Below, piece by piece: positions 1-64,000 of a stretch of 64,000 bases of DNA. The notes under the pieces are model-generated. The model was not told the DNA's origin. It was given only the letters and a program-made list of their open reading frames with translations, and made no database searches. The DNA is taken from positions 1,122,789 to 1,186,788 of the forward strand of contig NZ_CP037968.1 in assembly GCF_019633745.1 (NCBI RefSeq), in the 5' to 3' direction. The position numbers were made by a program, and so were the translations under genes. This stretch comes from Methanofollis formosanus (GTDB taxonomy: Archaea > Halobacteriota > Methanomicrobia > Methanomicrobiales > Methanofollaceae). How positions within the stretch are numbered: the first letter of the stretch is position 1; each line of letters opens with the position of its first letter.

Positions 1-1
1 G

Positions 2-745
2 GTCGGCCCGACGACCCCTCTCACTCAGCGCGGCACCCGCCTCATCTGCTGGTGGATGCTCATTTTTCTTGCCCTCGTCCCGGCAGGAGCGGTCGGGCTG
101 CAGGTCGGCGTGGAGGGGGATCTGCCCGGCGAAGTCGCCGAAGGGGAAGAAGTAAACTTCACGCTCACCCTCGCCGGCCTCCCGCCTGCGGCCGACGACC
201 TGGTCCTCGAGACCGATCTCGTCCCTGAGGACGGCACGCCGCTCTTCTCGGTTGAAGGAACAGAGACCGTCTCCAACAGCACCCCCTTCATCGTCCCCCT
301 CCCCGCGGGGAACGGGCCGCTGAAGATCGCCGTCACCGGCCAGGCCCCCAGGGCCGCGGATGTGCGGCAGTGCGGGGCGGTCACCCTCACCACCTATGAC
401 CCCAGGCTGAGCGGCTATGCCTACTACCGGGTAAGGTTCACCGACGACGAAGGCAACCGCCTGGCCGAGAGCGACACACGAGTCTTTGCTCTGAAGGTCG
501 AGGCCATCGAGGAGTTCAACGAGAAACTGGGAGGGATCTCGGACCCCTTCATGGACGCCTACCTCCAAGACCTCTTCGACAAAGGGCTTGTCGGGGAGGC
601 GAACGCCCTTGCCGATCACGAACTCGCGAAAGAATCGACGGTCCCGACCCTCTGGGCGGTCGCGGGCATCGTCCTCGCCGCAGTCCTGGCCCTGGTCATC
701 GGGATCAGGATCGGCGGACGAGAATATGAGGTGAGCGAAGAATGA
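2..745 (+). CDS. Single-pass surface protein of the tubulin-like operon, 5' partial
   Basis: The reading frame is open to the window edge, so the N-terminus may lie outside; the first internal Met is at base 56. A hydrophobic stretch (ICWWMLIFLALVPAGAVGL) looks like a signal sequence. An extracellular beta-rich region of about 180 residues with an N-glycosylation sequon follows, then a C-terminal membrane helix (about 25 residues) and a short acidic tail. I recognise no named domain. The stop overlaps the start of the tubulin-like gene by an ATGA, so the two are probably translationally coupled. By context it may be an outward-facing partner of the membrane-associated cytoskeletal system downstream. 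Confidence 0.7.
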   Translation, partial: VGPTTPLTQRGTRLICWWMLIFLALVPAGAVGLQVGVEGDLPGEVAEGEEVNFTLTLAGLPPAADDLVLETDLVPEDGTPLFSVEGTETVSNSTPFIVPLPAGNGPLKIAVTGQAPRAADVRQCGAVTLTTYDPRLSGYAYYRVRFTDDEGNRLAESDTRVFALKVEAIEEFNEKLGGISDPFMDAYLQDLFDKGLVGEANALADHELAKESTVPTLWAVAGIVLAAVLALVIGIRIGGREYEVSEE

Positions 746-3700
746 AGCGTGAGAGAGAGACGGGGACCGCCCTCCAGCTCCCGATCGACCTGACCCTCTG
801 CGGTCTTGGCGGGTGCGGGAAAAAACTGGTCGGCGAGATCTGCAGACAGGAATGGTTCCTGGACTATTACTCCAGGACAGGCCGGCACCTGAGCATCTAT
901 ACGATGGACACCGACGCCAACGAGCGGTTCCAGGACGAAGCCATGCGGGAGAGGGTGCTTGGGATCGTCGACTCGCTGGGCGGCCGGGGCAACATCGAGT
1001 ACGACACCCTGTACCTCCCGAACCTCGCAAACATCAGCCAGGTCTCCGACCTCGCCGGCCTGGACATCGCCGAGAAGATCAAAGGGAGCAAGTCCGAACC
1101 CGGCACCGCGGTCTGGTGGCTGAACGATCCTTCGGAAGACGGCCTGCACTTCGACGAACTCAGGACCATCGACCCCTTCGTCACCGACGACTTCGGCGGC
1201 GGGGTGCACCGGCGGCGGGCGATCTCCAAGGCGATCCTGTATAAGGTGATCAACGAGGGACAGGCGGGCGGGTTTCCCATGTTCTCGACGATGGGCACGA
1301 CAGTGCTTGTCGTCGGACTCGGCGGGGGAACCGGTTCGGGGATGTTCATCGACCTCGCCCGGTATATCAGGGGACAACGGGGCGAGACCGCCCAGATATG
1401 GCTGTATATCGTCCTCCCGACCACCATGGAAGGCGAGAAGGAACAGCTCAACGCCGCCGTCGCCCTGACCGAACTGGAATATCTCAACCAGAACGAACGC
1501 CTCTTCAACTACATCGTCCTCACGCCACTCGGCCCGACCGGCTACAAGAAGGGCGAGGAGGCACGGGAGGAGGTGCACGAGTTCGACGCCGTCTTCCCGT
1601 ACATCTTCACCAACTTCCTCCACCTCGAGAAGGGCGACATCAACATCGGAGACGCCAAGAAGCCGTACGCCTCGTTCATCATCGCCGACGCCCATGTCAT
1701 CTCCTATCCGGTCGAGGAGTTGCGGCGCTTCAAGGAGGAGTACGAGGTGGTCGTCGAAGAACTGGAGGAGATCACCGCCAGCAGGAAACACCTCAACCAG
1801 GCGGTCGGCGACCTCCTGGACGAGGCCGGCCTGACCGCGGTGCTCCCGCCGACCAGAAGCGACTTCGACTATATCAAAAAGGAGTTCGGGACCATCGAGA
1901 AGGTCTGGAGGAACGAGATCGGCAGGTTGCTCGACTACCAGACCGGCAGCGCCGTCGAGTTCTTCATCGAGAACAATGTGCCGCCTGAACTCCGTCCCGA
2001 CATGGTCAGGACCTACGACGACCTCGTCGCCTTTCTCGCCAGGGTCAGGACCTTCGCCCAGGCGGTGAAAGAGGACGAACTCAAGGACGACCTCGACCGA
2101 AAAATCTTCCGGAGTCTCCCTGAGTCGTTCCATGCCCTTGAGACCACGGCCAGACTTTTCAGGCGGGTCGCCGCCATCGACGACGAGGCGATGCACGCCG
2201 CCCTGATGGAGACCCTGAAAGGGCGCGAGGAGATGGCGCCGTTCGTGAGGGAGGTGGACGGCAGACGAAAAGATGTCCTGGACGAGGCCCATCTCCTCGA
2301 AACGGCCCTGGCGGAGAAGAAGGGCGACCTCGACCGGATGGAGGCGCGGAGAGAGGAGATCGACCGTACCGTCGAGCACACCCTCTCTGACGTCGACATC
2401 ATGCTCGACCAGTTCGTCACCCTGAAAGAGAAGATCAGGGTGATCGAGGGGCCGGAGAAGGGGTTGCAGGAGTCGATCAACAGGAGCGTCGAGGCCCTCC
2501 AGAAGAAGAAGGTCAGGGCCGTGGACAAAGAGGGATGGCTCAGGGCCGCGGGGGTCGCCGAGGTCCAGCGGGAGATCGCGGCGTTGTCCCATGAGAGCGG
2601 CGAACGGCTCGACGACCTGGCCGACCTCGTCGAGGCGATCGCCCTCTACCACTATTACGCGATGCGGGTGGCACAGATCGACGCCGGCGGCATCGGCACC
2701 AGAATCGTCGGGTTCATCAACAAAAAACCGGCACGAGAACGGAAAAAATTCGAGGCGCTGAGACGAGAGAAGGAGGAGTTCATCAAGGCGAATGCGAAAT
2801 ACTGGAACCTCGAGATCGATCCTTCCTTTGAACTCAGGTTCCCTCATGACTTCATCGTCGCCGGTCTGCAGCGGCGGGCCGAGGAACTGCGGAGAAAGAT
2901 CACCGAGACCCTCTTCGCCCAACTCCCGCTCGACGACCCGGAGGGGGTTGCGGCCCTCTTCGAGGCCGGCGAGCGCGGGACGATCAGGGCGGCCCTCAGG
3001 GACCGCCTCACCGCAGCGGCCCTCAGACAGGAGGGGTTCACCGAGCGGTACGCCGCATACGAAGCGGAGTACTCGGAACTCAGCAGACAGACCCGGGAGA
3101 AGCAGGAGATGGTCCGCGCCCTCGAGGAGACCGAAGAGGTGGCCGACCGCACCTTCCCGCATAGGCGGGAGATCAACCGGCATTACCGGACCTTCTCGGA
3201 TACCATCGTCAGGATCAACGAGGAGAAGGCCTACGGGAAACACACCCGGAAAGGTCTCTATATGACAAACTTCGGGGACATCAACCCCAGGATCCTCTCG
3301 CTCATCCATGAAGACTCCTCATTGTGGGACCTGGACTGGGAAGACAACGGCCGCAAAGAACTGGACAAACTGGTGGCCGAGATCACCGGGACCTACAAAC
3401 ATCTCATCGACAACTACAAACTCGGCATCCACAACCTGATGGTCCCGATCAGCGCGACCGAACGGTGGAACTTCGGGAAGGTCGGTCTGATCGTCGCTTC
3501 GCCCTCGGACTACATCGCACGGACCATCGCGAGCGCCCGGGTGGGGGACCTGATGACCCGCGAGGTCAACGAGACCCTTGCCCTCAGGAACATCAACGAC
3601 TCCCGTCTGGTCACGCACCACCACACCCGGCCCTGGGAGATCGCCCTCACCTTCGTCGCCTCCGCCTCGTTCCTGGACAATGTCTCGCCACTCATCGCCG

Positions 3701-3915
3701 GAGGCGGATACTGGGAGATCTACGAGAAGAACCGGGACAACATCCTTCACCATGTCCTCCTGATGCACGAAGGCAAATATATCACCAGAGAACGTCTTCT
3801 CGACCTGAAAGATGCCGGAAAACTCTCGAACCTGGAGAAAAAAGGGAACAATATCTCTGATGCGGTCCTGGATCTCTACACGATCAAGGGGATCCGGGAG
3901 GCACTGCCCAGATGA
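742..3915 (+). CDS. Large tubulin/FtsZ-like GTPase (Tubulin_2 / FtsZl family)
   Basis: The 1057-residue protein has an N-terminal tubulin-like fold. A T1-like loop CGLGGCGKKLV lies at about residues 20-30, a T2-like DTDAN at about 56-60, and the tubulin signature GGGTGSG at 194-200, followed by a helix and strand as in FtsZ T4. About 300 residues of GTPase domain are followed by a long charged helical region with heptads (about 430-700), likely coiled coil, and a C-terminal globular part. It is far longer than FtsZ (about 380) or CetZ. An FtsZ-type T7 NxDxx(D/E) loop was not found by eye, so hydrolysis on polymerisation is uncertain. It overlaps both neighbours by ATGA. Role in membrane remodelling is inferred from the FtsZl family and its membrane GTPase neighbour. 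Confidence 0.85.
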   Translation: MKRERETGTALQLPIDLTLCGLGGCGKKLVGEICRQEWFLDYYSRTGRHLSIYTMDTDANERFQDEAMRERVLGIVDSLGGRGNIEYDTLYLPNLANISQVSDLAGLDIAEKIKGSKSEPGTAVWWLNDPSEDGLHFDELRTIDPFVTDDFGGGVHRRRAISKAILYKVINEGQAGGFPMFSTMGTTVLVVGLGGGTGSGMFIDLARYIRGQRGETAQIWLYIVLPTTMEGEKEQLNAAVALTELEYLNQNERLFNYIVLTPLGPTGYKKGEEAREEVHEFDAVFPYIFTNFLHLEKGDINIGDAKKPYASFIIADAHVISYPVEELRRFKEEYEVVVEELEEITASRKHLNQAVGDLLDEAGLTAVLPPTRSDFDYIKKEFGTIEKVWRNEIGRLLDYQTGSAVEFFIENNVPPELRPDMVRTYDDLVAFLARVRTFAQAVKEDELKDDLDRKIFRSLPESFHALETTARLFRRVAAIDDEAMHAALMETLKGREEMAPFVREVDGRRKDVLDEAHLLETALAEKKGDLDRMEARREEIDRTVEHTLSDVDIMLDQFVTLKEKIRVIEGPEKGLQESINRSVEALQKKKVRAVDKEGWLRAAGVAEVQREIAALSHESGERLDDLADLVEAIALYHYYAMRVAQIDAGGIGTRIVGFINKKPARERKKFEALRREKEEFIKANAKYWNLEIDPSFELRFPHDFIVAGLQRRAEELRRKITETLFAQLPLDDPEGVAALFEAGERGTIRAALRDRLTAAALRQEGFTERYAAYEAEYSELSRQTREKQEMVRALEETEEVADRTFPHRREINRHYRTFSDTIVRINEEKAYGKHTRKGLYMTNFGDINPRILSLIHEDSSLWDLDWEDNGRKELDKLVAEITGTYKHLIDNYKLGIHNLMVPISATERWNFGKVGLIVASPSDYIARTIASARVGDLMTREVNETLALRNINDSRLVTHHHTRPWEIALTFVASASFLDNVSPLIAGGGYWEIYEKNRDNILHHVLLMHEGKYITRERLLDLKDAGKLSNLEKKGNNISDAVLDLYTIKGIREALPR

Positions 3916-5324
3916 GAGTGCACAACCGGGAATGGCTGATGAGGGAGGGGGGTGTCGTGGTGCTGGTCCTCGCCCTCTCGGTGCTGCTGCTCCGGACCGC
4001 ACCGGAGGTGATTACCGGGCCGATACCTTCGTGGTCAGGGGTGCCGGCCGCGTTCTGTCTGGGCTTTCTGGTCCCCGGCGCACTGGCTCTGCTGCTGGAA
4101 GAGCGGACGAGGCCGGGCGGGGCGACGCTGCTCGCCCTCACCGTACCTCTCTTCTCTTTCTCTTTTCTTCACTCACCCGCACCGGCGTCCGTCGCCCTCC
4201 TCGCCGGCCTGGGCACCGGAGCAGCCGTGGCCATCGGTACCTTCTGGAAGAACCGTGCCGACATCCTTTCATGGACCGCCCGTTTCGTCGTCAAACTCTT
4301 CTCGGTCACCCTGGCGGTCGTCATCATCCTCCTGCTCGTCTCCGCACCCGTCCTCTCCCTGGGGGGCGGGTTGGCCGTTCTCCTCGCCCTCACGCTCCTT
4401 GTCCTCTGGAGCGTCCGCCGGGTTCGGAGGACAGAGACATTCATCCTGGGCCCTAAAGGGTCTGGAAAGACTCTCCTGCTCCTCGCGATGTACAGTCATC
4501 TCGTCAGGGAGTTCTCAGGGCAGAGAGAGGAGGTGATCTTCGCGGGGGACGAGGAGCAGATGCGGATCGAACACCTCCTCTCCGACCTGGAGGACGGAAC
4601 CCTCCCACCTCCGACAGAGGAGACCGGCCTTGCGGTCTATCGACTTTCAGGGCGGAGGTTCCAGGTCGCGCCGGTCAGGACCGCCTTCATCGACTATGCC
4701 GGGAAGTACGCGGCCCCGCTCTCCAGGGCGGCATATGCCGACGCCCTGAAGAGGATCGCCGCCGCAGTCGGGGCCGAACCGCGCCGGGTCGAGGCGAAGA
4801 TCAGGAGGTTCGAGTACCTGCAACACCTCAAAGAAGACCACGCTGCTGTGGTCGCCGGGGAGATGGACGCCCTCGTCCCGGTTTGCGTCCACCGGCACCT
4901 TGAAACGGCCGGGAAGGTGCTCTTCCTCATCGACGGCGATCATATCGTGGGTTTTCATCAGGACGGGCGGAGGGCGCTGACCCATCTCTTCGGGCAGTAC
5001 TCGCGGGTGATGGAGGCCCTGGGTGACGATCGGGTCTACGGTTTTGTCGTCACCAAGACCGACAGGATCCGGGACCTTGCAGAGGTCGACGACGCATCCG
5101 AAGGGGCCGAGCGGATCGAACGCGAGATCTACCAGCAGCTTATCCAGATCAGCACTTTCAACGAGATCCATAACCGCGCCCTCTCGGTCCCGGTCTATTT
5201 CCTTGCGGTCAGCACTGATGCAACGCTCAGGCCGGCCGGGGCCGGAGAAGGCAACGGTCGGGAAGAGGTGCTCAGGCAACTCTATCCCTGGAGGATCGGC
5301 GAACTGGCGAGGTTCGGGTTCTGA
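3912..5324 (+). CDS. Polytopic membrane P-loop GTPase, partner of the tubulin-like protein
   Basis: The 470-residue protein has about six hydrophobic helices in residues 10-170, then a soluble P-loop domain. Walker A is GPKGSGKT (180-187), a G3-like FIDYAG has its Asp at 261, and a G4-like TKTD lies at 381-384, consistent with a TRAFAC-type GTPase rather than an ABC ATPase. Its ATG overlaps the tubulin-like gene's stop by 4 bases. A distinct GTPase adjacent to the tubulin-like gene is part of the gene neighbourhood described for the FtsZl family. The function is inferred: coupling nucleotide state to a membrane-bound tubulin-like polymer. Start codon and frame are well supported by the overlap. 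Confidence 0.8.
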   Translation: MRVHNREWLMREGGVVVLVLALSVLLLRTAPEVITGPIPSWSGVPAAFCLGFLVPGALALLLEERTRPGGATLLALTVPLFSFSFLHSPAPASVALLAGLGTGAAVAIGTFWKNRADILSWTARFVVKLFSVTLAVVIILLLVSAPVLSLGGGLAVLLALTLLVLWSVRRVRRTETFILGPKGSGKTLLLLAMYSHLVREFSGQREEVIFAGDEEQMRIEHLLSDLEDGTLPPPTEETGLAVYRLSGRRFQVAPVRTAFIDYAGKYAAPLSRAAYADALKRIAAAVGAEPRRVEAKIRRFEYLQHLKEDHAAVVAGEMDALVPVCVHRHLETAGKVLFLIDGDHIVGFHQDGRRALTHLFGQYSRVMEALGDDRVYGFVVTKTDRIRDLAEVDDASEGAERIEREIYQQLIQISTFNEIHNRALSVPVYFLAVSTDATLRPAGAGEGNGREEVLRQLYPWRIGELARFGF

Positions 5325-5355
5325 AGCGTTCGTCTGGGAAGGGGGGAGAAAGAAG

Positions 5356-5904
5356 ATGGGAGAGAGGGTCGAGAATGTTGTCGTCCTCCTCGTCGGGGTG
5401 ATCCTTCTCATCGGCGCCCTTGCAACGACACAGCCCTTCCCTCCCTTCACCCCCGGGGAGAACGGAGAGGTGACGACCCCGGCGCCCACCCCCGAGAGCA
5501 CCGATACGCCGGACACGACCAGAGAGATCTTTCGCTACGCCTCTGCGGAGTACGAGAACCAGACCTTCACCGTGCCGGTGAACGTGACGGCACCGCCGCT
5601 GACGGTCAGGTACACGGTCACCCCACGGTTGATCACGGAGGGCCCGGACCGTGTCCCCTCCCCTGAATCCTGGTTCGTGGTCAGGATCGTCGACGAGGAG
5701 GGCACCGTCGTCAGGGAAGACGGATACGGCACACCCGCCGGTGAAAAAGGAGGGTATAGCCGGAACGAGAAAGGAACGCTCGAGGTCTTTGCCACAGGAA
5801 CCTACACCGTCGAGGTGAGGTTCAACGAGATGATCGCCGAGGTCGTCGTCGGGACCGCGGGGCCTCCTCTCATGTTGCCATCCCAAGGATCTCCTTCAGC
5901 CTGA
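5356..5904 (+). CDS. Single-pass secreted/anchored protein, fourth gene of the tubulin-like operon
   Basis: The ATG at 5356 follows an AG-rich ribosome-binding stretch (GGGGGGAGAAAG). The 182-residue product has an N-terminal hydrophobic helix (VVVLLVGVILLIGAL), a Thr/Pro-rich linker typical of glycosylated archaeal surface proteins, and a beta-sandwich-like ectodomain. A longer frame opens at 5023 but runs inside the GTPase gene and was not used. No family recognised. It lies 31 bases after the GTPase stop on the same strand, so it probably belongs to the same transcript. Its last 35 bases overlap the convergent receiver-PAS gene. Confidence 0.72.
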   Translation: MGERVENVVVLLVGVILLIGALATTQPFPPFTPGENGEVTTPAPTPESTDTPDTTREIFRYASAEYENQTFTVPVNVTAPPLTVRYTVTPRLITEGPDRVPSPESWFVVRIVDEEGTVVREDGYGTPAGEKGGYSRNEKGTLEVFATGTYTVEVRFNEMIAEVVVGTAGPPLMLPSQGSPSA

Positions 5905-6646
5905 CCAGGTGCCCGACCTCGTTCCCGTCCCGGTCGGCGATGAGGTCCACCCAGAGTCTCGCGGTCCTGTTCCTCCCGTCCCGTGCGTTGACCCGGACCA
6001 CCGAGGGCCGGTCGAGGAGGGCAGCGGCATGGATATCGTTGAGAAGCGTCATCCTGCCGAACCTGACCGGCGGGGACGACCGCCCTTTCATCACCAGCAC
6101 GGCAGGCAGGGGTCTGAGAAAGGCCTCCTCATATCCCCACCCGGTGAGGCGGCAGGCAAACCAGTTCATGAAGATGATCCCGCCGTCCTTGCCGGTGAGG
6201 AGATAGGCGTCGTCGCGGGCCATCATCGAGAGGAAGGCGGTGCGCTTCTCCTCGTGATCAGGGTTGTCCAGCAGGAAGGTGTGGTACGCGTCTTCGATCG
6301 CAGCGCCGAAGGACGCTTCCGTGGAGGGCCAGACGACATACCCGATGGGCTCCGCTTTCCTGGCCCGTCCCAGGGGGTCGAGACCGGCGTGTGTCGCCAG
6401 GAAGACCACCGGGGTGTGCAGGCAGTGAAAGATAAAATCTGCAGTATCGATCCCGTCGAAGGTCGTCCTGAGGTCGATGTTCATCAACACCAGGTCGGGA
6501 GCCCCTTCCACCACCTGCCTGAAGGCCCCAGCCGGAGTGGCGGCCGTCCCGGTCACGCGGTAGCCGAGGCTGAGAAGCATCTCACCGATCTGTTTAGCAA
6601 GACCGGTATCGTCGACGATCAGGACAGCGGGCTTTATTTCAGACAC
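5870..6646 (-). CDS. Receiver-PAS protein with a degenerate phosphorylation site
   Basis: The start is a GTG at 6646, immediately before SEIKPAVLIVDD, where the receiver fold begins; upstream in-frame codons run into repeat DNA. Residues about 5-125 form a CheY-like receiver of the kind common in Methanomicrobiales, and about 135-258 a PAS domain (DDAYLLTGKDGGIIFMNWFA). The acidic pair is kept, but the phospho-acceptor Asp of the usual LVLMDI is Asn here (LVLMNIDL), the Thr strand reads VFLATHA, and the conserved Lys before Pro is Trp (VVWPS). It is therefore probably not phosphorylated and may act as a pseudo-receiver. It converges on and overlaps the preceding gene by 35 bases. Confidence 0.8.
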   Translation of the reverse strand: MSEIKPAVLIVDDTGLAKQIGEMLLSLGYRVTGTAATPAGAFRQVVEGAPDLVLMNIDLRTTFDGIDTADFIFHCLHTPVVFLATHAGLDPLGRARKAEPIGYVVWPSTEASFGAAIEDAYHTFLLDNPDHEEKRTAFLSMMARDDAYLLTGKDGGIIFMNWFACRLTGWGYEEAFLRPLPAVLVMKGRSSPPVRFGRMTLLNDIHAAALLDRPSVVRVNARDGRNRTARLWVDLIADRDGNEVGHLVRLKEILGMAT

Positions 6647-6690
6647 TATATCACACGATCCCTCATGAAAAGGACATGCGACTATATTCT

Positions 6691-6706
6691 GAAAATAATA
6701 TATATG
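6691..6706 (-). promoter_or_regulatory. TATA box of the receiver-PAS gene
   Basis: Read on the minus strand, CATATATATTATTTTC lies about 45-60 bases before the GTG at 6646, a usual archaeal TATA distance. A perfect 10-base palindrome, ATTGCGCAAT (6708-6717), abuts its upstream side and could bind a regulator. Confidence 0.5.
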
Positions 6707-6935
6707 GATTGCGCAATTCAGGCGTGCAATAAAGAACCATACAGATTTTGTTGGGATCGTCCCCGGGCGGTGACGACGAAGAAGGCGGCGGATGGATTGA
6801 TGAACGGGCTGGATCTTCTCTGGTTGTGTGAAACGGCAGGTCGGCACCCAGATGTCTGGACTGTAGATGTCCTTGATCACGCTCATCATGACGGAACGAT
6901 GGGCAAGAACACCGCTCAATCGCGGCCTCGCACCG

Positions 6936-7069
6936 GGGGGCGGCGATGAAACCGGATCTTCCAGATGCCCTCTCGAGGACGGGGACCCGCCCACACGCTG
7001 AAGCCCAGCTCAGAACAATGATCAATCGCGTATGCTTGCACCCCTGGTTCATGTCCGATTCTACAAAAC
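6936..7069 (+). repeat. Right half of a dispersed composite intergenic repeat
   Basis: This contains the GC-rich core (GGGGGGCGGCGATGAAACC) and ends in the family's right arm CGTATGCTTG..GGTTCATG..CCGATTCTACAAAAC. Its right end faces the left end of the next copy (7081) across only about 11 bases. At most other sites this end instead abuts a gene. Confidence 0.7.
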
Positions 7070-7080
7070 TAAAAAAGGCC

Positions 7081-7990
7081 CCTGTAAAATTTGGCATGAG
7101 ATGAGAGGAAGCCTCAAGCATACGGAATGAAAATTTCTCGTCGCTTGTTCTCTCATATTGAGACAGGAGAATCGGCGGAGACCTCAATCCTTCGCCGCAC
7201 CCGCCCCATCTCCTCGCGAGACGGCAGGAACGATCATGCGAGAGGGGGCGGCACGTTTGGATCATCACCCCGGCCTCTTCGTCATGACCCCGAAGATAGA
7301 ACCGGGACGAGAGATAGTTGCTCTTTTTTTCAGCGGAGCACACCGACCCTTGCCGTCCCCCGTCCTATCTTCTCGCGAGATAACAGAAAAGATTCAATGA
7401 TCGGGGACGGCCTTTCTGATCGTCATGCCGCCCTGTCCCCGTGACCCCGGAGATAGAACCTGGACATGAGAGGGCCGATCCATTTGCAGCGGGAGCACAC
7501 AATCTTCGCCGCCCCCCGTCTATCTTCTCGCGAGATGGCAGAACAGACGCTGTGACAGGGGGCGGCACGTTTGGATCATCACGCCGGCCTCCCCGTCATG
7601 ATCCCGAAGATAGAACCGGGACATGAGAGGGCCAATCCATTTTCGGAGGGAACACGCGTGATGCCACCCTCACCCTATCTCCTCGCGAGATGGCAGGAAC
7701 GATCGTACGAGAGGGGGCGACACGTTTGGATCATCACGCCTTCCCCCCCGTCATGACCCCGAAGATAGACCCCGGACAGGAGAGGAGCGATCATTCATCA
7801 GCAGGAGTACACCACTTCATCGCCGTCCCCCCTATCCTCACGTGAGATGACGAAACAGACTCGATGATGGAGGGGCGGCGATGGAGCGAGGTATCAACCA
7901 GTTCTCCTGTCTTAATATGGGAGATCAAGCGACGAGAAATCTTCATCGCGTATGCTTGAACCTCAGGTTCATCCCCGATTCTACAGGGCC
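7081..7990. repeat. Full composite repeat: inverted terminal arms around a tandem core
   Basis: The left arm (7081-7190) and right arm (about 7870-7990) are inverted copies. They share TGTAaAATytGGCATGA, CAAGCATACG, TGAAAATTTCTCGTCGCTTG and AGACAGGAGAA against the reverse of the right arm. Between them lie four-plus tandem units. The right end stops 16 bases before the 3' end of the DUF1786 gene. It has no protein-coding capacity: frames inside it differ between units. Confidence 0.75.
7190..7880. repeat. 155-160 bp tandem repeat, about 4.4 units
   Basis: The landmark ATCTTCTCGCGAGA or a close variant recurs at 7207, 7367, 7522, 7677 and 7833, giving periods of 160, 155, 155 and 156. Each unit also carries GAAGATAGAACCGGGACA, the reverse of the CTATCTTC part, so every unit can form a long stem. 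The same 155-base period is seen again at 58214-58480. Confidence 0.85.
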
Positions 7991-7997
7991 AAAAAAA
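7991..7997 (-). terminator. T-run terminator of the DUF1786/nrdD operon
   Basis: There are seven A on the plus strand (seven T on the transcript strand) 10 bases after the stop of the gene ending at 8007. Confidence 0.45.
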
Positions 7998-8006
7998 GAG
8001 AAGACC

Positions 8007-9038
8007 TCAGATCCCGCCCCGGCGTCGCCGCCATACCTCGAGCAGGCCGAAGCACCCGGTAAGCATCATGTCCCCGAAGGGCGCCGCCTGATAGGCGTCG
8101 GGCAGGAGACGGGCGCGGTTCGGGCCGGTGACCGCGATCGGCGTCTCGCCAATCGCTTCCCTCACGGCGGCGCCGTGCCCGCCGTCCTCGAAGACCTCCT
8201 CGTTGGTGAGGGTGCCGCCCTGCAGTTTCCCGAGGAAATGGGCGAGCCGTGCGGGGCCGAGGGAGGAGGTGTGGTGCTCGAAGAGCCCCAGCACCTCGGT
8301 GCCCTGCAGGGTGAAGGCGAGCGTGTGACCGTTGCCGACATTGACCAGAGTCACGCCGTCGCCGTCGGCCTGCTCCCTGACCCAGGGGTCGAGGAGAGCG
8401 CCGATCGCCGCCACCGCCCCAGTGTCGGTGACCAGGGCGCCGGGCGCCGCCGAGAGGACGGCCTGCATCCTGCTCATCGCCGGGTACGGCGGGTCGGGGG
8501 CCAGGGCGAAGAGGTCCCAGTTCCCTTCTTCCAGGAGTCTCCGGAAGACCGAGAAACGGAAGACCCGGTTCGAGATCTTCGGGGAGAACCCGTGGTCCTG
8601 GACGGCGATCGCCACCCGTTCGGGATAGGAGACGCCGAAGAGCGAGAGGGCGGTCTGGAGTTCGTGCGCCATATAGTCCCCGGTCCGCACCGTGACCGCG
8701 CCTTCCGGCGCCTCGTCGGCGACTTCGACTCCGAAGGCCGCCACCCGTGCCGGGTCGTCGTGGACCGTCAGGGCGGCCTCGGGCGTGGCCGTCACCCTGA
8801 CGCCTGCGGCCAGGGCCTCCCGCACCGCGAGCACGCTCCCGCCCCCGCCCATGCACGCACCCTCCAGATGGATGGGGCGGCCGGACTTGGCGGCCGCACG
8901 GACGGCTTTGCCGACGACGACCGTCGGTGATGGGAGGACCAGTTTGACCGAGTTCTCGACCGGTTCGTCGGGATCGTACAGAAGGACGTCCTGTGTCCCC
9001 CGCCCGACATCGATGGCAAGGACCCTCCTGTCAACCAT
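8007..9038 (-). CDS. DUF1786 protein, ASKHA-like fold
   Basis: The 343-residue protein starts MVDRRVLAIDVGRGTQD, which resembles the phosphate-1 loop of the actin/sugar-kinase/Hsp70 fold; a second glycine-rich loop LVNVGNGHT lies near residue 235. This matches the DUF1786 family of methanogens, often labelled as a pyruvate formate-lyase activating enzyme-like protein although it lacks the radical-SAM CxxxCxxC motif. The ATG lies 3 bases beyond the nrdD stop, so it is the third gene of an nrdH-nrdD-DUF1786 operon. Its link to the glycyl-radical reductase is contextual only; biochemical activity is unknown. Confidence 0.75.
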   Translation of the reverse strand: MVDRRVLAIDVGRGTQDVLLYDPDEPVENSVKLVLPSPTVVVGKAVRAAAKSGRPIHLEGACMGGGGSVLAVREALAAGVRVTATPEAALTVHDDPARVAAFGVEVADEAPEGAVTVRTGDYMAHELQTALSLFGVSYPERVAIAVQDHGFSPKISNRVFRFSVFRRLLEEGNWDLFALAPDPPYPAMSRMQAVLSAAPGALVTDTGAVAAIGALLDPWVREQADGDGVTLVNVGNGHTLAFTLQGTEVLGLFEHHTSSLGPARLAHFLGKLQGGTLTNEEVFEDGGHGAAVREAIGETPIAVTGPNRARLLPDAYQAAPFGDMMLTGCFGLLEVWRRRRGGI

Positions 9039-9041
9039 CGA

Positions 9042-11207
9042 TCACGCCTCCAGCTTTCCCCTGACCTGCGGATCGCCGTGGTATTCCTTGAACCGTTTCA
9101 GGGAGACGGTCAGGTCGCGGGTAAAGGCAAAGTAGCCGATCTGCGTCTTTTTGCAGAGGTTCATCGCCATGTCGTACAGCCCCCGCGGGTCGGGCCGCGC
9201 CTCGCCGAGCCAGATATGGAAGATGTTGCCGCCGTCGACGATCGGGAAGAAGACGTGCTCCACCTCCATCCGTTTGGTGAGCGGGACATCGGCCCCGGGC
9301 GAGACATGGGTGCCGTTGGTGTAGTAGACCGGGAGGTCCCGCGTCGTCCCGCAGTCGGCGACCGCCGTCTCCGCGTCGCCCTGCATCACGCCGAGCGCCG
9401 CCTCCCTGAACTGGTCGTCGAGCATGTCCGCGACCGCAAAGCGCTGCCCGGTCGTCTCGGCCGGCGTCCGCGCCAGGGCGATGGTCATCCCGTTCTTCTC
9501 GGAGAGCGTCCGGGCATAGAGTTCCATTTCGGTCATCGCCCGCACCGCCATCTTGAAGGCCGCCTTCGACTCGTGGATCTGGTGACCGGTGTGGTACTGG
9601 ACCATCTCGTTCACCCCCACGACCCCGATGGTGTAGACCAGGCTTTCGAGGTCGACAGCCACCGCGCCGCGCTCGCCGGTCTGCGGGTCTTTCGGCCGCT
9701 GCATCGCAAAGGGCATCCGGCCGTTCGTCCTGATCGTCTCCATCCACCGGCGTTTGACCTTGAAGACCTCGACGGCCACGTCCATCAGGGCGCGGAGTTC
9801 GGCGAAGAGCCGTTCGTCCTCGCCTTCGGCCTTGAAGGCGGCACGCGGGCAGTTGACCGAGACGACCTCCCAGGAGCCCATCGAGAAGTGCGAACCGTCC
9901 TTGAAGTAGAGTTTCTCCTCGAAGTGGTCGTCCTTCTCGTAGGTGGAGGAGAACTGGTAGGCGCAGCACTGGTAGCACGAGATCCCTTTCCCCGCGCCGC
10001 GGTACGGCGGGAGCTGGTTGTCGTAGTAGGGTGTCCCGAACTTGGAGGCCAGTTCGAAGGTGAGGAGATAGAGGTCCTGGTAGGACGGAAGGTCGGGGTG
10101 CGTACGGTTGAACGCCTCGTCCTCCTCCATGAAGTCGGGTTCGATGGAGATCTCGGGCTTCGGGAAGGAGAAGGGTTTCCCCCAGTAGTCGCCCTCCAGC
10201 ATCACCTCCATCATCGCCTTGAAGAGGAGACGGACCTCGCGCTCGAACTCGCCGTAGGTCCGGAGAGGCGCCTGTCGACCGTCCCAGACCTTGCCCTTGA
10301 AGACGCAGGGCTTCTCCCGCCAGAGCGTCGGGACGCCAGGCGAGAGCTGGACCGAGGAGAAGACGAGCTGTCCGCCGCGGGCGACCATCATCTGGGTCAT
10401 CTCGTAGACGAACATCTGCATCAACTGCCTCATCTCACCGTATTCCATTCCCTCGAAGTACGGGGCCATGAAGGTGAGGAAGTTGTAGTAGCCCTGCCCG
10501 CCGGCGAAGTTGGTCTGGGCGCTCCCGAGGGCCTTGACCGCATGGAGGACCGCGACCTCGGCGCGTCTGGCCGGCCCGGCGACCGAGGCCTTGGTGCCGT
10601 TGCCGTCGGGCATCAGCCCGTAGTAGAAGAAGTAGCGGAGATCCCAGTCCTGGCAGAACGGGCGCGTACCAAAGTATTCCAGGTCATGGATATGGAGGTC
10701 GCCGGCCAGGTGGCGGTCGGCGAGGTCGGGTGGGAGCTGGAGGAGGTACTGCTCCTTGGAGATCTTGTCGGCCTTCTTCTTATGCGAGGTCTCGGCGTTC
10801 TCCTGGAGGTTGGCGTTGTCGTGGGCCTCGAAGCCCCGGCCGACGTCGATGAGGTGGGCGTCGTAGACCGGGGTGCCGACCCTGGTGCAGACGTTCCTGT
10901 ACTCCACCATCCCCCTCTCCAGGAAGACCATATTGACGATCTCGCGGATCAAGGCACCTGAAAGGAAACGCAGGCCCAGTTTGCGGATCCGCTCCTCGAC
11001 CGCCTTGGCGATCTCATCGGCCTGCTCTTTCGTCGCCGGTGCATAGCCGTAGAAATGTTCGACAAGCCTGGTCTCGTTCTCGATCTGGGCGACGATCTTG
11101 GCGCGGTCCCACTCGAAGATGTGCCCCTCGGTGGAGCGGACCTTCGGGAGGGGCGGGACGAAGACACCGTCAAGCGTCGCCTGTTTGCTCTGCCGGTCCA
11201 CCTTCAC
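9042..11207 (-). CDS. nrdD: Anaerobic (class III) ribonucleoside-triphosphate reductase, C-terminus atypical
   Basis: The 721-residue product has an N-terminal ATP-cone region (about 10-100) and the archaeal NrdD core: DLHIHDLEYF, RPFCQDWDLRYFFYYGL, GGQGYYNFLTF and a Cys cluster SCYQCCAYQ for the active-site finger loop. NrdD makes dNTP precursors from NTPs using a glycyl radical. It ends about 20 residues after IGYFAFTRDLT. Neither the usual four-Cys zinc site nor an RVxGY glycyl-radical motif is visible, and the next gene begins 3 bases later. This could be a truncation or a divergent tail. The glutaredoxin-like gene just upstream suits the redoxin-dependent NrdD subtype of methanogens. Confidence 0.88.
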   Translation of the reverse strand: MKVDRQSKQATLDGVFVPPLPKVRSTEGHIFEWDRAKIVAQIENETRLVEHFYGYAPATKEQADEIAKAVEERIRKLGLRFLSGALIREIVNMVFLERGMVEYRNVCTRVGTPVYDAHLIDVGRGFEAHDNANLQENAETSHKKKADKISKEQYLLQLPPDLADRHLAGDLHIHDLEYFGTRPFCQDWDLRYFFYYGLMPDGNGTKASVAGPARRAEVAVLHAVKALGSAQTNFAGGQGYYNFLTFMAPYFEGMEYGEMRQLMQMFVYEMTQMMVARGGQLVFSSVQLSPGVPTLWREKPCVFKGKVWDGRQAPLRTYGEFEREVRLLFKAMMEVMLEGDYWGKPFSFPKPEISIEPDFMEEDEAFNRTHPDLPSYQDLYLLTFELASKFGTPYYDNQLPPYRGAGKGISCYQCCAYQFSSTYEKDDHFEEKLYFKDGSHFSMGSWEVVSVNCPRAAFKAEGEDERLFAELRALMDVAVEVFKVKRRWMETIRTNGRMPFAMQRPKDPQTGERGAVAVDLESLVYTIGVVGVNEMVQYHTGHQIHESKAAFKMAVRAMTEMELYARTLSEKNGMTIALARTPAETTGQRFAVADMLDDQFREAALGVMQGDAETAVADCGTTRDLPVYYTNGTHVSPGADVPLTKRMEVEHVFFPIVDGGNIFHIWLGEARPDPRGLYDMAMNLCKKTQIGYFAFTRDLTVSLKRFKEYHGDPQVRGKLEA

Positions 11208-11473
11208 TCACCCGAGGCAAGACCGTCGACGAGTTCGCCGCGCACATGTCCGTCCTCGAAGAGGTCTGAGGAGGTGTAAAAGTCGTCCCCGATCCGGAGT
11301 ACCGGGGCTTCGTTGACAAAGACGCCGTTCACTCGCATTTCGGTCAGTGACTCGGCAGATGAAAGGTCCTGCTCCTCATAGGGATAGCCCTTCTCGGTGA
11401 GATATGCCTTGAGGAGGTCGCAGTTCGGACAGAATTCAAGGGTATAAACAGTAAATTGCGGACATTCAGCCAT
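11204..11473 (-). CDS. NrdH-like glutaredoxin
   Basis: The 89-residue thioredoxin-fold protein has the redox motif CPNC in FTVYTLEFCPNCDLLKAYL (about residues 8-26) and a cis-Pro region NEAPVLRIGDDFY. Its TGA overlaps the nrdD ATG by 4 bases, so the two are co-translated. In Methanosarcina a redoxin of this kind passes electrons from a ferredoxin-dependent disulfide reductase to class III reductase, so the likely role is the direct electron donor of NrdD. An N-terminal MAECPQ contributes an additional Cys. The assignment to NrdH rather than a general glutaredoxin rests on the operon. Confidence 0.82.
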   Translation of the reverse strand: MAECPQFTVYTLEFCPNCDLLKAYLTEKGYPYEEQDLSSAESLTEMRVNGVFVNEAPVLRIGDDFYTSSDLFEDGHVRGELVDGLASGE

Positions 11474-11643
11474 GGAAAATACTCTCCCACGATCCTCTGG
11501 GGTGATCAGTTCAGCCCGTATAGTATCGGGATGATCCCATATGGATTGATCCCATCAGAATGGAAGACCTTCAGTGGGAGAGTGAATGAAGGTTGTGATC
11601 TCGTGCGATGGTGCTTTGTAGAATGGTGGCATATCATGCTGGT
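11474..11643. promoter_or_regulatory. Divergent promoter region between nrdH and thpR
   Basis: On the minus strand a TATA-like GATACTATACGG precedes nrdH. Further upstream are two near-direct copies, TGGGATCAATCC and TGGGATCATCCC, about 15 bases apart. A 10-base inverted pair ACTCTCCCAC (11481-11490) and GTGGGAGAGT (11574-11583) brackets the region. These are operator candidates; no regulator is identified. Confidence 0.4.
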
Positions 11644-12192
11644 ATGGTCCGGGCCTTTGTCGCAATAGAACTCTCTGAAGAGGTGAAAGAGGGGCTGCGG
11701 GACGCACAGGAGCACCTCGAAGGCTGCAGCGCGCGGCTGAAGATGGTGGACCCGGCGCTGGCGCATATCACTCTCAAATTCCTCGGTGAGGTCGAATCTG
11801 AGCGGATCGAGCAGGTGGAGGAGGCGCTGCGCGGGGTGCGGGGCGCGTCCTACACCCTCACGGTCGGCGGGGTCGAGGGGAGCAACCGGCGCCGCCCGCG
11901 GGTCGTCTGGTGCACGGTGTCGGACGGCGGCGAAACGGCCCGTCTGGCCGGGGCGGTGGAGAACGCCCTTGAACCGCTCGGCTTCGAGCGGGAGAAACGG
12001 CGGTTCACCCCGCATATCACGCTGGCGCGGGTGCGTGAGTTCGATCCCTCGCTCCTTGAGGCGATCGAAGACCTTGCCGGGGCCCAACCGGGATCGTGCA
12101 AGGTGCGGGCGGTCGCCCTCAAGAAGAGCACCCTGACCAGGACCGGCCCCATTTACGAGACCCTGATGGAGGTGCCCCTGAGTGAAGAGTGA
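11644..12192 (+). CDS. thpR: RNA 2',3'-cyclic phosphodiesterase (2H family, LigT/ThpR)
   Basis: The 182-residue 2H phosphoesterase carries both catalytic HxTx motifs: HITLKFLG near residue 43 and HITLARV near 125. The family hydrolyses 2',3'-cyclic phosphates at RNA ends and has been linked to tRNA half ligation. Start: the ATG at 11644 gives the usual MVRAFVAIEL N-terminus; an upstream ATG at 11608 would add 12 unrelated residues. Its 3' end overlaps the CCA-adding enzyme gene by 11 bases, a common archaeal pairing consistent with a shared tRNA 3'-end processing role. Confidence 0.88.
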   Translation: MVRAFVAIELSEEVKEGLRDAQEHLEGCSARLKMVDPALAHITLKFLGEVESERIEQVEEALRGVRGASYTLTVGGVEGSNRRRPRVVWCTVSDGGETARLAGAVENALEPLGFEREKRRFTPHITLARVREFDPSLLEAIEDLAGAQPGSCKVRAVALKKSTLTRTGPIYETLMEVPLSEE

Positions 12193-13552
12193 GGTCGAGG
12201 AGGCGGTGCTCGGGCGGATCAGGCCCCGTCCGCCCGAACAACAGGAAGTCCTCGGGGTGGCCGAGGAGATCATCGGGGCGGTGAATCTCTCCGGCCGGGC
12301 CGAGGCGATGCTCGTCGGGTCGGTGGCACGCGGCACCTGGGTGCGGGGCGACCGCGACCTGGACATCTTCATGCTCTACGACCCGGCGCTCCCGCGCGAG
12401 GCGCTGGAGGAGGAGGGGCTCGGGCTTGCCAGGGACGTTGCCAAGCGGTTCGGGACCGACTGGCGGGAGAAGTACGCCGAGCACCCGTACATCAATGCGA
12501 CGATCCGCGGGATGGACGTCGACCTGGTCCCCTGCTACCGGGTGGCGAGCGGGGCCGAGATCAGGAGCGCGGTCGATAGAACGCCGTTTCACACCCGGTA
12601 TATCAGGGAGCGGATCGCACCCTTCGTCGAGGACGTTCTGCTCCTGAAACAGTTTACGAAGGCCGGCGGGGTGTACGGTTCCGACCAGATGACCGAGGGG
12701 TTTGCCGGGTATCTCTGCGAACTGCTGGTCCTCCACTACCGGGGGTTCACGCCGCTGGTCGAGGCCGCGGCCCGATGGCGGCCCGGCCTTTTCATCGACC
12801 TCGAAGGGCATGCGGCCAAGTCCTTCGACGACCCGATGGTGGTCATCGATCCCGTGGACCCGAAGCGGAATGTGGCGGCCTCGGTCTCCATCTCCAAGAT
12901 GTTCGCCTTCGTCGAACTCTGCCGGGGGTACCTGGCGGCGCCGTCCGAGAACTTCTTTTTCCCGCCGCCGGTGGCGCCCTTCACCCTGGAGGAGTTCGGG
13001 GTCGAGGTCGCCCGCCGCGGGACGCACCTCTTTGCGGTCTCGTTCGAGACGCCGCCGTTCATCCCCGACGTCGTCGTCCCGCAGCTCCGCCGGAGCCTGG
13101 AAGGGATGCGGGCCCTCCTCGAACGTTCGGGGTTCGTGGTGAACCGTGCCGAGGAGGCGATGGGGGAGGAGCGGTGTCTGCTCCTCTTCGAACTCTTCAG
13201 CCGGGAGATGCCGGCGGTCGTCCGGCATATCGGCCCGCCGGTCTGGAGCCGGTCGAATGCCGAAAAGTTCGCGGGCAAGTGGCGCGAGTGCGAGCGGTTC
13301 GCGGGGCCGTACATCGAGGACGGCCGATACATCGTCGAGGTGGAACGGAAGTACACGCATGCCGCCGACCTCCTGGCCTCGCCCGAGGTGCTCGGCGTGG
13401 GCCTGGGCAAGCATGTGAAGAAGGCGATGGAGAAGGAGTGGGTGGTGCTCGAGGGCCTGGAGTGCTGGAGCCCTGAGTTCGCCGGGTTCCTTACAACGTT
13501 TCTGCAGAAGGAGACGCCCCTGACAAGGGTGTTGCGGGCGCGGACAGAGTGA
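12182..13552 (+). CDS. cca: Archaeal class I CCA-adding tRNA nucleotidyltransferase
   Basis: The 456-residue protein starts at a GTG inside the end of thpR. The polymerase-beta superfamily signature GSVARGTWVRGDRDLDIF (about residues 41-58) supplies the G-S and D-x-D metal ligands, and a third acidic residue sits in MDVDLVPCYR. The length and the central and C-terminal domains (TKAGGVYGSDQMTEGFAGY) match archaeal CCA enzymes, which add CCA to tRNA 3' ends without a template. It forms a two-gene unit with thpR. Confidence 0.93.
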   Translation: MKSEVEEAVLGRIRPRPPEQQEVLGVAEEIIGAVNLSGRAEAMLVGSVARGTWVRGDRDLDIFMLYDPALPREALEEEGLGLARDVAKRFGTDWREKYAEHPYINATIRGMDVDLVPCYRVASGAEIRSAVDRTPFHTRYIRERIAPFVEDVLLLKQFTKAGGVYGSDQMTEGFAGYLCELLVLHYRGFTPLVEAAARWRPGLFIDLEGHAAKSFDDPMVVIDPVDPKRNVAASVSISKMFAFVELCRGYLAAPSENFFFPPPVAPFTLEEFGVEVARRGTHLFAVSFETPPFIPDVVVPQLRRSLEGMRALLERSGFVVNRAEEAMGEERCLLLFELFSREMPAVVRHIGPPVWSRSNAEKFAGKWRECERFAGPYIEDGRYIVEVERKYTHAADLLASPEVLGVGLGKHVKKAMEKEWVVLEGLECWSPEFAGFLTTFLQKETPLTRVLRARTE

Positions 13553-13566
13553 GTGTTCTTTCGGGC

Positions 13567-13950
13567 GTGTAAAATTCCTCAGGACGGTCGTCCCTGTGGG
13601 GTGCTGGCCCCCCCTCCGGGCCTTACGCATCAGGGTAGAGGCAGGGGACGACACCCCCCCTCTTCAGGTGTATCAATGACGCCTTCTCAGGGGCCCAGGG
13701 GCCGGACCCCCGGCGCGTATGATGAGAGAAGGTGTGATGATCAGAGGTGCCACCCCGAATCGTCGAGATTTCCCTGCCATCTTGCGCCGGGGGGGAACCC
13801 CCCGGACCCCCCACGACGAAGATAGCCGGGGGGCGGCGATTGCGTAAGGTGCCCATCGATTCTCCTGTCTTGAAAAAAGAGCGATCAAGCGACGAGAAAT
13901 GTTCATCGCATATGCTTGAACCGCAGGTTCATGCAAAATTCTACAAAAGC
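13567..13950. repeat. Composite intergenic repeat, degenerate left arm
   Basis: A G-rich hairpin module (CGCCGGGGGGGAACCCCCCG, about 13785-13805) precedes ACGAAGATAG and a GGCGGCGAT core border. The right arm at 13884-13950 reads ATCAAGCGACGAGAAATG, CATATGCTTGAACCGCAGG and ATTCTACAAAAGCC. Its end lies about 110 bases from the 3' end of glnK. No gene is seen in this 508-base gap. Confidence 0.7.
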
Positions 13951-14060
13951 CGAAAAATGTTCGCGCCCTGGCCACTTCTGAGATCTGTTCAGGGACAATT
14001 TTCGGGGCCCATTCCTGGACCCCCAGAAACTGGTGAGAGAACAATTGGTGGAGAGAAGGC

Positions 14061-15757
<1,697 letters not shown>

Positions 15758-15788
15758 GGATGTGTCGCTCCCTCCTCTGCGAGGAGAT

Positions 15789-15802
15789 GGAAAGAAGTTT
15801 CC
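15789..15802 (-). promoter_or_regulatory. NrpR-type operator at the amt promoter
   Basis: GGAAAGAAGTTTCC exactly fits GGAA-N6-TTCC, the operator bound by the methanogen nitrogen repressor NrpR. It sits just downstream of the amt TATA box, where the transcription start is expected, so binding would block initiation. Confidence 0.75.
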
Positions 15803-15808
15803 ATCCCA

Positions 15809-15825
15809 CGTATAAAAATATATGC
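15809..15825 (-). promoter_or_regulatory. TATA box of amt-glnK
   Basis: On the minus strand GCATATATTTTTATACG lies 52-68 bases before the amt ATG. Confidence 0.6.
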
Positions 15826-16026
15826 ACAGCGTCGGATACAATATATCTAACCCAGCATACCAATGCACCCCATGATCTCCCCCAGAGATATCCTCCGGCC
15901 CGGGCGCAACCCCCGGCAGGACCCCCACCCCCAACCCATATCGACAGAGATATAAAACGTGAGGCATTCACGATTCCATAGACCCCATGAGCACCGTCGC
16001 GGGGTCAACACCCCGGAGGTTGAACC

Positions 16027-16296
16027 ATGGAAGAGTACGAAGACCCATTCTGCCAGAGCTGCGGAATGCCAATGAGAAATCCCGGCGATCACGGCACAGA
16101 AGAGGACGGATCCCCCTCCGAAGACTACTGTGTCCACTGCTACCAGCAAGGATCGTTTGTCGACCCGGACATCACGATGGAGGAGATGGCCGAGTTCTGT
16201 GCAAAGACGATGGCAGACATGAACATTATGCCCCACGATGGAGCAAGAGACCTGATGTACGCCCTTTTGCCCACCCTCAAACGCTGGAAGACCTGA
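16027..16296 (+). CDS. Small zinc-ribbon protein
   Basis: The 89-residue protein opens with a treble-clef/zinc-ribbon pattern: CQSCGMPM (residues 9-16) and CVHCYQQG (about 35-42), that is CxxC-N23-CxxC. This corresponds to the putative zinc-ribbon family zf-ribbon_2, often found alone in methanogens. The rest is a short helical segment ending ALLPTLKRWKT. The ATG follows GGAGGTTGAACC. Function is unknown; a redox or nucleic-acid role cannot be told apart from sequence. Confidence 0.75.
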   Translation: MEEYEDPFCQSCGMPMRNPGDHGTEEDGSPSEDYCVHCYQQGSFVDPDITMEEMAEFCAKTMADMNIMPHDGARDLMYALLPTLKRWKT

Positions 16297-16370
16297 AAGC
16301 CCGTTCGGACCCCACATATTGGATCGGCGAGATGATTTCCGGCAATGCCCGGGAATAAAACAGAAATATG

Positions 16371-16640
16371 ACCTTGTAGAATTGCCCATGAACCCGGGCT
16401 CAAGCATACGGGATGAAAATTTCTCGTTGCTTGATCGTTCTTTTTCAAGAGAGGAGAATCGGTGGGGATCGTGTTTCATCGCCGCCCCCACCTATCTTCG
16501 TCGTGGGGGGTCCGGGGGGTTTCCCCCGGCGCGAGATGGCGGTGAAAATTCTGCGATGAGGGCGGCATTCTGATCATCACACTGCCCTCCGTCAATCGCG
16601 CCGGGGGAGCTGCCCCCTGACCCCCGGGATGACGACAGGG
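16371..16640. repeat. Composite intergenic repeat, left arm and G-rich core
   Basis: The left arm CTTGTAGAATTGCCCATGAA, CAAGCATACGGGATGAAAAT and TCTCGTTGCTTG starts 75 bases after the zinc-ribbon stop. It is followed by CTATCTTCGTCGTGGGGGG, a G-rich hairpin, GCGAGATGGCGGTGAAAATT and GATCATCAC, then a second hairpin module. No right arm is recognised. From 16641 to 16869 I see no gene or clear element. Confidence 0.7.
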
Positions 16641-16869
16641 ACGGGAAGGCGCCTTTGCTGATCCTGAAAAAGAGGAATACCGTCCTCTCCCCCATATTCT
16701 GCAAGGAGAACCGGAAGAGAGGCATGCTGAATTTCTGGAAGGTAGTGTTTCGGTTCGAGAGAGTATTCAAGTCCCAGAGAGTTCTGGAATTTGCTCCCCG
16801 GTTCACCACTAAAATCCCCCCCGCAAAAAAAGAGAGACAATGTGGCAGGCCAGAGCCCCGCCACTCCCC

Positions 16870-17883
16870 TCACTGCCGGCCCATCTTCTTTCGTGCCAGG
16901 GCCTCCACCCGTGCAAGATCGACCGGTTCGCCCACCTCGAGGAGCCCGGCGTTCACCGCCTCCTCAAAGAAGCCCCGGCCAGTCGAAGTCCTGATGAGCA
17001 GGGTGGTGTAGCCCGCAGGACTTCCCACCGCCCCCGCCGAGATATCGGCCCCCCACGCCGCAAAATCGGTGCAGTGCCGGCACCCCTCCGGTATGCATGT
17101 CTCAAGTTCGTCGAGCGGGAGCTCGAAGGTCCGCTCGCCGGCCGTCACCCTGAGACTCCCCCGCACATCCATCCTTTCGATCTCCCAGGGTTCGATCCCG
17201 AGTTCGCCTCTGACCTTTCCTTCCATCAACCGCTCGTAGTCGAAGGTCTCGGTGCAGAAGAGCCCGACCACCAGGCGGACCGCCCTGGCATAGGGGGCAT
17301 GGAGGTCGAGTCCGCTCGAACGGATCCGTGCAAGGGCCGCTGCTGCACACGGCAGGGCGACGACGGCGACCCGCCGGTACTTGCGGACGACCACCGCCTC
17401 CTTGAGCGCCGCAAGGAGCGGCACCCACCAGTTGTACCTGCTTCCGGCCTGGGCGACGAGCGCCTCCTTCCCGGTGATCACCACCGACTGCGGCTTCCTG
17501 GTCCAGGGGTCCTCTGCAACCGTGACCACGGCGTCGACCAGACCTTTATCGAGGGCGTTGACCAGGAGGGCCGTCACCGCCCCTCCGCTCTGCCGGCCAG
17601 GGATCGGGAAGGTCGCCCGCGCCGTCACCGCCGAGCGATAGTCCCCGAGCGGATCGGCGGGCCGACTCAGGCCCTCCACCCGCGGGCACGCGAGATAACA
17701 GGAACCGCACGGCACATCGTCCGCCTCCATCTTGCAGTACCTCGGGGGCTCAGGGTGGGCGGGCGAACCGGGCGGGAAAGTGAAGGCGTCGACCGGGCAG
17801 ACCGCCGTGCAGGCCCCGCACCGGGTGCAGAGCCCCTTTTCCCAGACTTCGCGTTCCAGATCTTTGTAATTCTTCTCAGCCAT
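16870..17883 (-). CDS. F420-type beta subunit (FrhB/FpoF/FdhB family) of glutamate synthase operon
   Basis: The chosen ATG (MAEKNYKDLEREVWE) gives 337 residues. The N-terminal 4Fe-4S motif CTRCGACTAVCP (about 19-30) and a second Cys group CGSCYLACP (about 59-67) precede the F420-hydrogenase/dehydrogenase beta-subunit region (SGGAVTALLVNALDKGLVDA, ALPCAAAALARI). This family binds FAD and oxidises or reduces coenzyme F420. As the last of four genes with the split glutamate synthase, it probably delivers F420H2-derived electrons for glutamate formation in place of NADPH. A start farther upstream in a longer frame was rejected because it lies within the previous gene. Confidence 0.87.
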   Translation of the reverse strand: MAEKNYKDLEREVWEKGLCTRCGACTAVCPVDAFTFPPGSPAHPEPPRYCKMEADDVPCGSCYLACPRVEGLSRPADPLGDYRSAVTARATFPIPGRQSGGAVTALLVNALDKGLVDAVVTVAEDPWTRKPQSVVITGKEALVAQAGSRYNWWVPLLAALKEAVVVRKYRRVAVVALPCAAAALARIRSSGLDLHAPYARAVRLVVGLFCTETFDYERLMEGKVRGELGIEPWEIERMDVRGSLRVTAGERTFELPLDELETCIPEGCRHCTDFAAWGADISAGAVGSPAGYTTLLIRTSTGRGFFEEAVNAGLLEVGEPVDLARVEALARKKMGRQ

Positions 17884-17888
17884 CGTCT

Positions 17889-18626
17889 TCACTCCCACGT
17901 ATATTTCCCGGCAAACGGCCTGGCGCTCGCCGGTCCGATCCTGGTGTACTCGTCCGCCAGGAGGGACGCCGCATCGCACCCGAAGTGCCGGCAGTACTCC
18001 TCGACGAGCGGCCTGATCCGGGTGCGCTCCTCCTCGCCGAAGGGCTTCTTCACCGCACCCACGGCCAGACACCGGTCGTCGACCTCGCCCCTGACATAGA
18101 TCTCGCCGCCATGGATCCCGCTGGCAAGCCCCCGTTCGGCAAAGGGCTCTTTTGAGCCCCGTCTCAGGAGGAGGATCGTCCCGCCGGCCATATATTCGCC
18201 GAGGAAAGCCCGCGCCTCCCCGCCGACGACCAGGTACGGGTGGCGGGCATTGTAGGCCTTCATGTGGATCCCGCCGCGGTACCCGATATCGTCCCTGACA
18301 AAGACCATCCCGCCCCGCATCGAATGGGCGACGGCGTCCCCCGCGCTCCCGTGGATGACCAACCGTCCCGCCTCCATCGTGTTCCCGGGCGCATGGTCGG
18401 CATTGCCGTGGACGAACACCGTCGGCCCCCGCATAAACATCCCGATGTCGCCGCCCGGCACACCGTTCACCGTGAGCGTCACCTCGCCCACCAGACCGTC
18501 GGCGATGAACCGCTGGCCCAGCACATGCTCGAGGACGATCTCGTCCTCGCCGGCGGCCACCGCCTCGCGCACCTGCCGGTTGAGGGGGGTGTAGTGAAGA
18601 TCCGTCGCATCGATTCTCATAACCAT
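17889..18626 (-). CDS. Glutamate synthase domain 3 (GXGXG) protein
   Basis: The 245-residue protein is built on repeated glycine-rich beta-helix turns (GVPGGDIGMFMRGPTVFVHG, GNTMEAGRLVIHGSAGD, MRGGMVFVRDDIGYRGG), the GXGXG domain that forms the C-terminal structural part of bacterial GltB. Its ATG begins 2 bases after the stop of the FMN subunit gene. In archaea the three glutamate synthase domains are separate polypeptides; this one has no catalytic residues of its own and is expected to scaffold the complex. A second ATG two codons downstream (18620) is an alternative start. Confidence 0.88.
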   Translation of the reverse strand: MVMRIDATDLHYTPLNRQVREAVAAGEDEIVLEHVLGQRFIADGLVGEVTLTVNGVPGGDIGMFMRGPTVFVHGNADHAPGNTMEAGRLVIHGSAGDAVAHSMRGGMVFVRDDIGYRGGIHMKAYNARHPYLVVGGEARAFLGEYMAGGTILLLRRGSKEPFAERGLASGIHGGEIYVRGEVDDRCLAVGAVKKPFGEEERTRIRPLVEEYCRHFGCDAASLLADEYTRIGPASARPFAGKYTWE

Positions 18627-18628
18627 CT

Positions 18629-20140
18629 TCACGCCCCCGCCGGCACGACATCCAGCACCTGCAACATCCCCTCGTCGAGCATATAGCCGCGCAACCGGTC
18701 GCGGTTGCCCCGCAGACTCTCGATCGCGTTGATCCCGGCTGCGCCCATCAACTCGGAGACCTCCATGGTCCACGCCTCGATGAGGTTGGCGACATGCACC
18801 GCCTCCTTCTCCGGGTCGAGACGGGCGACCAGGTCGGGGCGCTGGGTGGCGATCCCCCACGGGCAGAGCCCGCGGTAGCAGTTGCCGCAGACCCGGCACC
18901 CCATCGCCACCAGGGCCGCGGTCCCGATATAGATCGCGTCGGCACCGAGGGCGATCGCCTTGGTCACATCGGCGGCGTTCCTGATCCCGCCGCTCGCGAT
19001 GACCGAGATCTCGTTTCGCACCCCCTGATCGCGGAGTTTGGCGTCCACCGCCGAGACCGCCGCCTCGATCGGGATGCCCACGTGGTCGCGGAAGACCTTC
19101 GGCGCCGCCCCGGTCCCGCCGCGGAAGCCGTCGACCACCACGGCGTCGGCACCCGACCTGGCGATCCCGGCCGCGATCGCCGCGGCGTTGTGGACGGCGG
19201 CGATCTTGACGAAGACCGGCTTTTTCCACTCGGTCGCCTCCTTGAGCGAGCGCACCAGCTGCGCCAGATCCTCGATGGAGTAGATATCGTGGTGGGGCGC
19301 CGGACTGATCGCGTCGCTCCCGAGCGGGATCATCCTGGTGCAGGAGACGTCGGCGCAGACCTTCTCGCCGGGGAGGTGCCCGCCGATCCCGGGCTTGGCG
19401 CCCTGTCCGATCTTGATCTCGACGGCCGCTCCGCGTTCGAGATAGTCGATCCCGACCCCGAACCGTCCCGAGGCCACCTGCACGATGAGGCGGTCCTGGT
19501 ACGGGTAGAGGTCAGGGTGCATCCCGCCCTCGCCGGTCCCCATAAACGTCCCGGTCTTATGCACGGCCCTGGCCAGGGCGAGCTGGGCGTTGAGCGAGAT
19601 CGCCCCGTAACTCATGTGCCCGATCATAATCGGGGTCTCGAGCATGAGGTTGGGAGTGAGCTTCGTCTCCAGTTCCACATCGCCGGCCCCGGTCCGGGAG
19701 AACTCCAGCTTCCTCGGCTTCTTGCCCAGATAGGTCCGCAACTCCATCGGTTCCCTGAGCGGGTCGATGGAGGGGTTGGTGACCTGGCAGGCATCCAGGA
19801 GGAGGCGGTCGAAGATCGAAGGGAGAGGTTGGGCATTGCCCATCCCGGCCAGGATGATCTTTCCGGTCCGCGCCTGGTTGAAGATCGCCTCCCGCGCCTC
19901 GGCGGTCCAGACCGGGTGGGAGCGGTAGTCCACCGGCCGCTCCTCCAGGCTGATCGCATCGCGCGGGCACATGGCGATGCAGCGATGGCATGCCGTGCAG
20001 TTCCTGGAGACCGCGGTGATCCGGTCCCCTTCCCATCGGAACGTCCCATACGGGCAGTTCTCGATGCACCGCCCGCACTCCATGCACCGGTCGCGGTCGA
20101 TGGTGACCCGGTACTTCACAGGGACACTCCCGAGCACCAT
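18629..20140 (-). CDS. gltB: Glutamate synthase FMN/Fe-S catalytic subunit with N-terminal ferredoxin
   Basis: In 503 residues, two 4Fe-4S motifs (CMECGRCIENCP, CTACHRCIAMCP; about 19-63) precede the FMN-binding TIM barrel of glutamate synthase. Family marks are SYGAISLNAQLALARA, GEGGMHP, IKIGQGAKPGIGGHLPG, the Fe-S-coupled GCRVCGNCYRGLCPWGIAT and the phosphate-binding GGIRNAADVTKAIALGADA. The enzyme combines NH3 and 2-oxoglutarate to glutamate. The start ATG overlaps the amidotransferase stop. The ferredoxin head plus the F420 beta subunit in the operon suggest an F420H2 or ferredoxin electron path. Confidence 0.92.
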   Translation of the reverse strand: MVLGSVPVKYRVTIDRDRCMECGRCIENCPYGTFRWEGDRITAVSRNCTACHRCIAMCPRDAISLEERPVDYRSHPVWTAEAREAIFNQARTGKIILAGMGNAQPLPSIFDRLLLDACQVTNPSIDPLREPMELRTYLGKKPRKLEFSRTGAGDVELETKLTPNLMLETPIMIGHMSYGAISLNAQLALARAVHKTGTFMGTGEGGMHPDLYPYQDRLIVQVASGRFGVGIDYLERGAAVEIKIGQGAKPGIGGHLPGEKVCADVSCTRMIPLGSDAISPAPHHDIYSIEDLAQLVRSLKEATEWKKPVFVKIAAVHNAAAIAAGIARSGADAVVVDGFRGGTGAAPKVFRDHVGIPIEAAVSAVDAKLRDQGVRNEISVIASGGIRNAADVTKAIALGADAIYIGTAALVAMGCRVCGNCYRGLCPWGIATQRPDLVARLDPEKEAVHVANLIEAWTMEVSELMGAAGINAIESLRGNRDRLRGYMLDEGMLQVLDVVPAGA

Positions 20141-21189
20141 CAGCGCACCCTCCCGATCACCGGTTCGCCGGCGCCAGGCATCCAGACACGGTCCAGTTCG
20201 GGGGCCATTCTGCGGATCGCCGCTTCTTCGCTGGAGATGTAGAGGCGGTCCCCCTCCTCGGCGGCGACCAGGGGCCTGAGTTTGATCCGGTCGGTGAACC
20301 CGACGATCCCGTCGCGGTTGGCGACCACGATCGCAAACGGGCCGTTCATCATCGCAGAACCGTAGGTGAGACGGATGGCCCGGTACAGGTCTTTCTCACG
20401 CTCGGGCATCTCGTCGATCTCGTCCCAGAACGGCGGGGCAAGCGCACGGACGGCGAGTTCATCGTCGAGGCCGTGCCGCCGGGCCAGCAGGTCGACCAGG
20501 TAGGCCACCACCTCGGTGTCGGTGAACATCGTGCACTTGTACCCGAAACTCTCGATGTACCGGCGGTTGGTACCATAACTGGTGATCTCGCCGTTGTGGA
20601 CGACGCTCCAGTCCAGGAGGTTGAAGGGGTGGGCCCCGCCCCACCAGCCCCGGGTGTTGGTCGGGTAGCGGTTGTGGGCAAGCCAGATATAGCCCTTATA
20701 GTCCTGGATACGATAGAAGTCGGCGACCTCTTCGGGCCATCCGGCCGCCTTGAAGACCCCGATGTTCTTGCCAGAGGAATAGATCAGGGTCCCGGGTATT
20801 GTGGTGTTCACCTTCATCACCAGATAGGTGACGATGTCCTCCTCGGGCGAGGGGGTACCGGTCATCAGCGAGGCGTCGGGCCTGAAGAAATAACGCCACG
20901 GGGTGTGAACCTTCTTCAGGCGCGGCTGCTCGTAGGTCGGGATCTCTTCTTCATGGACGATTGCTCCCCAGGTCTCGAGGAGGGTGTCCAGCGAAGCCTT
21001 GGTCTCGATGATGTTGTCGAAGAAGACATGGAGGGCGTAGCAATCGGCATACTCAGGATAGGCACCGTACACTGCATACCCGGCACCTTCCCCGCTGCCC
21101 CGTTCATTCATCATCGAGAGAGCATCTTTGATTCTGGCGCCGTCCATCGCCGCCCCCGAACGGTCGACGACGCTGATGATTCCACACAT
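20140..21189 (-). CDS. gltA: Glutamate synthase amidotransferase (class II glutaminase) subunit
   Basis: Starting at 21189 gives [12 protein letters not shown], placing the catalytic Cys at position 2 as class II amidotransferases require; the longer frame from 21207 would bury it. The Ntn-type glutaminase core shows [10 protein letters not shown] and [18 protein letters not shown]. It releases ammonia from glutamine for the FMN subunit encoded next (1-base overlap). It is the first gene of a four-gene operon reading away from glnA. The shared 93-base gap contains a TATATA box usable on both strands and a hairpin (AGCACCACCC / GGGTGGCGGTGCT). Confidence 0.9.
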
Positions 21190-21246
21190 AATCCGCTCCA
21201 GCACCACCCGACAGGGTGGCGGTGCTCGTTACCCATAGCTCCAGTA

Positions 21247-21260
21247 ACCATATATAGTAT
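21247..21260. promoter_or_regulatory. TATA box between glnA and the glutamate synthase operon
   Basis: ACCATATATAGTAT is nearly symmetric. For glnA it lies 23-36 bases before the ATG, implying a very short leader; for the divergent operon it lies about 58-71 bases before the start. Confidence 0.6.
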
Positions 21261-21265
21261 TGGGT

Positions 21266-21279
21266 GGAACCATGTTTCC
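21266..21279 (+). promoter_or_regulatory. NrpR-type operator at the glnA promoter
   Basis: GGAACCATGTTTCC matches GGAA-N6-TTCC exactly. It lies between the TATA box and the glnA ATG (3 bases away), over the expected transcription start. Together with the amt site it points to common nitrogen control. Confidence 0.78.
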
Positions 21280-21282
21280 ATT

Positions 21283-22611
21283 ATGCCAGCCGACGAGGTT
21301 ACAGCACTGCTGGAGAGAATCGAAGCAGACGGCGTCAAATTCATCCGTCTGCAGTTTTCCGACCTCCAGGGACAACCGAAAAACGTGGCGATCCCCCCCA
21401 TCCAGGCAGAGAAGGCACTGACCGATGGCATCTCATTCGACGGTTCATCGATCGAGGGTTTCGCCAGGATCGAAGAGTCCGACATGGTGCTGAAGCCCGA
21501 CATGGCGACCTACACCCTCCTCCCCTGGAGGAAGGAAGAAGGACGGGTCGCCCGTTTCATCTGCGACGTCCATCTCCCGGACGGGAGGCCGTTCGAGGGG
21601 GACCCGCGGCAGATCCTCAAGAAGGTCGTGGCCGACGCCGCAAAGGACGGATACGAGTTCAACACCGGACCCGAACTGGAGTTCTTCCTCTTCAAGATGA
21701 TCAACGGCAGGCCGTCCCTCGAGTTCCAGGACCATGGCGGCTACTTCGACCTCGCCCCCACCGACCTCGCCGAGAACGTGAGGCGGGCCATCGTCCTCGC
21801 GCTCACCGAAATGGGCTTCGTGGTCGAGGCCTCGCACCACGAGGTAGCCAAGAGCCAGCACGAGATCGACTTCAAGTACGGACCCGCACTCCAGACCGCG
21901 GATAACGTGGTCTCCTTCAAGTTCGCCACCAAGACGATCGCCCTCATGAACGAACTCCATGCCACCTTCATGGCCAAGCCGATCTACGGGATCAACGGGA
22001 GCGGGATGCACACCAACTGTTCGCTCTTCAAAGACGGCGAGAACGCCTTCTATGACCCCGACGCACCGCGCCAGCTCTCGGAGACCGCCCTGCACTTCAT
22101 CGGTGGCGTCCTGAAGCATGTCAGGGGGATCACCAGGATCGCCAACCCGACCATCAACTCGTACAAGCGCCTGGTGCCGGGCTACGAGGCCCCGGTCTAC
22201 ATCTCGTGGAGCGCCTCGAACCGGACGGCCCTCTGCCGCGTTCCCTCGCCCCGCGGCAAGTCCACCAGGATGGAACTGCGCAGCCCGGACCCGACCTGCA
22301 ATGCCTATCTCACCTTTGCGGTCATCCTCGCCGCGGGGATGGACGGCGTGCGCAACCGGATCGAACCGCCGGTAAGCGCCGACCAGAACATCTTCGAGCT
22401 CTCGAAGGAGGAGAGACTGGCCGCCGGGATCGACACCCTGCCCGACAACCTCCTCGAGGCGAACGAGTACCTGCTGAAGGACGAACTCCTCTGCTCGGTC
22501 CTCGGGCCCCACGTCGTCGAGAACCTCACCAGGCTTGCCGAGATGGAGTGGGACAGTTACCGGTCGATGGTCCATCCCTGGGAAGTGGACCAGTACTTCT
22601 ACCAGCACTGA
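21283..22611 (+). CDS. glnA: Glutamine synthetase type I
   Basis: From the ATG at 21283 the product has 442 residues, normal for GlnA I-alpha. Marks are SFDGSSIEGFARIEESDM (near 49-66), the metal-binding region NTGPELEFFLF, the flexible loop/ATP region INGSGMHTNCSLF and the C-terminal SPRGKSTRMELRSPDPTCN. It makes glutamine from glutamate, NH3 and ATP and pairs with the divergent glutamate synthase to form the GS-GOGAT cycle. No adenylylation loop of the I-beta type is evident. Expression is likely controlled by NrpR through the adjacent operator. A frame extending back to 20473 is antisense to gltA and was rejected. Confidence 0.97.
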   Translation: MPADEVTALLERIEADGVKFIRLQFSDLQGQPKNVAIPPIQAEKALTDGISFDGSSIEGFARIEESDMVLKPDMATYTLLPWRKEEGRVARFICDVHLPDGRPFEGDPRQILKKVVADAAKDGYEFNTGPELEFFLFKMINGRPSLEFQDHGGYFDLAPTDLAENVRRAIVLALTEMGFVVEASHHEVAKSQHEIDFKYGPALQTADNVVSFKFATKTIALMNELHATFMAKPIYGINGSGMHTNCSLFKDGENAFYDPDAPRQLSETALHFIGGVLKHVRGITRIANPTINSYKRLVPGYEAPVYISWSASNRTALCRVPSPRGKSTRMELRSPDPTCNAYLTFAVILAAGMDGVRNRIEPPVSADQNIFELSKEERLAAGIDTLPDNLLEANEYLLKDELLCSVLGPHVVENLTRLAEMEWDSYRSMVHPWEVDQYFYQH

Positions 22612-22626
22612 GAGAGATCTCTCCTC

Positions 22627-22632
22627 TTTTTT
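22627..22632 (+). terminator. T-run after glnA
   Basis: Six T (CCTCTTTTTTCAG) lie 15 bases downstream of the glnA stop. Confidence 0.4.
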
Positions 22633-22754
22633 CAGTCGCGCTCCGGCTCCGCTCCGGGCCACCACACCGGCCCGTTTCAGGAGGGGACCGGCTGCCTGAG
22701 CGGCAGAAACCTATTTATGCAACCTCCCCAGAGTTCAACGAGTTAAATAACCCC

Positions 22755-22770
22755 AATATGGGCCCATATT
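22755..22770. promoter_or_regulatory. Perfect 16-bp palindrome upstream of the PKD surface protein
   Basis: AATATGGGCCCATATT is a perfect inverted repeat in the AT-rich leader of the gene starting at 22881. It is followed by TATA-like stretches (CTTAAAATAAAG near 22793, ACATAAATAATTC near 22853). It may be an operator. Confidence 0.45.
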
Positions 22771-22880
22771 TTAATATTGCGTCAATAATGTACTTAAAAT
22801 AAAGATCTGGCCAATTTAAGAGCATTTTTCACCCAATCACCCATATCTATCACATAAATAATTCACAGACTGGTTGAACT

Positions 22881-25800
22881 ATGTACCGAAGTAAACAAGA
22901 TTTCTATACCCACGCGGCCGCCCTGGCCGTGGCCGTCACGCTTCTCTGTTGCGTGCTGGTCATGCCCGCGGCCGCAGAGGACACGGGCCTCGGGGCGGCG
23001 GTCGACGCTCCGGGTCTTGTATGGACGACCGACACCTCCACGAAGGCGTGGACGGTCGATACCGAACACGCTGTGAAAGGCGGGAGCTCCGTCAGGAGCG
23101 GGCCGGATTTAAGCTTTGGCGACTCGAAGATCGAGACCACGGTCATCGGCCCCGGCACGCTCTCCTTCTCCTGGGATGTCCACTCTCCTTCAAGCGACTA
23201 TTACAAGTTCTCCATTGACGGCACCGATCAGAAGCAGATCGGAGGCACCGAGTCTGTCTGGACAGAGGAGTCCTTCAGGATCGCTTCTGGCGAACACACG
23301 CTCACCTGGACCTATCACAAGGGGGGTTTCGGTGTCAAGAACGAGAATGGCGGATGGCTCGACGCGGTCACCTTCACCGCGGGCGACTACACCGACTTCT
23401 CCGCCAATGTCACTTCGGGTATGACGCCCCTGGCCGTGCAGTTCACCGACCTCTCCACCGGCGACGTGAGCGAATGGGAGTGGGACTTCGGCGACGGCTC
23501 AGCGCACGTCACCACCCAGGACGCGACCCACGTCTACGAGAAGGCCGGCACGTACGAGGTCACCCTCACCGTCCAGAGAGCAGGAGCCTCTGAGACCGAG
23601 ACGAAGAGCGGGTACATCACCGTGCTCAAGAGCCAGACCCTTGCCGAGGCCGTGGACGCACCCGACCTCACCCTGACCACCGGCGGCGACGCGGAATGGT
23701 CTGTCGATACCACCGAGAGTGTCGCCGGCGAGACCAGCATCAGGAGCGGTCTGCTCGCGAGTTCTCAGTCCACCCAGGTGGAGACCACCGTCACCGGGCC
23801 TGCGACCCTCTCCTTCGACTGGAAGGTCAAGCCCCAGAAAGTCATGTGGTCCACGTACGGCGAACTCGAGTTCGCGGTCGACGGCGCGACCTCCTCCGAC
23901 GACCTCTATAAGAAGATCCGGTCGGACGACGGCTGGCACCACGAGACCTTCGACCTCGGCGACGGGGAGCACACCGTCAAATGGACCTACTCCACCACAT
24001 CCTCGGACAAACCCGAGAACGGCGGATGGATCGACAACGTGACGGTTGAGTCCGCAACGCCCAAACCGCCTCTTCCCACCCTGGGCGAGGCCCTGGACGC
24101 CGCTGACCTCACCTGGACCACCGGCGGCGACGACGATTGGGTCGTCGAGGACGGCAACGGCTTCGGCGGCAGTTGCGCCAGGAGCGGCGAGGCCTTTTAC
24201 GGTTGTGACGGTTCCTGGATCGAGACCACCGTCACCGGGCCGGGCACCCTGAGTTTTGCCTGGAATGTCTCGTCAGGCTACGACGAGAGCGAAGACCTCA
24301 ACGACCCCTGGTCTTCCGACCTGCTCAGGTTCACCATCGACGGCGAGACTCAGAAGAACATCGCCGGCGAAGACTTCGCCTGGACGACCGAGTCCTTTAC
24401 GATCGGCGAGGGCGAACACACTCTCAGATGGCACTATCTCGAAGCCGGCGGGAACTATGCCGGCGAAGACCGCGGCTGGCTCGACCACGTCGCCTTCACC
24501 CCGAAGGCGCCCGCGCCAACCACCCTCAAAGCGGCCCTGGACGCCCCGAACCTTGAGTGGGCCACATCCGGAGCATCAGAGTGGACCATCGACACGGCGA
24601 ACGGCGTGAAGGGCGGCGGTTGTGCACGGAGCGGCCCTCTCACTTATTTCTACGACCAATCCGACCTCATGACCTCGGTCACCGGTCCGGGCACCCTCAC
24701 CTTCTGGTGGAATGTCTCCTGCAGTGAGTGGGACAGTTTCTACCTCGCGATCGACGGGGAAGACACCGTCGACATCGCCGGCACCGACCGCACCTGGGAG
24801 GAGCGGACCGTCGAGATCGCACCCGGCACTCATCAGCTCACCTGGTCCTTCATCAGGATGAACTATGATGAGCCCGAAGGCGAGGACTGTGGGTGGCTTG
24901 ACAACGTCTCCTACACCCAGGAGATCGTCACCGCCTTCACCGCCAACACCACCGCCGGCGACGCCCCCCTCGCCGTGCAGTTCACCGACCAGAGCACCGG
25001 CAACCCGACCGCCTGGCACTGGGACTTCGGCGACGGCACCACCTCCGACGAGCAGCACCCGGCCCACATCTTCGAGGCCGGCACCTACGACGTCTCCCTG
25101 ACCGTCACCAGAGACGGCGTGGAGGAGACCGGGGCGAAGACCGGGTACATCCACTCGATCGGCGAGGTCACCCTTGCCGAGGCCTTCGACGCCCCTGACC
25201 TCGCGTGGACCACCGGCGGCAACGCCACCTGGTCGGTCGTGAAGGGCCCCGAGTATGTCGGGTACAGTGCCGGCAAGAGCGCCGGGGCACTGGCCTGTAG
25301 CCAGAACTCCTGGGTCCGGACCACGGTCGCCGGCCCCTGCATCCTCTCCTTCGACTGGAAGGTGAACCCCGGCAAGTACTCCGGGATGCCTCTGGGCAAG
25401 ATGGAGTTCGCGGTCGACGACGCCGACCAGTACGACGATCTCTACAAGAAGATCCAGTGGGCCTCTGACTGGTCCCATGAGACCTACCACATCGGCCACG
25501 GCACCCACACCATCACCTGGACCTACTCCACCTCCATGACCGAGAAGGAAGAGAACGGCGGCTGGCTCGACAATGTCACCTACACCTACGGCGGCGGCGA
25601 ACCGGTCGTGGACTTCGTCACCAACGTGACCGAGAACCGCGGCATGGCACCCCTGGCCGTCGAGTTTGCCGACAACTCCACCGGTTTCCCGACCGCATGG
25701 AACTGGGACTTCGGCGACGGTTCGGCACCGGTCACCACCGAGAGCGCCGCCCATGTCTATACCAGGCCGGGCGAGTACCCGGTCACCCTGACGGTCACCA

Positions 25801-28250
25801 ACATCGTCGGGAAGGACGCCGACGGGAAGGTGGTCCTCGGCACCGACACCGTGACGAAGACGGTGACCGTCGTCGAGGCCATCCCGCTCGGCACCGCGGT
25901 CGACGCTCCTGAACTCACCTGGACGACCGGCGGCGACGCCGGCTGGTTCACCGACATCTACTGTGCCCTGACAGGCGGGAGTTCCGCGAGGAGCGGCGTC
26001 ATCTCATCCAGGGAGAACACCTCCTGGATCGAGGCGACGGTCACCGGCCCCGGCGTGCTCACCTTCAACTGGAACATCAACGCCACGGCCTTCACGTACT
26101 GCGGATTGCTGGAGTTCTTGGCCGACGGGACGAAGGTCTCAGAGATCAAGGGGACTCAGCAGGGCAAATACTGGCCTGGCGTGTACTATGAGGTCCCGCC
26201 CGGCGAGCACGCCCTCAGGTGGACCTACTCCAACGAATACCGGTACAAAGAGGGCGACTGCGGTCACCTCGACAACGTCACCTACACCTTCGGCGCCATC
26301 CTCCCGACGGCCGCCTTCGAGGCCAACGTGACGCGGGCGATGGCCCCGGCGACGGTGCAGTTCAACGACACCTCGGCCGGGTGCCCGACCGCATGGTCCT
26401 GGGACTTCGGCGACGGTGCGACCTCTGACGAGCAGCACCCGACCCACACCTACGAGAAGGTCGGCGAGTATCAGGTCACCCTGACGGTCACCAACGACGC
26501 CGGCACCAGCAGCACGACGCAGACCATCGCGGCCGTTCCTTTCGCCACTCTTCCAGAAGCCGTCGAGGCCCCTGACCTGGAGTGGTCCACCGGCGGCGCT
26601 GCTGACTGGTTCGTCGACGTCGACTGCGTCCACACCGGCACCACCTCGGCACGGAGCGGCGCCATCGAGGGCGGCAAGGAGTCCTGGCTCCAGGCAAACA
26701 TCACCGGTCCGGGCTACCTCACCTTTGCCTGGAACGTCTCCTCTGAACCCAGGCACGACTACCTGAGGCTCTTCATCGACGGCGAGGAGGAGAAGAACAT
26801 CTTCGGCTTCCCTGAGAACTGGACCGAGGAAGAGTACAGGCTCGGGTTCGGCACGCACGCCGTCAGGTGGGTGTACGAGAAGGACTACAACTCGGACATG
26901 ATGGAGGACTGCGGCTGGCTCGACAACGTCACCTTCACCACGATCGACGACACCGACTTTGTCGGCAACGTCACCTGGGGCGAGGTCCCGCTCACCGTGG
27001 ACTTCACCGGGTATTCGACCGGAAACCCGATCCACTGGGCCTGGGACTTCGGCGACAAGGAGTCGGCGGTCGGCAGGAACCAGACGCACACCTACACCAC
27101 GCCCGGCGTCTACAACGTCACCCTCATCGTGCAGAAGGACACCGCCCCTGAAGGGCAGATGGAGGTCAAGAACGGCTACATCACCGTCACCCCGACCTTC
27201 GAGGATGCGCTCGACGCCGCCGACCTCGTCTGGACGACCGGCGGGGACGCACCCTGGTTTGTCCAGTTGAACGAGACCTTCGTCGGCGGGAGCTGCGGGC
27301 AGAGCGGTGCGATCGACGAGCGCAACCAGCAGACCTGGATCGAGACCACGGTCACCGGCCCCAAGAACCTCACCTTCGACTGGCAGGTCTCCTCCTATGA
27401 GGGCTACTCGATGAAGTCCTCGGACGTCCTCGCGTTCTCCATCGACGGCGAGATGCAGAAAGAGATCGCCGGTACCGATGAGGGGTGGCAAACCGCTGAG
27501 TACACCCTGGCGAAGGGCGAACACACCCTGCGGTGGATGTACGAGAAGCGTTCATACAGCAGCACCGCCGGGGAAGACTGCGGGCGGCTCGACAATGTCG
27601 TTCTCACCGACATCGCCCCGGTGATCTCGTTTGCCCCGGCCACGGCGACGGTCGCCGCCGGGACCGAGCGCGAGGTCGCCATCGTCGCCGACCACTTCCC
27701 TGACGGCCTGAAGAACTATTCGATTACCGTCACCCTCGAGAACGACCGTGCCCGGATCACCGGCGTCGACGTCGCCTCCATGACCGGCGCATCCTCACCG
27801 TCCGGCCTGCCCGGCACCACCGTCACGTTCTCCGCGAGCGACGACGGCAACACCGTCGAGGCAGGTGCGGAGAACGTCCTCCTCGCCACCCTGAAGGTCA
27901 GGGGCCTCACCGACGGCACGGCCGGGATCACGGTCGGCGACGTCGTGGTCTACACAGACAGCGGCGAAGAAACCAGTGTGATCTGCACGCCGGGCACCAT
28001 CGACGTCGTCGGGCTCTCGCCCCTCCCCGGATGTGTCAACATACCCGGCGACGATGACGGCGACGGCCTCTTCGAGGACGTGAACGGCGACGGCACCCTG
28101 GACACCGACGATGTCGGGGCCTACTTCGAACACTTCGAGAGCATCTTCTCGCAAAAGAACCCGCGGGTCTTCGACTACAACGGCAACGGCCGGATCGACT
28201 TCGACGATGTCGTGACGGTCCACCGCTCCATGGAGACCGACCGAGCATGA
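22881..28250 (+). CDS. Giant secreted PKD-repeat protein with cohesin-like and dockerin-like C-terminus
   Basis: 1789 residues. A signal peptide (to about residue 33) is followed by eight copies of a roughly 130-residue beta-sandwich module, each opening like DAPDLxWTTGGDAxW and closing GGWLDNVTY. Five PKD domains (WDFGDG core) are interspersed. Near the C-terminus a cohesin-like domain (ISFAPATATVAAGTEREVAI ... VLLATLKVRG) is followed by a dockerin-like pair of Ca-binding loops (DVNGDGTLDTDDV and DYNGNGRIDFDDV). It is probably a cell-surface or secreted scaffold or adhesin. There is no membrane anchor, so attachment may be through cohesin-dockerin contact. The next gene starts 17 bases later and carries another cohesin-like domain. 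Confidence 0.85.
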   Translation: MYRSKQDFYTHAAALAVAVTLLCCVLVMPAAAEDTGLGAAVDAPGLVWTTDTSTKAWTVDTEHAVKGGSSVRSGPDLSFGDSKIETTVIGPGTLSFSWDVHSPSSDYYKFSIDGTDQKQIGGTESVWTEESFRIASGEHTLTWTYHKGGFGVKNENGGWLDAVTFTAGDYTDFSANVTSGMTPLAVQFTDLSTGDVSEWEWDFGDGSAHVTTQDATHVYEKAGTYEVTLTVQRAGASETETKSGYITVLKSQTLAEAVDAPDLTLTTGGDAEWSVDTTESVAGETSIRSGLLASSQSTQVETTVTGPATLSFDWKVKPQKVMWSTYGELEFAVDGATSSDDLYKKIRSDDGWHHETFDLGDGEHTVKWTYSTTSSDKPENGGWIDNVTVESATPKPPLPTLGEALDAADLTWTTGGDDDWVVEDGNGFGGSCARSGEAFYGCDGSWIETTVTGPGTLSFAWNVSSGYDESEDLNDPWSSDLLRFTIDGETQKNIAGEDFAWTTESFTIGEGEHTLRWHYLEAGGNYAGEDRGWLDHVAFTPKAPAPTTLKAALDAPNLEWATSGASEWTIDTANGVKGGGCARSGPLTYFYDQSDLMTSVTGPGTLTFWWNVSCSEWDSFYLAIDGEDTVDIAGTDRTWEERTVEIAPGTHQLTWSFIRMNYDEPEGEDCGWLDNVSYTQEIVTAFTANTTAGDAPLAVQFTDQSTGNPTAWHWDFGDGTTSDEQHPAHIFEAGTYDVSLTVTRDGVEETGAKTGYIHSIGEVTLAEAFDAPDLAWTTGGNATWSVVKGPEYVGYSAGKSAGALACSQNSWVRTTVAGPCILSFDWKVNPGKYSGMPLGKMEFAVDDADQYDDLYKKIQWASDWSHETYHIGHGTHTITWTYSTSMTEKEENGGWLDNVTYTYGGGEPVVDFVTNVTENRGMAPLAVEFADNSTGFPTAWNWDFGDGSAPVTTESAAHVYTRPGEYPVTLTVTNIVGKDADGKVVLGTDTVTKTVTVVEAIPLGTAVDAPELTWTTGGDAGWFTDIYCALTGGSSARSGVISSRENTSWIEATVTGPGVLTFNWNINATAFTYCGLLEFLADGTKVSEIKGTQQGKYWPGVYYEVPPGEHALRWTYSNEYRYKEGDCGHLDNVTYTFGAILPTAAFEANVTRAMAPATVQFNDTSAGCPTAWSWDFGDGATSDEQHPTHTYEKVGEYQVTLTVTNDAGTSSTTQTIAAVPFATLPEAVEAPDLEWSTGGAADWFVDVDCVHTGTTSARSGAIEGGKESWLQANITGPGYLTFAWNVSSEPRHDYLRLFIDGEEEKNIFGFPENWTEEEYRLGFGTHAVRWVYEKDYNSDMMEDCGWLDNVTFTTIDDTDFVGNVTWGEVPLTVDFTGYSTGNPIHWAWDFGDKESAVGRNQTHTYTTPGVYNVTLIVQKDTAPEGQMEVKNGYITVTPTFEDALDAADLVWTTGGDAPWFVQLNETFVGGSCGQSGAIDERNQQTWIETTVTGPKNLTFDWQVSSYEGYSMKSSDVLAFSIDGEMQKEIAGTDEGWQTAEYTLAKGEHTLRWMYEKRSYSSTAGEDCGRLDNVVLTDIAPVISFAPATATVAAGTEREVAIVADHFPDGLKNYSITVTLENDRARITGVDVASMTGASSPSGLPGTTVTFSASDDGNTVEAGAENVLLATLKVRGLTDGTAGITVGDVVVYTDSGEETSVICTPGTIDVVGLSPLPGCVNIPGDDDGDGLFEDVNGDGTLDTDDVGAYFEHFESIFSQKNPRVFDYNGNGRIDFDDVVTVHRSMETDRA

Positions 28251-28267
28251 GACAGGTGGCTTGAGTT

Positions 28268-31200
28268 ATGAATACCAGCATACTGAAAGGTCTGGCAGGC
28301 GCACTCCTCTGCGCCTGCCTGCTCCTCTGGGCCGCGGCCCCGGCAGCCTCCGCACTGGAGGTGACCGAGGCGCCGCTCAACCCGGAGTTTGTGAAATATC
28401 TTGAGGAGCAAGAGGCACCGGCCGACCGCATGATGACGGCCGCGGCCGCTTCAATCGAAGAAGGCGAAAGCACAGACGAGATCTGCGGCGAGATCCCCTC
28501 GCCGGTGACCGTCGCCTGGCCCGAGGGCAGCGAGGTGCAGACCACCTCGGCCTTCAAGCCCGCCCCCTCTGAGAGCCGTTATGACCTTCGCGACGAGGGC
28601 CGGGTCGGGTCGGTGAAGGACCAGGGACACTGCGGGAGCTGCTGGTCGTTTGCGGCCATCGGTTCCCTGGAGTCCACCCTCCTCCCTGGAGAGGTCTGGG
28701 ACTTCTCCGAGAACAACCTGAAAAACACCCACGGCCTGGACTATACCCACGTCGAGGGTGGGAACGCCTATATGGCCACCGCCTACTTCTCCCGCTGGTC
28801 GGGCCCGGTGAACGAGTCCGACGATCCCTACAGCGAGGTCTCGGGCGTCTCCCCCACCGGCCTCACCGTCCGGAAGCATGTCCAGGACGTGGACTTCCTC
28901 CCGGTGCGGAAAGACCGTTCCAATGTCACCCTGATCAAGCAGGCGGTCAAGGAGTACGGCGGGGTCTACTCCTCGATGTACTGGTCGAACGGTTTCTACG
29001 ACGAGGGGCATGCGAGTTACTATGACCCCTGGCTCGTCGGCGGCGGCCACGCCGTCCTGATCGTGGGCTGGGACGACACCTACAGCAAAGAGAACTTCAC
29101 CTTCACCCCGCCGGGCGACGGTGCGTTCATCGTGAGGAACTCCTGGAACACCGACTGGGGCGACGACGGCTACTTCTACCAGTCGTACTATGACGCCGAC
29201 CGCGGCTGCAAGGCGGTCTTCACCGCAGAAGATACCGACAACTACCGCGACGTCTACTTCCACGACCCGCTGGGCTGGACCTCGGCGGTCGGGCTGGGGA
29301 GCGAGACGGCGTACGCCGCCAACGTCTTCACCGCCACCTCGGGCAACAGCCTGGGTGCGGTCGGGTTCTTCACCCCGGCCCCGAACGCCGCCTACGAGGT
29401 CTCGGTCTACGTCGACCCGACCGACGGCCCCCTCTCGGCGGACGGGCCGGTGACGACCATCTCCGGCACGCAGGTCCTGCCCGGCTACCACACCCACCCA
29501 CTCGCAACGCCGGTGCCCCTGAAACCGGGTCAGAAGTTCTCGGTGGTCGTCAAGCTCACGACGCCCGGCTACTACCAGCCGCTGGCGGTTGAGAAACCGA
29601 TCGCCGGGTTCTCGACCGGCGCAAAGGCGTCGGCCGGCGAGAGTTATGTCAGCGCCGACGGCGTCGAGTGGGACGACCTCACGACCAGAATGCCCAACAC
29701 CAACGTCTGTCTGAAGGCCTACTCCGTCTACGAGGAGCCGAAACTCTCGTTCAGTACCGCCCATTCATCTGTGAATGCAGGTGACGAGACCGAAGTCCCC
29801 ATCACCATGAGCCGCGCCCCCTGGGGTCTTGCCGGTTACGAGATCGACGTCTCGGTCGCCGACCCAGAGGTCGCCACGATCACCGGCGCCTCCTACCCGG
29901 CCTGGGCGACGCTCAACCTCTCGCGCGAGACCGACGACGGTCTCATGATGCGGGCGGTCGACCTCGACGACGCCGTCCATGCAGGCGACGAGAACGTCGC
30001 CCTCGGCACGGTCAGGGTGAAAGGCCTCATCGGCGGAGCATCGGACCTGGAGATCGCCGTGCGGCAGATCGACGCCGACGGCGGCGACCTGGTCACCACC
30101 ACGGCGAACACGAGCAGCGTTACGGTCGCCCCCGCCGGCGACAGAGAGCAGGCCGAGAAGGCGAAGCTTGACGTGCCCGGATGCACCTTCGCCGGCAGGA
30201 ACGTCTCGGTGAAGAACTCCGGAGATGTCCAGGTATCCGGGGACAGGAAGAGCATCAAAGTCTCCGGGAACTCCTTCGACCTGACGATCAGGACCACCGG
30301 AGAAGTGACCGAGGAGGACGGCATCTTCAACGGCACGGTCGAGCGCGTCGTCCTCCAGACCAGAGCGCTCGCGGTCAGGTCAGAAGGGGCCGGCGAGGTC
30401 CGCGGCTCGGTGATGGCAGATCTTACCGGCGTGCCCCAGGGTGCGGCCGTCACCACGGCCCTGAGGAACGAGGCCGGGGCCGGGACAATGGACATCTTCG
30501 AGCGTGCGGCCGGAGAAGAGGGACTGACGATCGACGCCTTTGCGGCGTCCCTTGAGGTCCGGACCGCCAACCTCAACGACGGCGAGGAGATCACCGGCGC
30601 CACGGTGCTGATGAGCGCCCCGACCGCGTGGGTGGAGGCGCACGGCGGCGCAGAGAACGTCACGGTCATCCGCTGCAACGACGGAAAGGCAACACTTCTC
30701 CAGACTCGTGTCCAGGTGACCGAAGGCGGTATGACCACCTTTGCCGCCACGTCGCCTGACGGATTCTGTGAGTTCGGGCTGGTCGCCGTCTCGGCGGCAC
30801 CGGTCGAACCGACACCGGTACCGACCACCGAACCGACGCCAGTGCCGACGACTACCGAGCCAACACCGGCACCTACAACCACCGAACCCGCCCATGTCTC
30901 CTCACAGAGCAGCGGCGGCAGCAGTCAGTCGGACACTGCGGTCGGCGCGGCAGATTCCCTCCGTGCGGGAGAAAACGTCACCCTGACGATGCGCACCACG
31001 CCGGTCACGGCGGTCACGCTCAGGACGAAAGAAGACATCGACGGCCTCATGCTCTCGGTGAAGAAGGCCACGCTCCCGTCGGCGGCCGACGCCCCTGAAG
31101 ATGCGGTCTACGCCTACGTGGAGGCAACCCTGTATCGCACGACCGAAGACCGCCTCTCCGGCGAGACCATCGCCTTCGCCGTGCCCACGGCATGGATGAA

Positions 31201-31531
31201 AGCGCACTCCTGCACGGCCGACGACATCGGGCTCTTCAGGTACGTCGACGGTGCATGGAAGCCTCTCGAGACGGTATTCACCGGTGAGAACGGCGGCATT
31301 GCATACTTTGCTGCGGAAAGCGACGGTTTCTCCACCTTCGCCATCGCCGCAACCGCGGGGACGCCCGAGACACCGGCACCGACCGTGACCTCGGCAAGCG
31401 CCGAATCAGGTGCGGTGACCCCGGCAGAGACCGATACGGTCCCGGCGACGACGACGCAGAAGTCGCCTCTGCCCCTCTGGGCCGCGGCCCTGGCGATCGG
31501 CAGTGCCGCTCTCCTGGCACGGAGACACTAA
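28268..31531 (+). CDS. Secreted papain-like (C1A) cysteine protease with cohesin-like and PGF-pre-PGF domains
   Basis: 1087 residues. The signal peptide ends near AAPAASA (about 29). The peptidase C1A domain shows the catalytic Cys125 in QGHCGSCWSF, His261 in GGGHAVLIVGW and Asn291 in RNSWNTDWG. A lectin-like region follows (about 310-490), then a cohesin-like domain (LSFSTAHSSVNAGDETEVPI, about 495-625), a Thr/Pro linker and a PGF-pre-PGF-type domain (about 890-1030). The C-terminus is a hydrophobic helix with a basic tail (KSPLPLWAAALAIGSAALLA then RRH), typical of an archaeosortase-processed or membrane-anchored protein. It sits 17 bases after the PKD protein gene and is likely co-transcribed. 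Confidence 0.87.
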   Translation: MNTSILKGLAGALLCACLLLWAAAPAASALEVTEAPLNPEFVKYLEEQEAPADRMMTAAAASIEEGESTDEICGEIPSPVTVAWPEGSEVQTTSAFKPAPSESRYDLRDEGRVGSVKDQGHCGSCWSFAAIGSLESTLLPGEVWDFSENNLKNTHGLDYTHVEGGNAYMATAYFSRWSGPVNESDDPYSEVSGVSPTGLTVRKHVQDVDFLPVRKDRSNVTLIKQAVKEYGGVYSSMYWSNGFYDEGHASYYDPWLVGGGHAVLIVGWDDTYSKENFTFTPPGDGAFIVRNSWNTDWGDDGYFYQSYYDADRGCKAVFTAEDTDNYRDVYFHDPLGWTSAVGLGSETAYAANVFTATSGNSLGAVGFFTPAPNAAYEVSVYVDPTDGPLSADGPVTTISGTQVLPGYHTHPLATPVPLKPGQKFSVVVKLTTPGYYQPLAVEKPIAGFSTGAKASAGESYVSADGVEWDDLTTRMPNTNVCLKAYSVYEEPKLSFSTAHSSVNAGDETEVPITMSRAPWGLAGYEIDVSVADPEVATITGASYPAWATLNLSRETDDGLMMRAVDLDDAVHAGDENVALGTVRVKGLIGGASDLEIAVRQIDADGGDLVTTTANTSSVTVAPAGDREQAEKAKLDVPGCTFAGRNVSVKNSGDVQVSGDRKSIKVSGNSFDLTIRTTGEVTEEDGIFNGTVERVVLQTRALAVRSEGAGEVRGSVMADLTGVPQGAAVTTALRNEAGAGTMDIFERAAGEEGLTIDAFAASLEVRTANLNDGEEITGATVLMSAPTAWVEAHGGAENVTVIRCNDGKATLLQTRVQVTEGGMTTFAATSPDGFCEFGLVAVSAAPVEPTPVPTTEPTPVPTTTEPTPAPTTTEPAHVSSQSSGGSSQSDTAVGAADSLRAGENVTLTMRTTPVTAVTLRTKEDIDGLMLSVKKATLPSAADAPEDAVYAYVEATLYRTTEDRLSGETIAFAVPTAWMKAHSCTADDIGLFRYVDGAWKPLETVFTGENGGIAYFAAESDGFSTFAIAATAGTPETPAPTVTSASAESGAVTPAETDTVPATTTQKSPLPLWAAALAIGSAALLARRH

Positions 31532-31534
31532 ATC

Positions 31535-31543
31535 TTTTTTTTT
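31535..31543 (+). terminator. T9 terminator after the cysteine protease gene
   Basis: Nine consecutive T start 4 bases after the stop codon. Confidence 0.55.
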
Positions 31544-31544
31544 G

Positions 31545-31743
31545 CCCTGGAGAATCGGGCATGAACCCCTGGCCCAAGCATATGGGATGAATGTTGAAAT
31601 CATCCGGGTTGGTCTCTCAGCGGGGGGCGGCGATGGAACAAGGCCTCCACCAGTCCTCCTGTCTTGAAAAAGAGAGAGCAAGCGGCGAAAAATGTTCATC
31701 GCGTATGTTTGAGCCAGAGGTTCATGCCCGATTCTACAAAGTC
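31545..31743. repeat. Short composite repeat with both terminal arms
   Basis: The left arm GCCCTGGAGAATCGGGCATG..CAAGCATATG and right arm GCGTATGTTTGAGCCAGAGG..CATGCCCGATTCTACAAAG are inverted. The centre has only GGGGGGCGGCGATGGAACAA and CTCCTGTCTTGAAAAAGAGA. At about 200 bases this is the most compact two-armed copy in the window. It fills the gap between two genes. Confidence 0.75.
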
Positions 31744-31797
31744 AATCGCAGATATTTTTTGTCGGGGCGCATTATCATATTCCAGGTGAATCAGTCC

Positions 31798-32541
31798 ATG
31801 GTACGGCTTACATGGGAGACCAGGCTCGGAATTTTTCTGGTCCTGGCAAGTGTTGCGATCTATACAGTGAAGTTCCTCATCCTCGGAACCCCGGAGAACA
31901 CCTATTACTATATCTTCAATGCCCTGGGTTTTCTCCCGATCAACGTCCTGCTCGTCACGCTCATCTTGAACCAGCTCCTCACGGTGCGGGCGAAGCGGGA
32001 CAAACTCCAGAAACTGAATATGGTCATCGGAACCTTCTTCTCTGAAGTCGGGACCAGTCTGCTGGTCAGACTCTCGGACCGCGACGCCGGCCTGAACGCG
32101 ATCCGGTGCGACCTGGTGGTGCGGGACGACTGGTCTGAGAAGGAGTTCGACGAGGTCAGGGCCTGCATCACCGACCACACCTATCAGGTGACGGTGGACG
32201 CCGGGGAACTCGGTGAGATCCGGTCGTTTTTGATCCAGAAACGCCCCTTCCTTCTGCGTCTTCTGGAGAACCCGGTGCTTCTCGAACACGAGCACTTCAC
32301 CGAGGTGCTGCGGGCGGTCTTCCACCTTGCCGACGAACTCGAACGCCGCGACGACCTCGCGCATGCCCCGGCGACCGACCTTGCCCACCTGAACAACGAC
32401 GTCAACCGGGCCTACCGCCTGCTGATCGTCCAGTGGCTTGACTACATGGCATATCTCAAGGAAAACTATCCGTACCTCTTCTCCCTCGCGATGCGGACCA
32501 ACCCCTTCGACGAGCGCGCCTCGCCGGTGGTGCGCGAGTAG
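31798..32541 (+). CDS. Two-helix membrane protein with C-terminal cytoplasmic domain, unknown function
   Basis: The ATG at 31798 has AGGTGA 8 bases upstream; the longer frame to 31591 is composed of repeat DNA. The 247-residue product has two hydrophobic helices (LGIFLVLASVAIYTVKFLIL at about 9-28, and GFLPINVLLVTLILNQLL at about 43-60) followed by a helical, charged domain of about 180 residues (LQKLNMVIGTFFSEVGTSLL, REHLADELER-type helices). I do not recognise a named family. It is followed by the trehalose genes in the same direction, but a gap and a likely promoter separate them. Confidence 0.7.
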   Translation: MVRLTWETRLGIFLVLASVAIYTVKFLILGTPENTYYYIFNALGFLPINVLLVTLILNQLLTVRAKRDKLQKLNMVIGTFFSEVGTSLLVRLSDRDAGLNAIRCDLVVRDDWSEKEFDEVRACITDHTYQVTVDAGELGEIRSFLIQKRPFLLRLLENPVLLEHEHFTEVLRAVFHLADELERRDDLAHAPATDLAHLNNDVNRAYRLLIVQWLDYMAYLKENYPYLFSLAMRTNPFDERASPVVRE

Positions 32542-32658
32542 GGGGAACCGCCCCCACCCCCTCCCCGCAGGGTCCGTGGGTGCCGACCGGATCCCGCCCC
32601 GGCCGTCAGAGAAAGATTATCTGTAAAGAACACAGATCCAGGGCCGGGGGACGGAACG

Positions 32659-34878
32659 ATCGATACCGGCACAGAAGGGCGGCGGACGCTCATCATCTCG
32701 AACAGGCTCCCGTACAGCATCCGGCAGGACGGCGAGAATTTCAGCGTGGAGCCGAGCATCGGCGGACTTGCAACCGGACTTGCATCCTATTACCGCGACC
32801 ACAACTGCGTCTGGGTCGGGTGGCCGGGCGCCGACTCGGGGGCACTCGGTGAGGAGGGGATGAAAAAGGTCGGCGCCCTCATGGAGGACCGCGCCTGCAT
32901 CCCGGTCTTCCTCGACGCCGGGGCGGTCGATGCCTACTATGACGGCTTCTGCAACTCCACCCTCTGGCCGCTCTTCCACTATTTCCATACCAGCAGTACC
33001 TGGGACCTCCCGTCCTGGGAGGCCTATCTGCAGGTGAACCGGGCCTTCTGCGAGGCGGTCGTCCGGGAATACCGGTCCGGCGACATCATCTGGGTGCATG
33101 ACTACCACCTCCTCCTCCTCCCGGCCATGCTCCGCACGAAGATCCCGAAGGCCACCATCGGGTTCTTCAACCATATCCCCTTCCCGTCCTACGAGATATT
33201 CAGGATCCTCCCCTGGCGTCGGGAGATCCTGGAGGGCCTCCTGGGCGCCGACCTCATCGGCTTCCATACCTACGACTATGTCCGCCACTTCACCGACAGC
33301 GTCCGGCGGATCCTGGGATACCAGCATACTTCGGGCGAGATCCTGACCGGGAACCGTCTGGTGAAGGTGGATACCTTCCCGATGGGCATCGATTATGCGC
33401 GGTATTCCAGAGCGGTCGAGGACCCGGCGGTCAGGGAGGAGGCGGCGCGGCTGCGCCGGAAGTACGGCGGCAGACGGGTCGTCCTCTCCTTCGACCGTCT
33501 CGACTACACCAAGGGTATCCCGCAGCGATTGCGCACCTTCGACCTCTTCCTCCAGCGCCATCCCGAGTACAGGGATGGGATCGTCCTCATCGTCGTCGCC
33601 GTCCCGTCCCGCACGGCGGTACGCGAATACCAGAGCCTCAAACGGCAGGTGGACCGTCTGGTCGGCGAGATCACCGGGAGGCACGGTACCATCGACTGGG
33701 CGCCGGTGAGGTACCTCTACGACACCCTCCCCTTCGAGACGCTCGTGGCCCTGTACCAGATCGCGGACGTCGCCGTCGTCACCTCCCTGCGGGACGGGAT
33801 GAACCTGATGGCCAAGGAGTTCGTGGCCACCAAACACGACGGCCTCGGGGTGCTGGTCCTGAGCGAGATGGCCGGCGCGGCCGCCGAACTCGGCGAGGCG
33901 ATCATCGTCAACCCCTTCAACATCGAGGAGATGGTCGGCGCCCTCAAGGAGGCCCTCACCATGCCGGAGAACGAGCAGGTGCGGCGAAACCGCTGGATGC
34001 AGGAGCGGCTCAGGCGGTATCATCTCCTCCACTGGGCCAGGGACTTCATGCAACGTCTTGAGGCCACGAAAACGAGGCAGAGAGAACTGGAGGCCTCGCT
34101 CCTCTCGACCGAGCAGAGGGAGAGGTTGATTGAGGCATACCGGGTGGCCGGACGGCGTCTCCTCCTCCTCGACTATGACGGTACCCTCACCCCCTTTGCT
34201 TCCAGGCCCGAGCATGCCGTCCCCGACCCCGCTCTCCTCTCTCTGCTCGGTGCCCTGACGGCGGAGGAGGGGACCGAGGTGGTGATGATCAGCGGCCGGG
34301 ACCGCCGGACCCTTGCCGAGTGGTTCGGTGGCCTGGACGTCGGACTCATCGCCGAGCACGGGGTATGGGCCTGCCGACCGGGTGGCGAGTGGCGGCTGAC
34401 CGGTCCCCTCCAACGGGAGTGGAAGGAGGAGATCAGACCGGTGCTTGAACGCTATGTCGACCGGACGCCGGGTTCTTTCATCGAGGAGAAGGACTTCTCC
34501 CTGGTCTGGCATTACCGGATGGCCGACCCCGACCTCGCTTCTGCCAGGGTGAAGGAACTCAGAAGCATGCTCTTTGACCTCACCGCTCACCGCGACCTGG
34601 ACATCCTGGAAGGGAGCCGGGTGCTCGAGGTGAAGAGTGCCGGCTACAACAAGGGACGGGCGGCGGCCGAGTGGCTGGATGAAGGGCCATGGGATTTTGT
34701 CCTCGGTGTGGGGGACGACTGGACCGACGAGTATCTCTTCGAGGCTCTCCCCGAGGGGGCGTGCTCGGTCAAGGTCGGGATGGGCCTCTCCAAGGCCAGA
34801 GTCCATGTGAGGTCGCTCAGGGAAGTGCGGGCCCTCCTTGAAGACTGCCTCCTGCCCGACGGCGGGCAAGAGATATAA
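32659..34878 (+). CDS. Bifunctional trehalose-6-phosphate synthase/phosphatase (OtsA-OtsB fusion)
   Basis: The GT20 domain (about 480 residues) shows the N-terminal LIISNRLPYSI and GGLATGL loops, HDYHLLLLPAMLR, DRLDYTKGI and TSLRDGMNLMAKE. It is fused to a HAD phosphatase (LLLLDYDGTLTPF, ISGRDRRTL, VGDDWTDEYLFE). It converts NDP-glucose and glucose-6-phosphate to trehalose via its phosphate. The start is unresolved: conserved sequence begins by 32683, but the first canonical in-frame start is GTG 32746, which would remove it. No ATG, GTG or TTG exists back to the stop at 32539. I give ATC 32659, preceded by GGGGGACGG, as a tentative start. Confidence 0.9.
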   Translation: MDTGTEGRRTLIISNRLPYSIRQDGENFSVEPSIGGLATGLASYYRDHNCVWVGWPGADSGALGEEGMKKVGALMEDRACIPVFLDAGAVDAYYDGFCNSTLWPLFHYFHTSSTWDLPSWEAYLQVNRAFCEAVVREYRSGDIIWVHDYHLLLLPAMLRTKIPKATIGFFNHIPFPSYEIFRILPWRREILEGLLGADLIGFHTYDYVRHFTDSVRRILGYQHTSGEILTGNRLVKVDTFPMGIDYARYSRAVEDPAVREEAARLRRKYGGRRVVLSFDRLDYTKGIPQRLRTFDLFLQRHPEYRDGIVLIVVAVPSRTAVREYQSLKRQVDRLVGEITGRHGTIDWAPVRYLYDTLPFETLVALYQIADVAVVTSLRDGMNLMAKEFVATKHDGLGVLVLSEMAGAAAELGEAIIVNPFNIEEMVGALKEALTMPENEQVRRNRWMQERLRRYHLLHWARDFMQRLEATKTRQRELEASLLSTEQRERLIEAYRVAGRRLLLLDYDGTLTPFASRPEHAVPDPALLSLLGALTAEEGTEVVMISGRDRRTLAEWFGGLDVGLIAEHGVWACRPGGEWRLTGPLQREWKEEIRPVLERYVDRTPGSFIEEKDFSLVWHYRMADPDLASARVKELRSMLFDLTAHRDLDILEGSRVLEVKSAGYNKGRAAAEWLDEGPWDFVLGVGDDWTDEYLFEALPEGACSVKVGMGLSKARVHVRSLREVRALLEDCLLPDGGQEI

Positions 34879-34931
34879 GGGCGCGGGCCCTCCCGGAGGT
34901 GGGCGCGAGGATCCGCGCCGGGGGGAGACGT

Positions 34932-36140
34932 ATGCGAAGCCTGGACGACTACCACGGGATCGTGAGCGACCGGCAGATCTACGAGATCTACCAGAAGGCG
35001 CGGGGCCTGACCGGCAAACATGTCCTCTGCATCAACTCGACCTACCAGGGGGGAGGGGTGGCCGAACTCCTCTCCTCGGTGGTTCCGCTCATGAACGACC
35101 TCGGCGTCGACATGGGCTGGCGGATCCTGCACGGCAACCCCGACTTCTTCACCATCACCAAGAAGTTCCACAACGCCCTGCAGGGCGCCGAAGTAAATCT
35201 CACCGAGATGAAGAAGAGCCTGTACGTGAGGGCGAGCCAGGACTTCAAGGTCTACACCCACATCGATCACGACTGCGTCGTCATCCATGATCCTCAACCC
35301 CTTCCTCTTGTCAGGTGCTGCCGCAAACAGCAACCCTGGATCTGGCGCTGCCATATCGACCTCACCGATCCGAACAAAGAGCTCTGGGACTATCTCAAAC
35401 AGTATCTGCTGAGATACGACCTGATGCTCGTCTCCAACACGAGGTACCTCAGGGAGGACCTGCCGGTGGAGCAGCAGGTGGTCCACCCGGCCCTCGACCC
35501 GCTCTCCCCCAAGAATATCGAGATTCCTGAAGATCTGGCCGAGCGGTACCTGGAGAAGTTCGGCATCCCGACCGACAAGCCACTGATCACCCAGATATCG
35601 CGGTTCGACACCTGGAAAGATCCGGAGGGTGTCCTCGATGTCTACCAGGAGGTCGAGAAAGAGATGGACTGCCGGCTCGTCCTCTGCGGGAGCATGGCGA
35701 CCGACGATCCGGAGGGGCAGGAGATCTTCGAGCGGGTGGAACGCAAGGCGGCGCAGCTTAGCACCAACGGCGACGTCATCGTCATCAACAGCGAGAACAA
35801 CATCCTGGTCAATGCCCTCCAGCGGGCCTCCGACGTCGTGGTGCAGAAGTCGCTGCGCGAGGGTTTCGGGCTCACGGTCACCGAGGCACTCTGGAAGGGA
35901 CGGCCGGTCGTCGCCTCGGCGGTGGGGGGCATCGGCCTCCAGATCACCGACGGCGAGAACGGGTTCCTGGTCGACCCGCAGGACATCAAAGGCTGTGCCG
36001 ACCGGGTGGTCCAGATCCTCCAGGACGATGGTCTGGCCCGGCGCCTGGGGAAGAACGCGAAGAGGACGGTGAGGGAGAAGTTCCTGATCACGCGGTTGCT
36101 CAGGGACTGGCTCGATGTGCTGAATGATGTGATCCTGTGA
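34932..36140 (+). CDS. treT: Trehalose synthase TreT (GT4 family glycosyltransferase)
   Basis: The ATG at 34932 has GGGGGAGACG just upstream. The 402-residue protein belongs to the GT-B fold GT4 family: NSTYQGGGVAELLSSVVPL near the N-terminus, HDPQPLPLV, WRCHIDLTDPN, ISRFDTWKDPEGVLDVYQEV and the retaining-enzyme E-x7-E loop REGFGLTVTEALW. These are TreT features; TreT makes trehalose directly from NDP-glucose and glucose, reversibly. It is placed 53 bases after the OtsAB fusion, so two trehalose routes are encoded side by side, perhaps one for synthesis and one for turnover. Confidence 0.9.
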   Translation: MRSLDDYHGIVSDRQIYEIYQKARGLTGKHVLCINSTYQGGGVAELLSSVVPLMNDLGVDMGWRILHGNPDFFTITKKFHNALQGAEVNLTEMKKSLYVRASQDFKVYTHIDHDCVVIHDPQPLPLVRCCRKQQPWIWRCHIDLTDPNKELWDYLKQYLLRYDLMLVSNTRYLREDLPVEQQVVHPALDPLSPKNIEIPEDLAERYLEKFGIPTDKPLITQISRFDTWKDPEGVLDVYQEVEKEMDCRLVLCGSMATDDPEGQEIFERVERKAAQLSTNGDVIVINSENNILVNALQRASDVVVQKSLREGFGLTVTEALWKGRPVVASAVGGIGLQITDGENGFLVDPQDIKGCADRVVQILQDDGLARRLGKNAKRTVREKFLITRLLRDWLDVLNDVIL

Positions 36141-36155
36141 AGGGGGACGCCGGAG

Positions 36156-36232
36156 AATTACGATGAGGTCATCCCAGAACTCTCCGACCTTGCTCTATGA
36201 CGGGAAGAAGTTTCTGAAGTCCGGCGTCGTTC
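36156..36232 (+). repeat. 77-bp inverted repeat, left copy (pair at 38612-38688)
   Basis: The sequence from AATTACGATGAGGTCATCCC to TCCGGCGTCGTT reappears in reverse complement at 38612-38688 with only about four differences. It flanks a 2.4-kb segment containing gdhA and repeat DNA. In one frame it reads YDEVIPELSDLAL-stop, possibly a copied gene end. Confidence 0.8.
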
Positions 36233-36494
36233 ATGAGATTCTGCCGCCCTGCCCCCATCTTCGTCGTGGGGGTCCGGGGGGCGGCAATGAAGTGGTGGTC
36301 CCATGCGGTGTCCTGCTCAAAGAGGGAACAAGGATCCATGCACCGGAGACCACCAAGAATTTTCAATAGCGTATGCTTGAACCCGGGGTTCATGACGAAT
36401 TACTATGAAAATCACCCTGAAGATCTGCTATGAAAGATTTTCATTCGGTATGCTTGAGGCGTCCTCTCACCTCATGCCGAATTCTACAAGCCCG
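36233..36494 (+). repeat. Composite repeat core with two successive right arms
   Basis: The G-rich core (CATCTTCGTCGTGGGGGTCC) is followed by the segment CGGCAATGAAGTGGTGGTCC, then a right arm at 36356-36404 and a second at 36433-36494 ending CCGAATTCTACAAGCC. The second has a longer inner stem (TGAGG..CCTCA). The end lies 42 bases from the gdhA stop. A seven-A run (36497-36503) is a likely gdhA terminator. Confidence 0.7.
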
Positions 36495-36535
36495 AGAAAA
36501 AAAGAGTGCGTGAATTGTATATGCTGGAGATCGGC

Positions 36536-37780
36536 TCAGACCCAGCCGCGCAGCTTCATGGCGTCGACGACGCGCTTCATGGCCAGGGTGTAGGCGGCCT
36601 GACGCATGGAGATGCTGTGTCCCTGTGCGATCTCGGCGACCTCGTGGTAGGCACGGGTCATCTTCCGACCGAGACGGGCCTGGACGTCGCTCTCTTCCCA
36701 GCGGTCGAGGGAGAAGTTCTGGACCATCTCGAAGTACGAGACCGTCACGCCGCCGGAGTTGCAGAGGAAGTCGGGGATAACGGTGATGCCCCGCTGGAAG
36801 AGGATCGCGTCGCCCTCCGGGGAGATCGGACCGTTGGCAAGCTCTCCGACGATGGTCGCCTGGACCTTGTCGGCGTTCGTCTCGTTAATTGCGTTCTCGA
36901 GCGCCGCCGGGATGAGGATGTCGACCTTCAGGGCGAGGAGGTCGTCGTTGGTGATGTTCTCAGCACCCTCGAAGTCCTTGACCGAGCCGGTCTTTGCCTT
37001 GTGGGCGTCGAGCTTCTTGAGGTCGAGGCCTTCCTCGCTGTAGATCGCACCGCGGCTGTCGCTGACCGCAACGATCGTGCAGCCGAGTTCTGCGCCGATG
37101 GACGCCGCGAAGGAGCCGGCGTTCCCGTAGCCCTGGACCGCAACCTTCGCCTGGGCGAGGTCGATCCCGTGGTCCTTTGCCGCCTCTTTGAGGACATACC
37201 AGCCGCCACGGGCGGTGGCGTCGCCCCTGCCCACCGAGCCGCCGAGCAGGATCGGCTTGCCGGTGATGACACCGCAGGCATTGTGACCGACGAGGGTCGA
37301 GTACTCGTCCATCATCCAGGTCATGATCTGAGGGGTGGTGTAGACGTCGGGGGCCGGGACGTCGCACTCAGGGCCGATGTCCTTGTAGATCGCCCGGATA
37401 TAGGCGCGGCTCAGCCGCTCGAGTTCGCCCTCGGAGAGTTCCTTGGGGTTGCAGATGATACCGCCCTTGCCGCCACCGAGCGGGAGGTCGAGGAGGGCGC
37501 ACTTCCAGGTCATCAGGGCTGCAAGCGAGCGGATGGTGTCGATGGTCTCCTGGGGGTGGAACCTGATCCCGCCCTTCGTGGGGCCAAGGGCGCTGTTGTA
37601 CTGGACACGGAAACCCTGGAAGACACGGACCGTGCCGTCGTCCATCCGTACCGGGAGGGCCACATGAATCTCCCGCATCGGGGTCTTGAGGAATTCCTCG
37701 ACGTTCGGGGAGATACCGAGGAATTCGGTACACGAGCAGATCTGCTTCTTGACGTTTTCAAAGGGGTTCTCATTGGTCAT
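36536..37780 (-). CDS. gdhA: Glutamate dehydrogenase
   Basis: The ATG at 37780 has TGGTGA 5 bases upstream; a GTG at 37789 is an alternative. The 414-residue Glu/Leu dehydrogenase-family protein shows the catalytic-Lys region [26 protein letters not shown] (catalytic Lys), VPAPDVYT and the Rossmann loop [12 protein letters not shown]. It interconverts glutamate with 2-oxoglutarate and ammonia; the cofactor is not decided from sequence. It complements the GS-GOGAT genes as a high-ammonium route to glutamate. Its promoter carries a palindrome unlike the NrpR sites of amt and glnA. Confidence 0.94.
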
Positions 37781-37803
37781 TGGATTCACCAGTTTCCCTC
37801 TAA

Positions 37804-37819
37804 TGATTAACCGTAATCA
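37804..37819 (-). promoter_or_regulatory. Palindromic operator candidate in the gdhA promoter
   Basis: TGATTAACCGTAATCA is a perfect 6+6 inverted repeat with a 4-base centre. It lies directly downstream of the TATA-like TCTATAAGC (37821-37829, minus strand), over the expected transcription start of gdhA. Confidence 0.55.
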
Positions 37820-37933
37820 GGCTTATAGATGCCGAATGGCCCTAAGAATAATTTCTTGAAGATATAGTTTAAAATGCCATCGATTCTGAATTCATGGGAG
37901 ATATACAGGCATTATAACCCCCGCAGCACCGAA

Positions 37934-37947
37934 GGAAGGAAACTTCC
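37934..37947. promoter_or_regulatory. Distant GGAA-N6-TTCC match upstream of gdhA
   Basis: GGAAGGAAACTTCC fits the NrpR consensus but is about 105 bases upstream of the gdhA TATA box. About one such match is expected by chance in 64 kb, so this one is weak. Confidence 0.25.
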
Positions 37948-38016
37948 TACCTGCGCTTGCCCGAAGGGGTGCAGAATAGCGAGAGAGCAGAGATGGAAAC
38001 GCAGGTGATGAAAATA

Positions 38017-38610
38017 GGGCCCTGTTGAATCAACCATGAGGCGGGAAGACACCTCAGGCAGACCATATGAAAACCGTTCGAGGAGCTCTTCCGGATGGGG
38101 AGAGACTCCGGTCATGCTTCTCTCGACATTTTCCCCTTCACGATATGGCGGGGAAGGGGACATCACACATTCGCCGCCCCGGATCCCGGGCACGAAGATT
38201 GAACCGGGAAGGCACCATTGATGAATCTGAAGAGGGGGGCGCCGCCCTCGTCCCAATCCCGATGCTGGGAAACCCGGGGTGGCCAACCCCCCACAGAGAT
38301 AACCATCCAGGGCTTTGTAGAATTCACCATGAACCCGCGGCTCAAGCATACGCGATGAACATTTTTCGTCGCTTGCTCTCTCTTTTCGGCTATGTAGAAA
38401 TCATCTTGATGGTTCTCTTCGACGGGGGGCTGGCCGCCCCCCGTCGTGGGGGGTTCCGGGGGGTAAAGCCCCCCGGCGCGAGACGGCGGTGAAGAGTCTG
38501 CGATTGTAGGCGGCGCATCGGATCATCACGCCTTCCGAAACCCGATGCCGGGGGCGCTGCCCCCGGACCCCGGGGACGAAGATAGCGACGGGGCGGCAGC
38601 AATCTCTTGA
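38017..38610. repeat. Composite repeats between gdhA and the Mrp operon
   Basis: A degenerate left arm with long inner stem occurs at 38017-38075. A clear left arm follows at 38310-38376 (GGCTTTGTAGAATTCACCAT, CAAGCATACGCGATGAAC, CGTCGCTTGCTCTC), then G-rich hairpins at 38423-38480 and 38545-38575. The 1-kb gap from 37781 to 38783 holds no gene I can support. Confidence 0.7.
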
Positions 38611-38611
38611 A

Positions 38612-38688
38612 CGACGCCGTACTTCAGAAACTTCTTCCCGTCATAGAGCAAGGCCGGAGAGTTCTGGGATGACCTCATGGTGAATTCC
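38612..38688 (-). repeat. 77-bp inverted repeat, right copy (pair at 36156-36232)
   Basis: This is the reverse complement of the left copy across GACGGGAAGAAGTTTCTGAA and CATCCCAGAACTCTCC. It continues into a partial right arm of the dispersed repeat (TCATGGTGAATTCCACAAAG). Confidence 0.8.
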
Positions 38689-38754
38689 ACAAAGCCCACG
38701 AAGAGTTCTATGGACCCGCCCGAACCGAACGTCTCATGAACGATTCAACCGATC

Positions 38755-38760
38755 AAAAAA
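38755..38760 (-). terminator. T-run terminator of the Mrp operon
   Basis: Six A on the plus strand lie 24 bases beyond the stop of the gene ending at 38784. Confidence 0.4.
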
Positions 38761-38783
38761 GAGGACGAAAGAACCCTGAGGCT

Positions 38784-39095
38784 CTATTCACCCGCTGCCG
38801 ACTCCGCCTCCATCATCAGGGAGCCGAAGATGAGCCGCTCCAGCACCTGGGCGACATACTTCATCCACTGCGTCTGCTCGATGTTCTCGTAGCGGTGGAT
38901 GTCGGCATAGACCTGGAGACGCACCAGCGCAAAGCGGAGACGCTCGAGGTCCGGGTCGGGGAGGGCCGAGGCCGCAGCGACGATCGGTTCGAGGCGGTCA
39001 GGGAAGGTCGCAATGTCGGCCAGGACCGCGGCGATCTCGGTATAGATCTCCATGGGCTCCCCGGCCCCCCGGAGCACCCGGAGAAATTTTTCCAT
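38784..39095 (-). CDS. Small helical protein downstream of Mrp, unknown function
   Basis: The 103-residue, almost entirely helical protein (EIYTEIAAVLADIATF, LERLRFALVRLQVYAD, WMKYVAQVLERLIFG) has no Cys, no signal and no motif I recognise. Its ATG touches the TAA of the Mrp/NBP35 gene with no intervening base, so the two are almost certainly one transcript. It could be an accessory to the Fe-S carrier, but that is only inferred from position. Confidence 0.65.
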   Translation of the reverse strand: MEKFLRVLRGAGEPMEIYTEIAAVLADIATFPDRLEPIVAAASALPDPDLERLRFALVRLQVYADIHRYENIEQTQWMKYVAQVLERLIFGSLMMEAESAAGE

Positions 39096-39977
39096 TTACT
39101 CCTCGACGACTTTGACGAGGTTCTCCATCACGGCGTCGATCGCCTTCCAGGACGGCGAATCGTTGTGCCTGTTGATGAACGGCCTGCCCTCGTCGCCGGC
39201 CTCGCGCATCGCAGGGTCGATGGGGATCGCACCGAGGTACGGGACACCGAGTTCCTCGGCCGCGATCTTGCCGCCGCCCTTGCCGAAGATGTCGATCTCC
39301 TTGCCGCAGTCGGGACAGATGAGACCGCTCATGTTCTCGACGATCCCGAGAACCTTGAGGTCGAGCTTCTCAATGAAGCGGACCGCCTTGCTTGAGTCGA
39401 GCGTCGAGACCGCCTGCGGGGTGGTGACGATGACCGCACCCTCGATCTGCGGGGCGAGCTGGATGATGGAGAGGGCCTCGTCGCCGGTGCCGGGCGGAAG
39501 GTCGACGACCAGGTAGTCGAGGTCGCCCCAGTTGACGTCCTCGAGGAACTGCTTGATCGCCGTCATCTTCATCGGACCGCGCCAGATGACCGGGGTCTCG
39601 CCGTTGGGGAGGAGGAACTCCATCGAGACCACCGAAAGGTTGCCGGTGGCATGGACGGGCTCGATCTTGTTGCCGGCGACCATCAGCTTCTCTCCCTCGA
39701 CACCGACCATCTTGGGGACATTCGGGCCGTGGATATCCAGGTCGAGGAGACCGACGTTCTTGCCGTGGTTCGAGAGGGCGAAGGCGAGGTTGACCGAGAC
39801 CGTGGTCTTGCCCACACCACCCTTGCCTGAGAGGACAAGGACCACATGCTTCACGTTCATCTTTACCTTCTGCGGGAGGCCGCAGGTGGCCTGCCCGTTC
39901 TCGTCCTTCTTGGCGCTCGGGCAGGTGCTGCAGTTGCCGTCACACTCAGATCCCTGTTGAGATTGATTCTCTGCCAT
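39096..39977 (-). CDS. Mrp/NBP35-family Fe-S cluster carrier ATPase
   Basis: The 293-residue protein has an N-terminal Cys cluster (Cys12, 16, 19 and 32: CDGNCSTC ... TCGLPQ) as in NBP35/ApbC. The deviant Walker A GKGGVGKTT is at 51-59, and switch residues DLDIHGPN and DLPPGTGDEALS follow. The scaffold CxxC is in LICPDCGKEIDIFGKGGG. Members transfer 4Fe-4S clusters to apoproteins in the cytoplasm, important in methanogens with many Fe-S enzymes. It leads a two-gene operon and diverges from the aldehyde oxidoreductase gene. Confidence 0.92.
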   Translation of the reverse strand: MAENQSQQGSECDGNCSTCPSAKKDENGQATCGLPQKVKMNVKHVVLVLSGKGGVGKTTVSVNLAFALSNHGKNVGLLDLDIHGPNVPKMVGVEGEKLMVAGNKIEPVHATGNLSVVSMEFLLPNGETPVIWRGPMKMTAIKQFLEDVNWGDLDYLVVDLPPGTGDEALSIIQLAPQIEGAVIVTTPQAVSTLDSSKAVRFIEKLDLKVLGIVENMSGLICPDCGKEIDIFGKGGGKIAAEELGVPYLGAIPIDPAMREAGDEGRPFINRHNDSPSWKAIDAVMENLVKVVEE

Positions 39978-40171
39978 GACTATCTCCTCAATTTGTGTGC
40001 TCTCAACACTTCTATAAGTATCTGTTTGCGCGGGCCTTAAATAGTTTAGATCCGGGCAACAGACCCGGGAAAGAGACCGAAACCCCGCGCTCCTCCGATC
40101 CCGCCTGCTTGCAGGGGTTTCAGGTTAAGTTTATCTTGCTGACGACGCCCATGAGGGACGGGGAAGGGAGT
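39978..40171. promoter_or_regulatory. Divergent promoter region between mrp and aor
   Basis: TATA-like TCTATAAGTATC (about 40011-40022) could serve the Mrp gene on the minus strand, and CCTTAAATAGTTTAG (about 40036-40050) the aor gene on the plus strand. There is no gene in the gap. Confidence 0.4.
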
Positions 40172-41974
40172 ATGAAAGGGTATGCCGACCGTCTCCTTGC
40201 GGTCGACCTCACCGCGGGGAAGTGCAGGGCACGTCCGTATCCGGACGAGTGGAAGCGCGACTACCTCGGTGGCCGGGGCCTTGGGGTGAGGCTCCTCACC
40301 GAGATGATCGACGCATCGACCGAACCGCTCAGCCCTGAAAATCCGCTGGTCATCGCCACCGGCCCGCTGACCGGCAGCGGTGTCCCGCTGGGATCGCGCT
40401 TCGACATCGTCACCAGGTCGCCCCTGACCAGGACGCTCACCAGTGCGAATTCAGGAGGATTCTTCGGGAAAGAACTGAAGAGAGCAGGGTTCGACGGGAT
40501 CATCGTCACCGGCCGGGCCGAGCGGCCGGTCTATCTCTGGGTCAACGACGGGGCCGCCGAGATCAGGGATGCCTCCGGGTTGTGGGGGAAACGGGTGAGC
40601 GAGACGGTGCGTGGGATCGAGGCCGAGACCCTCGGGCCCTCGACCGAGGTGCTCTGTATCGGGCCGGCCGGAGAGCGTCTGAGCCCCATCTCCTCGGTGA
40701 TGAACGAGACCTTCAGGTCGTCGGGGCGGGGCGGCGTGGGGGCGGTGATGGGAGCGAAAAACCTCAAGGCCGTCGCCGCACGGGGCGAACAGAAGACCGA
40801 GGTCGCCGACCCCGAAGGGTTGAAAGAACTGAAGGCCTCCACCAGGGCAAAACTGCGGGAGAACCCGGTGACCGGCATCGGTCTCCCGACCTACGGGACG
40901 GCAGTCCTGGTCAACATCATCAACGAGCACAACATCCTCCCGACCAGGAACTTCCAGCGCGGCTACGACCCGGAGGCCGGGGCGGTCTCGGGAGAGGAAC
41001 TCGCCGAAACCTATCTCAAGAACAAAAAGTGCTGTTACTCGTGCATGGTCTGCTGCGGGAGACTCACCGAGATCGACGGTGTCGAAGGGGACGGCCCGGA
41101 GTACGAGACCGTCTGGGCCTTCGGGCCCAACATCGGGTGCCACGACCTGGGGATGGTGATCAGGGCGAACAACCTCTGCAACGAACTGGGCCTGGACACG
41201 ATTTCGGTCGGCGGGGCGATCGCGGCGGCGATGGAGATGAACGAGCGTGGGCACCTCGACACCGGGATCAGGTTCGGTGAGTGCGAGAAGATCCTCGGTC
41301 TCGTCGAATCGATCGGCGATCGGCAGGGGATCGGCGACGAACTCGCCGAGGGGAGCGCCGCCTTTACGCGGCGGCACGGTCACCCAGAACTCTCGATGAG
41401 CGTGAAAGGCCAGGACCTCCCGGCCTACGATCCCCGCGGTCTTCAGGGACACGGCCTGGCCTACGCCACCTCGGTGCGGGGCGGCGACCATGTCTATGCC
41501 TACCTCATCTCGCCCGAGGTGCTCGGCCTCCCCGAGGCCCTCGACCCCTTCACCAGCGAGGGGAAGGCGGAGTGGACGAAGGCCTTCCAGGACCTCACCG
41601 CCGTCATCGACTCGATCGGGATCTGTCTTTTCACCTCCTTCGCCCTCGACGCCGACGAATATGCGGCGCTGGTCAGGGGAGTGACCGGGATGGAGACGAA
41701 CGCCGCCGACCTGATGGTGATCGGCGAGCGGATCTGGAACCTGCAGCGGCTCTTCAATCTCAGGGCCGGGTTCACGCGTGCAGACGACACCCTGCCGGCC
41801 CGTCTGCTTGCAGAACCGCTCACCGACGGTGCACCGGCCGGGAGGGTCTGGAGAAGGGAGCCCCTGCTCTCCGAATATTACCGGGCCCGCGGCTGGGACC
41901 GGCACGGGGTGCCGGACCCGGAGAAGTTGAGAGAACTCGGGATCAGCTGGGCGGCGCCGCTTCCCGCGACATGA
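40172..41974 (+). CDS. Aldehyde ferredoxin oxidoreductase family (tungstopterin) enzyme
   Basis: The ATG at 40172 is preceded by GGGAAGGGAG. The 600-residue protein begins with the AOR N-terminal domain (YLGGRGLGVRLLTE, SGVPLGSRFDIVTRSPLT, SANSGGFFGKELK) that wraps the tungsten-bis-pterin. The Fe-S motif CxxCxxxC occurs around residue 285-295 (CCYSCMVCCG), with the last ligand in DSIGICLF. It is a complete AOR-type enzyme oxidising aldehydes to acids with ferredoxin as acceptor; the particular substrate cannot be told. Its 3' end overlaps the convergent MFS gene by 32 bases. Confidence 0.9.
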   Translation: MKGYADRLLAVDLTAGKCRARPYPDEWKRDYLGGRGLGVRLLTEMIDASTEPLSPENPLVIATGPLTGSGVPLGSRFDIVTRSPLTRTLTSANSGGFFGKELKRAGFDGIIVTGRAERPVYLWVNDGAAEIRDASGLWGKRVSETVRGIEAETLGPSTEVLCIGPAGERLSPISSVMNETFRSSGRGGVGAVMGAKNLKAVAARGEQKTEVADPEGLKELKASTRAKLRENPVTGIGLPTYGTAVLVNIINEHNILPTRNFQRGYDPEAGAVSGEELAETYLKNKKCCYSCMVCCGRLTEIDGVEGDGPEYETVWAFGPNIGCHDLGMVIRANNLCNELGLDTISVGGAIAAAMEMNERGHLDTGIRFGECEKILGLVESIGDRQGIGDELAEGSAAFTRRHGHPELSMSVKGQDLPAYDPRGLQGHGLAYATSVRGGDHVYAYLISPEVLGLPEALDPFTSEGKAEWTKAFQDLTAVIDSIGICLFTSFALDADEYAALVRGVTGMETNAADLMVIGERIWNLQRLFNLRAGFTRADDTLPARLLAEPLTDGAPAGRVWRREPLLSEYYRARGWDRHGVPDPEKLRELGISWAAPLPAT

Positions 41975-43070
41975 CCCAGAAGTAGAGACTCCCGAGGAGG
42001 CCGAGGAGGCCGGCAGTCCAGAAGACCCCGAAGACTCCGGCGACGTCCATGACGACGCCCGAGATGAGGGGACTTGCGATCATTCCGATGGAGAAGGCGG
42101 TGTTGAAGACGCCGAGCGACGCCCCCACCCCCCAGGTCCTGCCCCGCCGCACGGCCATGGAGGCGGCCGCGGGCATGGAGAGGGCGGTGCCGAGGCTTGT
42201 CGCCGAGCATGCGAGGAGGAGAGTGACGAAATCGTCGGTGAACGGGATGAGGAGAAGGGCCACCGAGGAGACAAGCGACCCGGCAAAGACCAGGCTCCGC
42301 ATCCCGCCGCGGTCCGCACGTTCGCCAGACGGGATCTGGAGAACGGCGATGGCCAGGATGTGGACGAAGAGGAGGATCCCGACACCCTTCGGTCCGATCG
42401 CAAGCGTCGAAGCGAAGATCGGGACAAAGGCAAGGATCCCGCCGCGCCCGAGGGCGTGGACCCCCCTGAAGACCAGGAGCCCTTTCATGCCCGGATCGGC
42501 GGCGATCGCGCGGAACGAGTGCTTTGTTGCGGCCCGGGCCGGTGCGGGGGCGGCCGTCCCCGGGGGGAGAGCGACGGCGAGGAGAGCGGCCGCACCGGCG
42601 ACCAGGGCCATCGCGGCGAACACCCCCTCGACCCCGGCGTGCTCGCTGATCACTCCGCCGATGAACGGCCCGGTGGCCATGCCCAGGTAGATCGCCGTGT
42701 GAAAGATCCCCATCGCCGTCCCTTCCCGGCCTGGCGGCGCCGCCTCGGCTATGCTCGCCATGCCGACGGTGATCACCACCGCGGCCGCCGCACCGTGGAG
42801 AAACCTCACCAAGAAGAGTTCGGGGGCGGTCACCGCAAAGGGGTACAGCGCCGAGACAACGGCAAACCCGAGAAGCCCGGCGACGACAAACCACCGCCGC
42901 CCTTCGCGGTCGGAGAGCGCCCCGGCATAGGGCGAGAAGATCCCGCGGGCGAGGGGGAAGGCCGCAAAGATGAGGCCGAGGAGCAGACCGGAGGCGTCGA
43001 GCATCCCGGCATAGTAGGGCATGAGCGGGCTGATGACGCCGAGCCCGGCCATGGACGCAAAGACCGCCAC
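41943..43070 (-). CDS. MFS transporter
   Basis: The 375-residue protein has about twelve hydrophobic helices and the MFS loop motif AGALSDREGRRW after helix 2 (about residues 50-61), as in small-molecule or drug antiporters. The second half repeats a weaker version (SGERADRGGMRSL). The start is a GTG at 43070; an ATG at 43052 is possible but would clip helix 1. It is the last gene of the rnhA - nuclease - trmO - MFS run. Substrate unknown. Confidence 0.8.
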   Translation of the reverse strand: MAVFASMAGLGVISPLMPYYAGMLDASGLLLGLIFAAFPLARGIFSPYAGALSDREGRRWFVVAGLLGFAVVSALYPFAVTAPELFLVRFLHGAAAAVVITVGMASIAEAAPPGREGTAMGIFHTAIYLGMATGPFIGGVISEHAGVEGVFAAMALVAGAAALLAVALPPGTAAPAPARAATKHSFRAIAADPGMKGLLVFRGVHALGRGGILAFVPIFASTLAIGPKGVGILLFVHILAIAVLQIPSGERADRGGMRSLVFAGSLVSSVALLLIPFTDDFVTLLLACSATSLGTALSMPAAASMAVRRGRTWGVGASLGVFNTAFSIGMIASPLISGVVMDVAGVFGVFWTAGLLGLLGSLYFWVMSREAAPPS

Positions 43071-43125
43071 CGAGGCGATCGCAAGGGCTCGGATATGAGG
43101 ATCGATACGAAACGCCGTCTGTCCC

Positions 43126-43539
43126 TCACCTGTCGGATTTTTTCGGGATCTCGATCAGCGGCAGATCGGGCTTGAGGTCGAGGAGCGGGCTGCCGTCAAG
43201 GGCTTCAAGGCCCTGCACCCGCAGGGTCCGCCCCCTGACCTCAAGGAGGTCGACGACCGAGAGGGCGATGGGGTTGGGGCGGTGCGGGGACCGGGTCGAG
43301 AAGACGCCTCTCGAACGGCTCTGGCCTGGCGGGGTCGCCCTGAGCAGAGACCGGTCGGCACGGTCCAGCCAGTAGAGAACGACCAGACGGTCGCACCCCT
43401 CGAGGTCGGCCAGGCCTTCCGCATACTCGGGGTAGACCTCGATCTCGGATTCCACATCATTCAGCCGCCCCTGACGCGGGGCGTCGTCGGGTTTTTTGTA
43501 CGGGGACCTGATCGTCCCGATCGCTACCAGTTCCATCAT
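43126..43539 (-). CDS. tRNA (t6A37) N6-methyltransferase TrmO family
   Basis: With the ATG at 43539, which directly follows the previous stop as TGATATG, the product is 137 residues; ATGs at 43548 and 43560 are alternatives. It shows the UPF0066/TrmO signature RGVFSTRSPHRPNPIALSVV and LKPDLPLIE, with the family's start IGTIRSPYKKPDDAPRQG. TrmO methylates threonylcarbamoyladenosine 37 in tRNA-Thr(GGU) using SAM, via a beta-barrel fold. It lies in a coupled operon with RNase H and a Cas4-like nuclease. Confidence 0.88.
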   Translation of the reverse strand: MMELVAIGTIRSPYKKPDDAPRQGRLNDVESEIEVYPEYAEGLADLEGCDRLVVLYWLDRADRSLLRATPPGQSRSRGVFSTRSPHRPNPIALSVVDLLEVRGRTLRVQGLEALDGSPLLDLKPDLPLIEIPKKSDR

Positions 43540-43540
43540 A

Positions 43541-44365
43541 TCACTCATCCCGGAGGGCATATCCGCACTCCGCGCGGTAAGCGCAGGAGCGGCACCGCAC
43601 CGCCGCGTTGTGGTTCCGTCTCGCGGTTCCGTCCCTCAGGCAGGTCCGTATCTCGTCCACCGTGGCAAGGACCTGCACCCTGAGCTCGGGAGTGAACTCG
43701 ATCCGGTGCTGGCCCGCGTTGCCGTAGACCAGCGTCCCGTACGGGACCGAGGTGCCGTAGTGCTCCTCGACGAGGAGACAGTATGCGGCGAGCTGGAGGA
43801 TATGGTTCCAGTACGGTTTTCTCGCCCGGCCGCTCTTCACCTCGACCGGGATATAGGCGCCGGTCATCTCGTCTCTCAGCACATAGTCGGGCCTGCCCGA
43901 GATCCGGTGAACCCCAGAGAAGAGCACCTCAGGAGAGGTGTCGAGGTCCGAGTAGAGCAACTCGCCTTCCGGGATCCCGAACTCCTCTCGCACGGTCCTG
44001 GTCTGACGGTATTTCCAGAGGGCAAGGACAAAAAAGACCGTGGCACCGGCCAGGAGAGCGAGGACTTCCATATAGTTCCCGAACGCCCCGATCACGGGGA
44101 TCCCTCCCAGCAGGACGATGAGGGCGAGGGCGAGGAGAGCATACCCGGCGATGACCAGGAGCCAGAAGGCCCGCCGTTCCTGTTCGACCTGAGAGAGAGT
44201 CCTGCCCACCTCGGCATGCACCCGACGGCCGCGTTCGATCGACGGCGTGACCGGCGGGTCAGGGGCCTTTCTGCTCCGCTGAAACTGCCACGAGAGTGCA
44301 CAGTACGAATATTCGGCGATCTCAGAGGCCGAGACCACCGGGACGTTCTGCTCCTTCCCGTTCAT
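43541..44365 (-). CDS. Membrane-spanning Cas4/RecB-like PD-(D/E)XK nuclease with Fe-S cysteines
   Basis: The ATG overlaps the rnhA stop (ATGA), giving 274 residues. One Cys lies near the N-terminus (SASEIAEYSYCALSWQFQRS) and three near the C-terminus (CRSCAYRAEC), the four-Cys 4Fe-4S layout of Cas4/AddB-type nucleases. The catalytic core reads GRPDYVLRDE..IPVEVKSG (D-x9+-ExK). Unusually, two strong membrane helices (FWLLVIAGYALLALALIVLL and LALLAGATVFFVLALW, about residues 66-115) are inserted between the N-terminal Cys and the nuclease core. No CRISPR or cas genes are nearby, so a role in adaptation is unlikely here. Confidence 0.82.
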   Translation of the reverse strand: MNGKEQNVPVVSASEIAEYSYCALSWQFQRSRKAPDPPVTPSIERGRRVHAEVGRTLSQVEQERRAFWLLVIAGYALLALALIVLLGGIPVIGAFGNYMEVLALLAGATVFFVLALWKYRQTRTVREEFGIPEGELLYSDLDTSPEVLFSGVHRISGRPDYVLRDEMTGAYIPVEVKSGRARKPYWNHILQLAAYCLLVEEHYGTSVPYGTLVYGNAGQHRIEFTPELRVQVLATVDEIRTCLRDGTARRNHNAAVRCRSCAYRAECGYALRDE

Positions 44366-44790
44366 CCTCTTTCCCTTCGGTCGAGTTCGAGGTTGCAGAG
44401 GGCGTCGGCCCGGCTGACATACCGGTCGGAGCGCCGGACCGAGGAGAAAGTGACGGCGCTGAACGCTCCGGCAAGGGCGAAGACCTCTTCCCTGAGGGCG
44501 CGGAGGTGTTCTTTGTTCACCCGGTACTCCCCGCGCAACTGGCGGACCACCAGTTCGCTGTCCGAGTAGAGGTCGACCGGCCCGTCGGTCCATGACCTCG
44601 CTTCCCTGAGGGCATTGATCACGGCCATATATTCGGCGGTGTTGTTGGTGGTGACACCGGCAAGCCCTGAAGCCTCGTGGACGACCTCACCGTCCCTGAC
44701 GAAGAGATAGGCATAGGCGGCGGGCCCTGGGTTGCCCCGCGATGCCCCGTCGGTATAGATGGCCAATCCCCCTCTATCTGTTGCGGTCAT
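44362..44790 (-). CDS. rnhA: Ribonuclease HI family protein
   Basis: In the 142-residue protein the four acidic residues of RNase HI are present: Asp14 in YTDGASRGNPGPAA, Glu53 in NNTAEYMAV, Asp77 in YSDSELVVRQLRG and Asp129 in RADALCN. It lacks the basic protrusion of E. coli RNase HI, as is usual in archaeal and plant-like members. It cleaves RNA in RNA-DNA hybrids. It is the first gene of a tightly overlapping four-gene operon. A left arm of the dispersed repeat lies about 70 bases upstream. Confidence 0.92.
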   Translation of the reverse strand: MTATDRGGLAIYTDGASRGNPGPAAYAYLFVRDGEVVHEASGLAGVTTNNTAEYMAVINALREARSWTDGPVDLYSDSELVVRQLRGEYRVNKEHLRALREEVFALAGAFSAVTFSSVRRSDRYVSRADALCNLELDRRERG

Positions 44791-44857
44791 CCTGGTACTA
44801 TGGTGGGGGCCGCCCCCAGATATGGATGCTGGTCAGGGATAATGGGCGTGAAGATGA

Positions 44858-45365
44858 GCTTTGTAGAATTCGGCATGAGGCGAGCGCCCCGCCTCAAGCA
44901 TACGCGATGAAAATATCAGATCAGATCTGGATCGGTTCTTGACCCTCATCCTTACGAACAAGGAGCGAATCGAAGTCGAGCATCGTGCCGCCCCTCGGCT
45001 ATCTTCGTCGTGGGGGGTCCGGGGGGTTTCCCCCCGGCGCGAGACAGCAGGGAAATCTCAACGATTAGGCGCGGCAGATCCATCAGAGGGATTTTCTATC
45101 CTCTGCGTATCGGCTTCAACGGGATATGGCGAGTTCAAACTCTCATGGAAACCTGAAGAGAGGATCGTCTGGATTATTTTCATGGTAATTCGGCATGAAA
45201 CCCGGGTTCAAGCATACGCGATGAAAATTTCTCTGAGCAGTGTTTCAGGGTGTGGGCTGATCCCTCTCAATCGCCGCCGCCCCCCCCGGCGCGAGACGGC
45301 GGTAAAAATTCTGCGATGAGGGCGGCACATCCGATCAGCACGCCTTCCCACATCTTCACGCCGGG
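44858..45365. repeat. Nested composite repeats upstream of rnhA
   Basis: A left arm at 44858-44917 (TTTGTAGAATTCGGCATGAG, CAAGCATACGCGATGAAAAT) is followed by a G-rich module near 45000-45040. An inverted copy of the ATGAAAATnATCCnGACGAT module lies at about 45080-45190. A second left arm at 45183-45232 (CGGCATGAAACCCGGGTTCA) is followed by another GC-rich core. The 594-base gap between genes is almost wholly repeat DNA. Confidence 0.7.
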
Positions 45366-45384
45366 GGCAGAGCCCCTCTCCCCT

Positions 45385-45843
45385 TCAATTGTCCTGCATA
45401 TCGAGACAGATGATCCGGTAGCCCTTGACGGCCTCCCACCCGGCGAGGAGAACACCGGCAAGGACGAGCAGCATCCCCACCAGGAAGGAGGCGATGGTGA
45501 GGAGGCCGAGAACCTCGATGCCTCCCAGCACCGAGAAGCCGATGAAGAGGGAGGTGAGGACGAAGAACGCCACCGCTCCCGAGTAGCAGACAATGGCGTC
45601 TCTCTCGAAGCGGGCACGGATCTGGAGCTCGGAGAGTTGTGCGAGCACGCACGCAAAGCGCGGGTCTTCCCCTCCCTGTCGGCCCGGGTCGTCGTGGAGA
45701 CTGACCCGTTTCTCCTCGTCAAGCACGCGGATCCGGTTGAGCACCACCGAGTACTTGTTGCTCATGCCGAGAAGAAGGAGGCCGCAGGCGGAGATCATAA
45801 GGCCGGGGGCGAGCATGGTCTGGATGATGTCGGCAGATGTCAC
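45385..45843 (-). CDS. DUF2721 membrane protein
   Basis: In 152 residues there is an N-terminal helix (LAPGLMISACGLLLLGM), a cytosolic linker rich in charged residues (SVVLNRIRVLDEEKR, RFERDAIVCYSG) and two or three further membrane helices (AVAFFVLTSLFIGFSVLG, IASFLVGMLLVLAGVLLAGW). This fits the DUF2721 family, whose function is unknown. It is flanked by repeat DNA on one side and the CBS protein on the other, with no evident operon partner. Confidence 0.78.
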   Translation of the reverse strand: MTSADIIQTMLAPGLMISACGLLLLGMSNKYSVVLNRIRVLDEEKRVSLHDDPGRQGGEDPRFACVLAQLSELQIRARFERDAIVCYSGAVAFFVLTSLFIGFSVLGGIEVLGLLTIASFLVGMLLVLAGVLLAGWEAVKGYRIICLDMQDN

Positions 45844-45939
45844 GGGATCCTCTCGATTGTTTATCAGATCTGATGGTGAACGGAAAAATATCTTGCTGAA
45901 GAGGCGGTCCGGGCCGGTTTGCCTGAGAAAAAAGTGGGA

Positions 45940-46362
45940 TCAGATCTTCGGCCGGCCCGCCCTGATCACCTCCGCGATCCGGCCCATCTCCTCCGCGAGC
46001 AGCGCGATGATATCGTCGACCGTGATGATCCCGGTGAGGGCGCCCTGATCGTCCACCACCGGCACACGCCTGACATTCCGTTCCCGCGCCTTCCCCAGCG
46101 CCTCGTACAGGCCGGCGGCGGCCGGGAGGACCATGAGGTCTCCGGTCATCACGGCACGGACCGGCACCTGCGTCGGGTCCAGGCCCTCGGCGGTGACCCG
46201 AACGGTGACGTCGCGGTCGGTGAGGATCCCGACCGGTTTCTTCTCCTCCACCACGACGATGCTCCCCACATTCTGCTCGGCCATGATCCTGGCGGCGTCG
46301 TAGACCGGGGTCTCGGGCGGGACCGTCACCACCGGCACCTGACAGCAGTCCATCAGTGTCAT
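45940..46362 (-). CDS. CBS-domain pair protein
   Basis: This is a tandem CBS (Bateman) module of about 140 residues: the first repeat runs around VPPETPVYDAARIMAEQNVG then GILTDRDVT, the second around LYEALGKARERNVRRVPVVD then GIITVDDI. Such modules bind adenosine nucleotides or SAM and act as sensors. The ATG at 46362 has GGAGGGG at a proper spacing; an ATG at 46371 touches that ribosome-binding site and is less likely. It diverges from the Clp1-like kinase gene. Confidence 0.87.
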   Translation of the reverse strand: MTLMDCCQVPVVTVPPETPVYDAARIMAEQNVGSIVVVEEKKPVGILTDRDVTVRVTAEGLDPTQVPVRAVMTGDLMVLPAAAGLYEALGKARERNVRRVPVVDDQGALTGIITVDDIIALLAEEMGRIAEVIRAGRPKI

Positions 46363-46440
46363 CTTTTCCATCCCCTCCGTTGCGTCACCCCTGTGGGGAA
46401 GCGAATATTTGAAGATGCGTGCGCGCCGAACCTGCTCGGG

Positions 46441-47268
46441 ATGGCGATCCAGGTACCGGAATGGGAGGAACTGGCCCGGGCCCTCACCCGGCGAGGAGCG
46501 GCGGGCACCGTCTATCTCCTCGGGGCCACCGACACCGGCAAGACTACCCTGGCCTCTTTTCTCCTCGACACCCTCGGGGAGAGGACGGCCTATCTGGACG
46601 CCGACGCCGGTCAGGCCGCCCTCGGACCGCCTGGAACGCTCGGCGTCGCCCTGCCCGGCGGCGAGGTCAGGCTCCGTTTCACCGGCGCGCTCACCCCGAC
46701 ACGGGCGCTGGACGAGACCTTCAAGGCCCTCGAAGACCTGCTCGGAGCGGCATATGCGGCGGGCGCGGAGACGGTGATCGTCGACTCCTGCGGCTATGTG
46801 GAGGGGCGGGGCGGGGTCGCCTTCCAGCGCCGTTCGGTGGCGACCCTCAGGCCCGACCATATCGTCGCCATCCAGCGAGAGAAGGAACTCGAACCGGTCC
46901 TCGGGCCGTTCAAGGGGCGGTTCGGCCCGAAGTTTCACCGGATTCCTCCCTCGTCCCATGCAAAAGAGCGGTCAAGAGGCGAGCGACGGCGGTACCGCGA
47001 AAAACGTTTTGCAGCCTATATGGAAGGTGCGGTCAGGACACGTCTCTCTCCCGACCTCCAGGTCAGAGGAGAGGTGCCCGAAGACCCGACCGGGACGGCC
47101 GCCGCGGTCTGCGACGCCGCGGGGTGGGCCCTTGCCGTCGGGGTCGTCGAGGCGATCGACGAGGAGGGGATCACGTTCCTGGCCCCGCCGCCTGTCCCCG
47201 GCGTACCGGCCTATCTTATGATGGGACAGTACCGCCCCGGCCGCCGGAATCGGCCAGGCGCACCGTGA
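46441..47268 (+). CDS. Clp1/Grc3-type polynucleotide 5'-hydroxyl kinase
   Basis: From the ATG at 46441 the product is 275 residues. Walker A is GATDTGKTTLASFLL (about 25-39), followed by LDADAGQAALGPPGTLGVAL (the conserved D-x-D-x-GQ and G-PG of the Clp1 kinase domain) and VIVDSCGYVEG (Walker B-like). A basic lid with RRR-K follows. Archaeal members phosphorylate 5'-OH ends of RNA or DNA. A TATA-like GAATATTTGAAG lies about 40 bases upstream. The C-terminus overlaps the convergent histidine kinase gene by 53 bases. Confidence 0.87.
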   Translation: MAIQVPEWEELARALTRRGAAGTVYLLGATDTGKTTLASFLLDTLGERTAYLDADAGQAALGPPGTLGVALPGGEVRLRFTGALTPTRALDETFKALEDLLGAAYAAGAETVIVDSCGYVEGRGGVAFQRRSVATLRPDHIVAIQREKELEPVLGPFKGRFGPKFHRIPPSSHAKERSRGERRRYREKRFAAYMEGAVRTRLSPDLQVRGEVPEDPTGTAAAVCDAAGWALAVGVVEAIDEEGITFLAPPPVPGVPAYLMMGQYRPGRRNRPGAP

Positions 47269-48688
47269 AGGAGAAGGCGGCCCCTTCCCCGGGCCGGCCC
47301 GGCACGCGGTCGCCGACCCGGATCTCGCCGCCGTATCGCCTGACCAGCACCTCGGCAAGATATAGTCCCATTCCCCGCCCCTGCTTCTGCGAGCCGCTGC
47401 GGTACAGTCGTTCGAAGACCCGGGGCTTGGCCGGGTCCGGGATACCGGGACCGTTGTCCGCGACGGTGATCACCGCACGGTCTCCCTCCTCCTTCGCCGA
47501 GACCGTGATGCATACCTTCTCTCCACCGAACTTGACACTGTTGCCGAAGAGATTGCCAAAGACCCGGCCGAGAAGTTCGTCGGCGAAGACGAGCATGCCG
47601 TTCCCTTCATACGAGACCTCAGGCCCCTGGAGACGGGCGGCCTCGGCCCCGACCACCCGGTCGAGCGAGACCGGACGGAGGGCCGGCTCCTCTTTCCGGC
47701 ACGCCCTGATCACCCTGACGTCCTTGATGATCTCGCAACTCTCCCTGATCCCGGAGAGACACTGCCCGGCGAGGGCGCGCTCCTCCCCGGTAAGTCCCTC
47801 CATGAGCAGGTCCAGGCTCCCGAGCGAGACCATATTGGCGTTGTTGATGTCATGGGTCATCAGGTCGAGGTAGAACTCGGCCTCCTCGCGGGCGGCGGCG
47901 AGGTCTTCGGTGAGGGCGGCGCGGTGAACAAACCCTCCGATCTCACGACCGATCGCCTCGAGCGTCTCCTGCTCTTCAGGGGTGAAGCGGTGGGGGCTGC
48001 TGCTCGCGGCGGCAAGCGCCCCGATGACCGCACCCGACGGCCCGAGCACCGGGACGGCCGCAACCGAGTAGACCCCGAGTTCCCCCTCCTCGTGAGGGAC
48101 GCCGAGATAGGCCTCGGTATAGGAGGCGCGGCCCTCGCAGAAGACGGTCTGCCAGTGGGCTTCCCACTCATCAGAACCGAGAGTTTCAGGGAAGTAGAGA
48201 TGGTATAGGCCGTGATACGCCTGCAGCCGCGCCGGTCCGCCTGAGCGGTCGGTGAGGTAGACCGCTCCGGCATCGAAGTCGAGGAGCCCGACGGTCAGCC
48301 GCGCCACCTCGGTCAGGACCCCGGCGAGAGTGTCGGGGTCGGCGGTCGCTCTGATGATGGCGTTGACGGTGGCAAGACGTTTGCCGGCCTGGTGCTCCGC
48401 AGAAGTGTCGGGCAGAAGGGTGATGGTCACCCGGCGGCCTCCTGATCCCGGGACGACCGTCCCCCGCACCTCACAGAGGTCCGGACCGATGCAGAGTGAC
48501 AGAGATGCGGAACCCTCCTCTGCGGCAGAGGCGAGGAAGGCCGAGAAGTCCGGCGAAGAGAACGTTTCCTCCGGCACCGACAGAAACCTCGCGTTTGCGC
48601 TGATTACCCGGCCTTCCCGGTCGACCACGCCGACAGGCATGGGGAGAGACGCCAGCACCGCGGCAAGGTCGGGATCATCCATATCCAT
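47216..48688 (-). CDS. PAS-GAF sensor histidine kinase
   Basis: Starting at the ATG at 48688 gives 490 residues. A PAS-like segment (about 10-95: PMPVGVVDREGRVISANARF) is followed by a GAF domain (about 110-275). The phosphorylation helix has the motif MTHDINNANMVSL (about 300), the form usual in Methanomicrobiales kinases. The HATPase domain has an N-box (FGNLFGNSVKFGG) and G-box (VADNGPGIPD, GRGMGLYLAEVLVRRYGG). No membrane helix is present, so it is a cytosolic sensor, possibly redox or ligand sensing through GAF. The receiver partner is not adjacent. Confidence 0.9.
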   Translation of the reverse strand: MDMDDPDLAAVLASLPMPVGVVDREGRVISANARFLSVPEETFSSPDFSAFLASAAEEGSASLSLCIGPDLCEVRGTVVPGSGGRRVTITLLPDTSAEHQAGKRLATVNAIIRATADPDTLAGVLTEVARLTVGLLDFDAGAVYLTDRSGGPARLQAYHGLYHLYFPETLGSDEWEAHWQTVFCEGRASYTEAYLGVPHEEGELGVYSVAAVPVLGPSGAVIGALAAASSSPHRFTPEEQETLEAIGREIGGFVHRAALTEDLAAAREEAEFYLDLMTHDINNANMVSLGSLDLLMEGLTGEERALAGQCLSGIRESCEIIKDVRVIRACRKEEPALRPVSLDRVVGAEAARLQGPEVSYEGNGMLVFADELLGRVFGNLFGNSVKFGGEKVCITVSAKEEGDRAVITVADNGPGIPDPAKPRVFERLYRSGSQKQGRGMGLYLAEVLVRRYGGEIRVGDRVPGRPGEGAAFSFTVRLADSGGRGGTVPS

Positions 48689-48780
48689 GACTTCAGAATA
48701 TCTCTCTGGCTGGAAAGATAAAAATATGGGATTAAAAATCACCGGTGCCGGTCAAACTCCCTCCCTGAGGGTAGAGATCG

Positions 48781-49262
48781 TCATACACTCACCTCAGGGG
48801 GGACGGGTGCCCCGGTCCGCACCGGCGGGGGCGCGGGCGAGTCCCCGAGGACGACCGCCCCGGCGCGGCTGCAGTCGGGCAGCGAGGTCAGGACGACAGA
48901 GAGTTCGGAGACGGTGGCCAGGGTCTCGCCGAACCGCACCGTCCTCTCCACCCGCCCTTCCCAGGAGGATTCGTGAGCGATGGTCCCGATATGGTCGATG
49001 CCGCTCTCTTCAGAGACGGTAAAGACGTAGGCCCCGGTCCACGGTGCCCGGTACTCCGCGTCGTACACCGGGAGGACGAGGACGCCGCGCCGCTCGTCGA
49101 AGAAGAAGGCTTTGTGGTCGGCAAGGGCCGGGGATTGTGTCATGCCGGTGCCGATGACCGCGGTATCGACGACGGCCGGGGCCGATACATTGCCGACGTC
49201 GAAGAGGGCGACCTTCAGGCCGCCGGTGACGGTGCCGCCCCATCCGTTCACCGTCGTCTCCC
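48781..49262 (-). pseudogene. 3' fragment of a beta-propeller protein gene
   Basis: About 157 codons match the C-terminal quarter of the intact beta-propeller protein encoded at 54087-55889 (TVTGGLKVALFDVGNVSAPA, TGMTQSPALADHKAFFFDER, GIDHIGTIAHESSWEGRVER). The central 260 bases are identical at DNA level, while the last 30 codons have diverged (TSLPDCSRAGAVVLGDSPAP versus TDLPDCTRTGSVVLGESSVL). The 5' three quarters are missing and the frame meets methyltransferase sequence at 49263. It has no signal or promoter and is probably not expressed as a functional protein. Confidence 0.85.
48841..49262 (-). repeat. Long direct repeat, left copy (pair at 54171-54592)
   Basis: The two copies are offset by exactly 5330 bases: identical for about 260 bases from 48899, a few mismatches up to 49262, and more scattered differences below 48899. 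They have the same orientation and enclose the methyltransferase cluster. Confidence 0.85.
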
Positions 49263-49874
49263 GCCTGCGCCGGTGCGGACGTCACCTCCCTCGACATCTC
49301 GACGGGGATGCTCGACCGCCTCAGGGAAACCGCCCGAAACGAGGGCCTGACCATCAACGCGATCGAGTGTTCCTGGTGGACGGCCGATATCGACAGACTC
49401 GGGTTCAGGGGCGCGTTCGACCTCGTGATCGCGTCCATGACGCCCGGCGTCAGGGATGTCGAGACCTTCGACCGCATGATGGCATGCTCGAAGCGGTTCT
49501 GCTATTATAGCAACTTCGTCGGGAGGGGTTCGGACACCGCCCACCAGGAGATTTTCAGAAATATTCTGGGCGAGGAGCCGCGTGGCCATGCCCACGGGCC
49601 TGGACTGCTGTACCCCTTCATGTACCTCTACGCGCCTGGTTACCGGCCGATCGTGAAGTTCAATCACATGTCACGAAACCGTGAGCAGGGCTGGGTCGAA
49701 GCCGCTGAAGCGGCAATTGACTTCCTGGGGAACGAACGGGTTCTTTCCGACGACGCCAGGGAAAAGATCAGGGAGTATTACAGGGATGCCTCGCCCGACG
49801 GCACGTATCGTTCCGAAGCAGAGGTCTACACCGGCATGATGGTCTGGTCTGTCACGAACAGGGACGGAACATGA
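49263..49874 (+). pseudogene. 5'-truncated class I SAM methyltransferase
   Basis: The frame is open from the junction at 49263 and reads AGADVTSLDISTGMLDRLRE, the end of SAM motif I and the acidic loop of a class I methyltransferase. The glycine-rich GxGxG and everything before it are gone. The remainder (about 200 residues: IECSWWTADIDRLGFRGAFD, GRGSDTAHQEIFRNILGEEP) continues undisturbed to a stop at 49874. The first internal ATG is at 49308. Without motif I it should not bind SAM. It is joined directly to the truncated beta-propeller fragment, so one rearrangement probably made both remnants. Confidence 0.75.
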
Positions 49875-50340
49875 GGATGTCGAAACTCGCGGTGCCGCCA
49901 AATTGGAGGGGAACAGGACTGCTCCAGCGCACCCTTCTCTGAACGGAGCGTGCGGTTTTCACCGCATTCCGCTCAGGCACTCTGCACCTGGCAGGGCATG
50001 ATCGCTGACAGAACGGCCATTCGTCATGATTGGAACGGCGTTCCATGCAAGATTGTGTCCGGGCGACAACCCACGCGCGAAGTTATGCGAAATGTTTCTT
50101 CTCCTGGTTTTCATTCGATACGAAACAGATGCCGATAGAAGATCAACGATCGCTGGAGTGGGGACTATCATTCAGGGAGAGAATAGGAGAAGGCACCCGG
50201 AAGAGGGGGAGACAATGTAAAAATCAAGAGAATAAACAGATGCGCAGCGGGGTGCGGGCATATTTTTTGAAAATTGATGGGGTTAATCGAAGCCCGCACA
50301 AATCCTAAACGGGCAATGATTATGAAAAGGTTATTTTCTT

Positions 50341-50882
50341 GGCTTTGTAGAAATCCTATTCTGGAGTGTCTCGTCCGGGGGGCTGCCGCCCCCCGGTCCC
50401 CCTGCCATTAGGATAGGGGGTGGAGGGCAGTCTCCTCTTCAAAATGCAGGTTTGCCCCTTTGAGGTCCAATCCTGAGCGGGGGTCCGGGGGCGTAGTCCC
50501 CCGGCTAAATCATTAGGAAGGTAGTGGATCTCTGTGTACCTCTTCATAAGATCAGGGATACATCAACTCGAGTATGAGGATTTACCATGAAAATGATCCT
50601 GACGATGAACCCGAGAGGTCTGCATGGGGATTTCTTCTCACCGGAATCCCTCACAACTGATATACGAAGTACAGAATCTCCTTCAGAATGATCGGCCGCC
50701 CTTCAATCGCAGAATCTTTTCTGGTATTTCGCGAGATGATAGGGCGGGGGCGGCAATGAAGTGACGGTCCCATCTGGTGTCCTGCTCTGAAGAAGGAACA
50801 CGGATCCAAACACCCTGGAAAACCACGATCATTTTCATCCCGTATGCTTGAGCCCCAGGGTCATGCCCGATTCTACAGGGCC
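50341..50882. repeat. Composite intergenic repeat in a 1.1-kb gene-free gap
   Basis: A degenerate left end GGCTTTGTAGAAATCC is followed by G-rich hairpins (CCGGGGGGCTGCCGCCCCCC at about 50376; a second at 50477-50510). A TTTACCATGAAAATGATCC module lies at about 50580-50702, then a core and the right arm at 50826-50882 (CCCGTATGCTTGAGCCCCAG ... TTCTACAGGGCC). The right end stops 90 bases before the next gene. In 49875-50340 I see no gene; the DNA is more AT-rich. Confidence 0.7.
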
Positions 50883-50971
50883 ATTTTCTTAAGATTTCGT
50901 TACTGCACCGGAAGCAGGCCTCCAAAATTATATGCCTGGCACCGCTGCAATGAATAAAGGAAGTTACGCCG

Positions 50972-51349
50972 ATGCAATCCCTTTCTTCGTCATGGTCCAA
51001 AGAGATCCAGACTGCTGAAACCCTCTATGCCACCAGGGACATAAAATTCCAGGAAGAGTATCGCCGGCCTCTCCTTTCGGCGATGGGTCTTAAAGACGGG
51101 ATCCGGATCCTCGACGTCGGCTGCGGGCCCGGCCTCCTCGTTCACCGACTCGGTACATTGCTAAAGCAAAGCAACATATTCGGCATTGATCACGATGCGG
51201 ATTTTATTGCTTTTGCACGAATGAAAACGAAACCGCAGACAAATATCTGCACTTTTCTTGTCGGAGACACGCTTTCACTTCCATTTCCTGATAACAGTTT
51301 TGACGCCGTGACTTCCCATACGATCTTAGGCAGGAAGATATTTCCCTAA
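50972..51349 (+). pseudogene. 3'-truncated class I SAM methyltransferase
   Basis: The ATG at 50972 is preceded by AAAGGAAG. The 125-residue product has an intact motif I (GIRILDVGCGPGLLVHRLG), the acidic motif II (IFGIDHDADFIAFARMK) and motif IV (FPDNSFDAVTSHTIL). It then breaks off into GRKIFP-stop where the post-IV helix and half the protein should follow. A normal ubiE/SmtA-type methyltransferase would run 200-280 residues. It is read as a gene remnant; a short expressed product cannot be excluded. Confidence 0.7.
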
Positions 51350-51371
51350 GAATTCGTCTGATCGATCCCCT

Positions 51372-52160
51372 TCACTCTCGCGTCGCGAGTATGAGGTGGA
51401 CCGTGAACATTTCGGTGAACTTTCCCGAAGGTTCGATTTCGAGAAGGCGTCGGGTTAGCCGGTCCCTGAACTCCGCGTTTCGCTCCGCAAGCAGAACAGG
51501 ATCGATGTAGGACTGGCTCAATATAAGGCCGATAATCCTGTCGATGGTCATCTCTTCCTGAACCGGGAATGTGTACTCTTCGACAACCGGGAACGGCGAT
51601 TCTAGAAAGAAATTTTCGTGCCGCTCCATCTGCCTGTGTTTGAGTCCTGAGGAATCCCAGGATTCCCCCAGTATCTCCCGAAGCACTTCATACACCACAC
51701 AGCCCCATCCGCTCCCGAGGTGCGAAAAGAGACTGTCATTCCTGTCCACGCATGCGATCCCGCCGCCCGGCTCGATCAGACCGTCGAGTGTCCGGAGTAC
51801 CGTCGGCCTGTCCATCCAGTGAAAACTGAGGCCCATCGTACAGAGGCGTAGCGGCGGAAAACTCATCCTGCCTATGGTTGTATCGGCCCCGATCAACCAG
51901 GAGATGGGACGGGTGACAGACACATCGCGTTCGCACCGTTTGCCCTCGGCAAGCATCTCAGGTTCGGGATCGACGGCATAGACGTGGAAACCCTGCCGTG
52001 CGAGCGGAATAGCCATGTTTCCTGTTCCGCAACCGAGATCGAGAACCTCCGATGAAGGCATGAGACTCAACCGGGAGGTGATGCAATCGAACATCTCTGC
52101 CGGGTATCCTTTCCGGTACTTCGCATAATACGCAGCTTTTCCTGAGAAGAAGCCTGTCAT
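51372..52160 (-). CDS. Class I SAM-dependent methyltransferase
   Basis: In the 262-residue complete protein, motif I is VLDLGCGTGNMAIPLARQG (about 39-57), motif II YAVDPEPEMLAEG, and a post-I/IV region LCTMGLSFHWMDR. The start MTGFFSGKAAYYAKYRKGYP resembles methyltransferase_11-type proteins acting on small molecules. The substrate is unknown. It is convergent with the truncated methyltransferase just left and sits in a cluster of five such genes or fragments. No membrane or signal segment. Confidence 0.82.
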   Translation of the reverse strand: MTGFFSGKAAYYAKYRKGYPAEMFDCITSRLSLMPSSEVLDLGCGTGNMAIPLARQGFHVYAVDPEPEMLAEGKRCERDVSVTRPISWLIGADTTIGRMSFPPLRLCTMGLSFHWMDRPTVLRTLDGLIEPGGGIACVDRNDSLFSHLGSGWGCVVYEVLREILGESWDSSGLKHRQMERHENFFLESPFPVVEEYTFPVQEEMTIDRIIGLILSQSYIDPVLLAERNAEFRDRLTRRLLEIEPSGKFTEMFTVHLILATRE

Positions 52161-52506
52161 GGAAGGCTCCGGACGGCATCTGAAAGGATAATCAGGAGGA
52201 AGGACGCATTCATGGAAACCATTTCCAGGAAAAAAGTATGGTTTGCGAATGAATAAACATTCGGCTCTGTGGAGTCATTTCTTTATGTTCAGGTCAATGA
52301 GTTTCCAGATATTGATGGAAAAGGAGTGTATTCGCCACCTTTCTCATCTCGTTCGCCGGGAGGGGGCTTTGTCGCCCGCCAGCGAACTCAAGAACTGGAG
52401 CTCTCCGGAGTCAGGCATTTCGCATTATCACATCCGTGATGGTTGAACCGGTTGTTGGGGATGCAGATATTATCCCGAATTAAAACCCAGGGAGGAAAAC
52501 AGATTT
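52161..52506. other. Gap without a supported gene
   Basis: This 346-base AT-richer stretch lies between divergent methyltransferase genes. A 67-codon frame at 52243-52446 has no recognisable motif. GAATGAATAAACATTC near 52237 is an imperfect inverted repeat. It presumably contains promoters for both flanking genes. Confidence 0.4.
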
Positions 52507-53322
52507 TTGGGAAGCTCACGAAATATTCCTGATAAGAAGGGGAACTGTCCCTTGACAGCCAGACGCACGGATGAAAAACGTCCTGACCGGGAACAAGAAC
52601 CGCTGAGGCTCTGGGGTCGTGCTGCGGGCAGGTATGCCGGCGACCGGTCGGCGGCCTCGACGTTTCACGCTTCGATCTACCTGCCGGTCGTCGATGTCAT
52701 GCTCGGCGACGTGCGCAATAAAAAAATCCTTGACGCCGGGTGCGGAAACGGAAAGTATGCAAAAAAACTCGCGTCTGCGGGAGCGACTGTCATCGGGATC
52801 GACGGCTCTCCCGAAATGATCCGCCTGGCCTGCAGAGATAATGCGCACCCATTGGTCATGTACGCCGTCACGGATCTGACCCGGCCCCTCCCTGTACGGA
52901 GCAGGTCCATGGATATTGTTGTCGCAAACATGGTCCTGATGGATCTGCCGGAGATCGAGACCTGTACCGGCGAATTTTCCCGGATACTCAGGGACGGCGG
53001 CATGTTTGTCTTCTCCATCACGCACCCTGCATTCTTCTGCAGCGATTGGGTCGGCGACGAATCGGGTCCGCGGCCCTACAAAATGGTACGGGACTATCTC
53101 CACCAGAAGACCGAGAGCCTGGACTTCTGGGGCGAGACCTTTCATTATCATCGCCCCCTGTCTGATTATTTCCGGGTCCTCGAAAGAAACGGGCTGACGG
53201 TCATATCTCTTGAGGAACCCGTCCCGCATATTGGTGCAGACGAGACAGACCCCCGTATTCTCTGCCATCTGCGGGTTCCATCGTTTCTTGTCGCCAAAGC
53301 GGCACTCAGGAAGGGCAACTGA
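52507..53322 (+). CDS. Class I SAM-dependent methyltransferase
   Basis: The frame opens at a TTG (52507) 11 bases after GGGAGG; no ATG lies in frame before the conserved region, so this start or a TTG at 52551 is likely. Of about 271 residues, motif I is ILDAGCGNGKYAKKLASAGA and motif II VIGIDGSPEMIRLA. The C-terminal half (FSITHPAFFCSDWVGDESGP, FHYHRPLSDYFRVLERNGL) resembles that of the gene on the opposite strand at 53306-54028, so the two may be paralogues or act in one pathway. Substrate unknown. Confidence 0.8.
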   Translation: MGSSRNIPDKKGNCPLTARRTDEKRPDREQEPLRLWGRAAGRYAGDRSAASTFHASIYLPVVDVMLGDVRNKKILDAGCGNGKYAKKLASAGATVIGIDGSPEMIRLACRDNAHPLVMYAVTDLTRPLPVRSRSMDIVVANMVLMDLPEIETCTGEFSRILRDGGMFVFSITHPAFFCSDWVGDESGPRPYKMVRDYLHQKTESLDFWGETFHYHRPLSDYFRVLERNGLTVISLEEPVPHIGADETDPRILCHLRVPSFLVAKAALRKGN

Positions 53323-54028
53323 GATTTTTCGGCTGTTTTCTCAGCCGCACGATCACGATGACCGGGTATTCCTTATCATCGTCCGGCTCTTCATAAAACC
53401 CGTCTATCACGAAGCCTGCCTGGAAACAGATCTGGAAAATGTCCTGCAACGACCTGTGATAGTAATACTGCAGGACCGGTTGTCCCCGGATTGCTTCACC
53501 CTCATGGATGCATGGGGTCAGGTAGGTATCCTGCGGTTTTACGAAGCAGGGATGATGCGTCGAAAATACAAATATCCCGCCTGGCTTCAGCATGTCCCCG
53601 ACCGCCCTGAACAGAGGCTCGATATCCGCGATGTCCATGATCGCCATGTTGGCGACCGCCTTATCGAAAGGCCTCCCCTGTTTCAGGGACAGCAGTTGCT
53701 CACCGTCCGTGGCGTCGCAGATATGGAAGGAGATCGTATCCGGATATGCCGCCCGGCGTCTTTTTGCGTGGGCGACCAGGTTTTCGCTGTAGTCGAACGC
53801 AACGACAGTGGCTCCTTTCTCCGCAAGTCTCTGAGAAAAATTGCCGTTCCCGCAGGCGATGTCCAGCACCAGATCCCCCTCCGTGATATCAAGCAACTGT
53901 TCCGTATGGGGGCGCACGATCGTGCGGTGAAAAAAATTGGAATCATCTCCCATTCGGGCATCCCAGTAATCGGCATTGGTCTCCCAGCGGCATCTGCTTT
54001 CTTCTGTTGTTTCCCGGAAATTCTGCAT
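53306..54028 (-). CDS. Class I SAM-dependent methyltransferase
   Basis: The 240-residue protein has motif I LVLDIACGNGNFSQRLAEKG (about 53-72), motif II VVAFDYSENLVAHAKRR and motif IV KAVANMAIMDIADIEPLFRA. The post-IV loop FVFSTHHPCFVKPQDTY parallels FSITHPAFFC of the convergent neighbour, which it overlaps by 17 bases. No fused domain, signal or Cys cluster. It lies between that neighbour and the beta-propeller gene. Its role is unknown. Confidence 0.82.
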   Translation of the reverse strand: MQNFRETTEESRCRWETNADYWDARMGDDSNFFHRTIVRPHTEQLLDITEGDLVLDIACGNGNFSQRLAEKGATVVAFDYSENLVAHAKRRRAAYPDTISFHICDATDGEQLLSLKQGRPFDKAVANMAIMDIADIEPLFRAVGDMLKPGGIFVFSTHHPCFVKPQDTYLTPCIHEGEAIRGQPVLQYYYHRSLQDIFQICFQAGFVIDGFYEEPDDDKEYPVIVIVRLRKQPKNLSCPS

Positions 54029-54086
54029 GAGTCTCTCTTGATTTTTCTGGGACCATCATAATGGCTTCGCCCACGCCGTTGCTCCT

Positions 54087-55889
54087 TTATTGTGATGTTT
54101 CCTGGATGTACGACGTTTCGGCAGGGAGGGACGGTGCGGGGGTCATCACCGGCGGGGGCAGCACACTCGACTCCCCGAGGACGACCGAACCCGTGCGGGT
54201 GCAGTCCGGGAGGTCGGTCAGGACGACGGAGAGTTCGGAGACGGTGGCCAGGGTCTCGCCGAACCGCACCGTCCTCTCCACCCGCCCTTCCCAGGAGGAT
54301 TCGTGAGCGATGGTCCCGATATGGTCGATGCCGCTCTCTTCAGAGACGGTAAAGACGTAGGCCCCGGTCCACGGTGCCCGGTACTCCGCGTCGTACACCG
54401 GGAGGACGAGGACGCCGCGCCGCTCGTCGAAGAAGAAGGCTTTGTGGTCGGCAAGGGCCGGGGATTGTGTCATGCCGGTGCCGATGACCGCCGTGTCGAT
54501 GACGGCCGGGGCCGAGACATTGCCGACGTCGAAGAGGGCGACCTTCAGGCCGCCGGTGACGGTGCCGCCCCACTCGTTCACCGTCGTCTCCCGACCGACG
54601 CCGATGAGGCAGTGGTCGCCGCAGGGGTGGAGATATTCGGAGTAGCCCGGGATCTTCAGGGCGCCGAGGACCGCGGGCTTCGCCCCGGAGAGGTCGATGA
54701 CGAAGAGGGGGTCGATCTGTTTGAAGGTGACGAGGTAGAGGCGGTCGCCGATGAAACGGGACGCATAGATCCGTTCGCCCGGAGCGATCCCCTCGAGGGC
54801 TCCCCGCACCTCCATCCGGTCGTCGAGGAGATAGACCCCGCTTGTGCTCTCCCCCTGGAAGGAGGTCGTCGTCACCCTGAGGGTGTCACCGGCCTCGTCC
54901 ATCGAGAACTGGTTCTTCACCGTACCGTTGACCATGCCGGTCGCGGCATAGGCGGCACCGCCGGAGGTGAGGGCGAAGCGGTGGAGGACCGACCGGCCTG
55001 CCGGACGGTCATGATAGGCGAGATAGAGGTTCTTTTCGGAGACATACATCGTCCCTCCCTCGCCGAGGAGGAACGAGACCGCCGACGCCTCGCGCCCGCC
55101 CGCGACCGGGAAGGAGGCGAGGGTGTGGAAGGCGTAGGAGTGCTGGGGCACGGGCGGGGTGTAGATCGGCGGACGGACTCCACCTGCCTCGGGCAGAGGA
55201 TAGACCGGAGCGCCGGGGTGTTCCACGGTCATGAGCCAGACCTCGCCGTCGATGAGTCGCGCATCTTCAAAGCCGCCGGTGATGGTGACGGTGTCGATGA
55301 TCCGGGGGTCTGCCCGGTCTTTCACCGACCAGATCTCGGCCCGGGTCACGGTCCGGTGCACCGGCACCGGGGCGACGCTCCCCTCGGGGGTGACGAGGTC
55401 GTCCTCCACCACCTCGGTGAAGACGACGAGACGGTCGCCTTCCAGGAAGAGGGCCCGGGGCCGACCGTCCACGGCGATCCGGGCGACGACGGCCGCTTCA
55501 TCGGGTGGGACGGCGCGGACGACGACGAACCCCCCGTCCCTGAGCATGTAGAGATATTCCCCGTCGTTCTTGACGATGTCGGCCTCGTCCACCCCGGGGA
55601 CCTGGACGTTCGTCGAGGAATGGTCGCCGGCCCCGGCGGACTCGGCCGGCGCCGCCGTAGGGGGCATCATGCCCTCGGTCGCCGTATTGGGCATGATATC
55701 GCCCCCATAACCGCTCGCCCGGTCACGGACATGCTCTTTGAGAAAACCGATCACCTCGTCGTCGGAGGAGAAGGCGCGCAGCCCGCTCTCTTCGATCTCC
55801 CCTCCGGCGTCGGGGAGAAAGAGCGCAAGGCCTCCTACGAGGATGATCAGGGCGGCCCCGAGAAGGGGCATGAGGATCCAGCGGTCCAT
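54087..55889 (-). CDS. Secreted/anchored beta-propeller domain protein
   Basis: 600 residues. An N-terminal signal-anchor (MDRWILMPLLGAALIILVGG) is followed by a disordered acidic stretch and the Beta_propel family signature STNVQVPGVDEADIVKNDGEYLYML (only its ends matter: VDEADIVKND near 100). Repeated blades follow with VYLLD-type strands and YLHPCGDHCLIGVG. A Pro/Thr-rich tail ends the protein. It is probably exposed on the cell surface; ligand unknown. The intact gene shares about 420 bases with the fragment at 48781-49262. A left arm of the dispersed repeat begins about 85 bases upstream of its ATG. Confidence 0.83.
   Translation of the reverse strand: MDRWILMPLLGAALIILVGGLALFLPDAGGEIEESGLRAFSSDDEVIGFLKEHVRDRASGYGGDIMPNTATEGMMPPTAAPAESAGAGDHSSTNVQVPGVDEADIVKNDGEYLYMLRDGGFVVVRAVPPDEAAVVARIAVDGRPRALFLEGDRLVVFTEVVEDDLVTPEGSVAPVPVHRTVTRAEIWSVKDRADPRIIDTVTITGGFEDARLIDGEVWLMTVEHPGAPVYPLPEAGGVRPPIYTPPVPQHSYAFHTLASFPVAGGREASAVSFLLGEGGTMYVSEKNLYLAYHDRPAGRSVLHRFALTSGGAAYAATGMVNGTVKNQFSMDEAGDTLRVTTTSFQGESTSGVYLLDDRMEVRGALEGIAPGERIYASRFIGDRLYLVTFKQIDPLFVIDLSGAKPAVLGALKIPGYSEYLHPCGDHCLIGVGRETTVNEWGGTVTGGLKVALFDVGNVSAPAVIDTAVIGTGMTQSPALADHKAFFFDERRGVLVLPVYDAEYRAPWTGAYVFTVSEESGIDHIGTIAHESSWEGRVERTVRFGETLATVSELSVVLTDLPDCTRTGSVVLGESSVLPPPVMTPAPSLPAETSYIQETSQ
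54171..54592 (-). repeat. Long direct repeat, right copy (pair at 48841-49262)
   Basis: This lies within the 3' third of the intact beta-propeller gene. It is same-orientation and near-identical to the left copy over about 360 bases. Confidence 0.85.
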
Positions 55890-55973
55890 AGTCGATCATG
55901 GGTGCGGCGATATATATCTGAATCGATATATTCGAATTTTTTCGCACTCTTCCTGGCGTATTCTGATATTGGA

Positions 55974-56703
55974 GCCCTTTAGAATCGGGCATGAAGAGGG
56001 GGCTCAAGCGTACGCGATTGAAAACTTTCTGAGCAGCGCTTCAGCGTGTGGGCGGATCCCTATCCTCGCGGCAGGGTATCTTGAAGACAGGGTTTCATCG
56101 CCGCCCCCCGGCGCGAGACGGTGGGGAAGATTTTTCAATTGAGGGCGGCACGCCTGATCATTCCATCACGTCTTCCCACATATTCGTCCCGGGGGCTCGG
56201 GAGCAGCGCCCCCGGCGTGATTCATGGAGGAAGGGGAAGGATTTCGTTCACAGGGGGTTTTGGTGATGAAAAGAGGATGTTTTACCATGAAAATGATCCT
56301 GACGATCATCTCTCCGTGTTTGCATGAGAGTTTGAATCCACCAAACGCTTTCAGGACTGGTACGCACAGTATAGATTCATCTTCTGAATGATCTGCCCTC
56401 TGCCTTCCCGGCCCTATCGCCATTCCGGGGGTCCGGGGGCAGTGCCCCCGGCGCGGTGTTGCGGGAAGGCACGTCGATCTGATCGGCCGCCCTCATCGCA
56501 GGATCTTTCCCGCTGTCTCGCACCGGGGGGCTTTGCCCCCCGGACCCCCCACGACGAGGATAGACGGGGGCGGCAAGGAGGTGATGGCCCGAGGGAGGAT
56601 CCTGCTCCGACGAAGGAGCATGGATCCACACGCCCTCGAGACCAACGAGAATTTTCATCCCGTATGCTTGAACCCCACGTTCATGCCCGATTCTACAGAA
56701 CCA
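55974..56703. repeat. Two-armed composite repeat, 730 bp
   Basis: The left arm GAGCCCTTTAGAATCGGGCA..CAAGCGTACGCGATTG is followed by TTTCTGAGCAGCGCTTCAG, a GC core and a TTTACCATGAAAATGATCC module at about 56280. A second core follows with two G-rich hairpins (56418-56455, 56523-56550). The right arm at 56646-56703 reads CCCGTATGCTTGAACCCCAC..CATGCCCGATTCTACAGAA. A seven-A run at 56703-56709 lies just before the DNA methyltransferase stop and may be its terminator. Confidence 0.75.
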
Positions 56704-56712
56704 AAAAAATCT

Positions 56713-57942
56713 TCAACAGTGCCCCGGTTTCCTGAAGAGAACGATCCGGTTCGTGTTCGTCCCGCCCCGGTTGTTCCTGATCCCCCAGATGTTGGAGGTC
56801 TTGGTGAAGACCTGGGTGTTGACCATCACGCCCTCGGGCAGGAACCCGGCCGTCACCCCGAGCGGGACGACGTGTTCGTCCAGGGAGACGCTGCCGTTGC
56901 GCACCTCCCCGACCTCGAAGGCGACCCGGCCGCCCGGCCTCGTCACCCGGAAGAGTTCGGCAAAGACCCGGCCCATCGTCTCCGTCCACTCCTCGACGGT
57001 CCTGGCCATGGTGATCCCCTCCCCGATCGCCGCGGCGTCCAGGCCGTTGAACCAGCACCTGAGCCAGTTGTCCCGCGCATACTGGACGATATCGAGGAAG
57101 GGAGGCGAGGTGACGGTGAGGGCAACCGATTCGGAAGGGATGCGGGGCGTCGAGGCGGCGTCGCCGGTGAAAAAGAGAGCGTCTTCGCCGGCGCGGCGGA
57201 GGGCCGCACGGTCGTCCTCGCTCATCCGCCCGAGGAGCCGCCTGGACTTCCTGAGGATGAGGGCGTGGGTGTCGCGGTATTCAGGCACCTGCCCGCGCTT
57301 TTTGTTGATCCGCCGCTGGCTCTCGGGCGAGACCGCCTGGTTGGGCGGGAGGGTGTAGACCGAGAAGAAGCCTTTCGAGTGGCCGGTGAGCCTGGTGGTC
57401 GCCACCATCCTGATCCAGCGGTCGATGTCGTCCTCCTCGTCGCCCCTCCCGATCAGGTACGCACGGAGGGCCACCAGTTCCCCCTCGGTCTCCGGGTGAT
57501 AGAACATCGAGAGGTCGGTCCCGGCGCACAACCCCGTGCCCCGCGGAATCTCCTCCAGCCGCGCTCGCACCTCGTCGAGGTCGGGCGGGGAGAGGCGGGG
57601 CCGCGCCAGGATCCCGGAGAGCGGGTTGGCGTCGTTTGCGACGACCCGCCGGCCGAGCAGCGCGGCCTCCACCGCCGTCGTCCCCCGGCCGCTGAAGGGG
57701 TCGTAGACCCGGTCGCCCGGATCGGTCAGGAGCTCGACGAAAAACCGCGGGAGTTGGGGCTTGAAGCACGCCCGGTACGAGACCTCATGGATCGACGACG
57801 CCTGCCTCTGCCGCGCCGTCCAGAACTCGTTGGTATACCGCGGGACCGTCACGCCGCCGCAGGTCGCCTCGTCGCGGCAGGTCGGCGTCCCGTCGGCCGC
57901 GATGAACTCCTCAAGGTAGTCGTCGAGGGAGGTCGGTCGCAT
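56713..57942 (-). CDS. Orphan N4/N6 DNA methyltransferase
   Basis: In the 409-residue protein the SAM motif I block DPFSGRGTTAVEAALLGR is at about 78-95 and the catalytic motif IV TSPPFLDIVQYAR at about 288-300 (S/D-PP-F/Y). Between them lies a roughly 190-residue target-recognition-like region. Motif I precedes IV, opposite to the usual beta-class layout with this kind of motif I. The C-terminal NIWGIRNNRGGTNTNRIVLF closes the fold. No restriction endonuclease is next to it, so it is likely a solitary or regulatory methyltransferase. RNA as substrate cannot be excluded. Confidence 0.83.
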   Translation of the reverse strand: MRPTSLDDYLEEFIAADGTPTCRDEATCGGVTVPRYTNEFWTARQRQASSIHEVSYRACFKPQLPRFFVELLTDPGDRVYDPFSGRGTTAVEAALLGRRVVANDANPLSGILARPRLSPPDLDEVRARLEEIPRGTGLCAGTDLSMFYHPETEGELVALRAYLIGRGDEEDDIDRWIRMVATTRLTGHSKGFFSVYTLPPNQAVSPESQRRINKKRGQVPEYRDTHALILRKSRRLLGRMSEDDRAALRRAGEDALFFTGDAASTPRIPSESVALTVTSPPFLDIVQYARDNWLRCWFNGLDAAAIGEGITMARTVEEWTETMGRVFAELFRVTRPGGRVAFEVGEVRNGSVSLDEHVVPLGVTAGFLPEGVMVNTQVFTKTSNIWGIRNNRGGTNTNRIVLFRKPGHC

Positions 57943-58118
57943 CAGAGAATGTCTCTCCCCCTGAGTACCTGAAGGCTTCGATCAGGGAGGGGATGGAAAG
58001 CCTCTTCACCGCTTCTCTGCGGGGGGGACGAACGCCCCCGGCGGAAGCATGAGGGAAGGCGTGATGATCGAGCGTGCCGCCCCCATCGTAGAATTTGTCC
58101 CGGGATCTCGCGCCAGGG

Positions 58119-58207
58119 GTTGCACCCCCGGACACCGCCGGAGAGGTTGTGACCGGCCTTGCGATCCTCACCTGGCACCGTTGCACCCCCGGACACCGCC
58201 GGAGAGG
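58119..58207. repeat. 28-bp direct repeats 61 bp apart
   Basis: The segment beginning GTTGCACCCCCGGACACCGC and ending CGGAGAGG occurs at 58119-58146 and 58180-58207 without mismatch. There are only two copies with unrelated spacing on either side, so this is not a CRISPR. Confidence 0.8.
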
Positions 58208-58213
58208 ATAGGT

Positions 58214-58480
58214 GGAAAAGATCCTGTGACGAGGGGACGGCACATTCTGATCATCACGCCGTTCTGACTTCATGACCCCAAAGATTGGAGCGAGACGGAG
58301 GAGGGACGATCATCACTCGACGGGATCACATGTGATGCCGTTCCCAGTCCTATCTTCTCGCGAAATACCAGAAAAGATCCACGAATGAGGAACGGCACAT
58401 TCTGATCACCACGCCGTTCTGACTTCATGACCCCGGAGATAGAACCCGAACGGGAAAGAGCCGTTCGTTTATCAGCGGGA
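58214..58480. repeat. Second locus of the 155-bp tandem repeat, about 1.7 units
   Basis: CACATTCTGATCA(T/C)CACGCCG begins at 58241 and again at 58396, a spacing of 155 bases. CTATCTTCTCGCGAAATACC and GGAGATAGAACCCGAACGGG match the units at 7190-7880. The gap from 57943 to 58654 is otherwise gene-free and ends in a degenerate right arm (58566-58620, GGTATGCTTGAGGCGGGCC). Confidence 0.75.
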
Positions 58481-58654
58481 GCACGCCGCTCTTCGCGTGG
58501 GGGTTCCGGGGGGCGGTCAGCCCCCCGTCGAAGAGAACCGTCAGGAAGATCTCTCCAGAGCCGCAATCTGCTTCATCAGGTATGCTTGAGGCGGGCCCTC
58601 GACGCATGCCCGGTTCCCCAGCACTTCTTCCAGGAACGATTCCCCCCGCTCCGG

Positions 58655-59773
58655 TCACGGGATGATCTCGCACCCGTTGTACCGCTCGAACGCGAAGTCG
58701 TCGAGCGTCACCACCCCTCCCCGGATCAGCGCCCTGACCTCGGGGAGAACCGAGACGACAGCGTCGCGGAGATTTCGGACCGTCCCGCAGACCAGTCGCC
58801 GCCCCTCCGCGGGCCAGGGGTTGAGGACGTTGGAGTACAGGCACCGCCCGCCGCAGAAACCGGCAAGATCGCAGGTGGTGCAGGCACCGCCGACCGGAAC
58901 CCGGCGGAGATCCTGCGGCCTGGTCTCAGCCACATGCCCGAGGTACCACTCCTTCATCCCGACCATGCAGGGACACGGGATGATCGTCCCGTCGGTCATG
59001 ACGGCGTAGTTCGCATACCCGCATCCGCACCGGAGCCCGCTCTCCCGCCCAAGGAGGAGGTCCGCGGTCACGCCGAGGAAGGGGTACCACTTCGGGACCG
59101 TCCCGTCTTCTCTCATCCTCGCCACCCAGCGGGCGGCCAGGCGGCGGATGCCGGGGTTGTACGACGACGCAGCCCAGCGGCCGAAGTCTCGCTTCGAGTA
59201 ATCGCCCCAGAAATTGGCGTCGATCTGCCAGTGGACGGAGGAGAACGAATGGTCGGAGTTCTCTGCGAGGTGGAGGACCGCCTCCTCGATATCGGTCTCC
59301 TCGGTGACCGTCATCCTGGCGATGAGTTCGCCGGTGTAGCCGCCGTCGAGGAGGACACGCACATTCTCCGTCACCCGCCGGTAGACCCCTCTCCCGCGGT
59401 GGGCGTCGGTGAGAGGTTCGGGGCCGTCGATGGAGACGAGAATCGTCGAGAAACGATTTCTGTACTCCGGTTCCAGGCGGTCGAGGAGCATCGCGTTGGT
59501 CTGGAGCATGAACCGACCGACCGGGGCATGGTCCATCACCTCTCTGACCAGGTCGAGGCGCATCAGCGGTTCCCCCCCATAGAAGGTGAGCACCGCCTCG
59601 GGATCTTCTGCGAGGAACCGGTAGAGATGGTTGAGGTCGAAGGAGAGTTCAGGCGGGACGTCCTCGTCGAAGGTCACCCCTTCCCCGAAGGGGTCGCTCT
59701 CCTCGAAGTCCTTGGCCCGACAGTACGAGCAGCAGAGGTTGCAGGCGTCGGTGAGGATGAGGTGGTAATACAT
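58655..59773 (-). CDS. AF1577-type radical SAM/SPASM peptide-modifying enzyme
   Basis: The ATG at 59773 gives MYYHLILTDACNLCCSYCRA; Cys11, 15 and 18 form the radical SAM CxxxCxxC. The rest of the 372-residue protein has FYGGEPLMRLDLVREVM and LVSIDGPEPLTDAHRGRG of the radical SAM barrel. A C-terminal SPASM-like set of cysteines binds extra clusters (RCGCGYANYAV, IIPCPCMVG, ACTTCDLAGFCGGRCLY, VCGTV). It closely fits the putative peptide-modifying AF1577 family. No precursor peptide gene was found beside it. TATA-like AAATATTTATCTGG lies about 70 bases upstream. Confidence 0.85.
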   Translation of the reverse strand: MYYHLILTDACNLCCSYCRAKDFEESDPFGEGVTFDEDVPPELSFDLNHLYRFLAEDPEAVLTFYGGEPLMRLDLVREVMDHAPVGRFMLQTNAMLLDRLEPEYRNRFSTILVSIDGPEPLTDAHRGRGVYRRVTENVRVLLDGGYTGELIARMTVTEETDIEEAVLHLAENSDHSFSSVHWQIDANFWGDYSKRDFGRWAASSYNPGIRRLAARWVARMREDGTVPKWYPFLGVTADLLLGRESGLRCGCGYANYAVMTDGTIIPCPCMVGMKEWYLGHVAETRPQDLRRVPVGGACTTCDLAGFCGGRCLYSNVLNPWPAEGRRLVCGTVRNLRDAVVSVLPEVRALIRGGVVTLDDFAFERYNGCEIIP

Positions 59774-59947
59774 CTGCGCCCAACAGGTTTGCAGCGGTTC
59801 CCGATAAATCTCTCCGCCCCACCTCCACAGCCCCGCAACGCCAGATAAATATTTTAAAATCACCATTTACGAAAAAACGTTCTATAAATAAATATTCCAA
59901 CCATTATATGTATAATATGCCATCCATCTTCAGGTCGGAGTATTCAG

Positions 59948-61261
59948 ATGAACACCGACACGACGACAGCACATGAGATCGCCATGCGGATCGATGCCGA
60001 TACGGCCGTTGCCAGGTGGAAAGATTGGCGGTGGCAGGTCGGCCACTCGGTCAGATCGATCGAGACCTTCGAGCGGGCCCTCGGGATCACCTTCCCGCCC
60101 GAAGAACGGGCCGAACTGGAACGGACCGTCGAGCGGTTTCCGCTCTGCGTCACTCCCTATTACCTCTCTCTCATCGACCCTGAGGACTTCAGGAACGATC
60201 CCGTCTTCATGCAATGTTTCCCGTCGGTCCGGGAACTCGAGGTGGAGGACTACGACCTCGAAGACCCGCTGGCCGAGGACGCCGATATGACGGCGCCCTG
60301 CATCACCCACCGGTACCCTGACCGGGTGCTCTTCCTGGTCTCAAACCTCTGCGCGATGTACTGCCGCCACTGCACGAGAAAACGAAAGGTCGGCGACATC
60401 GACTCGGTCCCGGCCGACGAGGAGATCGAGGCCGGCCTTGCCTACATCAGAGAACACCCGCGGGTGCGCGACGTCCTCCTCTCGGGCGGCGACCCGCTCA
60501 TGCTCCCCGACGAGACCCTCGACCGGATCCTCACCGAACTCGACGCCATCGAGCACGTGGAGGTGGTGCGGATCGGCACCCGCGTGCCGGTCGTCCTCCC
60601 GTACCGGATCACCGCCGACCTCGCCCGCATGCTCGGCACCCACCATCCCCTCTGGATCAACACCCACTTCAACCACCCCAAAGAGATCACCTCGTCCTCT
60701 GAGGCGGCGCTCAGCATACTTGCCGACGCCGGCATTCCCCTCGGCAACCAGACCGTCCTCCTCGCCAACGTCAACGACTGCCCGCGGCTACAGCGGACCC
60801 TTGCGCACAAACTGGTCAGGAACCGGGTCCGTCCCTACTACCTCTACCAGTGCGACCTCTCCGAAGGGCTCTCCCATTTCAGGACCTCGGTCGCCAGGGG
60901 GATCGAGATCGTCGAGAACCTGGTCGGGCACACGAGCGGGTTTGCGGTCCCCACCTACGTCGTCGACGCACCGGGCGGCGGGGGCAAGATCCCCCTGATG
61001 CCGACGTATGTCCTCTCTTGGGCCGATAACAAAGTGGTGCTGCGCAACTACGAGGGGGTGATCACCACCTATCAAGAACCGAAAAACTACTGTCCGGTCT
61101 ACTGCGACGGGAACTGCGCGGAGTGCACCCTCCAGCTCAAGGAAGAGAATGCCGAAGAACCGGGGCCGGTCGGGATCGCAAAGATCCTCTCCGACCTCGA
61201 CGAGACCTCGTCGCTGGTCCCGGAGAACACCGAACGGATGGAGCGGCGCATCGATGCCTGA
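59948..61261 (+). CDS. ablA: Lysine 2,3-aminomutase
   Basis: In the 437-residue protein the radical SAM triad is Cys135, 139 and 142 ([18 protein letters not shown]). PLP- and lysine-binding segments ([41 protein letters not shown]) match KamA/AblA. The C-terminal Cys group [14 protein letters not shown] is probably a zinc site. It converts L-lysine to beta-lysine, the first step to the osmolyte N-epsilon-acetyl-beta-lysine. The gene overlaps ablB by 8 bases. The start is close to the TATA-bearing AT-rich gap at 59870-59930. Confidence 0.94.
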
Positions 61262-62279
61262 TAGAGTGGTGACTGTCGGGAGATCACGGGTCCAGCACGG
61301 TCCGGCCAACAACCGCGTCTACCTGCTCAAACTCGATCCTGCCGACACCGCGATGATGCCTGGCCGCCTCCTGGACCTCGCACGGGAGCACGGCTACACC
61401 AAAGTCTTCTGCCGCGTCCATGCGGGTGCCCTGGAGAGGTTTCTCAAGGCGGGATACCACGTTGAGGCACGCGTGCCCGGGCTCTTCAGGGGCGTGGAAG
61501 ACGGCTACTATCTCGGCTATTTCCTCGACCCGGCGAGGGCCAGGAATATGGTCCCCTTCCCACCCGTCCCTCCCACGAAGACCGTGATACGCCGCCCTCG
61601 CCCTCTCCCGCCGGGGTATACGCTGAGGGAGGCGGATGAAGCGGACGCCGAACGTCTGGCCGCCCTCTATGCACAGACCTTTGCGACCTATCCCTTCCCG
61701 ATCGACGACCCGGCCTATATCAGATCGGCAATGAGGGGGAATGTCAGGTTCTTCGTCGTCGAGCGGGACGATGAGGTGGTCGGGGCCTCCTCGGCCGAGA
61801 CGGACCCGGCGGGCAAGAACGTGGAGATGACCGACCTCGCGGTCAGTCCGTCGTGCCGGGGTCTCGGGCTCTCGGCGCACCTCCTGCACCTGATGGAGAC
61901 GGAGATGCGACGGGCCGGGATGCTCGTCGCCTACACCATCGCGCGGGCGGCGTGGGAACCGGTCAACCGCCTCTTCGCCGGGGCGGGGTACCGGTACGGC
62001 GGCACGATGATCAACAACACCCAGATCTGCGGGCGGTGCGAGTCGATGCACCTCTGGTACCGGCGGTTGGATCCCTCCACAGAAGGCATATATGAGGGCA
62101 CCGCCATTGAGGGATGCATGCAGATGTACAGGTGCACGAAGTGTGGCTACGTCTACAACCCGAGGAGCGGGGACCAGACGCAGGGAGTCTCCCCCAACAC
62201 TCCCTTCGACGACCTGCCTGAGAACTGGGTCTGTCCCCGATGCAACGCCCCCAAAAGTGCCTTCGAACCCCTCGATTAG
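61254..62279 (+). CDS. ablB: Beta-lysine N6-acetyltransferase fused to a C-terminal rubredoxin
   Basis: The ATG at 61254 overlaps ablA. Of 341 residues, 1-285 form the AblB acetyltransferase with a GNAT domain ([20 protein letters not shown] as the acetyl-CoA loop, [20 protein letters not shown]). Without a stop the frame continues into a full rubredoxin: [16 protein letters not shown] and [16 protein letters not shown], two CxxC groups about 30 residues apart. AblB acetylates beta-lysine to the osmolyte. The rubredoxin part could be made separately from ATG 62118, which has GAGGGATGC before it and CATATATGAG about 30 bases upstream, so fusion and internal expression are both possible. Confidence 0.9.
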
Positions 62280-63029
62280 ATGAACCAGAAGAGCGGCCGG
62301 GTCGCCTGCGTCGACATGGAATTCGGGCATGTGTACGGGACGCACCGCGCCCTGGTCATGCCCATCGAGGTCGGAGCGGTCATCTACGACCCCATGACCG
62401 ACCGGGCGGACTTTGCCGGGTTTACCTCGAGGTACGATATCGAGGTCGAGGTCTGGCTCAACACGACCGACGCCCTCGGCCGCAAGACCGGGGTGGTGAC
62501 CCATGTGGTGAATCCGGGGAAGAGACGTTCCGACCTCGCGTACGACCCGGGCCACCGCCTCGACCGCGAGGGGTGGCGGGCGGCTCGCAGAACCGTGACG
62601 GCGTCCTTCAGAGACCTCGGGGAGTTTATGGAACGGCTCTGTCTCCAGGAGGAGGTGGAAAGATTCGCGTTCTTTGCCAAGAACATGGAGTGCCAGGCCC
62701 TTGACCGGGCCGGGTTCGACCTCGCCCCGTACCGGTGCACCGACCTCCAGCGCGATATCAGGGCCGCCCTGCAGATGAAGGATTTCCTTTCTCTCGACCG
62801 TTCCGCATGCATCATCGGGTTTGGGACTGATAAAGGTGCAATACGGTCGAACCGATTCGCGTATGCAGTTCCCGACCGGTACCTCCCCTCCATCCGTCCT
62901 CACTCTGCGGTCGGGGACGCCGCCAGGATCTTCCTCCTGGCCCGCGAGTTCTATACCGGCACCGAGCGGTTCCTCTCCGAGGCCGAGACCTACCTGACCA
63001 GGTGTGAGGGGGAAGAGACCTCAGCCTGA
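62280..63029 (+). CDS. DEDDh-type 3'-5' exonuclease-like protein
   Basis: In the 249-residue protein the N-terminal CVDMEFGHVYG supplies the DxE of exonuclease motif I. FFAKNMECQALDRAGF around 135-150 fits motif II, and HSAVGDAARIFLLA near 210 fits the H-x4-D of motif III, together a DEDDh set. A specific family could not be named, and divergence is large enough that activity is uncertain. The ATG immediately follows the ablB stop. Its last 9 bases overlap the convergent flavoprotein gene. Confidence 0.68.
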   Translation: MNQKSGRVACVDMEFGHVYGTHRALVMPIEVGAVIYDPMTDRADFAGFTSRYDIEVEVWLNTTDALGRKTGVVTHVVNPGKRRSDLAYDPGHRLDREGWRAARRTVTASFRDLGEFMERLCLQEEVERFAFFAKNMECQALDRAGFDLAPYRCTDLQRDIRAALQMKDFLSLDRSACIIGFGTDKGAIRSNRFAYAVPDRYLPSIRPHSAVGDAARIFLLAREFYTGTERFLSEAETYLTRCEGEETSA

Positions 63030-63578
63030 GACGAGGCGCCTCCCCACTTCGTATGCCCGTTGCATCAGTTCTTTGTCCTTTGCGGCGTCGCCGATATCGA
63101 AGAGTCCCGCACCGACGAGGGGCGCCGCCACCTCGATCCCGAAAAATTCCATGGTGACGGCGAGATGGGTGGCCATGGGGCCGTAGACGTCGGGGTTCGG
63201 GTCGCCCTGCGCCAGGATGATCGCCGCCTTCTTGCCGGGCCTGAGCCTTGAGGTGAACCCCGGACCCATAAAGGCGTACCACCGGTCGATGAAGCTCTTG
63301 GTGATCCCGCTCACCATCCCGAAGTAGACCGGCGAGCCCAGGATGATCCCGTCGGCCTCCTCGATCATGTGGTACAGCCCGACCATGTCGTCCTGGAGCT
63401 TGCACTCTTCGTTGTCATTGCAGAAGCCGCAGCCCTGGCAGTCCAGGTAGGTCGCATCGTTCAGGTAGACCATGGTCGTCCCGGCCCCGGCATCCTCCGC
63501 ACCCTGAAGGGCCTCCCTGACGAGCACCTCGGTGTTCCCGCCGGGCCGCGGGCTCCCGACAAACGCAGTGACTTTCAT
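63021..63578 (-). CDS. Iron-sulfur flavoprotein / NAD(P)H-dependent FMN reductase family
   Basis: In the 185-residue flavodoxin-fold protein the FMN phosphate loop is GSPRPGGNTEVLV (8-20). The compact Cys motif CQGCGFCNDNEEC (about 47-59) ligates a 4Fe-4S cluster in Isf-type proteins, and SPVYFGMVSGITKSFIDRWY contacts the flavin. Isf proteins of methanogens take electrons from ferredoxin and reduce O2 or H2O2. It could act with the rubredoxin encoded nearby, but that is only suggested by proximity. Confidence 0.88.
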   Translation of the reverse strand: MKVTAFVGSPRPGGNTEVLVREALQGAEDAGAGTTMVYLNDATYLDCQGCGFCNDNEECKLQDDMVGLYHMIEEADGIILGSPVYFGMVSGITKSFIDRWYAFMGPGFTSRLRPGKKAAIILAQGDPNPDVYGPMATHLAVTMEFFGIEVAAPLVGAGLFDIGDAAKDKELMQRAYEVGRRLVSG

Positions 63579-63657
63579 GATTCTTCTCCCGGGAGAGGCA
63601 TGCCTCTCCTCCTATATCAATGAGACGCGAAAAAAGAGCGGAAGGGTGCGGCGCCCT

Positions 63658-64000
63658 TCAGGCGCGGGGGACGACGTTGAGGACGAGGGTGAAGTTCTCC
63701 TCGGTCCCGGTGGTGTTCTCCCACGGGCGCTTGTAGATCGCGGAGAAGGTCTGCTCGCCCTCACCGGCGGTCTCCAGGAGCCAGGTGCGGGTTCCGCCGA
63801 CACCGACCATGCCCTCAGGATGGGAGTCGACGGTGTAGGTGTCGTTGATGAGGTTCAGGCCGTCGGAGATGGTGGCGTTCCACTCGTACCCGGTCGTCGG
63901 GTTTTCTCTCAGGTCGACCTGCACGATGCTGCCGGCGGCCACCTCGACGGAGGTGGTGTCGGCGGTCTCGTTGAAGACGAAAGCGGGCGTGGTCATGGCG
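63658..64000 (-). CDS. Chagasin-type (I42) cysteine-protease inhibitor, 5' end at window edge
   Basis: The three inhibitory loops of chagasins are present: NPTTGYEW, GVGGTRTW and YKRPWE in an immunoglobulin-like fold of about 110 residues. The first ATG is at 63996, but archaeal members usually have a signal peptide, which would lie beyond the window, so the gene is probably cut. The family inhibits papain-like proteases, and the same window encodes a secreted papain-like protease at 28268-31531. Sequons (NET, NAT, NDT, NTT, NFT) also suit an extracellular location. Confidence 0.85.
   Translation of the reverse strand, partial: AMTTPAFVFNETADTTSVEVAAGSIVQVDLRENPTTGYEWNATISDGLNLINDTYTVDSHPEGMVGVGGTRTWLLETAGEGEQTFSAIYKRPWENTTGTEENFTLVLNVVPRA

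Follow-up and report, generated by a model that had tools for sequence, protein, structure and literature searches.

Do archaea possess a family of transmembrane anchors for tubulin relatives other than FtsZ? This question is raised by an operon of Methanofollis formosanus that places a large FtsZ-like-1 (FtsZl1) protein among membrane and surface proteins. The operon consists of four open reading frames encoding SURF1, FtsZl1, a membrane GTPase and SURF2, and is located at the left edge of the window, the 64,000-nucleotide stretch of DNA analysed here (G000:C1:1122789-1186788, from a complete genome of 2.97 Mb). Within the tubulin superfamily, FtsZl1 proteins rank with the most divergent members, and a bench study of any FtsZl1 protein was not found in the literature searched.

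Organization of the FtsZl1 operon

The gene content, order and coupling of the operon are observed directly. Both the SURF1/FtsZl1 and the FtsZl1/GTPase junction are ATGA overlaps, and SURF2 starts 31 bases 3' of the GTPase gene, exactly as described in an earlier note made from the sequence alone. SURF1 is cut by the window edge; its ATG sits 16 bases further left (L002:19773) and the complete protein is therefore 253 aa long. The next gene to the left is encoded on the same strand, 230 bases away, and specifies a PAP2-like membrane protein, an assignment based on PSGHA and SRIVLGVHYPGD motifs. Because of this gap and a TATA-like AT-rich GATATATAG stretch about 30-40 bases ahead of its start, SURF1 probably heads the transcript. 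At the other end of the operon, a gene for a receiver-type regulator runs convergently and overlaps the end of SURF2 by 35 bases. The closest named loci are found in Methanofollis MAGs, with protein identities of 90% and 75%.

Table 1 Genes and sequence features of the FtsZl1 operon (window positions).
Feature	Position	Strand	Basis or remark
SURF1 (253 aa): signal peptide, single beta-rich ectodomain, TM segment near the C-terminus, short acidic cytoplasmic tail	2..745	+	first 16 bases left of window; homologues directly upstream of FtsZl1
FtsZ-like-1 protein (1057 aa): GTPase-type domain of the tubulin superfamily at the N-terminus, followed by a long coiled coil and a C-terminal domain	742..3915	+	PF13809, hhalign, Foldseek
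T1-type loop GLGGCGKK	802..825	+	G23, G24, G26 and K27 kept in 45/47 homologues; remaining two gapped there
T4 tubulin signature loop GLGGGTGSG	1315..1341	+	five glycines of GGGTGSG invariant in 47/47 homologues
Predicted coiled-coil/helical region, residues 431-826	2032..3219	+	long helices in full-length model
Membrane GTPase (470 aa): 5-6 TM segments at the N-terminus, followed by a cytoplasmic P-loop GTPase domain	3912..5324	+	motifs, hydropathy
G1/Walker A GPKGSGKT	4449..4472	+	conserved across 13 homologues
G3 DYAG (within FIDYAG)	4692..4703	+	D, Y and G invariant in 13 aligned sequences
G4 TKTD	5052..5063	+	T, K and D invariant in 13 aligned sequences
SURF2 (182 aa): N-terminal TM anchor and ectodomain, accessory	5356..5904	+	distribution among relatives; no Pfam match

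FtsZl1 and its associated GTPase

FtsZl1 carries both glycine-rich loops ascribed to it in the earlier note, and its nucleotide-binding motifs are intact. The protein matches Tubulin_2 (PF13809) with an E-value of 2.7e-12 and 47.1 bits (Pfam cut-off 27), and its match to Pfam Tubulin is below threshold. In profile-profile comparisons, FtsZl1 aligned with the CetZ family at an hhalign value of 96.6% over 57 columns spanning S4-T4-H5, with controls staying below 1%, and with a joint FtsZ and CetZ profile at 95.5%, a relaxed alignment pairing T1, T2 and T4. E230, located after the fifth strand and 96% conserved among 47 homologues, occupies the place of the glutamate that contacts the ribose in FtsZ. 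An AlphaFold2 model of the N-domain (residues 1-433, four sequences) was weak (pLDDT 49, pTM 0.49). A Foldseek search with this low-confidence model returned CetZ (3zid) as the top PDB match (E-value 7e-4, probability 1.00), and CetZ, FtsZ and TubZ made up most of the top 50 matches; TM-scores against these proteins were only 0.24-0.46 and Foldseek therefore supports the fold class, nothing beyond. The tubulin fold that had been proposed for the N-domain is thus supported by Pfam, by profile-profile alignment and by Foldseek of a low-confidence model. At the level of sequence and gene order, the FtsZl1 match exceeds chance, as judged by the Tubulin_2 score, the invariant T4 glycines and a gene order kept across families. 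A full-length AlphaFold2 model, likewise based on four sequences, had a pLDDT of 50.5 with a low-confidence C-terminal part and was uninformative in Foldseek; in the coiled-coil region, long helices extended over residues 450-826, and pLDDT was about 75-89 across most of residues 510-790.

FtsZ requires T6, H7 and T7 to form filaments and for hydrolysis. With an alignment that is confident up to H5 and a model pLDDT of 49, these elements were not confidently identified in FtsZl1, and Makarova and Koonin likewise could not resolve them in 2010 (PMC2875224). Two conserved acidic residues, D299 and D304, are found in the alignment at a place that, as a guess, might be that of T7.

All three motifs earlier reported for the GTPase were recovered. 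The six helices assigned to it hold at a relaxed hydropathy threshold, while a strict threshold yields five. The domain matches DO-GTPase2 at 1.7e-5 and 25.0 bits, under the Pfam cut-off of 27, and a similarly weak match is seen in 7 of 13 homologues. In a PDB search, the GTPase profile weakly matched SRP receptor beta, likewise a membrane GTPase, as its best hit (E = 0.012). Together with the fact that all partners in the operon are membrane or exported proteins, this would fit a transport or secretion platform, where the tubulin-like protein would not build a structural scaffold but organise a complex for surface protein export or signalling. However, the SRP receptor beta match is not significant, and no channel, pilin or secretion ATPase is conserved in the operon at the loci compared, leaving such a platform quite improbable.

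Gene neighborhoods in relatives and comparison with known systems

Tubulin_2 scored above cut-off in 36 of 150 sampled genomes of the order, among them 9 of the 12 that belong to the genus. The operon is dispensable since it is missing from the other three. As directly observed, SURF1, FtsZl1 and the GTPase gene adjoin in this order at all 27 distinct Methanomicrobiales loci examined, with FtsZl1 and GTPase genes overlapping in most of them, and the order recurs at 11/11 Methanosarcinaceae loci; it should be noted that the compared genomes are related and that locus counts do not represent independent events. The gene order expected to be conserved is therefore kept in related genomes. Among nine more distant FtsZl1 loci, a membrane GTPase-like neighbor is kept in nearly all, and a recognisable SURF1 was found in three and none in six, which shows that FtsZl1 loci do not always include SURF1.

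In genera other than Methanofollis, the GTPase gene is normally followed by c3, which encodes a protein with a cytoplasmic domain and one TM segment that has no Pfam match, and Methanomicrobiales relatives add a protein with PEGA repeats and a TM segment at its C-terminus. Within the genus, c3 is absent from 11 of 12 genomes and present only at a second locus of the remaining one (G027). Methanofollis operons of the present type lack c3 and most carry SURF2, which is otherwise found in one other Methanomicrobiales genome and is missing from part of the genus. By this distribution, SURF2 is an accessory and not a core component. The comparison gave no support for SURF2 being a remnant of c3 or of the PEGA protein. 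Of the two surface ectodomains suggested to replace bacterial OmpA-type partners, only that of SURF1 belongs to a core component.

The FtsZl1 family, along with operons predicted to serve membrane remodelling, was proposed in 2010, with Methanospirillum hungatei and Methanosarcina acetivorans included, and the archaeal GTPases of this set were described as membrane-associated, unlike the bacterial ones (PMC2875224). The Methanofollis operon therefore belongs to this known kind, minus the vWA partner, in agreement with the earlier classification; the accompanying statement that the system is undescribed in methanogens applies to its role, which is still only predicted, but not to its occurrence. 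Shared features are an N-terminal FtsZ-like domain with GGGTGSG, an extended coiled coil followed by a mostly helical C-terminal domain (1057 aa compared with about 1050), an adjoining membrane-associated GTPase bearing TxKD (here TKTD) and the presence of ordinary FtsZ in the same genome. In contrast to the published operons, no vWA, kinase or OmpA-type gene is found in or adjoining the present one. A vWA protein occurs in the majority of FtsZl1 operons of the source paper and is not obligatory (PMC2875224). One had been suspected just upstream of the window, but that place is taken by the PAP2-like gene, and each of the six VWA_2 matches of the genome lies at a distance of more than 330 kb. 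Further differences are the constant partner SURF1, the added SURF2, and c3 and the PEGA protein in most relatives; SURF1 and c3 could conceivably be the unnamed archaeal families A1 and A2 of the paper.

Taken literally, membrane remodelling would make the operon a vesicle or budding machine. That a tubulin-like protein is associated with membrane proteins and a GTPase (PMC2875224) fits this idea, as does the dependence of Haloferax vesiculation on the GTPase ArvA/OapA; however, the Haloferax GTPase is small, single-domain and encoded in another operon, and CetZ knockouts left vesicle production unaltered (PMC10927574). Membrane remodelling itself is a hypothesis built on gene context that was questioned by a reviewer of the 2010 paper, who favoured transport or signalling (PMC2875224). 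We consider a vesicle machine unlikely.

The operon could also represent an archaeal relative of DO-GTPase/GAP1 biological conflict systems, that is, a stress or infection sensor with the tubulin assembling as effector. Kaur et al. 2020 describe a theme of coiled-coil tubulin, membrane GTPase and PEGA, and some DO-GTPase/GAP1 systems combine a membrane GTPase and coiled-coil tubulin with vWA and with PEGA or beta-sandwich ectodomains (PMC7159879). The Methanofollis operon and its relatives resemble such systems in that a single neighborhood encodes a membrane GTPase, a coiled-coil tubulin and surface domains of the beta or PEGA type, and the weak DO-GTPase2 match, the PEGA protein of relatives and the patchy distribution of the operon agree with this reading. 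It differs in the absence of GAP1 and zinc ribbons and in a GTPase score under the DO-GTPase2 cut-off, and c3 of the relatives has no GAP1 match either. Moreover, a clear separate locus exists at G000:C1:380-391 kb (DO-GTPase2, 34.9 bits; GAP1-M, 38.1 bits), whose proteins do not match the operon GTPase or c3. The only GAP1-M of the genome is located there (G000:C1:388840-389139), about 735 kb from the operon. The gene content of the operon is also stable across families, unlike the variable effectors of conflict systems. Membership in this class was rejected on the GTPase score, the missing GAP1 neighbor and the clear locus elsewhere in the genome, and a conflict-system relative is accordingly doubtful.

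PADLOC returned only weak anti-phage matches (LmuB, 0.0016; mad8, 0.00032) that resemble coiled-coil and P-loop background, and an anti-phage system was rejected. A viral or mobile origin was likewise dismissed after a scan of viral contigs found no relatives of the operon.

SURF1, the CetZ-adjacent protein and a candidate scaffold

The single CetZ of the genome (G000:C1:2451711-2452892) is directly followed by a surface protein gene. Its product consists of a signal peptide, an ectodomain, a helical stalk, a C-terminal TM segment and the tail RRKWDELG. Of 20 further Methanomicrobiales loci, 18 have a homologue of this partner directly after cetZ, as do 8 of another 20 loci picked from different families of the phylum. 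WDELG forms the end of 19/19 Methanomicrobiales CetZ partners, although identity over the rest of the protein averages only 35%. In the eight partners from the wider set, the terminal motif is WDRLG, YDKLG or WDKLGR in five and WDELK in one; the other two have no such motif.

The SURF1 ectodomain aligned with that of the CetZ partner at hhalign values of 79-82% and a score of 42.6. None of 300 column shuffles scored higher than 28.2, the reversed control gave 17.0, and 26 other local families stayed at or below 7.3%. At the profile level, the two ectodomains are related. Both genes encode a protein with signal peptide, beta-ectodomain and C-terminal TM segment beside a tubulin-superfamily gene. 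The arrangements differ in several respects: CetZ has about 390 aa compared with 1057 aa for FtsZl1, the CetZ partner is longer and carries the stalk, whereas SURF1 does not, the SURF1 gene lies upstream of its tubulin-type gene and the CetZ partner gene downstream, and cetZ has no adjoining GTPase gene of the operon's type. SURF1 ends in GGREYEVSEE and the WDxLG-type tail is missing; SURF1 tails, acidic or other, vary between lineages and none has the WDELG of the CetZ partner.

In a published survey of cetZ neighborhoods, few similarities were noted for these orders (PMC9856176). Archaeal FtsZ has a known anchor in SepF (PMC8178401), and no anchor for CetZ or FtsZl1 is described in the literature searched, which covered few subscription papers. 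Within the same literature, the kinship between SURF1 and the CetZ partner is apparently undescribed. We tentatively propose, at somewhat less than even odds, that SURF1 and the CetZ-adjacent protein form one family of dedicated TM anchors tying FtsZl1 and CetZ to the membrane and cell surface; each would recognise its own filament through the cytoplasmic tail, with WDELG as a putative CetZ-binding motif.

We hypothesize, with a probability of roughly 0.6, that the Methanofollis FtsZl1 operon encodes a regulated scaffold that connects the cell surface with a filament or patch in the cytoplasm, with SURF1 as anchor and the GTPase as switch. FtsZl1 would bind GTP and assemble along the cytoplasmic membrane, at its inner face. 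SURF1 would hold it there, its ectodomain extending into the S-layer or cell-surface zone and its tail reaching the cytoplasm, and the translationally coupled membrane GTPase may control assembly or membrane attachment. The outcome would be shaping or organisation of the envelope rather than division. A division role is unlikely, given that the genome has two FtsZ genes and one CetZ gene elsewhere and that part of the genus lacks the operon. Co-existing FtsZ was used as an argument by Makarova and Koonin as well (PMC2875224).

Counted against the scaffold model were the T6, H7 and T7 elements that escaped confident identification, the varying SURF1 tails, the incomplete distribution of SURF1 and the dispensability of the operon. 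The constant partner SURF1, kin of the CetZ neighbor, makes the vague idea of membrane remodelling concretely testable. The same operon core is shared by Methanosarcina, where gene deletion is routine.

DO-GTPase/GAP1-type locus

Elsewhere on the M. formosanus chromosome lies a row of genes encoding two HSP70-like proteins, the second of which matches VWA_2, a large protein resembling DnaJ, a DO-GTPase2 protein of the zinc-ribbon type and a GAP1-M protein. The methanogen has here a conflict-type locus of the DO-GTPase/GAP1 kind. Among the 197 sampled genomes, GAP1-M was found in just one other.

Coordinates of the features discussed
Feature	Window or extracted locus	Chromosome (G000:C1)	Strand
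DO-GTPase/GAP1-type gene row	L173:1160-12006	380159-391005	
Receiver-domain regulator	window 5870-6646		minus
Divergent tubulin-superfamily protein, 609 aa	L079:6688-8517	1454687-1456516	
CetZ and the single-pass surface protein directly after it	L083:912-3243	2451711-2454042	
Second FtsZl1 operon and the extra paralogue after it, G027	L056:5975-14851; L057:6110-9361		

Regulator adjoining the FtsZl1 operon

The 3' end of the accessory surface protein gene SURF2 shares 35 bases with the regulator gene, a homologue of which also adjoins several Methanofollis operon copies.

Further tubulin-superfamily proteins and a CetZ partner

In the 609-aa protein the T4 loop is degenerate (GLGGTMVD) and the C-terminus is extended by a long stretch; matches of comparable length are found in other Methanomicrobiales. 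The CetZ-adjacent surface protein combines a helical stalk with the C-terminal tail WDELG, which is the same in all CetZ partners from Methanomicrobiales (19/19); variants in other families are WDRLG, WDKLG and YDKLG.

The second operon of the Methanofollis genome G027 is of the c3/PEGA-repeat type and is directly followed by an extra, 26%-identical FtsZl1 paralogue. Shorter Tubulin_2 proteins (723-768 aa) encoded in G139, G142 and G076 (L006, L007 and L008) have the highest Pfam scores within the order and apparently represent a separate subfamily.

Follow-up and report, generated by a model that had tools for sequence, protein, structure and literature searches.

A modular MITE family in Methanofollis formosanus with a candidate IS5-type partner

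Prokaryotic MITEs are non-autonomous IS derivatives that rely on the transposase of full elements (PMC3852290). Two further kinds of described repeat invite comparison, namely REP/REPIN palindromes (PMC3733652, PMC3116915) and the recurrent quadruplex-forming motifs of Methanomicrobiaceae, which carry a TC(C/A) spacer in a Methanofollis strain (PMC8044849). The repeats described here come from a 64-kb stretch of Methanofollis formosanus DNA (the window), for which the original prediction had proposed a MITE-like family, a label that our analysis supports. Like prokaryotic MITEs, they are short and non-coding, carry terminal inverted repeats and target duplications, reach high copy number and have a partner IS; unlike typical prokaryotic MITEs, they are mosaics with interchangeable ends, tandem units of ~310 bp and nested elements rather than a single deletion derivative. 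Their first ~12 bases and their 8-bp footprint are those of IS5-family elements of the NF033579 type, which are represented by locus L183 and by elements of Methanofollis relatives with GGCTYTGTWGAAWYCC ends and exact 8-bp duplications. In contrast to L183, the MITEs are free of a transposase and have an unrelated interior, and such a transposase is linked to a MITE arm at locus L190 only. This is a new MITE family, ordinary in kind but unusually modular, with a strong candidate partner of IS5 type; no published description was found in the open literature, a coverage that leaves ISfinder and most subscription journals outside. With a probability of roughly 0.87, the repeats are a non-autonomous MITE family with a modular interior, on which IS5-family transposases act in trans. 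Family members measure ~240-1500 bp and lack a transposase of their own.

Within the window, both halves of the predicted arm were recovered at the places where arms had been listed. The halves TGTAGAATCGGGCATGAA and CAAGCATACGCGATGAAAAT each gave 11 matches at no more than three mismatches, against 0 in shuffles, and the remaining listed arms are diverged versions that can be read directly in the sequence. The repeats form ten intergenic clusters covering ~5 kb of the 64 kb. In the first (repeat coverage 6932-8013), a partial MITE on the minus strand (6932-7070), delimited by repeat coverage and ending in AGTTTTGTAGAATCGG, points its arm end (7021-7070) toward the next element. The latter is a plus-strand MITE at 7078-7990 with inverted arms at both ends (GCCCCTGTAAAA / GGCCCTGTAGAA), a target duplication TAAAAAAG/AAAAAAAG matching at 7/8 positions, and an interior in which a 155-bp unit is repeated 4.2 times in tandem (7185-7836). 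Two MITEs have one arm end and a GC-rich hairpin module each: 13679-13960 on the minus strand (arm 13899-13950, module 13798-13814) and 16353-16653 on the plus strand (arm from 16370, module 16503-16519). The two-armed element at 31543-31743 (plus strand; coverage 31531-31748) is a palindrome over its whole length, and the fold of the copy 31544-31742 runs from end to end (z = -7.5 relative to shuffles). The minus-strand MITE at 36153-36507 contains a terminal arm (36433-36493), an internal arm (36356) and, at 36165, a second terminal-repeat type, GAGGTCATCCCAGAACTC. A plus-strand composite of MITE copies spans 38017-38696; it contains two arms (38017 and 38310), one internal end (38388) and, at 38656-38676, a nested end of the second type. 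Its repeat coverage (38177-38684) leaves the arm at 38017 outside. Farther along are a plus-strand MITE at 44855-45376 with a terminal arm at 44857 and an internal tandem arm at 45183, a two-armed MITE at 55973-56702 (plus strand; coverage 55966-56712), and a decayed minus-strand copy at 58023-58608 with an arm at 58566 (coverage 58023-58151 and 58215-58608). The inverted pairs originally reported at 7081-7990, 31545-31743 and 55974-56703 are thus real, the first having the 7/8 target duplication and the second the end-to-end fold. A further pair had escaped the prediction: a complete 542-bp MITE at 50341-50882 (minus strand; coverage 50339-50889; fold z = -3.5) with two different end types, the other end carrying TGTAGAAATCC, and an exact 8-bp duplication, ATTTTCTT. 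The arms listed at 36356 and 45183 are present, but they are internal and start with ATTTTCATRGTAAT rather than TGTAGAAT. As predicted, the window holds no transposase: none was found among the 18 window proteins scanned, and all PF01609 hits of the genome lie outside it. An Rfam search of the window found no family.

The TGTAGAAT end had been described as polar, nearly always facing the adjacent gene. It does face outward; however, it is the inner part of the terminal inverted repeat GGCTYTGTAGAA (~12 bp), which stands at both ends of full-length copies, and it faces the neighboring gene simply because terminal repeats face outward. When duplication lengths of 4-12 bp were tried on 89 candidate end pairs, a set gathered by similarity to the repeat and therefore leaning toward well-kept copies, 8-bp duplications matching at 7/8 or better occurred in 16 pairs against 1.2 expected, and exact ones in 9 against 0.4 expected; lengths of 4-7 and 9-12 bp gave no signal in these pairs. 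The targets are AT-rich and bounded by G/C, with the consensus S-W6-S outside the ends. Most copies have only one recognizable end, and a position-based sample of 17 stretches (340 kb of the same genome) yielded no further pair at 7/8, which indicates that many copies are old or rearranged. Empty orthologous sites, the other proposed test, were found as well, by matching the joined flanks of window copies against relatives. The joined flanks matched continuously for 44855-45376 and 58023-58608 in genome G001, and for 55966-56712 in G002, G005, G007, G008 and G010; the flanks at these three sites have decayed, and no clean duplication is readable there. At locus L041, which holds a 912-bp copy, G001 is gap-free across the site with base precision and contains one target copy, GAAATTAT, in place of the AAAATCCT and AAAATCTT of M. 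formosanus. This site shows insertion.

Searching with the arm, as had been suggested, revealed copies throughout the genome and the genus rather than in the window alone. The arm core TCAAGCATACNNNATGAAAA at no more than one mismatch has 157 + 122 = 279 matches genome-wide, with 0 for the reversed control, and it occurs in 9 of the 11 other Methanofollis genomes at 1-120 copies (0-120 over all 11). Across the order (232 genomes), only Methanofollis has the arm in high copy number; elsewhere it is sparse or absent. In G127, a genome of genus g24 in the same order, a variant core, mostly ACAAGCATACAAAATGAAAA, matches twelve times, which suggests a related repeat in another genus. The original prediction had allowed that the arms might be remnants of one larger duplicated gene. 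Such an origin, or a local repeat, would fit the tandem units taken alone, but hundreds of copies across genome and genus, precise insertions and the lack of a shared coding frame refute it.

The candidate partner was identified in the same genome. L183, found among the PF01609 hits, is an intact 1,008-bp IS with ends GGCTCTGTAGAATTCC/GGCCCTGTAGAAACCC, an exact 8-bp duplication, GAACAATC, and a frame that matches the NCBIfam IS5 family transposase model NF033579 at 237 bits against a cut-off of 140; the partner transposases reach 237 and 223 bits with this model and match PF01609 too. Cousins that share these ends and have exact 8-bp duplications were found in G002 and G003, where the frame is broken, and in G011, in three copies; the loci of this kind in relatives are L186, L198, L204, L207 and L210. 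L190 has a 328-aa transposase frame of the same type (69% identity), whose upstream end bears a MITE arm; no matching duplication is readable there. The 8-bp duplication suggests that the partner may belong to the ISH1 group. Partners of the IS1595, ISL3 and IS6 types were absent across 12 genomes of the genus. From these data we infer mobilization in trans: the IS5-family DDE transposases of full-size elements in the same genome would bind the MITE ends and move the MITEs. Alternatively, these could be true MITEs spread by a different transposase, now lost or undetected, with IS5-type ends that are merely alike. The match between MITE and IS amounts to the ~12-bp end sequence and the duplication length only, and no relative of the transposase was detected in G006, G007 and G008, although these genomes hold 40-108 arms. 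Against this stand the common end sequence and 8-bp duplication of IS and MITE in one genome and the union of MITE arm and transposase frame in L190, and we regard a different transposase as improbable. A second IS5-type element, 870 bp long with two overlapping ORFs and GAGNWYATCCCAAAA ends, was observed at L015 (201-1070) and L205 (1458-2327). Its copy in L015 is nested in a MITE, and this position, together with its own ends, ruled it out as the autonomous partner. Its end type recurs in window MITEs at 36165-36185 and 38656-38676; therefore, a second MITE family probably exists.

Returning to the family moved, on our reading, by IS5-type enzymes, its interiors combine three common MITE end types, of which the ~50-bp hairpin arm is the most frequent, in several pairings, with ~310-bp units in tandem and other IS5-type elements nested inside. 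The arm stands on 76 of 126 collected ends, and the others comprise two further MITE types (..AAAACATCCTCTTTTCATCACC and ..AAATCATCTTGATGG), IS ends and some chance matches. Copies with exact duplications pair arm with arm, arm with either other type, or both other types together. Within arrays, arms start with ATTTTCATGGTAAT and recur at ~310 bp, for example in L028. Insertion into older copies and recombination between copies may have built these patchwork interiors. It is also possible, albeit doubtful, that the hairpin arm of ~50-65 bp is a small unit in its own right, mobile or copied, which inserts into IS5-type ends just inside the terminal repeat. In its favor, the arm of L190 separates the terminal repeat from the IS interior, and internal arms begin with TTTTCATGG rather than with the terminal repeat. 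Moreover, G002 contains armless MITEs that share this terminal repeat, among them one of 279 bp with GC-rich hairpins. If so, the arm would parasitize MITEs and ISs and give unrelated interiors the same end. Directly after the stop codon of a DUF1786 gene, the window (7968-8007) has a GGCTCTGTAGAAT-type end, and the same arrangement occurs in L062 (11029-11180) with a different element inside; this may reflect either an old insertion common to both species or a hot spot for targeting.

The inner palindrome of the arm, GAACC..GGTTC, had been proposed to fold in RNA. A stem is present, with 84.6% of cells paired around a loop of variable length, and two pairs (20 cells) have changed on both sides, a value that no shuffle or slid control reached; two more measures, double-changed pairs and further pair types, were not above shuffles. 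The compensatory signal is thus partial, and action as RNA is unsupported. Since related copies can give such changes without selection, we read the stem as a maintained palindrome, which is not proof of RNA function. An outer arm helix (ATC/GAT) was rejected, as only 49% of its cells are paired. The arm also has GTAG beside an imperfect hairpin, occurs in paired inverted copies and is intergenic, all of which recall REP/REPIN palindromes, which a RAYT (Y1 tyrosine) transposase mobilizes; GTAG tagging of REPs is known (PMC3733652). The arm GTAG falls inside the inverted repeat GGCTYTGTAGAA. Clear 8-bp target duplications with terminal inverted repeats are the signature of a DDE transposon; they contradict a REP/REPIN origin and make it very improbable. 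Mobilization by a RAYT was ruled out by the absence of the Y1 transposase PF01797 from the genome, where control searches were positive.

A reading compatible with trans-mobilized MITEs holds that the elements spread by transposition and are now kept as functional sites, serving as terminators, mRNA-end hairpins or DNA-structure (G-quadruplex) elements. Such retention would agree with the intergenic placement, the long stable hairpins, the partial compensatory change in the arm stem and the likeness of the GC-rich hairpins to recurrent G-quadruplex motifs of the same archaeal family (PMC8044849). Nevertheless, presence at orthologous sites varies between species and gene orientation around the copies is near background, and we consider it unlikely. 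The hairpin GTGGGGGGTCCGGGGGG..CCCCCC, with its TCC spacer and intergenic location, resembles the published motifs, and all six occurrences of GTGGGGGGTCCGGGGGG in the window lie within MITEs. In a genome of genus g11, by contrast, five typical quadruplex motifs sit in a different repeat: no GGCTYTGTAGAA-like end lies within 700 bp of four of the five, and one has a single distant end-like match. The g11 repeats were accordingly rejected as the same element, most copies being seen without GGCTYTGTAGAA ends; unlike them, the GC-rich hairpins of M. formosanus and G002 are MITE cargo. In G057 (L263-L267), a quadruplex-type motif was observed within a longer conserved repeat containing GCAGTGGACCGTGGTGG.

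The MITEs also coincide with a rearrangement. The 4.4-kb segment 31742-36146 is inverted relative to G001, G006 and the covered part of G007, and both breakpoints in M. formosanus are MITEs (31543-31743 and 36153-36507). The corresponding junctions measure 9-33 bp in G001, without a MITE, and contain MITE sequence in G006. The simplest account is that recombination between the two inverted MITE copies flipped the segment. With gene orientations from a simple gene caller, gaps holding clusters were 16 tandem, 11 convergent and 3 divergent, compared with 75, 31 and 27 for all gaps. These counts are near background; a gene-orientation bias was rejected as weak, and cluster placement reflects at most mild avoidance of shared promoters. 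A cellular function of the MITEs is not supported. Elsewhere in the window, 742-3915 encodes a protein of 1057 aa that contains a GTPase domain of tubulin-like type (Tubulin_2, PF13809), and 9042-11207 an anaerobic ribonucleotide reductase of 721 aa. The reductases of relatives have in-frame insertions of ~1.3-1.4 kb at two positions (L062 7038-8383; L063 5558-6964 and 7654-9053; L064 5687-6954), with open frames of 1170, 1669 and 1161 aa; the insertions resemble inteins whose presence differs from species to species.

Taken together, a methanogen genus gains a MITE family that is well anchored, has a candidate partner, differs between species in the presence of copies and is linked to an inversion. 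GC-rich quadruplex-like repeats can be transposon cargo here, and functional readings of such motifs should therefore be controlled for this origin. With its freely combined ends, the family offers a testable case of MITE diversification.

Follow-up and report, generated by a model that had tools for sequence, protein, structure and literature searches.

Two consecutive genes on the forward strand of the window, the whole 64,000 nt stretch of Methanofollis formosanus DNA analysed here, raise the question of whether a secreted protein lacking an anchor of its own could be held on an archaeal cell by docking onto the product of its neighbour. The initial annotation had placed two open reading frames 17 bases apart, and suggested that a dockerin at the end of the first product, a PKD protein, could dock on a cohesin-like domain of the second, an anchored protease. 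Both frames are found where they had been placed, with the stop of gene 1 at 28250, the ATG of gene 2 at 28268 and 17 bases between them.

Architecture and conservation of the gene pair

22881..28250, + strand: gene 1, encoding 1789 aa (open reading frame; PKD_4 match, E 5.6e-77; orthologues in 9 genomes)
22881..22976, + strand: predicted signal peptide of gene 1, residues 1-32, with an AxA end, from reading of the sequence
28268..31531, + strand: gene 2, encoding a 1087 aa surface papain-family protease with a cohesin-like domain (coh2) and a C-terminal anchor
28268..28354, + strand: predicted signal peptide of gene 2, residues 1-29, from the same reading
28577..29182, + strand: Peptidase_C1 domain of gene 2, residues 104-305 (PF00112, E 1.7e-27)
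29252..29725, + strand: Lectin_like domain of gene 2, residues 329-486 (PF18560, E 5.2e-47)
30965..31348, + strand: PGF-pre-PGF domain of gene 2, residues 900-1027 (TIGR04213, E 4.2e-24)
31457..31528, + strand: C-terminal anchor of gene 2, QKSPLPLWAAALAIGSAALLARRH (motif, hydrophobic stretch and basic end)

The product of gene 1 is predicted to be secreted, and is composed of the signal peptide, jelly-roll-like repeats together with PKD domains, a cohesin-like domain (coh1) and a C-terminal dockerin-like domain, in that order. The jelly-roll-like repeats, of which there are eight, have ends marked by (C/G/R)GxLDxV, are of the form LxWTTG ... GWLDNV and lie within positions 23000-27600 of the window; none of them had a match in Pfam or NCBIfam, only the interspersed PKD domains (five, in Pfam) being matched. 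The arm built from these units is probably substrate-binding or adhesive, an adhesive role being suggested by the repeats. The chain stops just past the dockerin, and a C-terminal anchor is absent.

In gene 2, the Peptidase_C1 domain contains the Cys125, His261 and Asn291 motifs of papain family C1, and is accordingly a predicted protease. The C-terminal anchor is retained in the orthologues of this gene. Elsewhere in the same genome (locus L074, contig positions 1340500-1358000) is a cluster of three papain-family paralogues, whose protease parts share 50-52% identity; no cohesin domain was detected in these paralogues, hence the protease in the window is unusual within its own family.

Adjacent copies of the two genes are present in eight of the 12 Methanofollis genomes, and also in a genome from a different family (G017). 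Orthologues of gene 2 share 75-87% identity in the seven other Methanofollis and 53% in G017, and a dockerin lies just upstream of the orthologue in every case. Gene 1 is present in exactly those genomes that have gene 2, whilst the other four Methanofollis lack both, having paralogues only. As the pair has a different upstream neighbour in G017, genes 1 and 2 behave as a unit, and their layout suggests that they share one transcript. The stop of gene 1 and the start of gene 2 overlap as ATGA in several of the orthologues; at 28247-28268 of the window, the frame in which most Methanofollis orthologues start gene 2 (MRQVAG..., GGA) is closed by a TGA five codons on, and gene 2 begins further downstream.

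Cohesin folds and the dockerin-like domain

27615..28010, + strand: coh1, residues 1579-1710 of gene 1 (phmmer; AlphaFold2; Foldseek/VIA, Z up to 15.4)
29738..30136, + strand: coh2, residues 491-623 of gene 2, the proposed receptor of the dockerin (AlphaFold2; Z up to 15.5)
28011..28247, + strand: dockerin-like domain, residues 1711-1789 of gene 1 (Dockerin_1 match; in the AlphaFold2 model a helix after each loop and none preceding loop 1)
28050..28079, + strand: extra acidic stretch ahead of loop 1, DDDGDGLFED, conserved in the family
28077..28112, + strand: predicted calcium-binding loop 1 of the dockerin, DVNGDGTLDTDD, residues 1733-1744 (12-residue pattern)
28173..28208, + strand: predicted calcium-binding loop 2 of the dockerin, DYNGNGRIDFDD, residues 1765-1776 (12-residue pattern)

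The cohesin-like domains coh1 and coh2 are homologous to one another, both in phmmer searches (about 1e-8) and in a profile-profile comparison (probability 100%, E 1.2e-39). AlphaFold2 models of coh1 with the dockerin, and of coh2, were built from alignments of 57 and 50 relatives respectively; both have a pLDDT of 93.7 and a pTM of 0.87, and the cohesin part is nine-stranded and devoid of a helix. When these were compared with solved structures using Foldseek and VIA, the leading rows were all cohesins, with Z scores reaching 15.4 for coh1 and 15.5 for coh2; the Archaeoglobus fulgidus cohesin 2xdh scored 15.4 against the former and 14.9 against the latter. The Pfam Cohesin family PF00963 matched neither of the two proteins up to E 1, and matched one other cohesin of the same genome. 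Searching the PDB by sequence, cohesin profiles gave weak cohesin matches, the best having E 0.04, and a profile of stand-alone cohesins found no cohesin. Since these PDB sequence searches were weak or empty, the assignment rests on the comparison of folds, through which the cohesin fold of the modelled coh1 and coh2 is supported.

The 12-residue calcium-loop pattern matches the gene 1 protein exactly twice, compared with a mean of 0.009 matches in 2000 shuffles of the protein, none of which (0/2000) contained two loops. Residues 1732-1783 matched Dockerin_1 with E 5.5e-4 and 20.5 bits in hmmscan, just below the cut-off of 22.9, and with 26.9 bits, exceeding this cut-off, in the scan of the genome. 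The layout is that of a type I dockerin: two tandem 12-residue loops, a helix after each, and no EF-hand entering helix, the model being without a helix ahead of loop 1 and having one of only four residues ahead of loop 2. A search of the PDB with the dockerin profile returned dockerins and calmodulin-type EF-hands intermixed, the sequence being equally near to both. Columns D151, D155 and D160 of the acidic stretch are invariant in the family alignment, and D153 and E159 almost so; this stretch may be a calcium site as well.

The domain composition given in the initial annotation is thus upheld for both proteins: that of gene 1 ends in a cohesin-like domain and a two-loop dockerin-like domain (AlphaFold2 and Foldseek; loop pattern), and the protease has a cohesin-like domain of its own and a C-terminal anchor (coh2 fold; hydrophobic segment). 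The asymmetry drawn there between an unanchored first protein and an anchored second one is likewise supported. A Foldseek comparison of both domains with cohesins, as proposed in the annotation, filled the top rows entirely with cohesins, which is the opposite of its first ground for refutation, a prediction lacking this fold. Its description of gene 1 as a scaffold was inaccurate and has been rejected, because only one cohesin is present in this protein, which is the member of the pair that bears the dockerin; its proposed place is that of a docked subunit rather than a scaffold.

The pTM of the coh1-dockerin model suggests that these domains form one compact dyad, in which coh1 may act as a support for the dockerin in the manner of the X modules of some bacterial dockerins. 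So high a value would also fit an intramolecular role, and to this extent argues against a dock-and-anchor arrangement. The dockerin could then be an EF-hand-type calcium-binding terminus, packed against coh1 and stabilising this end of the chain, with no intermolecular docking, as would be consistent both with the single high-confidence unit in the model and with the EF-hand-like sequence. We nevertheless consider such a cap unlikely, as the dockerin module is found in dozens of proteins that have no cohesin ahead of it, and as it would leave unexplained the cohesin gene regularly found downstream (see below).

Were the dockerin instead to dock, both coh1 and coh2 are candidate receptors. Of six positions at which stand-alone cohesins show clearly higher conservation than cohesins linked to a dockerin, coh2 retains all and coh1 has lost three (P60, L82 and D118 are kept in stand-alone cohesins, present in coh2 and lost in coh1), a post hoc and soft contrast that hints at coh2 as the receptor. 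The same losses count against homotypic assembly, through which the dockerin would bind coh1 of another gene 1 molecule to form head-to-tail chains, whose last link would be seated in coh2 on the cell. All five of the family dockerins in the genome sit directly behind a cohesin, as such chains would predict, and the single A. fulgidus dockerin reportedly binds both of the A. fulgidus cohesins; many dockerins of the family, however, have no cohesin on their own chain, and we regard head-to-tail assembly as just as unlikely as the cap.

Gene order across the Halobacteriota

The possible docking of the first product on the second can also be considered in terms of how such genes are arranged elsewhere. 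Iterated cohesin and dockerin profiles were run on 78 cohesin-dockerin loci and on the neighbouring regions of the window genome. A gene ending in cohesin-dockerin had a cohesin gene directly downstream in 35 of 54 instances and upstream in two of 54, and dockerin genes with no cohesin on the chain had a cohesin gene behind them in 11 of 57, the counts of 35/54 and 11/57 including many orthologues and not being independent. Among 294 genomes sampled evenly across the phylum, a cohesin gene, usually encoding a hydrophobic C terminus, was found directly behind the cohesin-dockerin gene in 23 of the 30 best loci (20 within the flank, plus three pairs of the window type with the cohesin lying further down). 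The archaeal two-gene organisation of the A. fulgidus type, a dockerin and a lone cohesin, is therefore shared by the window pair and these 23 loci, and on a cruder count the arrangement extends to at least nine families. Provisionally, no earlier report of this gene-order rule was found in the open-access literature.

The passengers carrying the dockerin differ between lineages, being PhoX phosphatases in haloarchaea, a subtilase in an Archaeoglobales genome, and NHL propellers and surface repeats in Methanomicrobiales. Typical small partner proteins have 230-340 residues, one cohesin and a hydrophobic C terminus. Those tested had no match in Pfam or NCBIfam, hence the pattern is easily overlooked.

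A number of individual loci illustrate this variety. Behind haloarchaeal PhoX-cohesin-dockerin genes (L086-L126, e.g. L086:5889-9343) lies a small cohesin gene, the product of which has a strongly hydrophobic C terminus; two of these small proteins were tested, and both are unannotated in Pfam and NCBIfam. In Methanomicrobiales operons (L132, L116 and L146), one cohesin gene comes after two or three dockerin genes, of which one has NHL repeats; in L132 and L116 this cohesin gene carries 13 PKD repeats. A cohesin-dockerin protein of the same family is also encoded by a contig that bears the label of a bacterium, Candidatus Bipolaricaulota (L100).

The window genome itself encodes 13 cohesins and five dockerins of the window-type family, so cross-docking is possible. 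It contains two further dockerin-then-cohesin clusters, each with a small anchored cohesin. Gene 1 might consequently dock mainly on the small membrane-segment cohesins of other clusters, whilst the protease receives other dockerin proteins, and both the number of these domains and the two small anchored cohesins at other loci would allow this. However, every dockerin cluster of the genome comes with a cohesin of its own downstream, and gain or loss has affected genes 1 and 2 jointly; such promiscuity appears slightly less probable again than the cap or the chains.

At one locus of this genome (L183:621-7779), two tandem surface-protein genes, one of them with DUF3821, both end in cohesin-dockerin, with one small cohesin gene, having a hydrophobic C terminus, behind them. 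A second type of dockerin, GDANGDGTVDQADTLRVLKEVVGL..., is found at L070, L072 and L073, in one instance behind a subtilase-like protein with a cohesin recognised by Pfam.

Proposed docking at the cell surface and known systems

The closest precedent is in A. fulgidus, where binding is strong and specific between the ORF2375 dockerin (residues 432-506) and the ORF2376 cohesin (residues 29-162; structure 2xdh) (PMC9705933). Like the window pair, these are consecutive open reading frames, one with a C-terminal dockerin and the other with a cohesin, and the system is non-cellulosic with a cohesin fold. The pairs differ in that the ORF2376 cohesin is N-terminal, that in the window the cohesin belongs to a papain-family protease and the dockerin to a protein of PKD domains and jelly-roll-like repeats, and that the sequence similarity of coh1 and coh2 to 2xdh is below detection. 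The dockerin and cohesin proteins of ANME archaea are also extracellular and have no link to cellulose; in contrast to the one dockerin, and one cohesin per partner, of the window, they comprise many dockerins and multi-cohesin scaffoldin-like proteins, and archaeal dockerin-cohesin bonds are stated to be verified (PMC9012536).

The nine-stranded cohesins without the type II helix, and the two-loop dockerin, are features shared with the type I modules of the clostridial cellulosome, in which an anchored cohesin receives a docked subunit, as would be the case here. Positions 10 and 11 of the dockerin loops are T-D and F-D in the window, whereas a Ser-Thr pair occupies them in C. thermocellum. 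Unlike the cellulosome, the unit has neither a multi-cohesin scaffoldin nor a glycoside hydrolase; that term was rejected, given one cohesin per protein, no scaffoldin, and no glycoside hydrolase domain in either product in Pfam. In the X module-dockerin dyads of type II systems, too, an Ig-like or jelly-roll domain lies directly ahead of the dockerin, although the preceding domain in the window is itself a cohesin, with a putative supporting role.

Given the gene order seen across the phylum and the A. fulgidus precedent, docking of the gene 1 product on its neighbour is the best explanation of the locus, and the combination of this order with an unanchored dockerin and an anchored cohesin points to the first product attaching to the second. 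It is likely that the genes form a two-gene dock-and-anchor unit, with coh2 the most probable site of docking; the binding, its need for calcium and a preference for coh2 among the cohesins are inferred. The protease encoded by gene 2 would sit on the outside of the membrane and expose coh2, and the product of gene 1 would be secreted without an anchor, its calcium-loaded C-terminal dockerin plugging into a surface cohesin, most likely coh2 of the protease from the same transcript. Docking would then hold the long multi-repeat arm of gene 1 beside the protease.

A non-cellulosic archaeal cohesin-dockerin pair is already known in kind; what is new is a protease as the putative receptor, together with how widely the unannotated module occurs. 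Evenly poised at present is the wider proposal that the Halobacteriota have a phylum-wide, largely unannotated system, in which a distinct subfamily of lone cohesins fixes diverse secreted passengers through calcium-dependent docking, and that in Methanofollis the receptor became a protease, giving a docked adhesin-protease machine. The order of plug and then anchored socket probably serves the fixing of secreted proteins to the surface. To our knowledge, the peptidoglycan that serves bacteria as an attachment site for many surface proteins is missing from archaea, and little is known to us of how most secreted archaeal proteins are retained on the cell. If the proposal is true, a conserved plug-and-socket gene pair with swappable passengers would be a general and directly testable answer to this question of retention, and the biology of cohesins and dockerins would extend beyond the degradation of plant fibre to a common archaeal trait.
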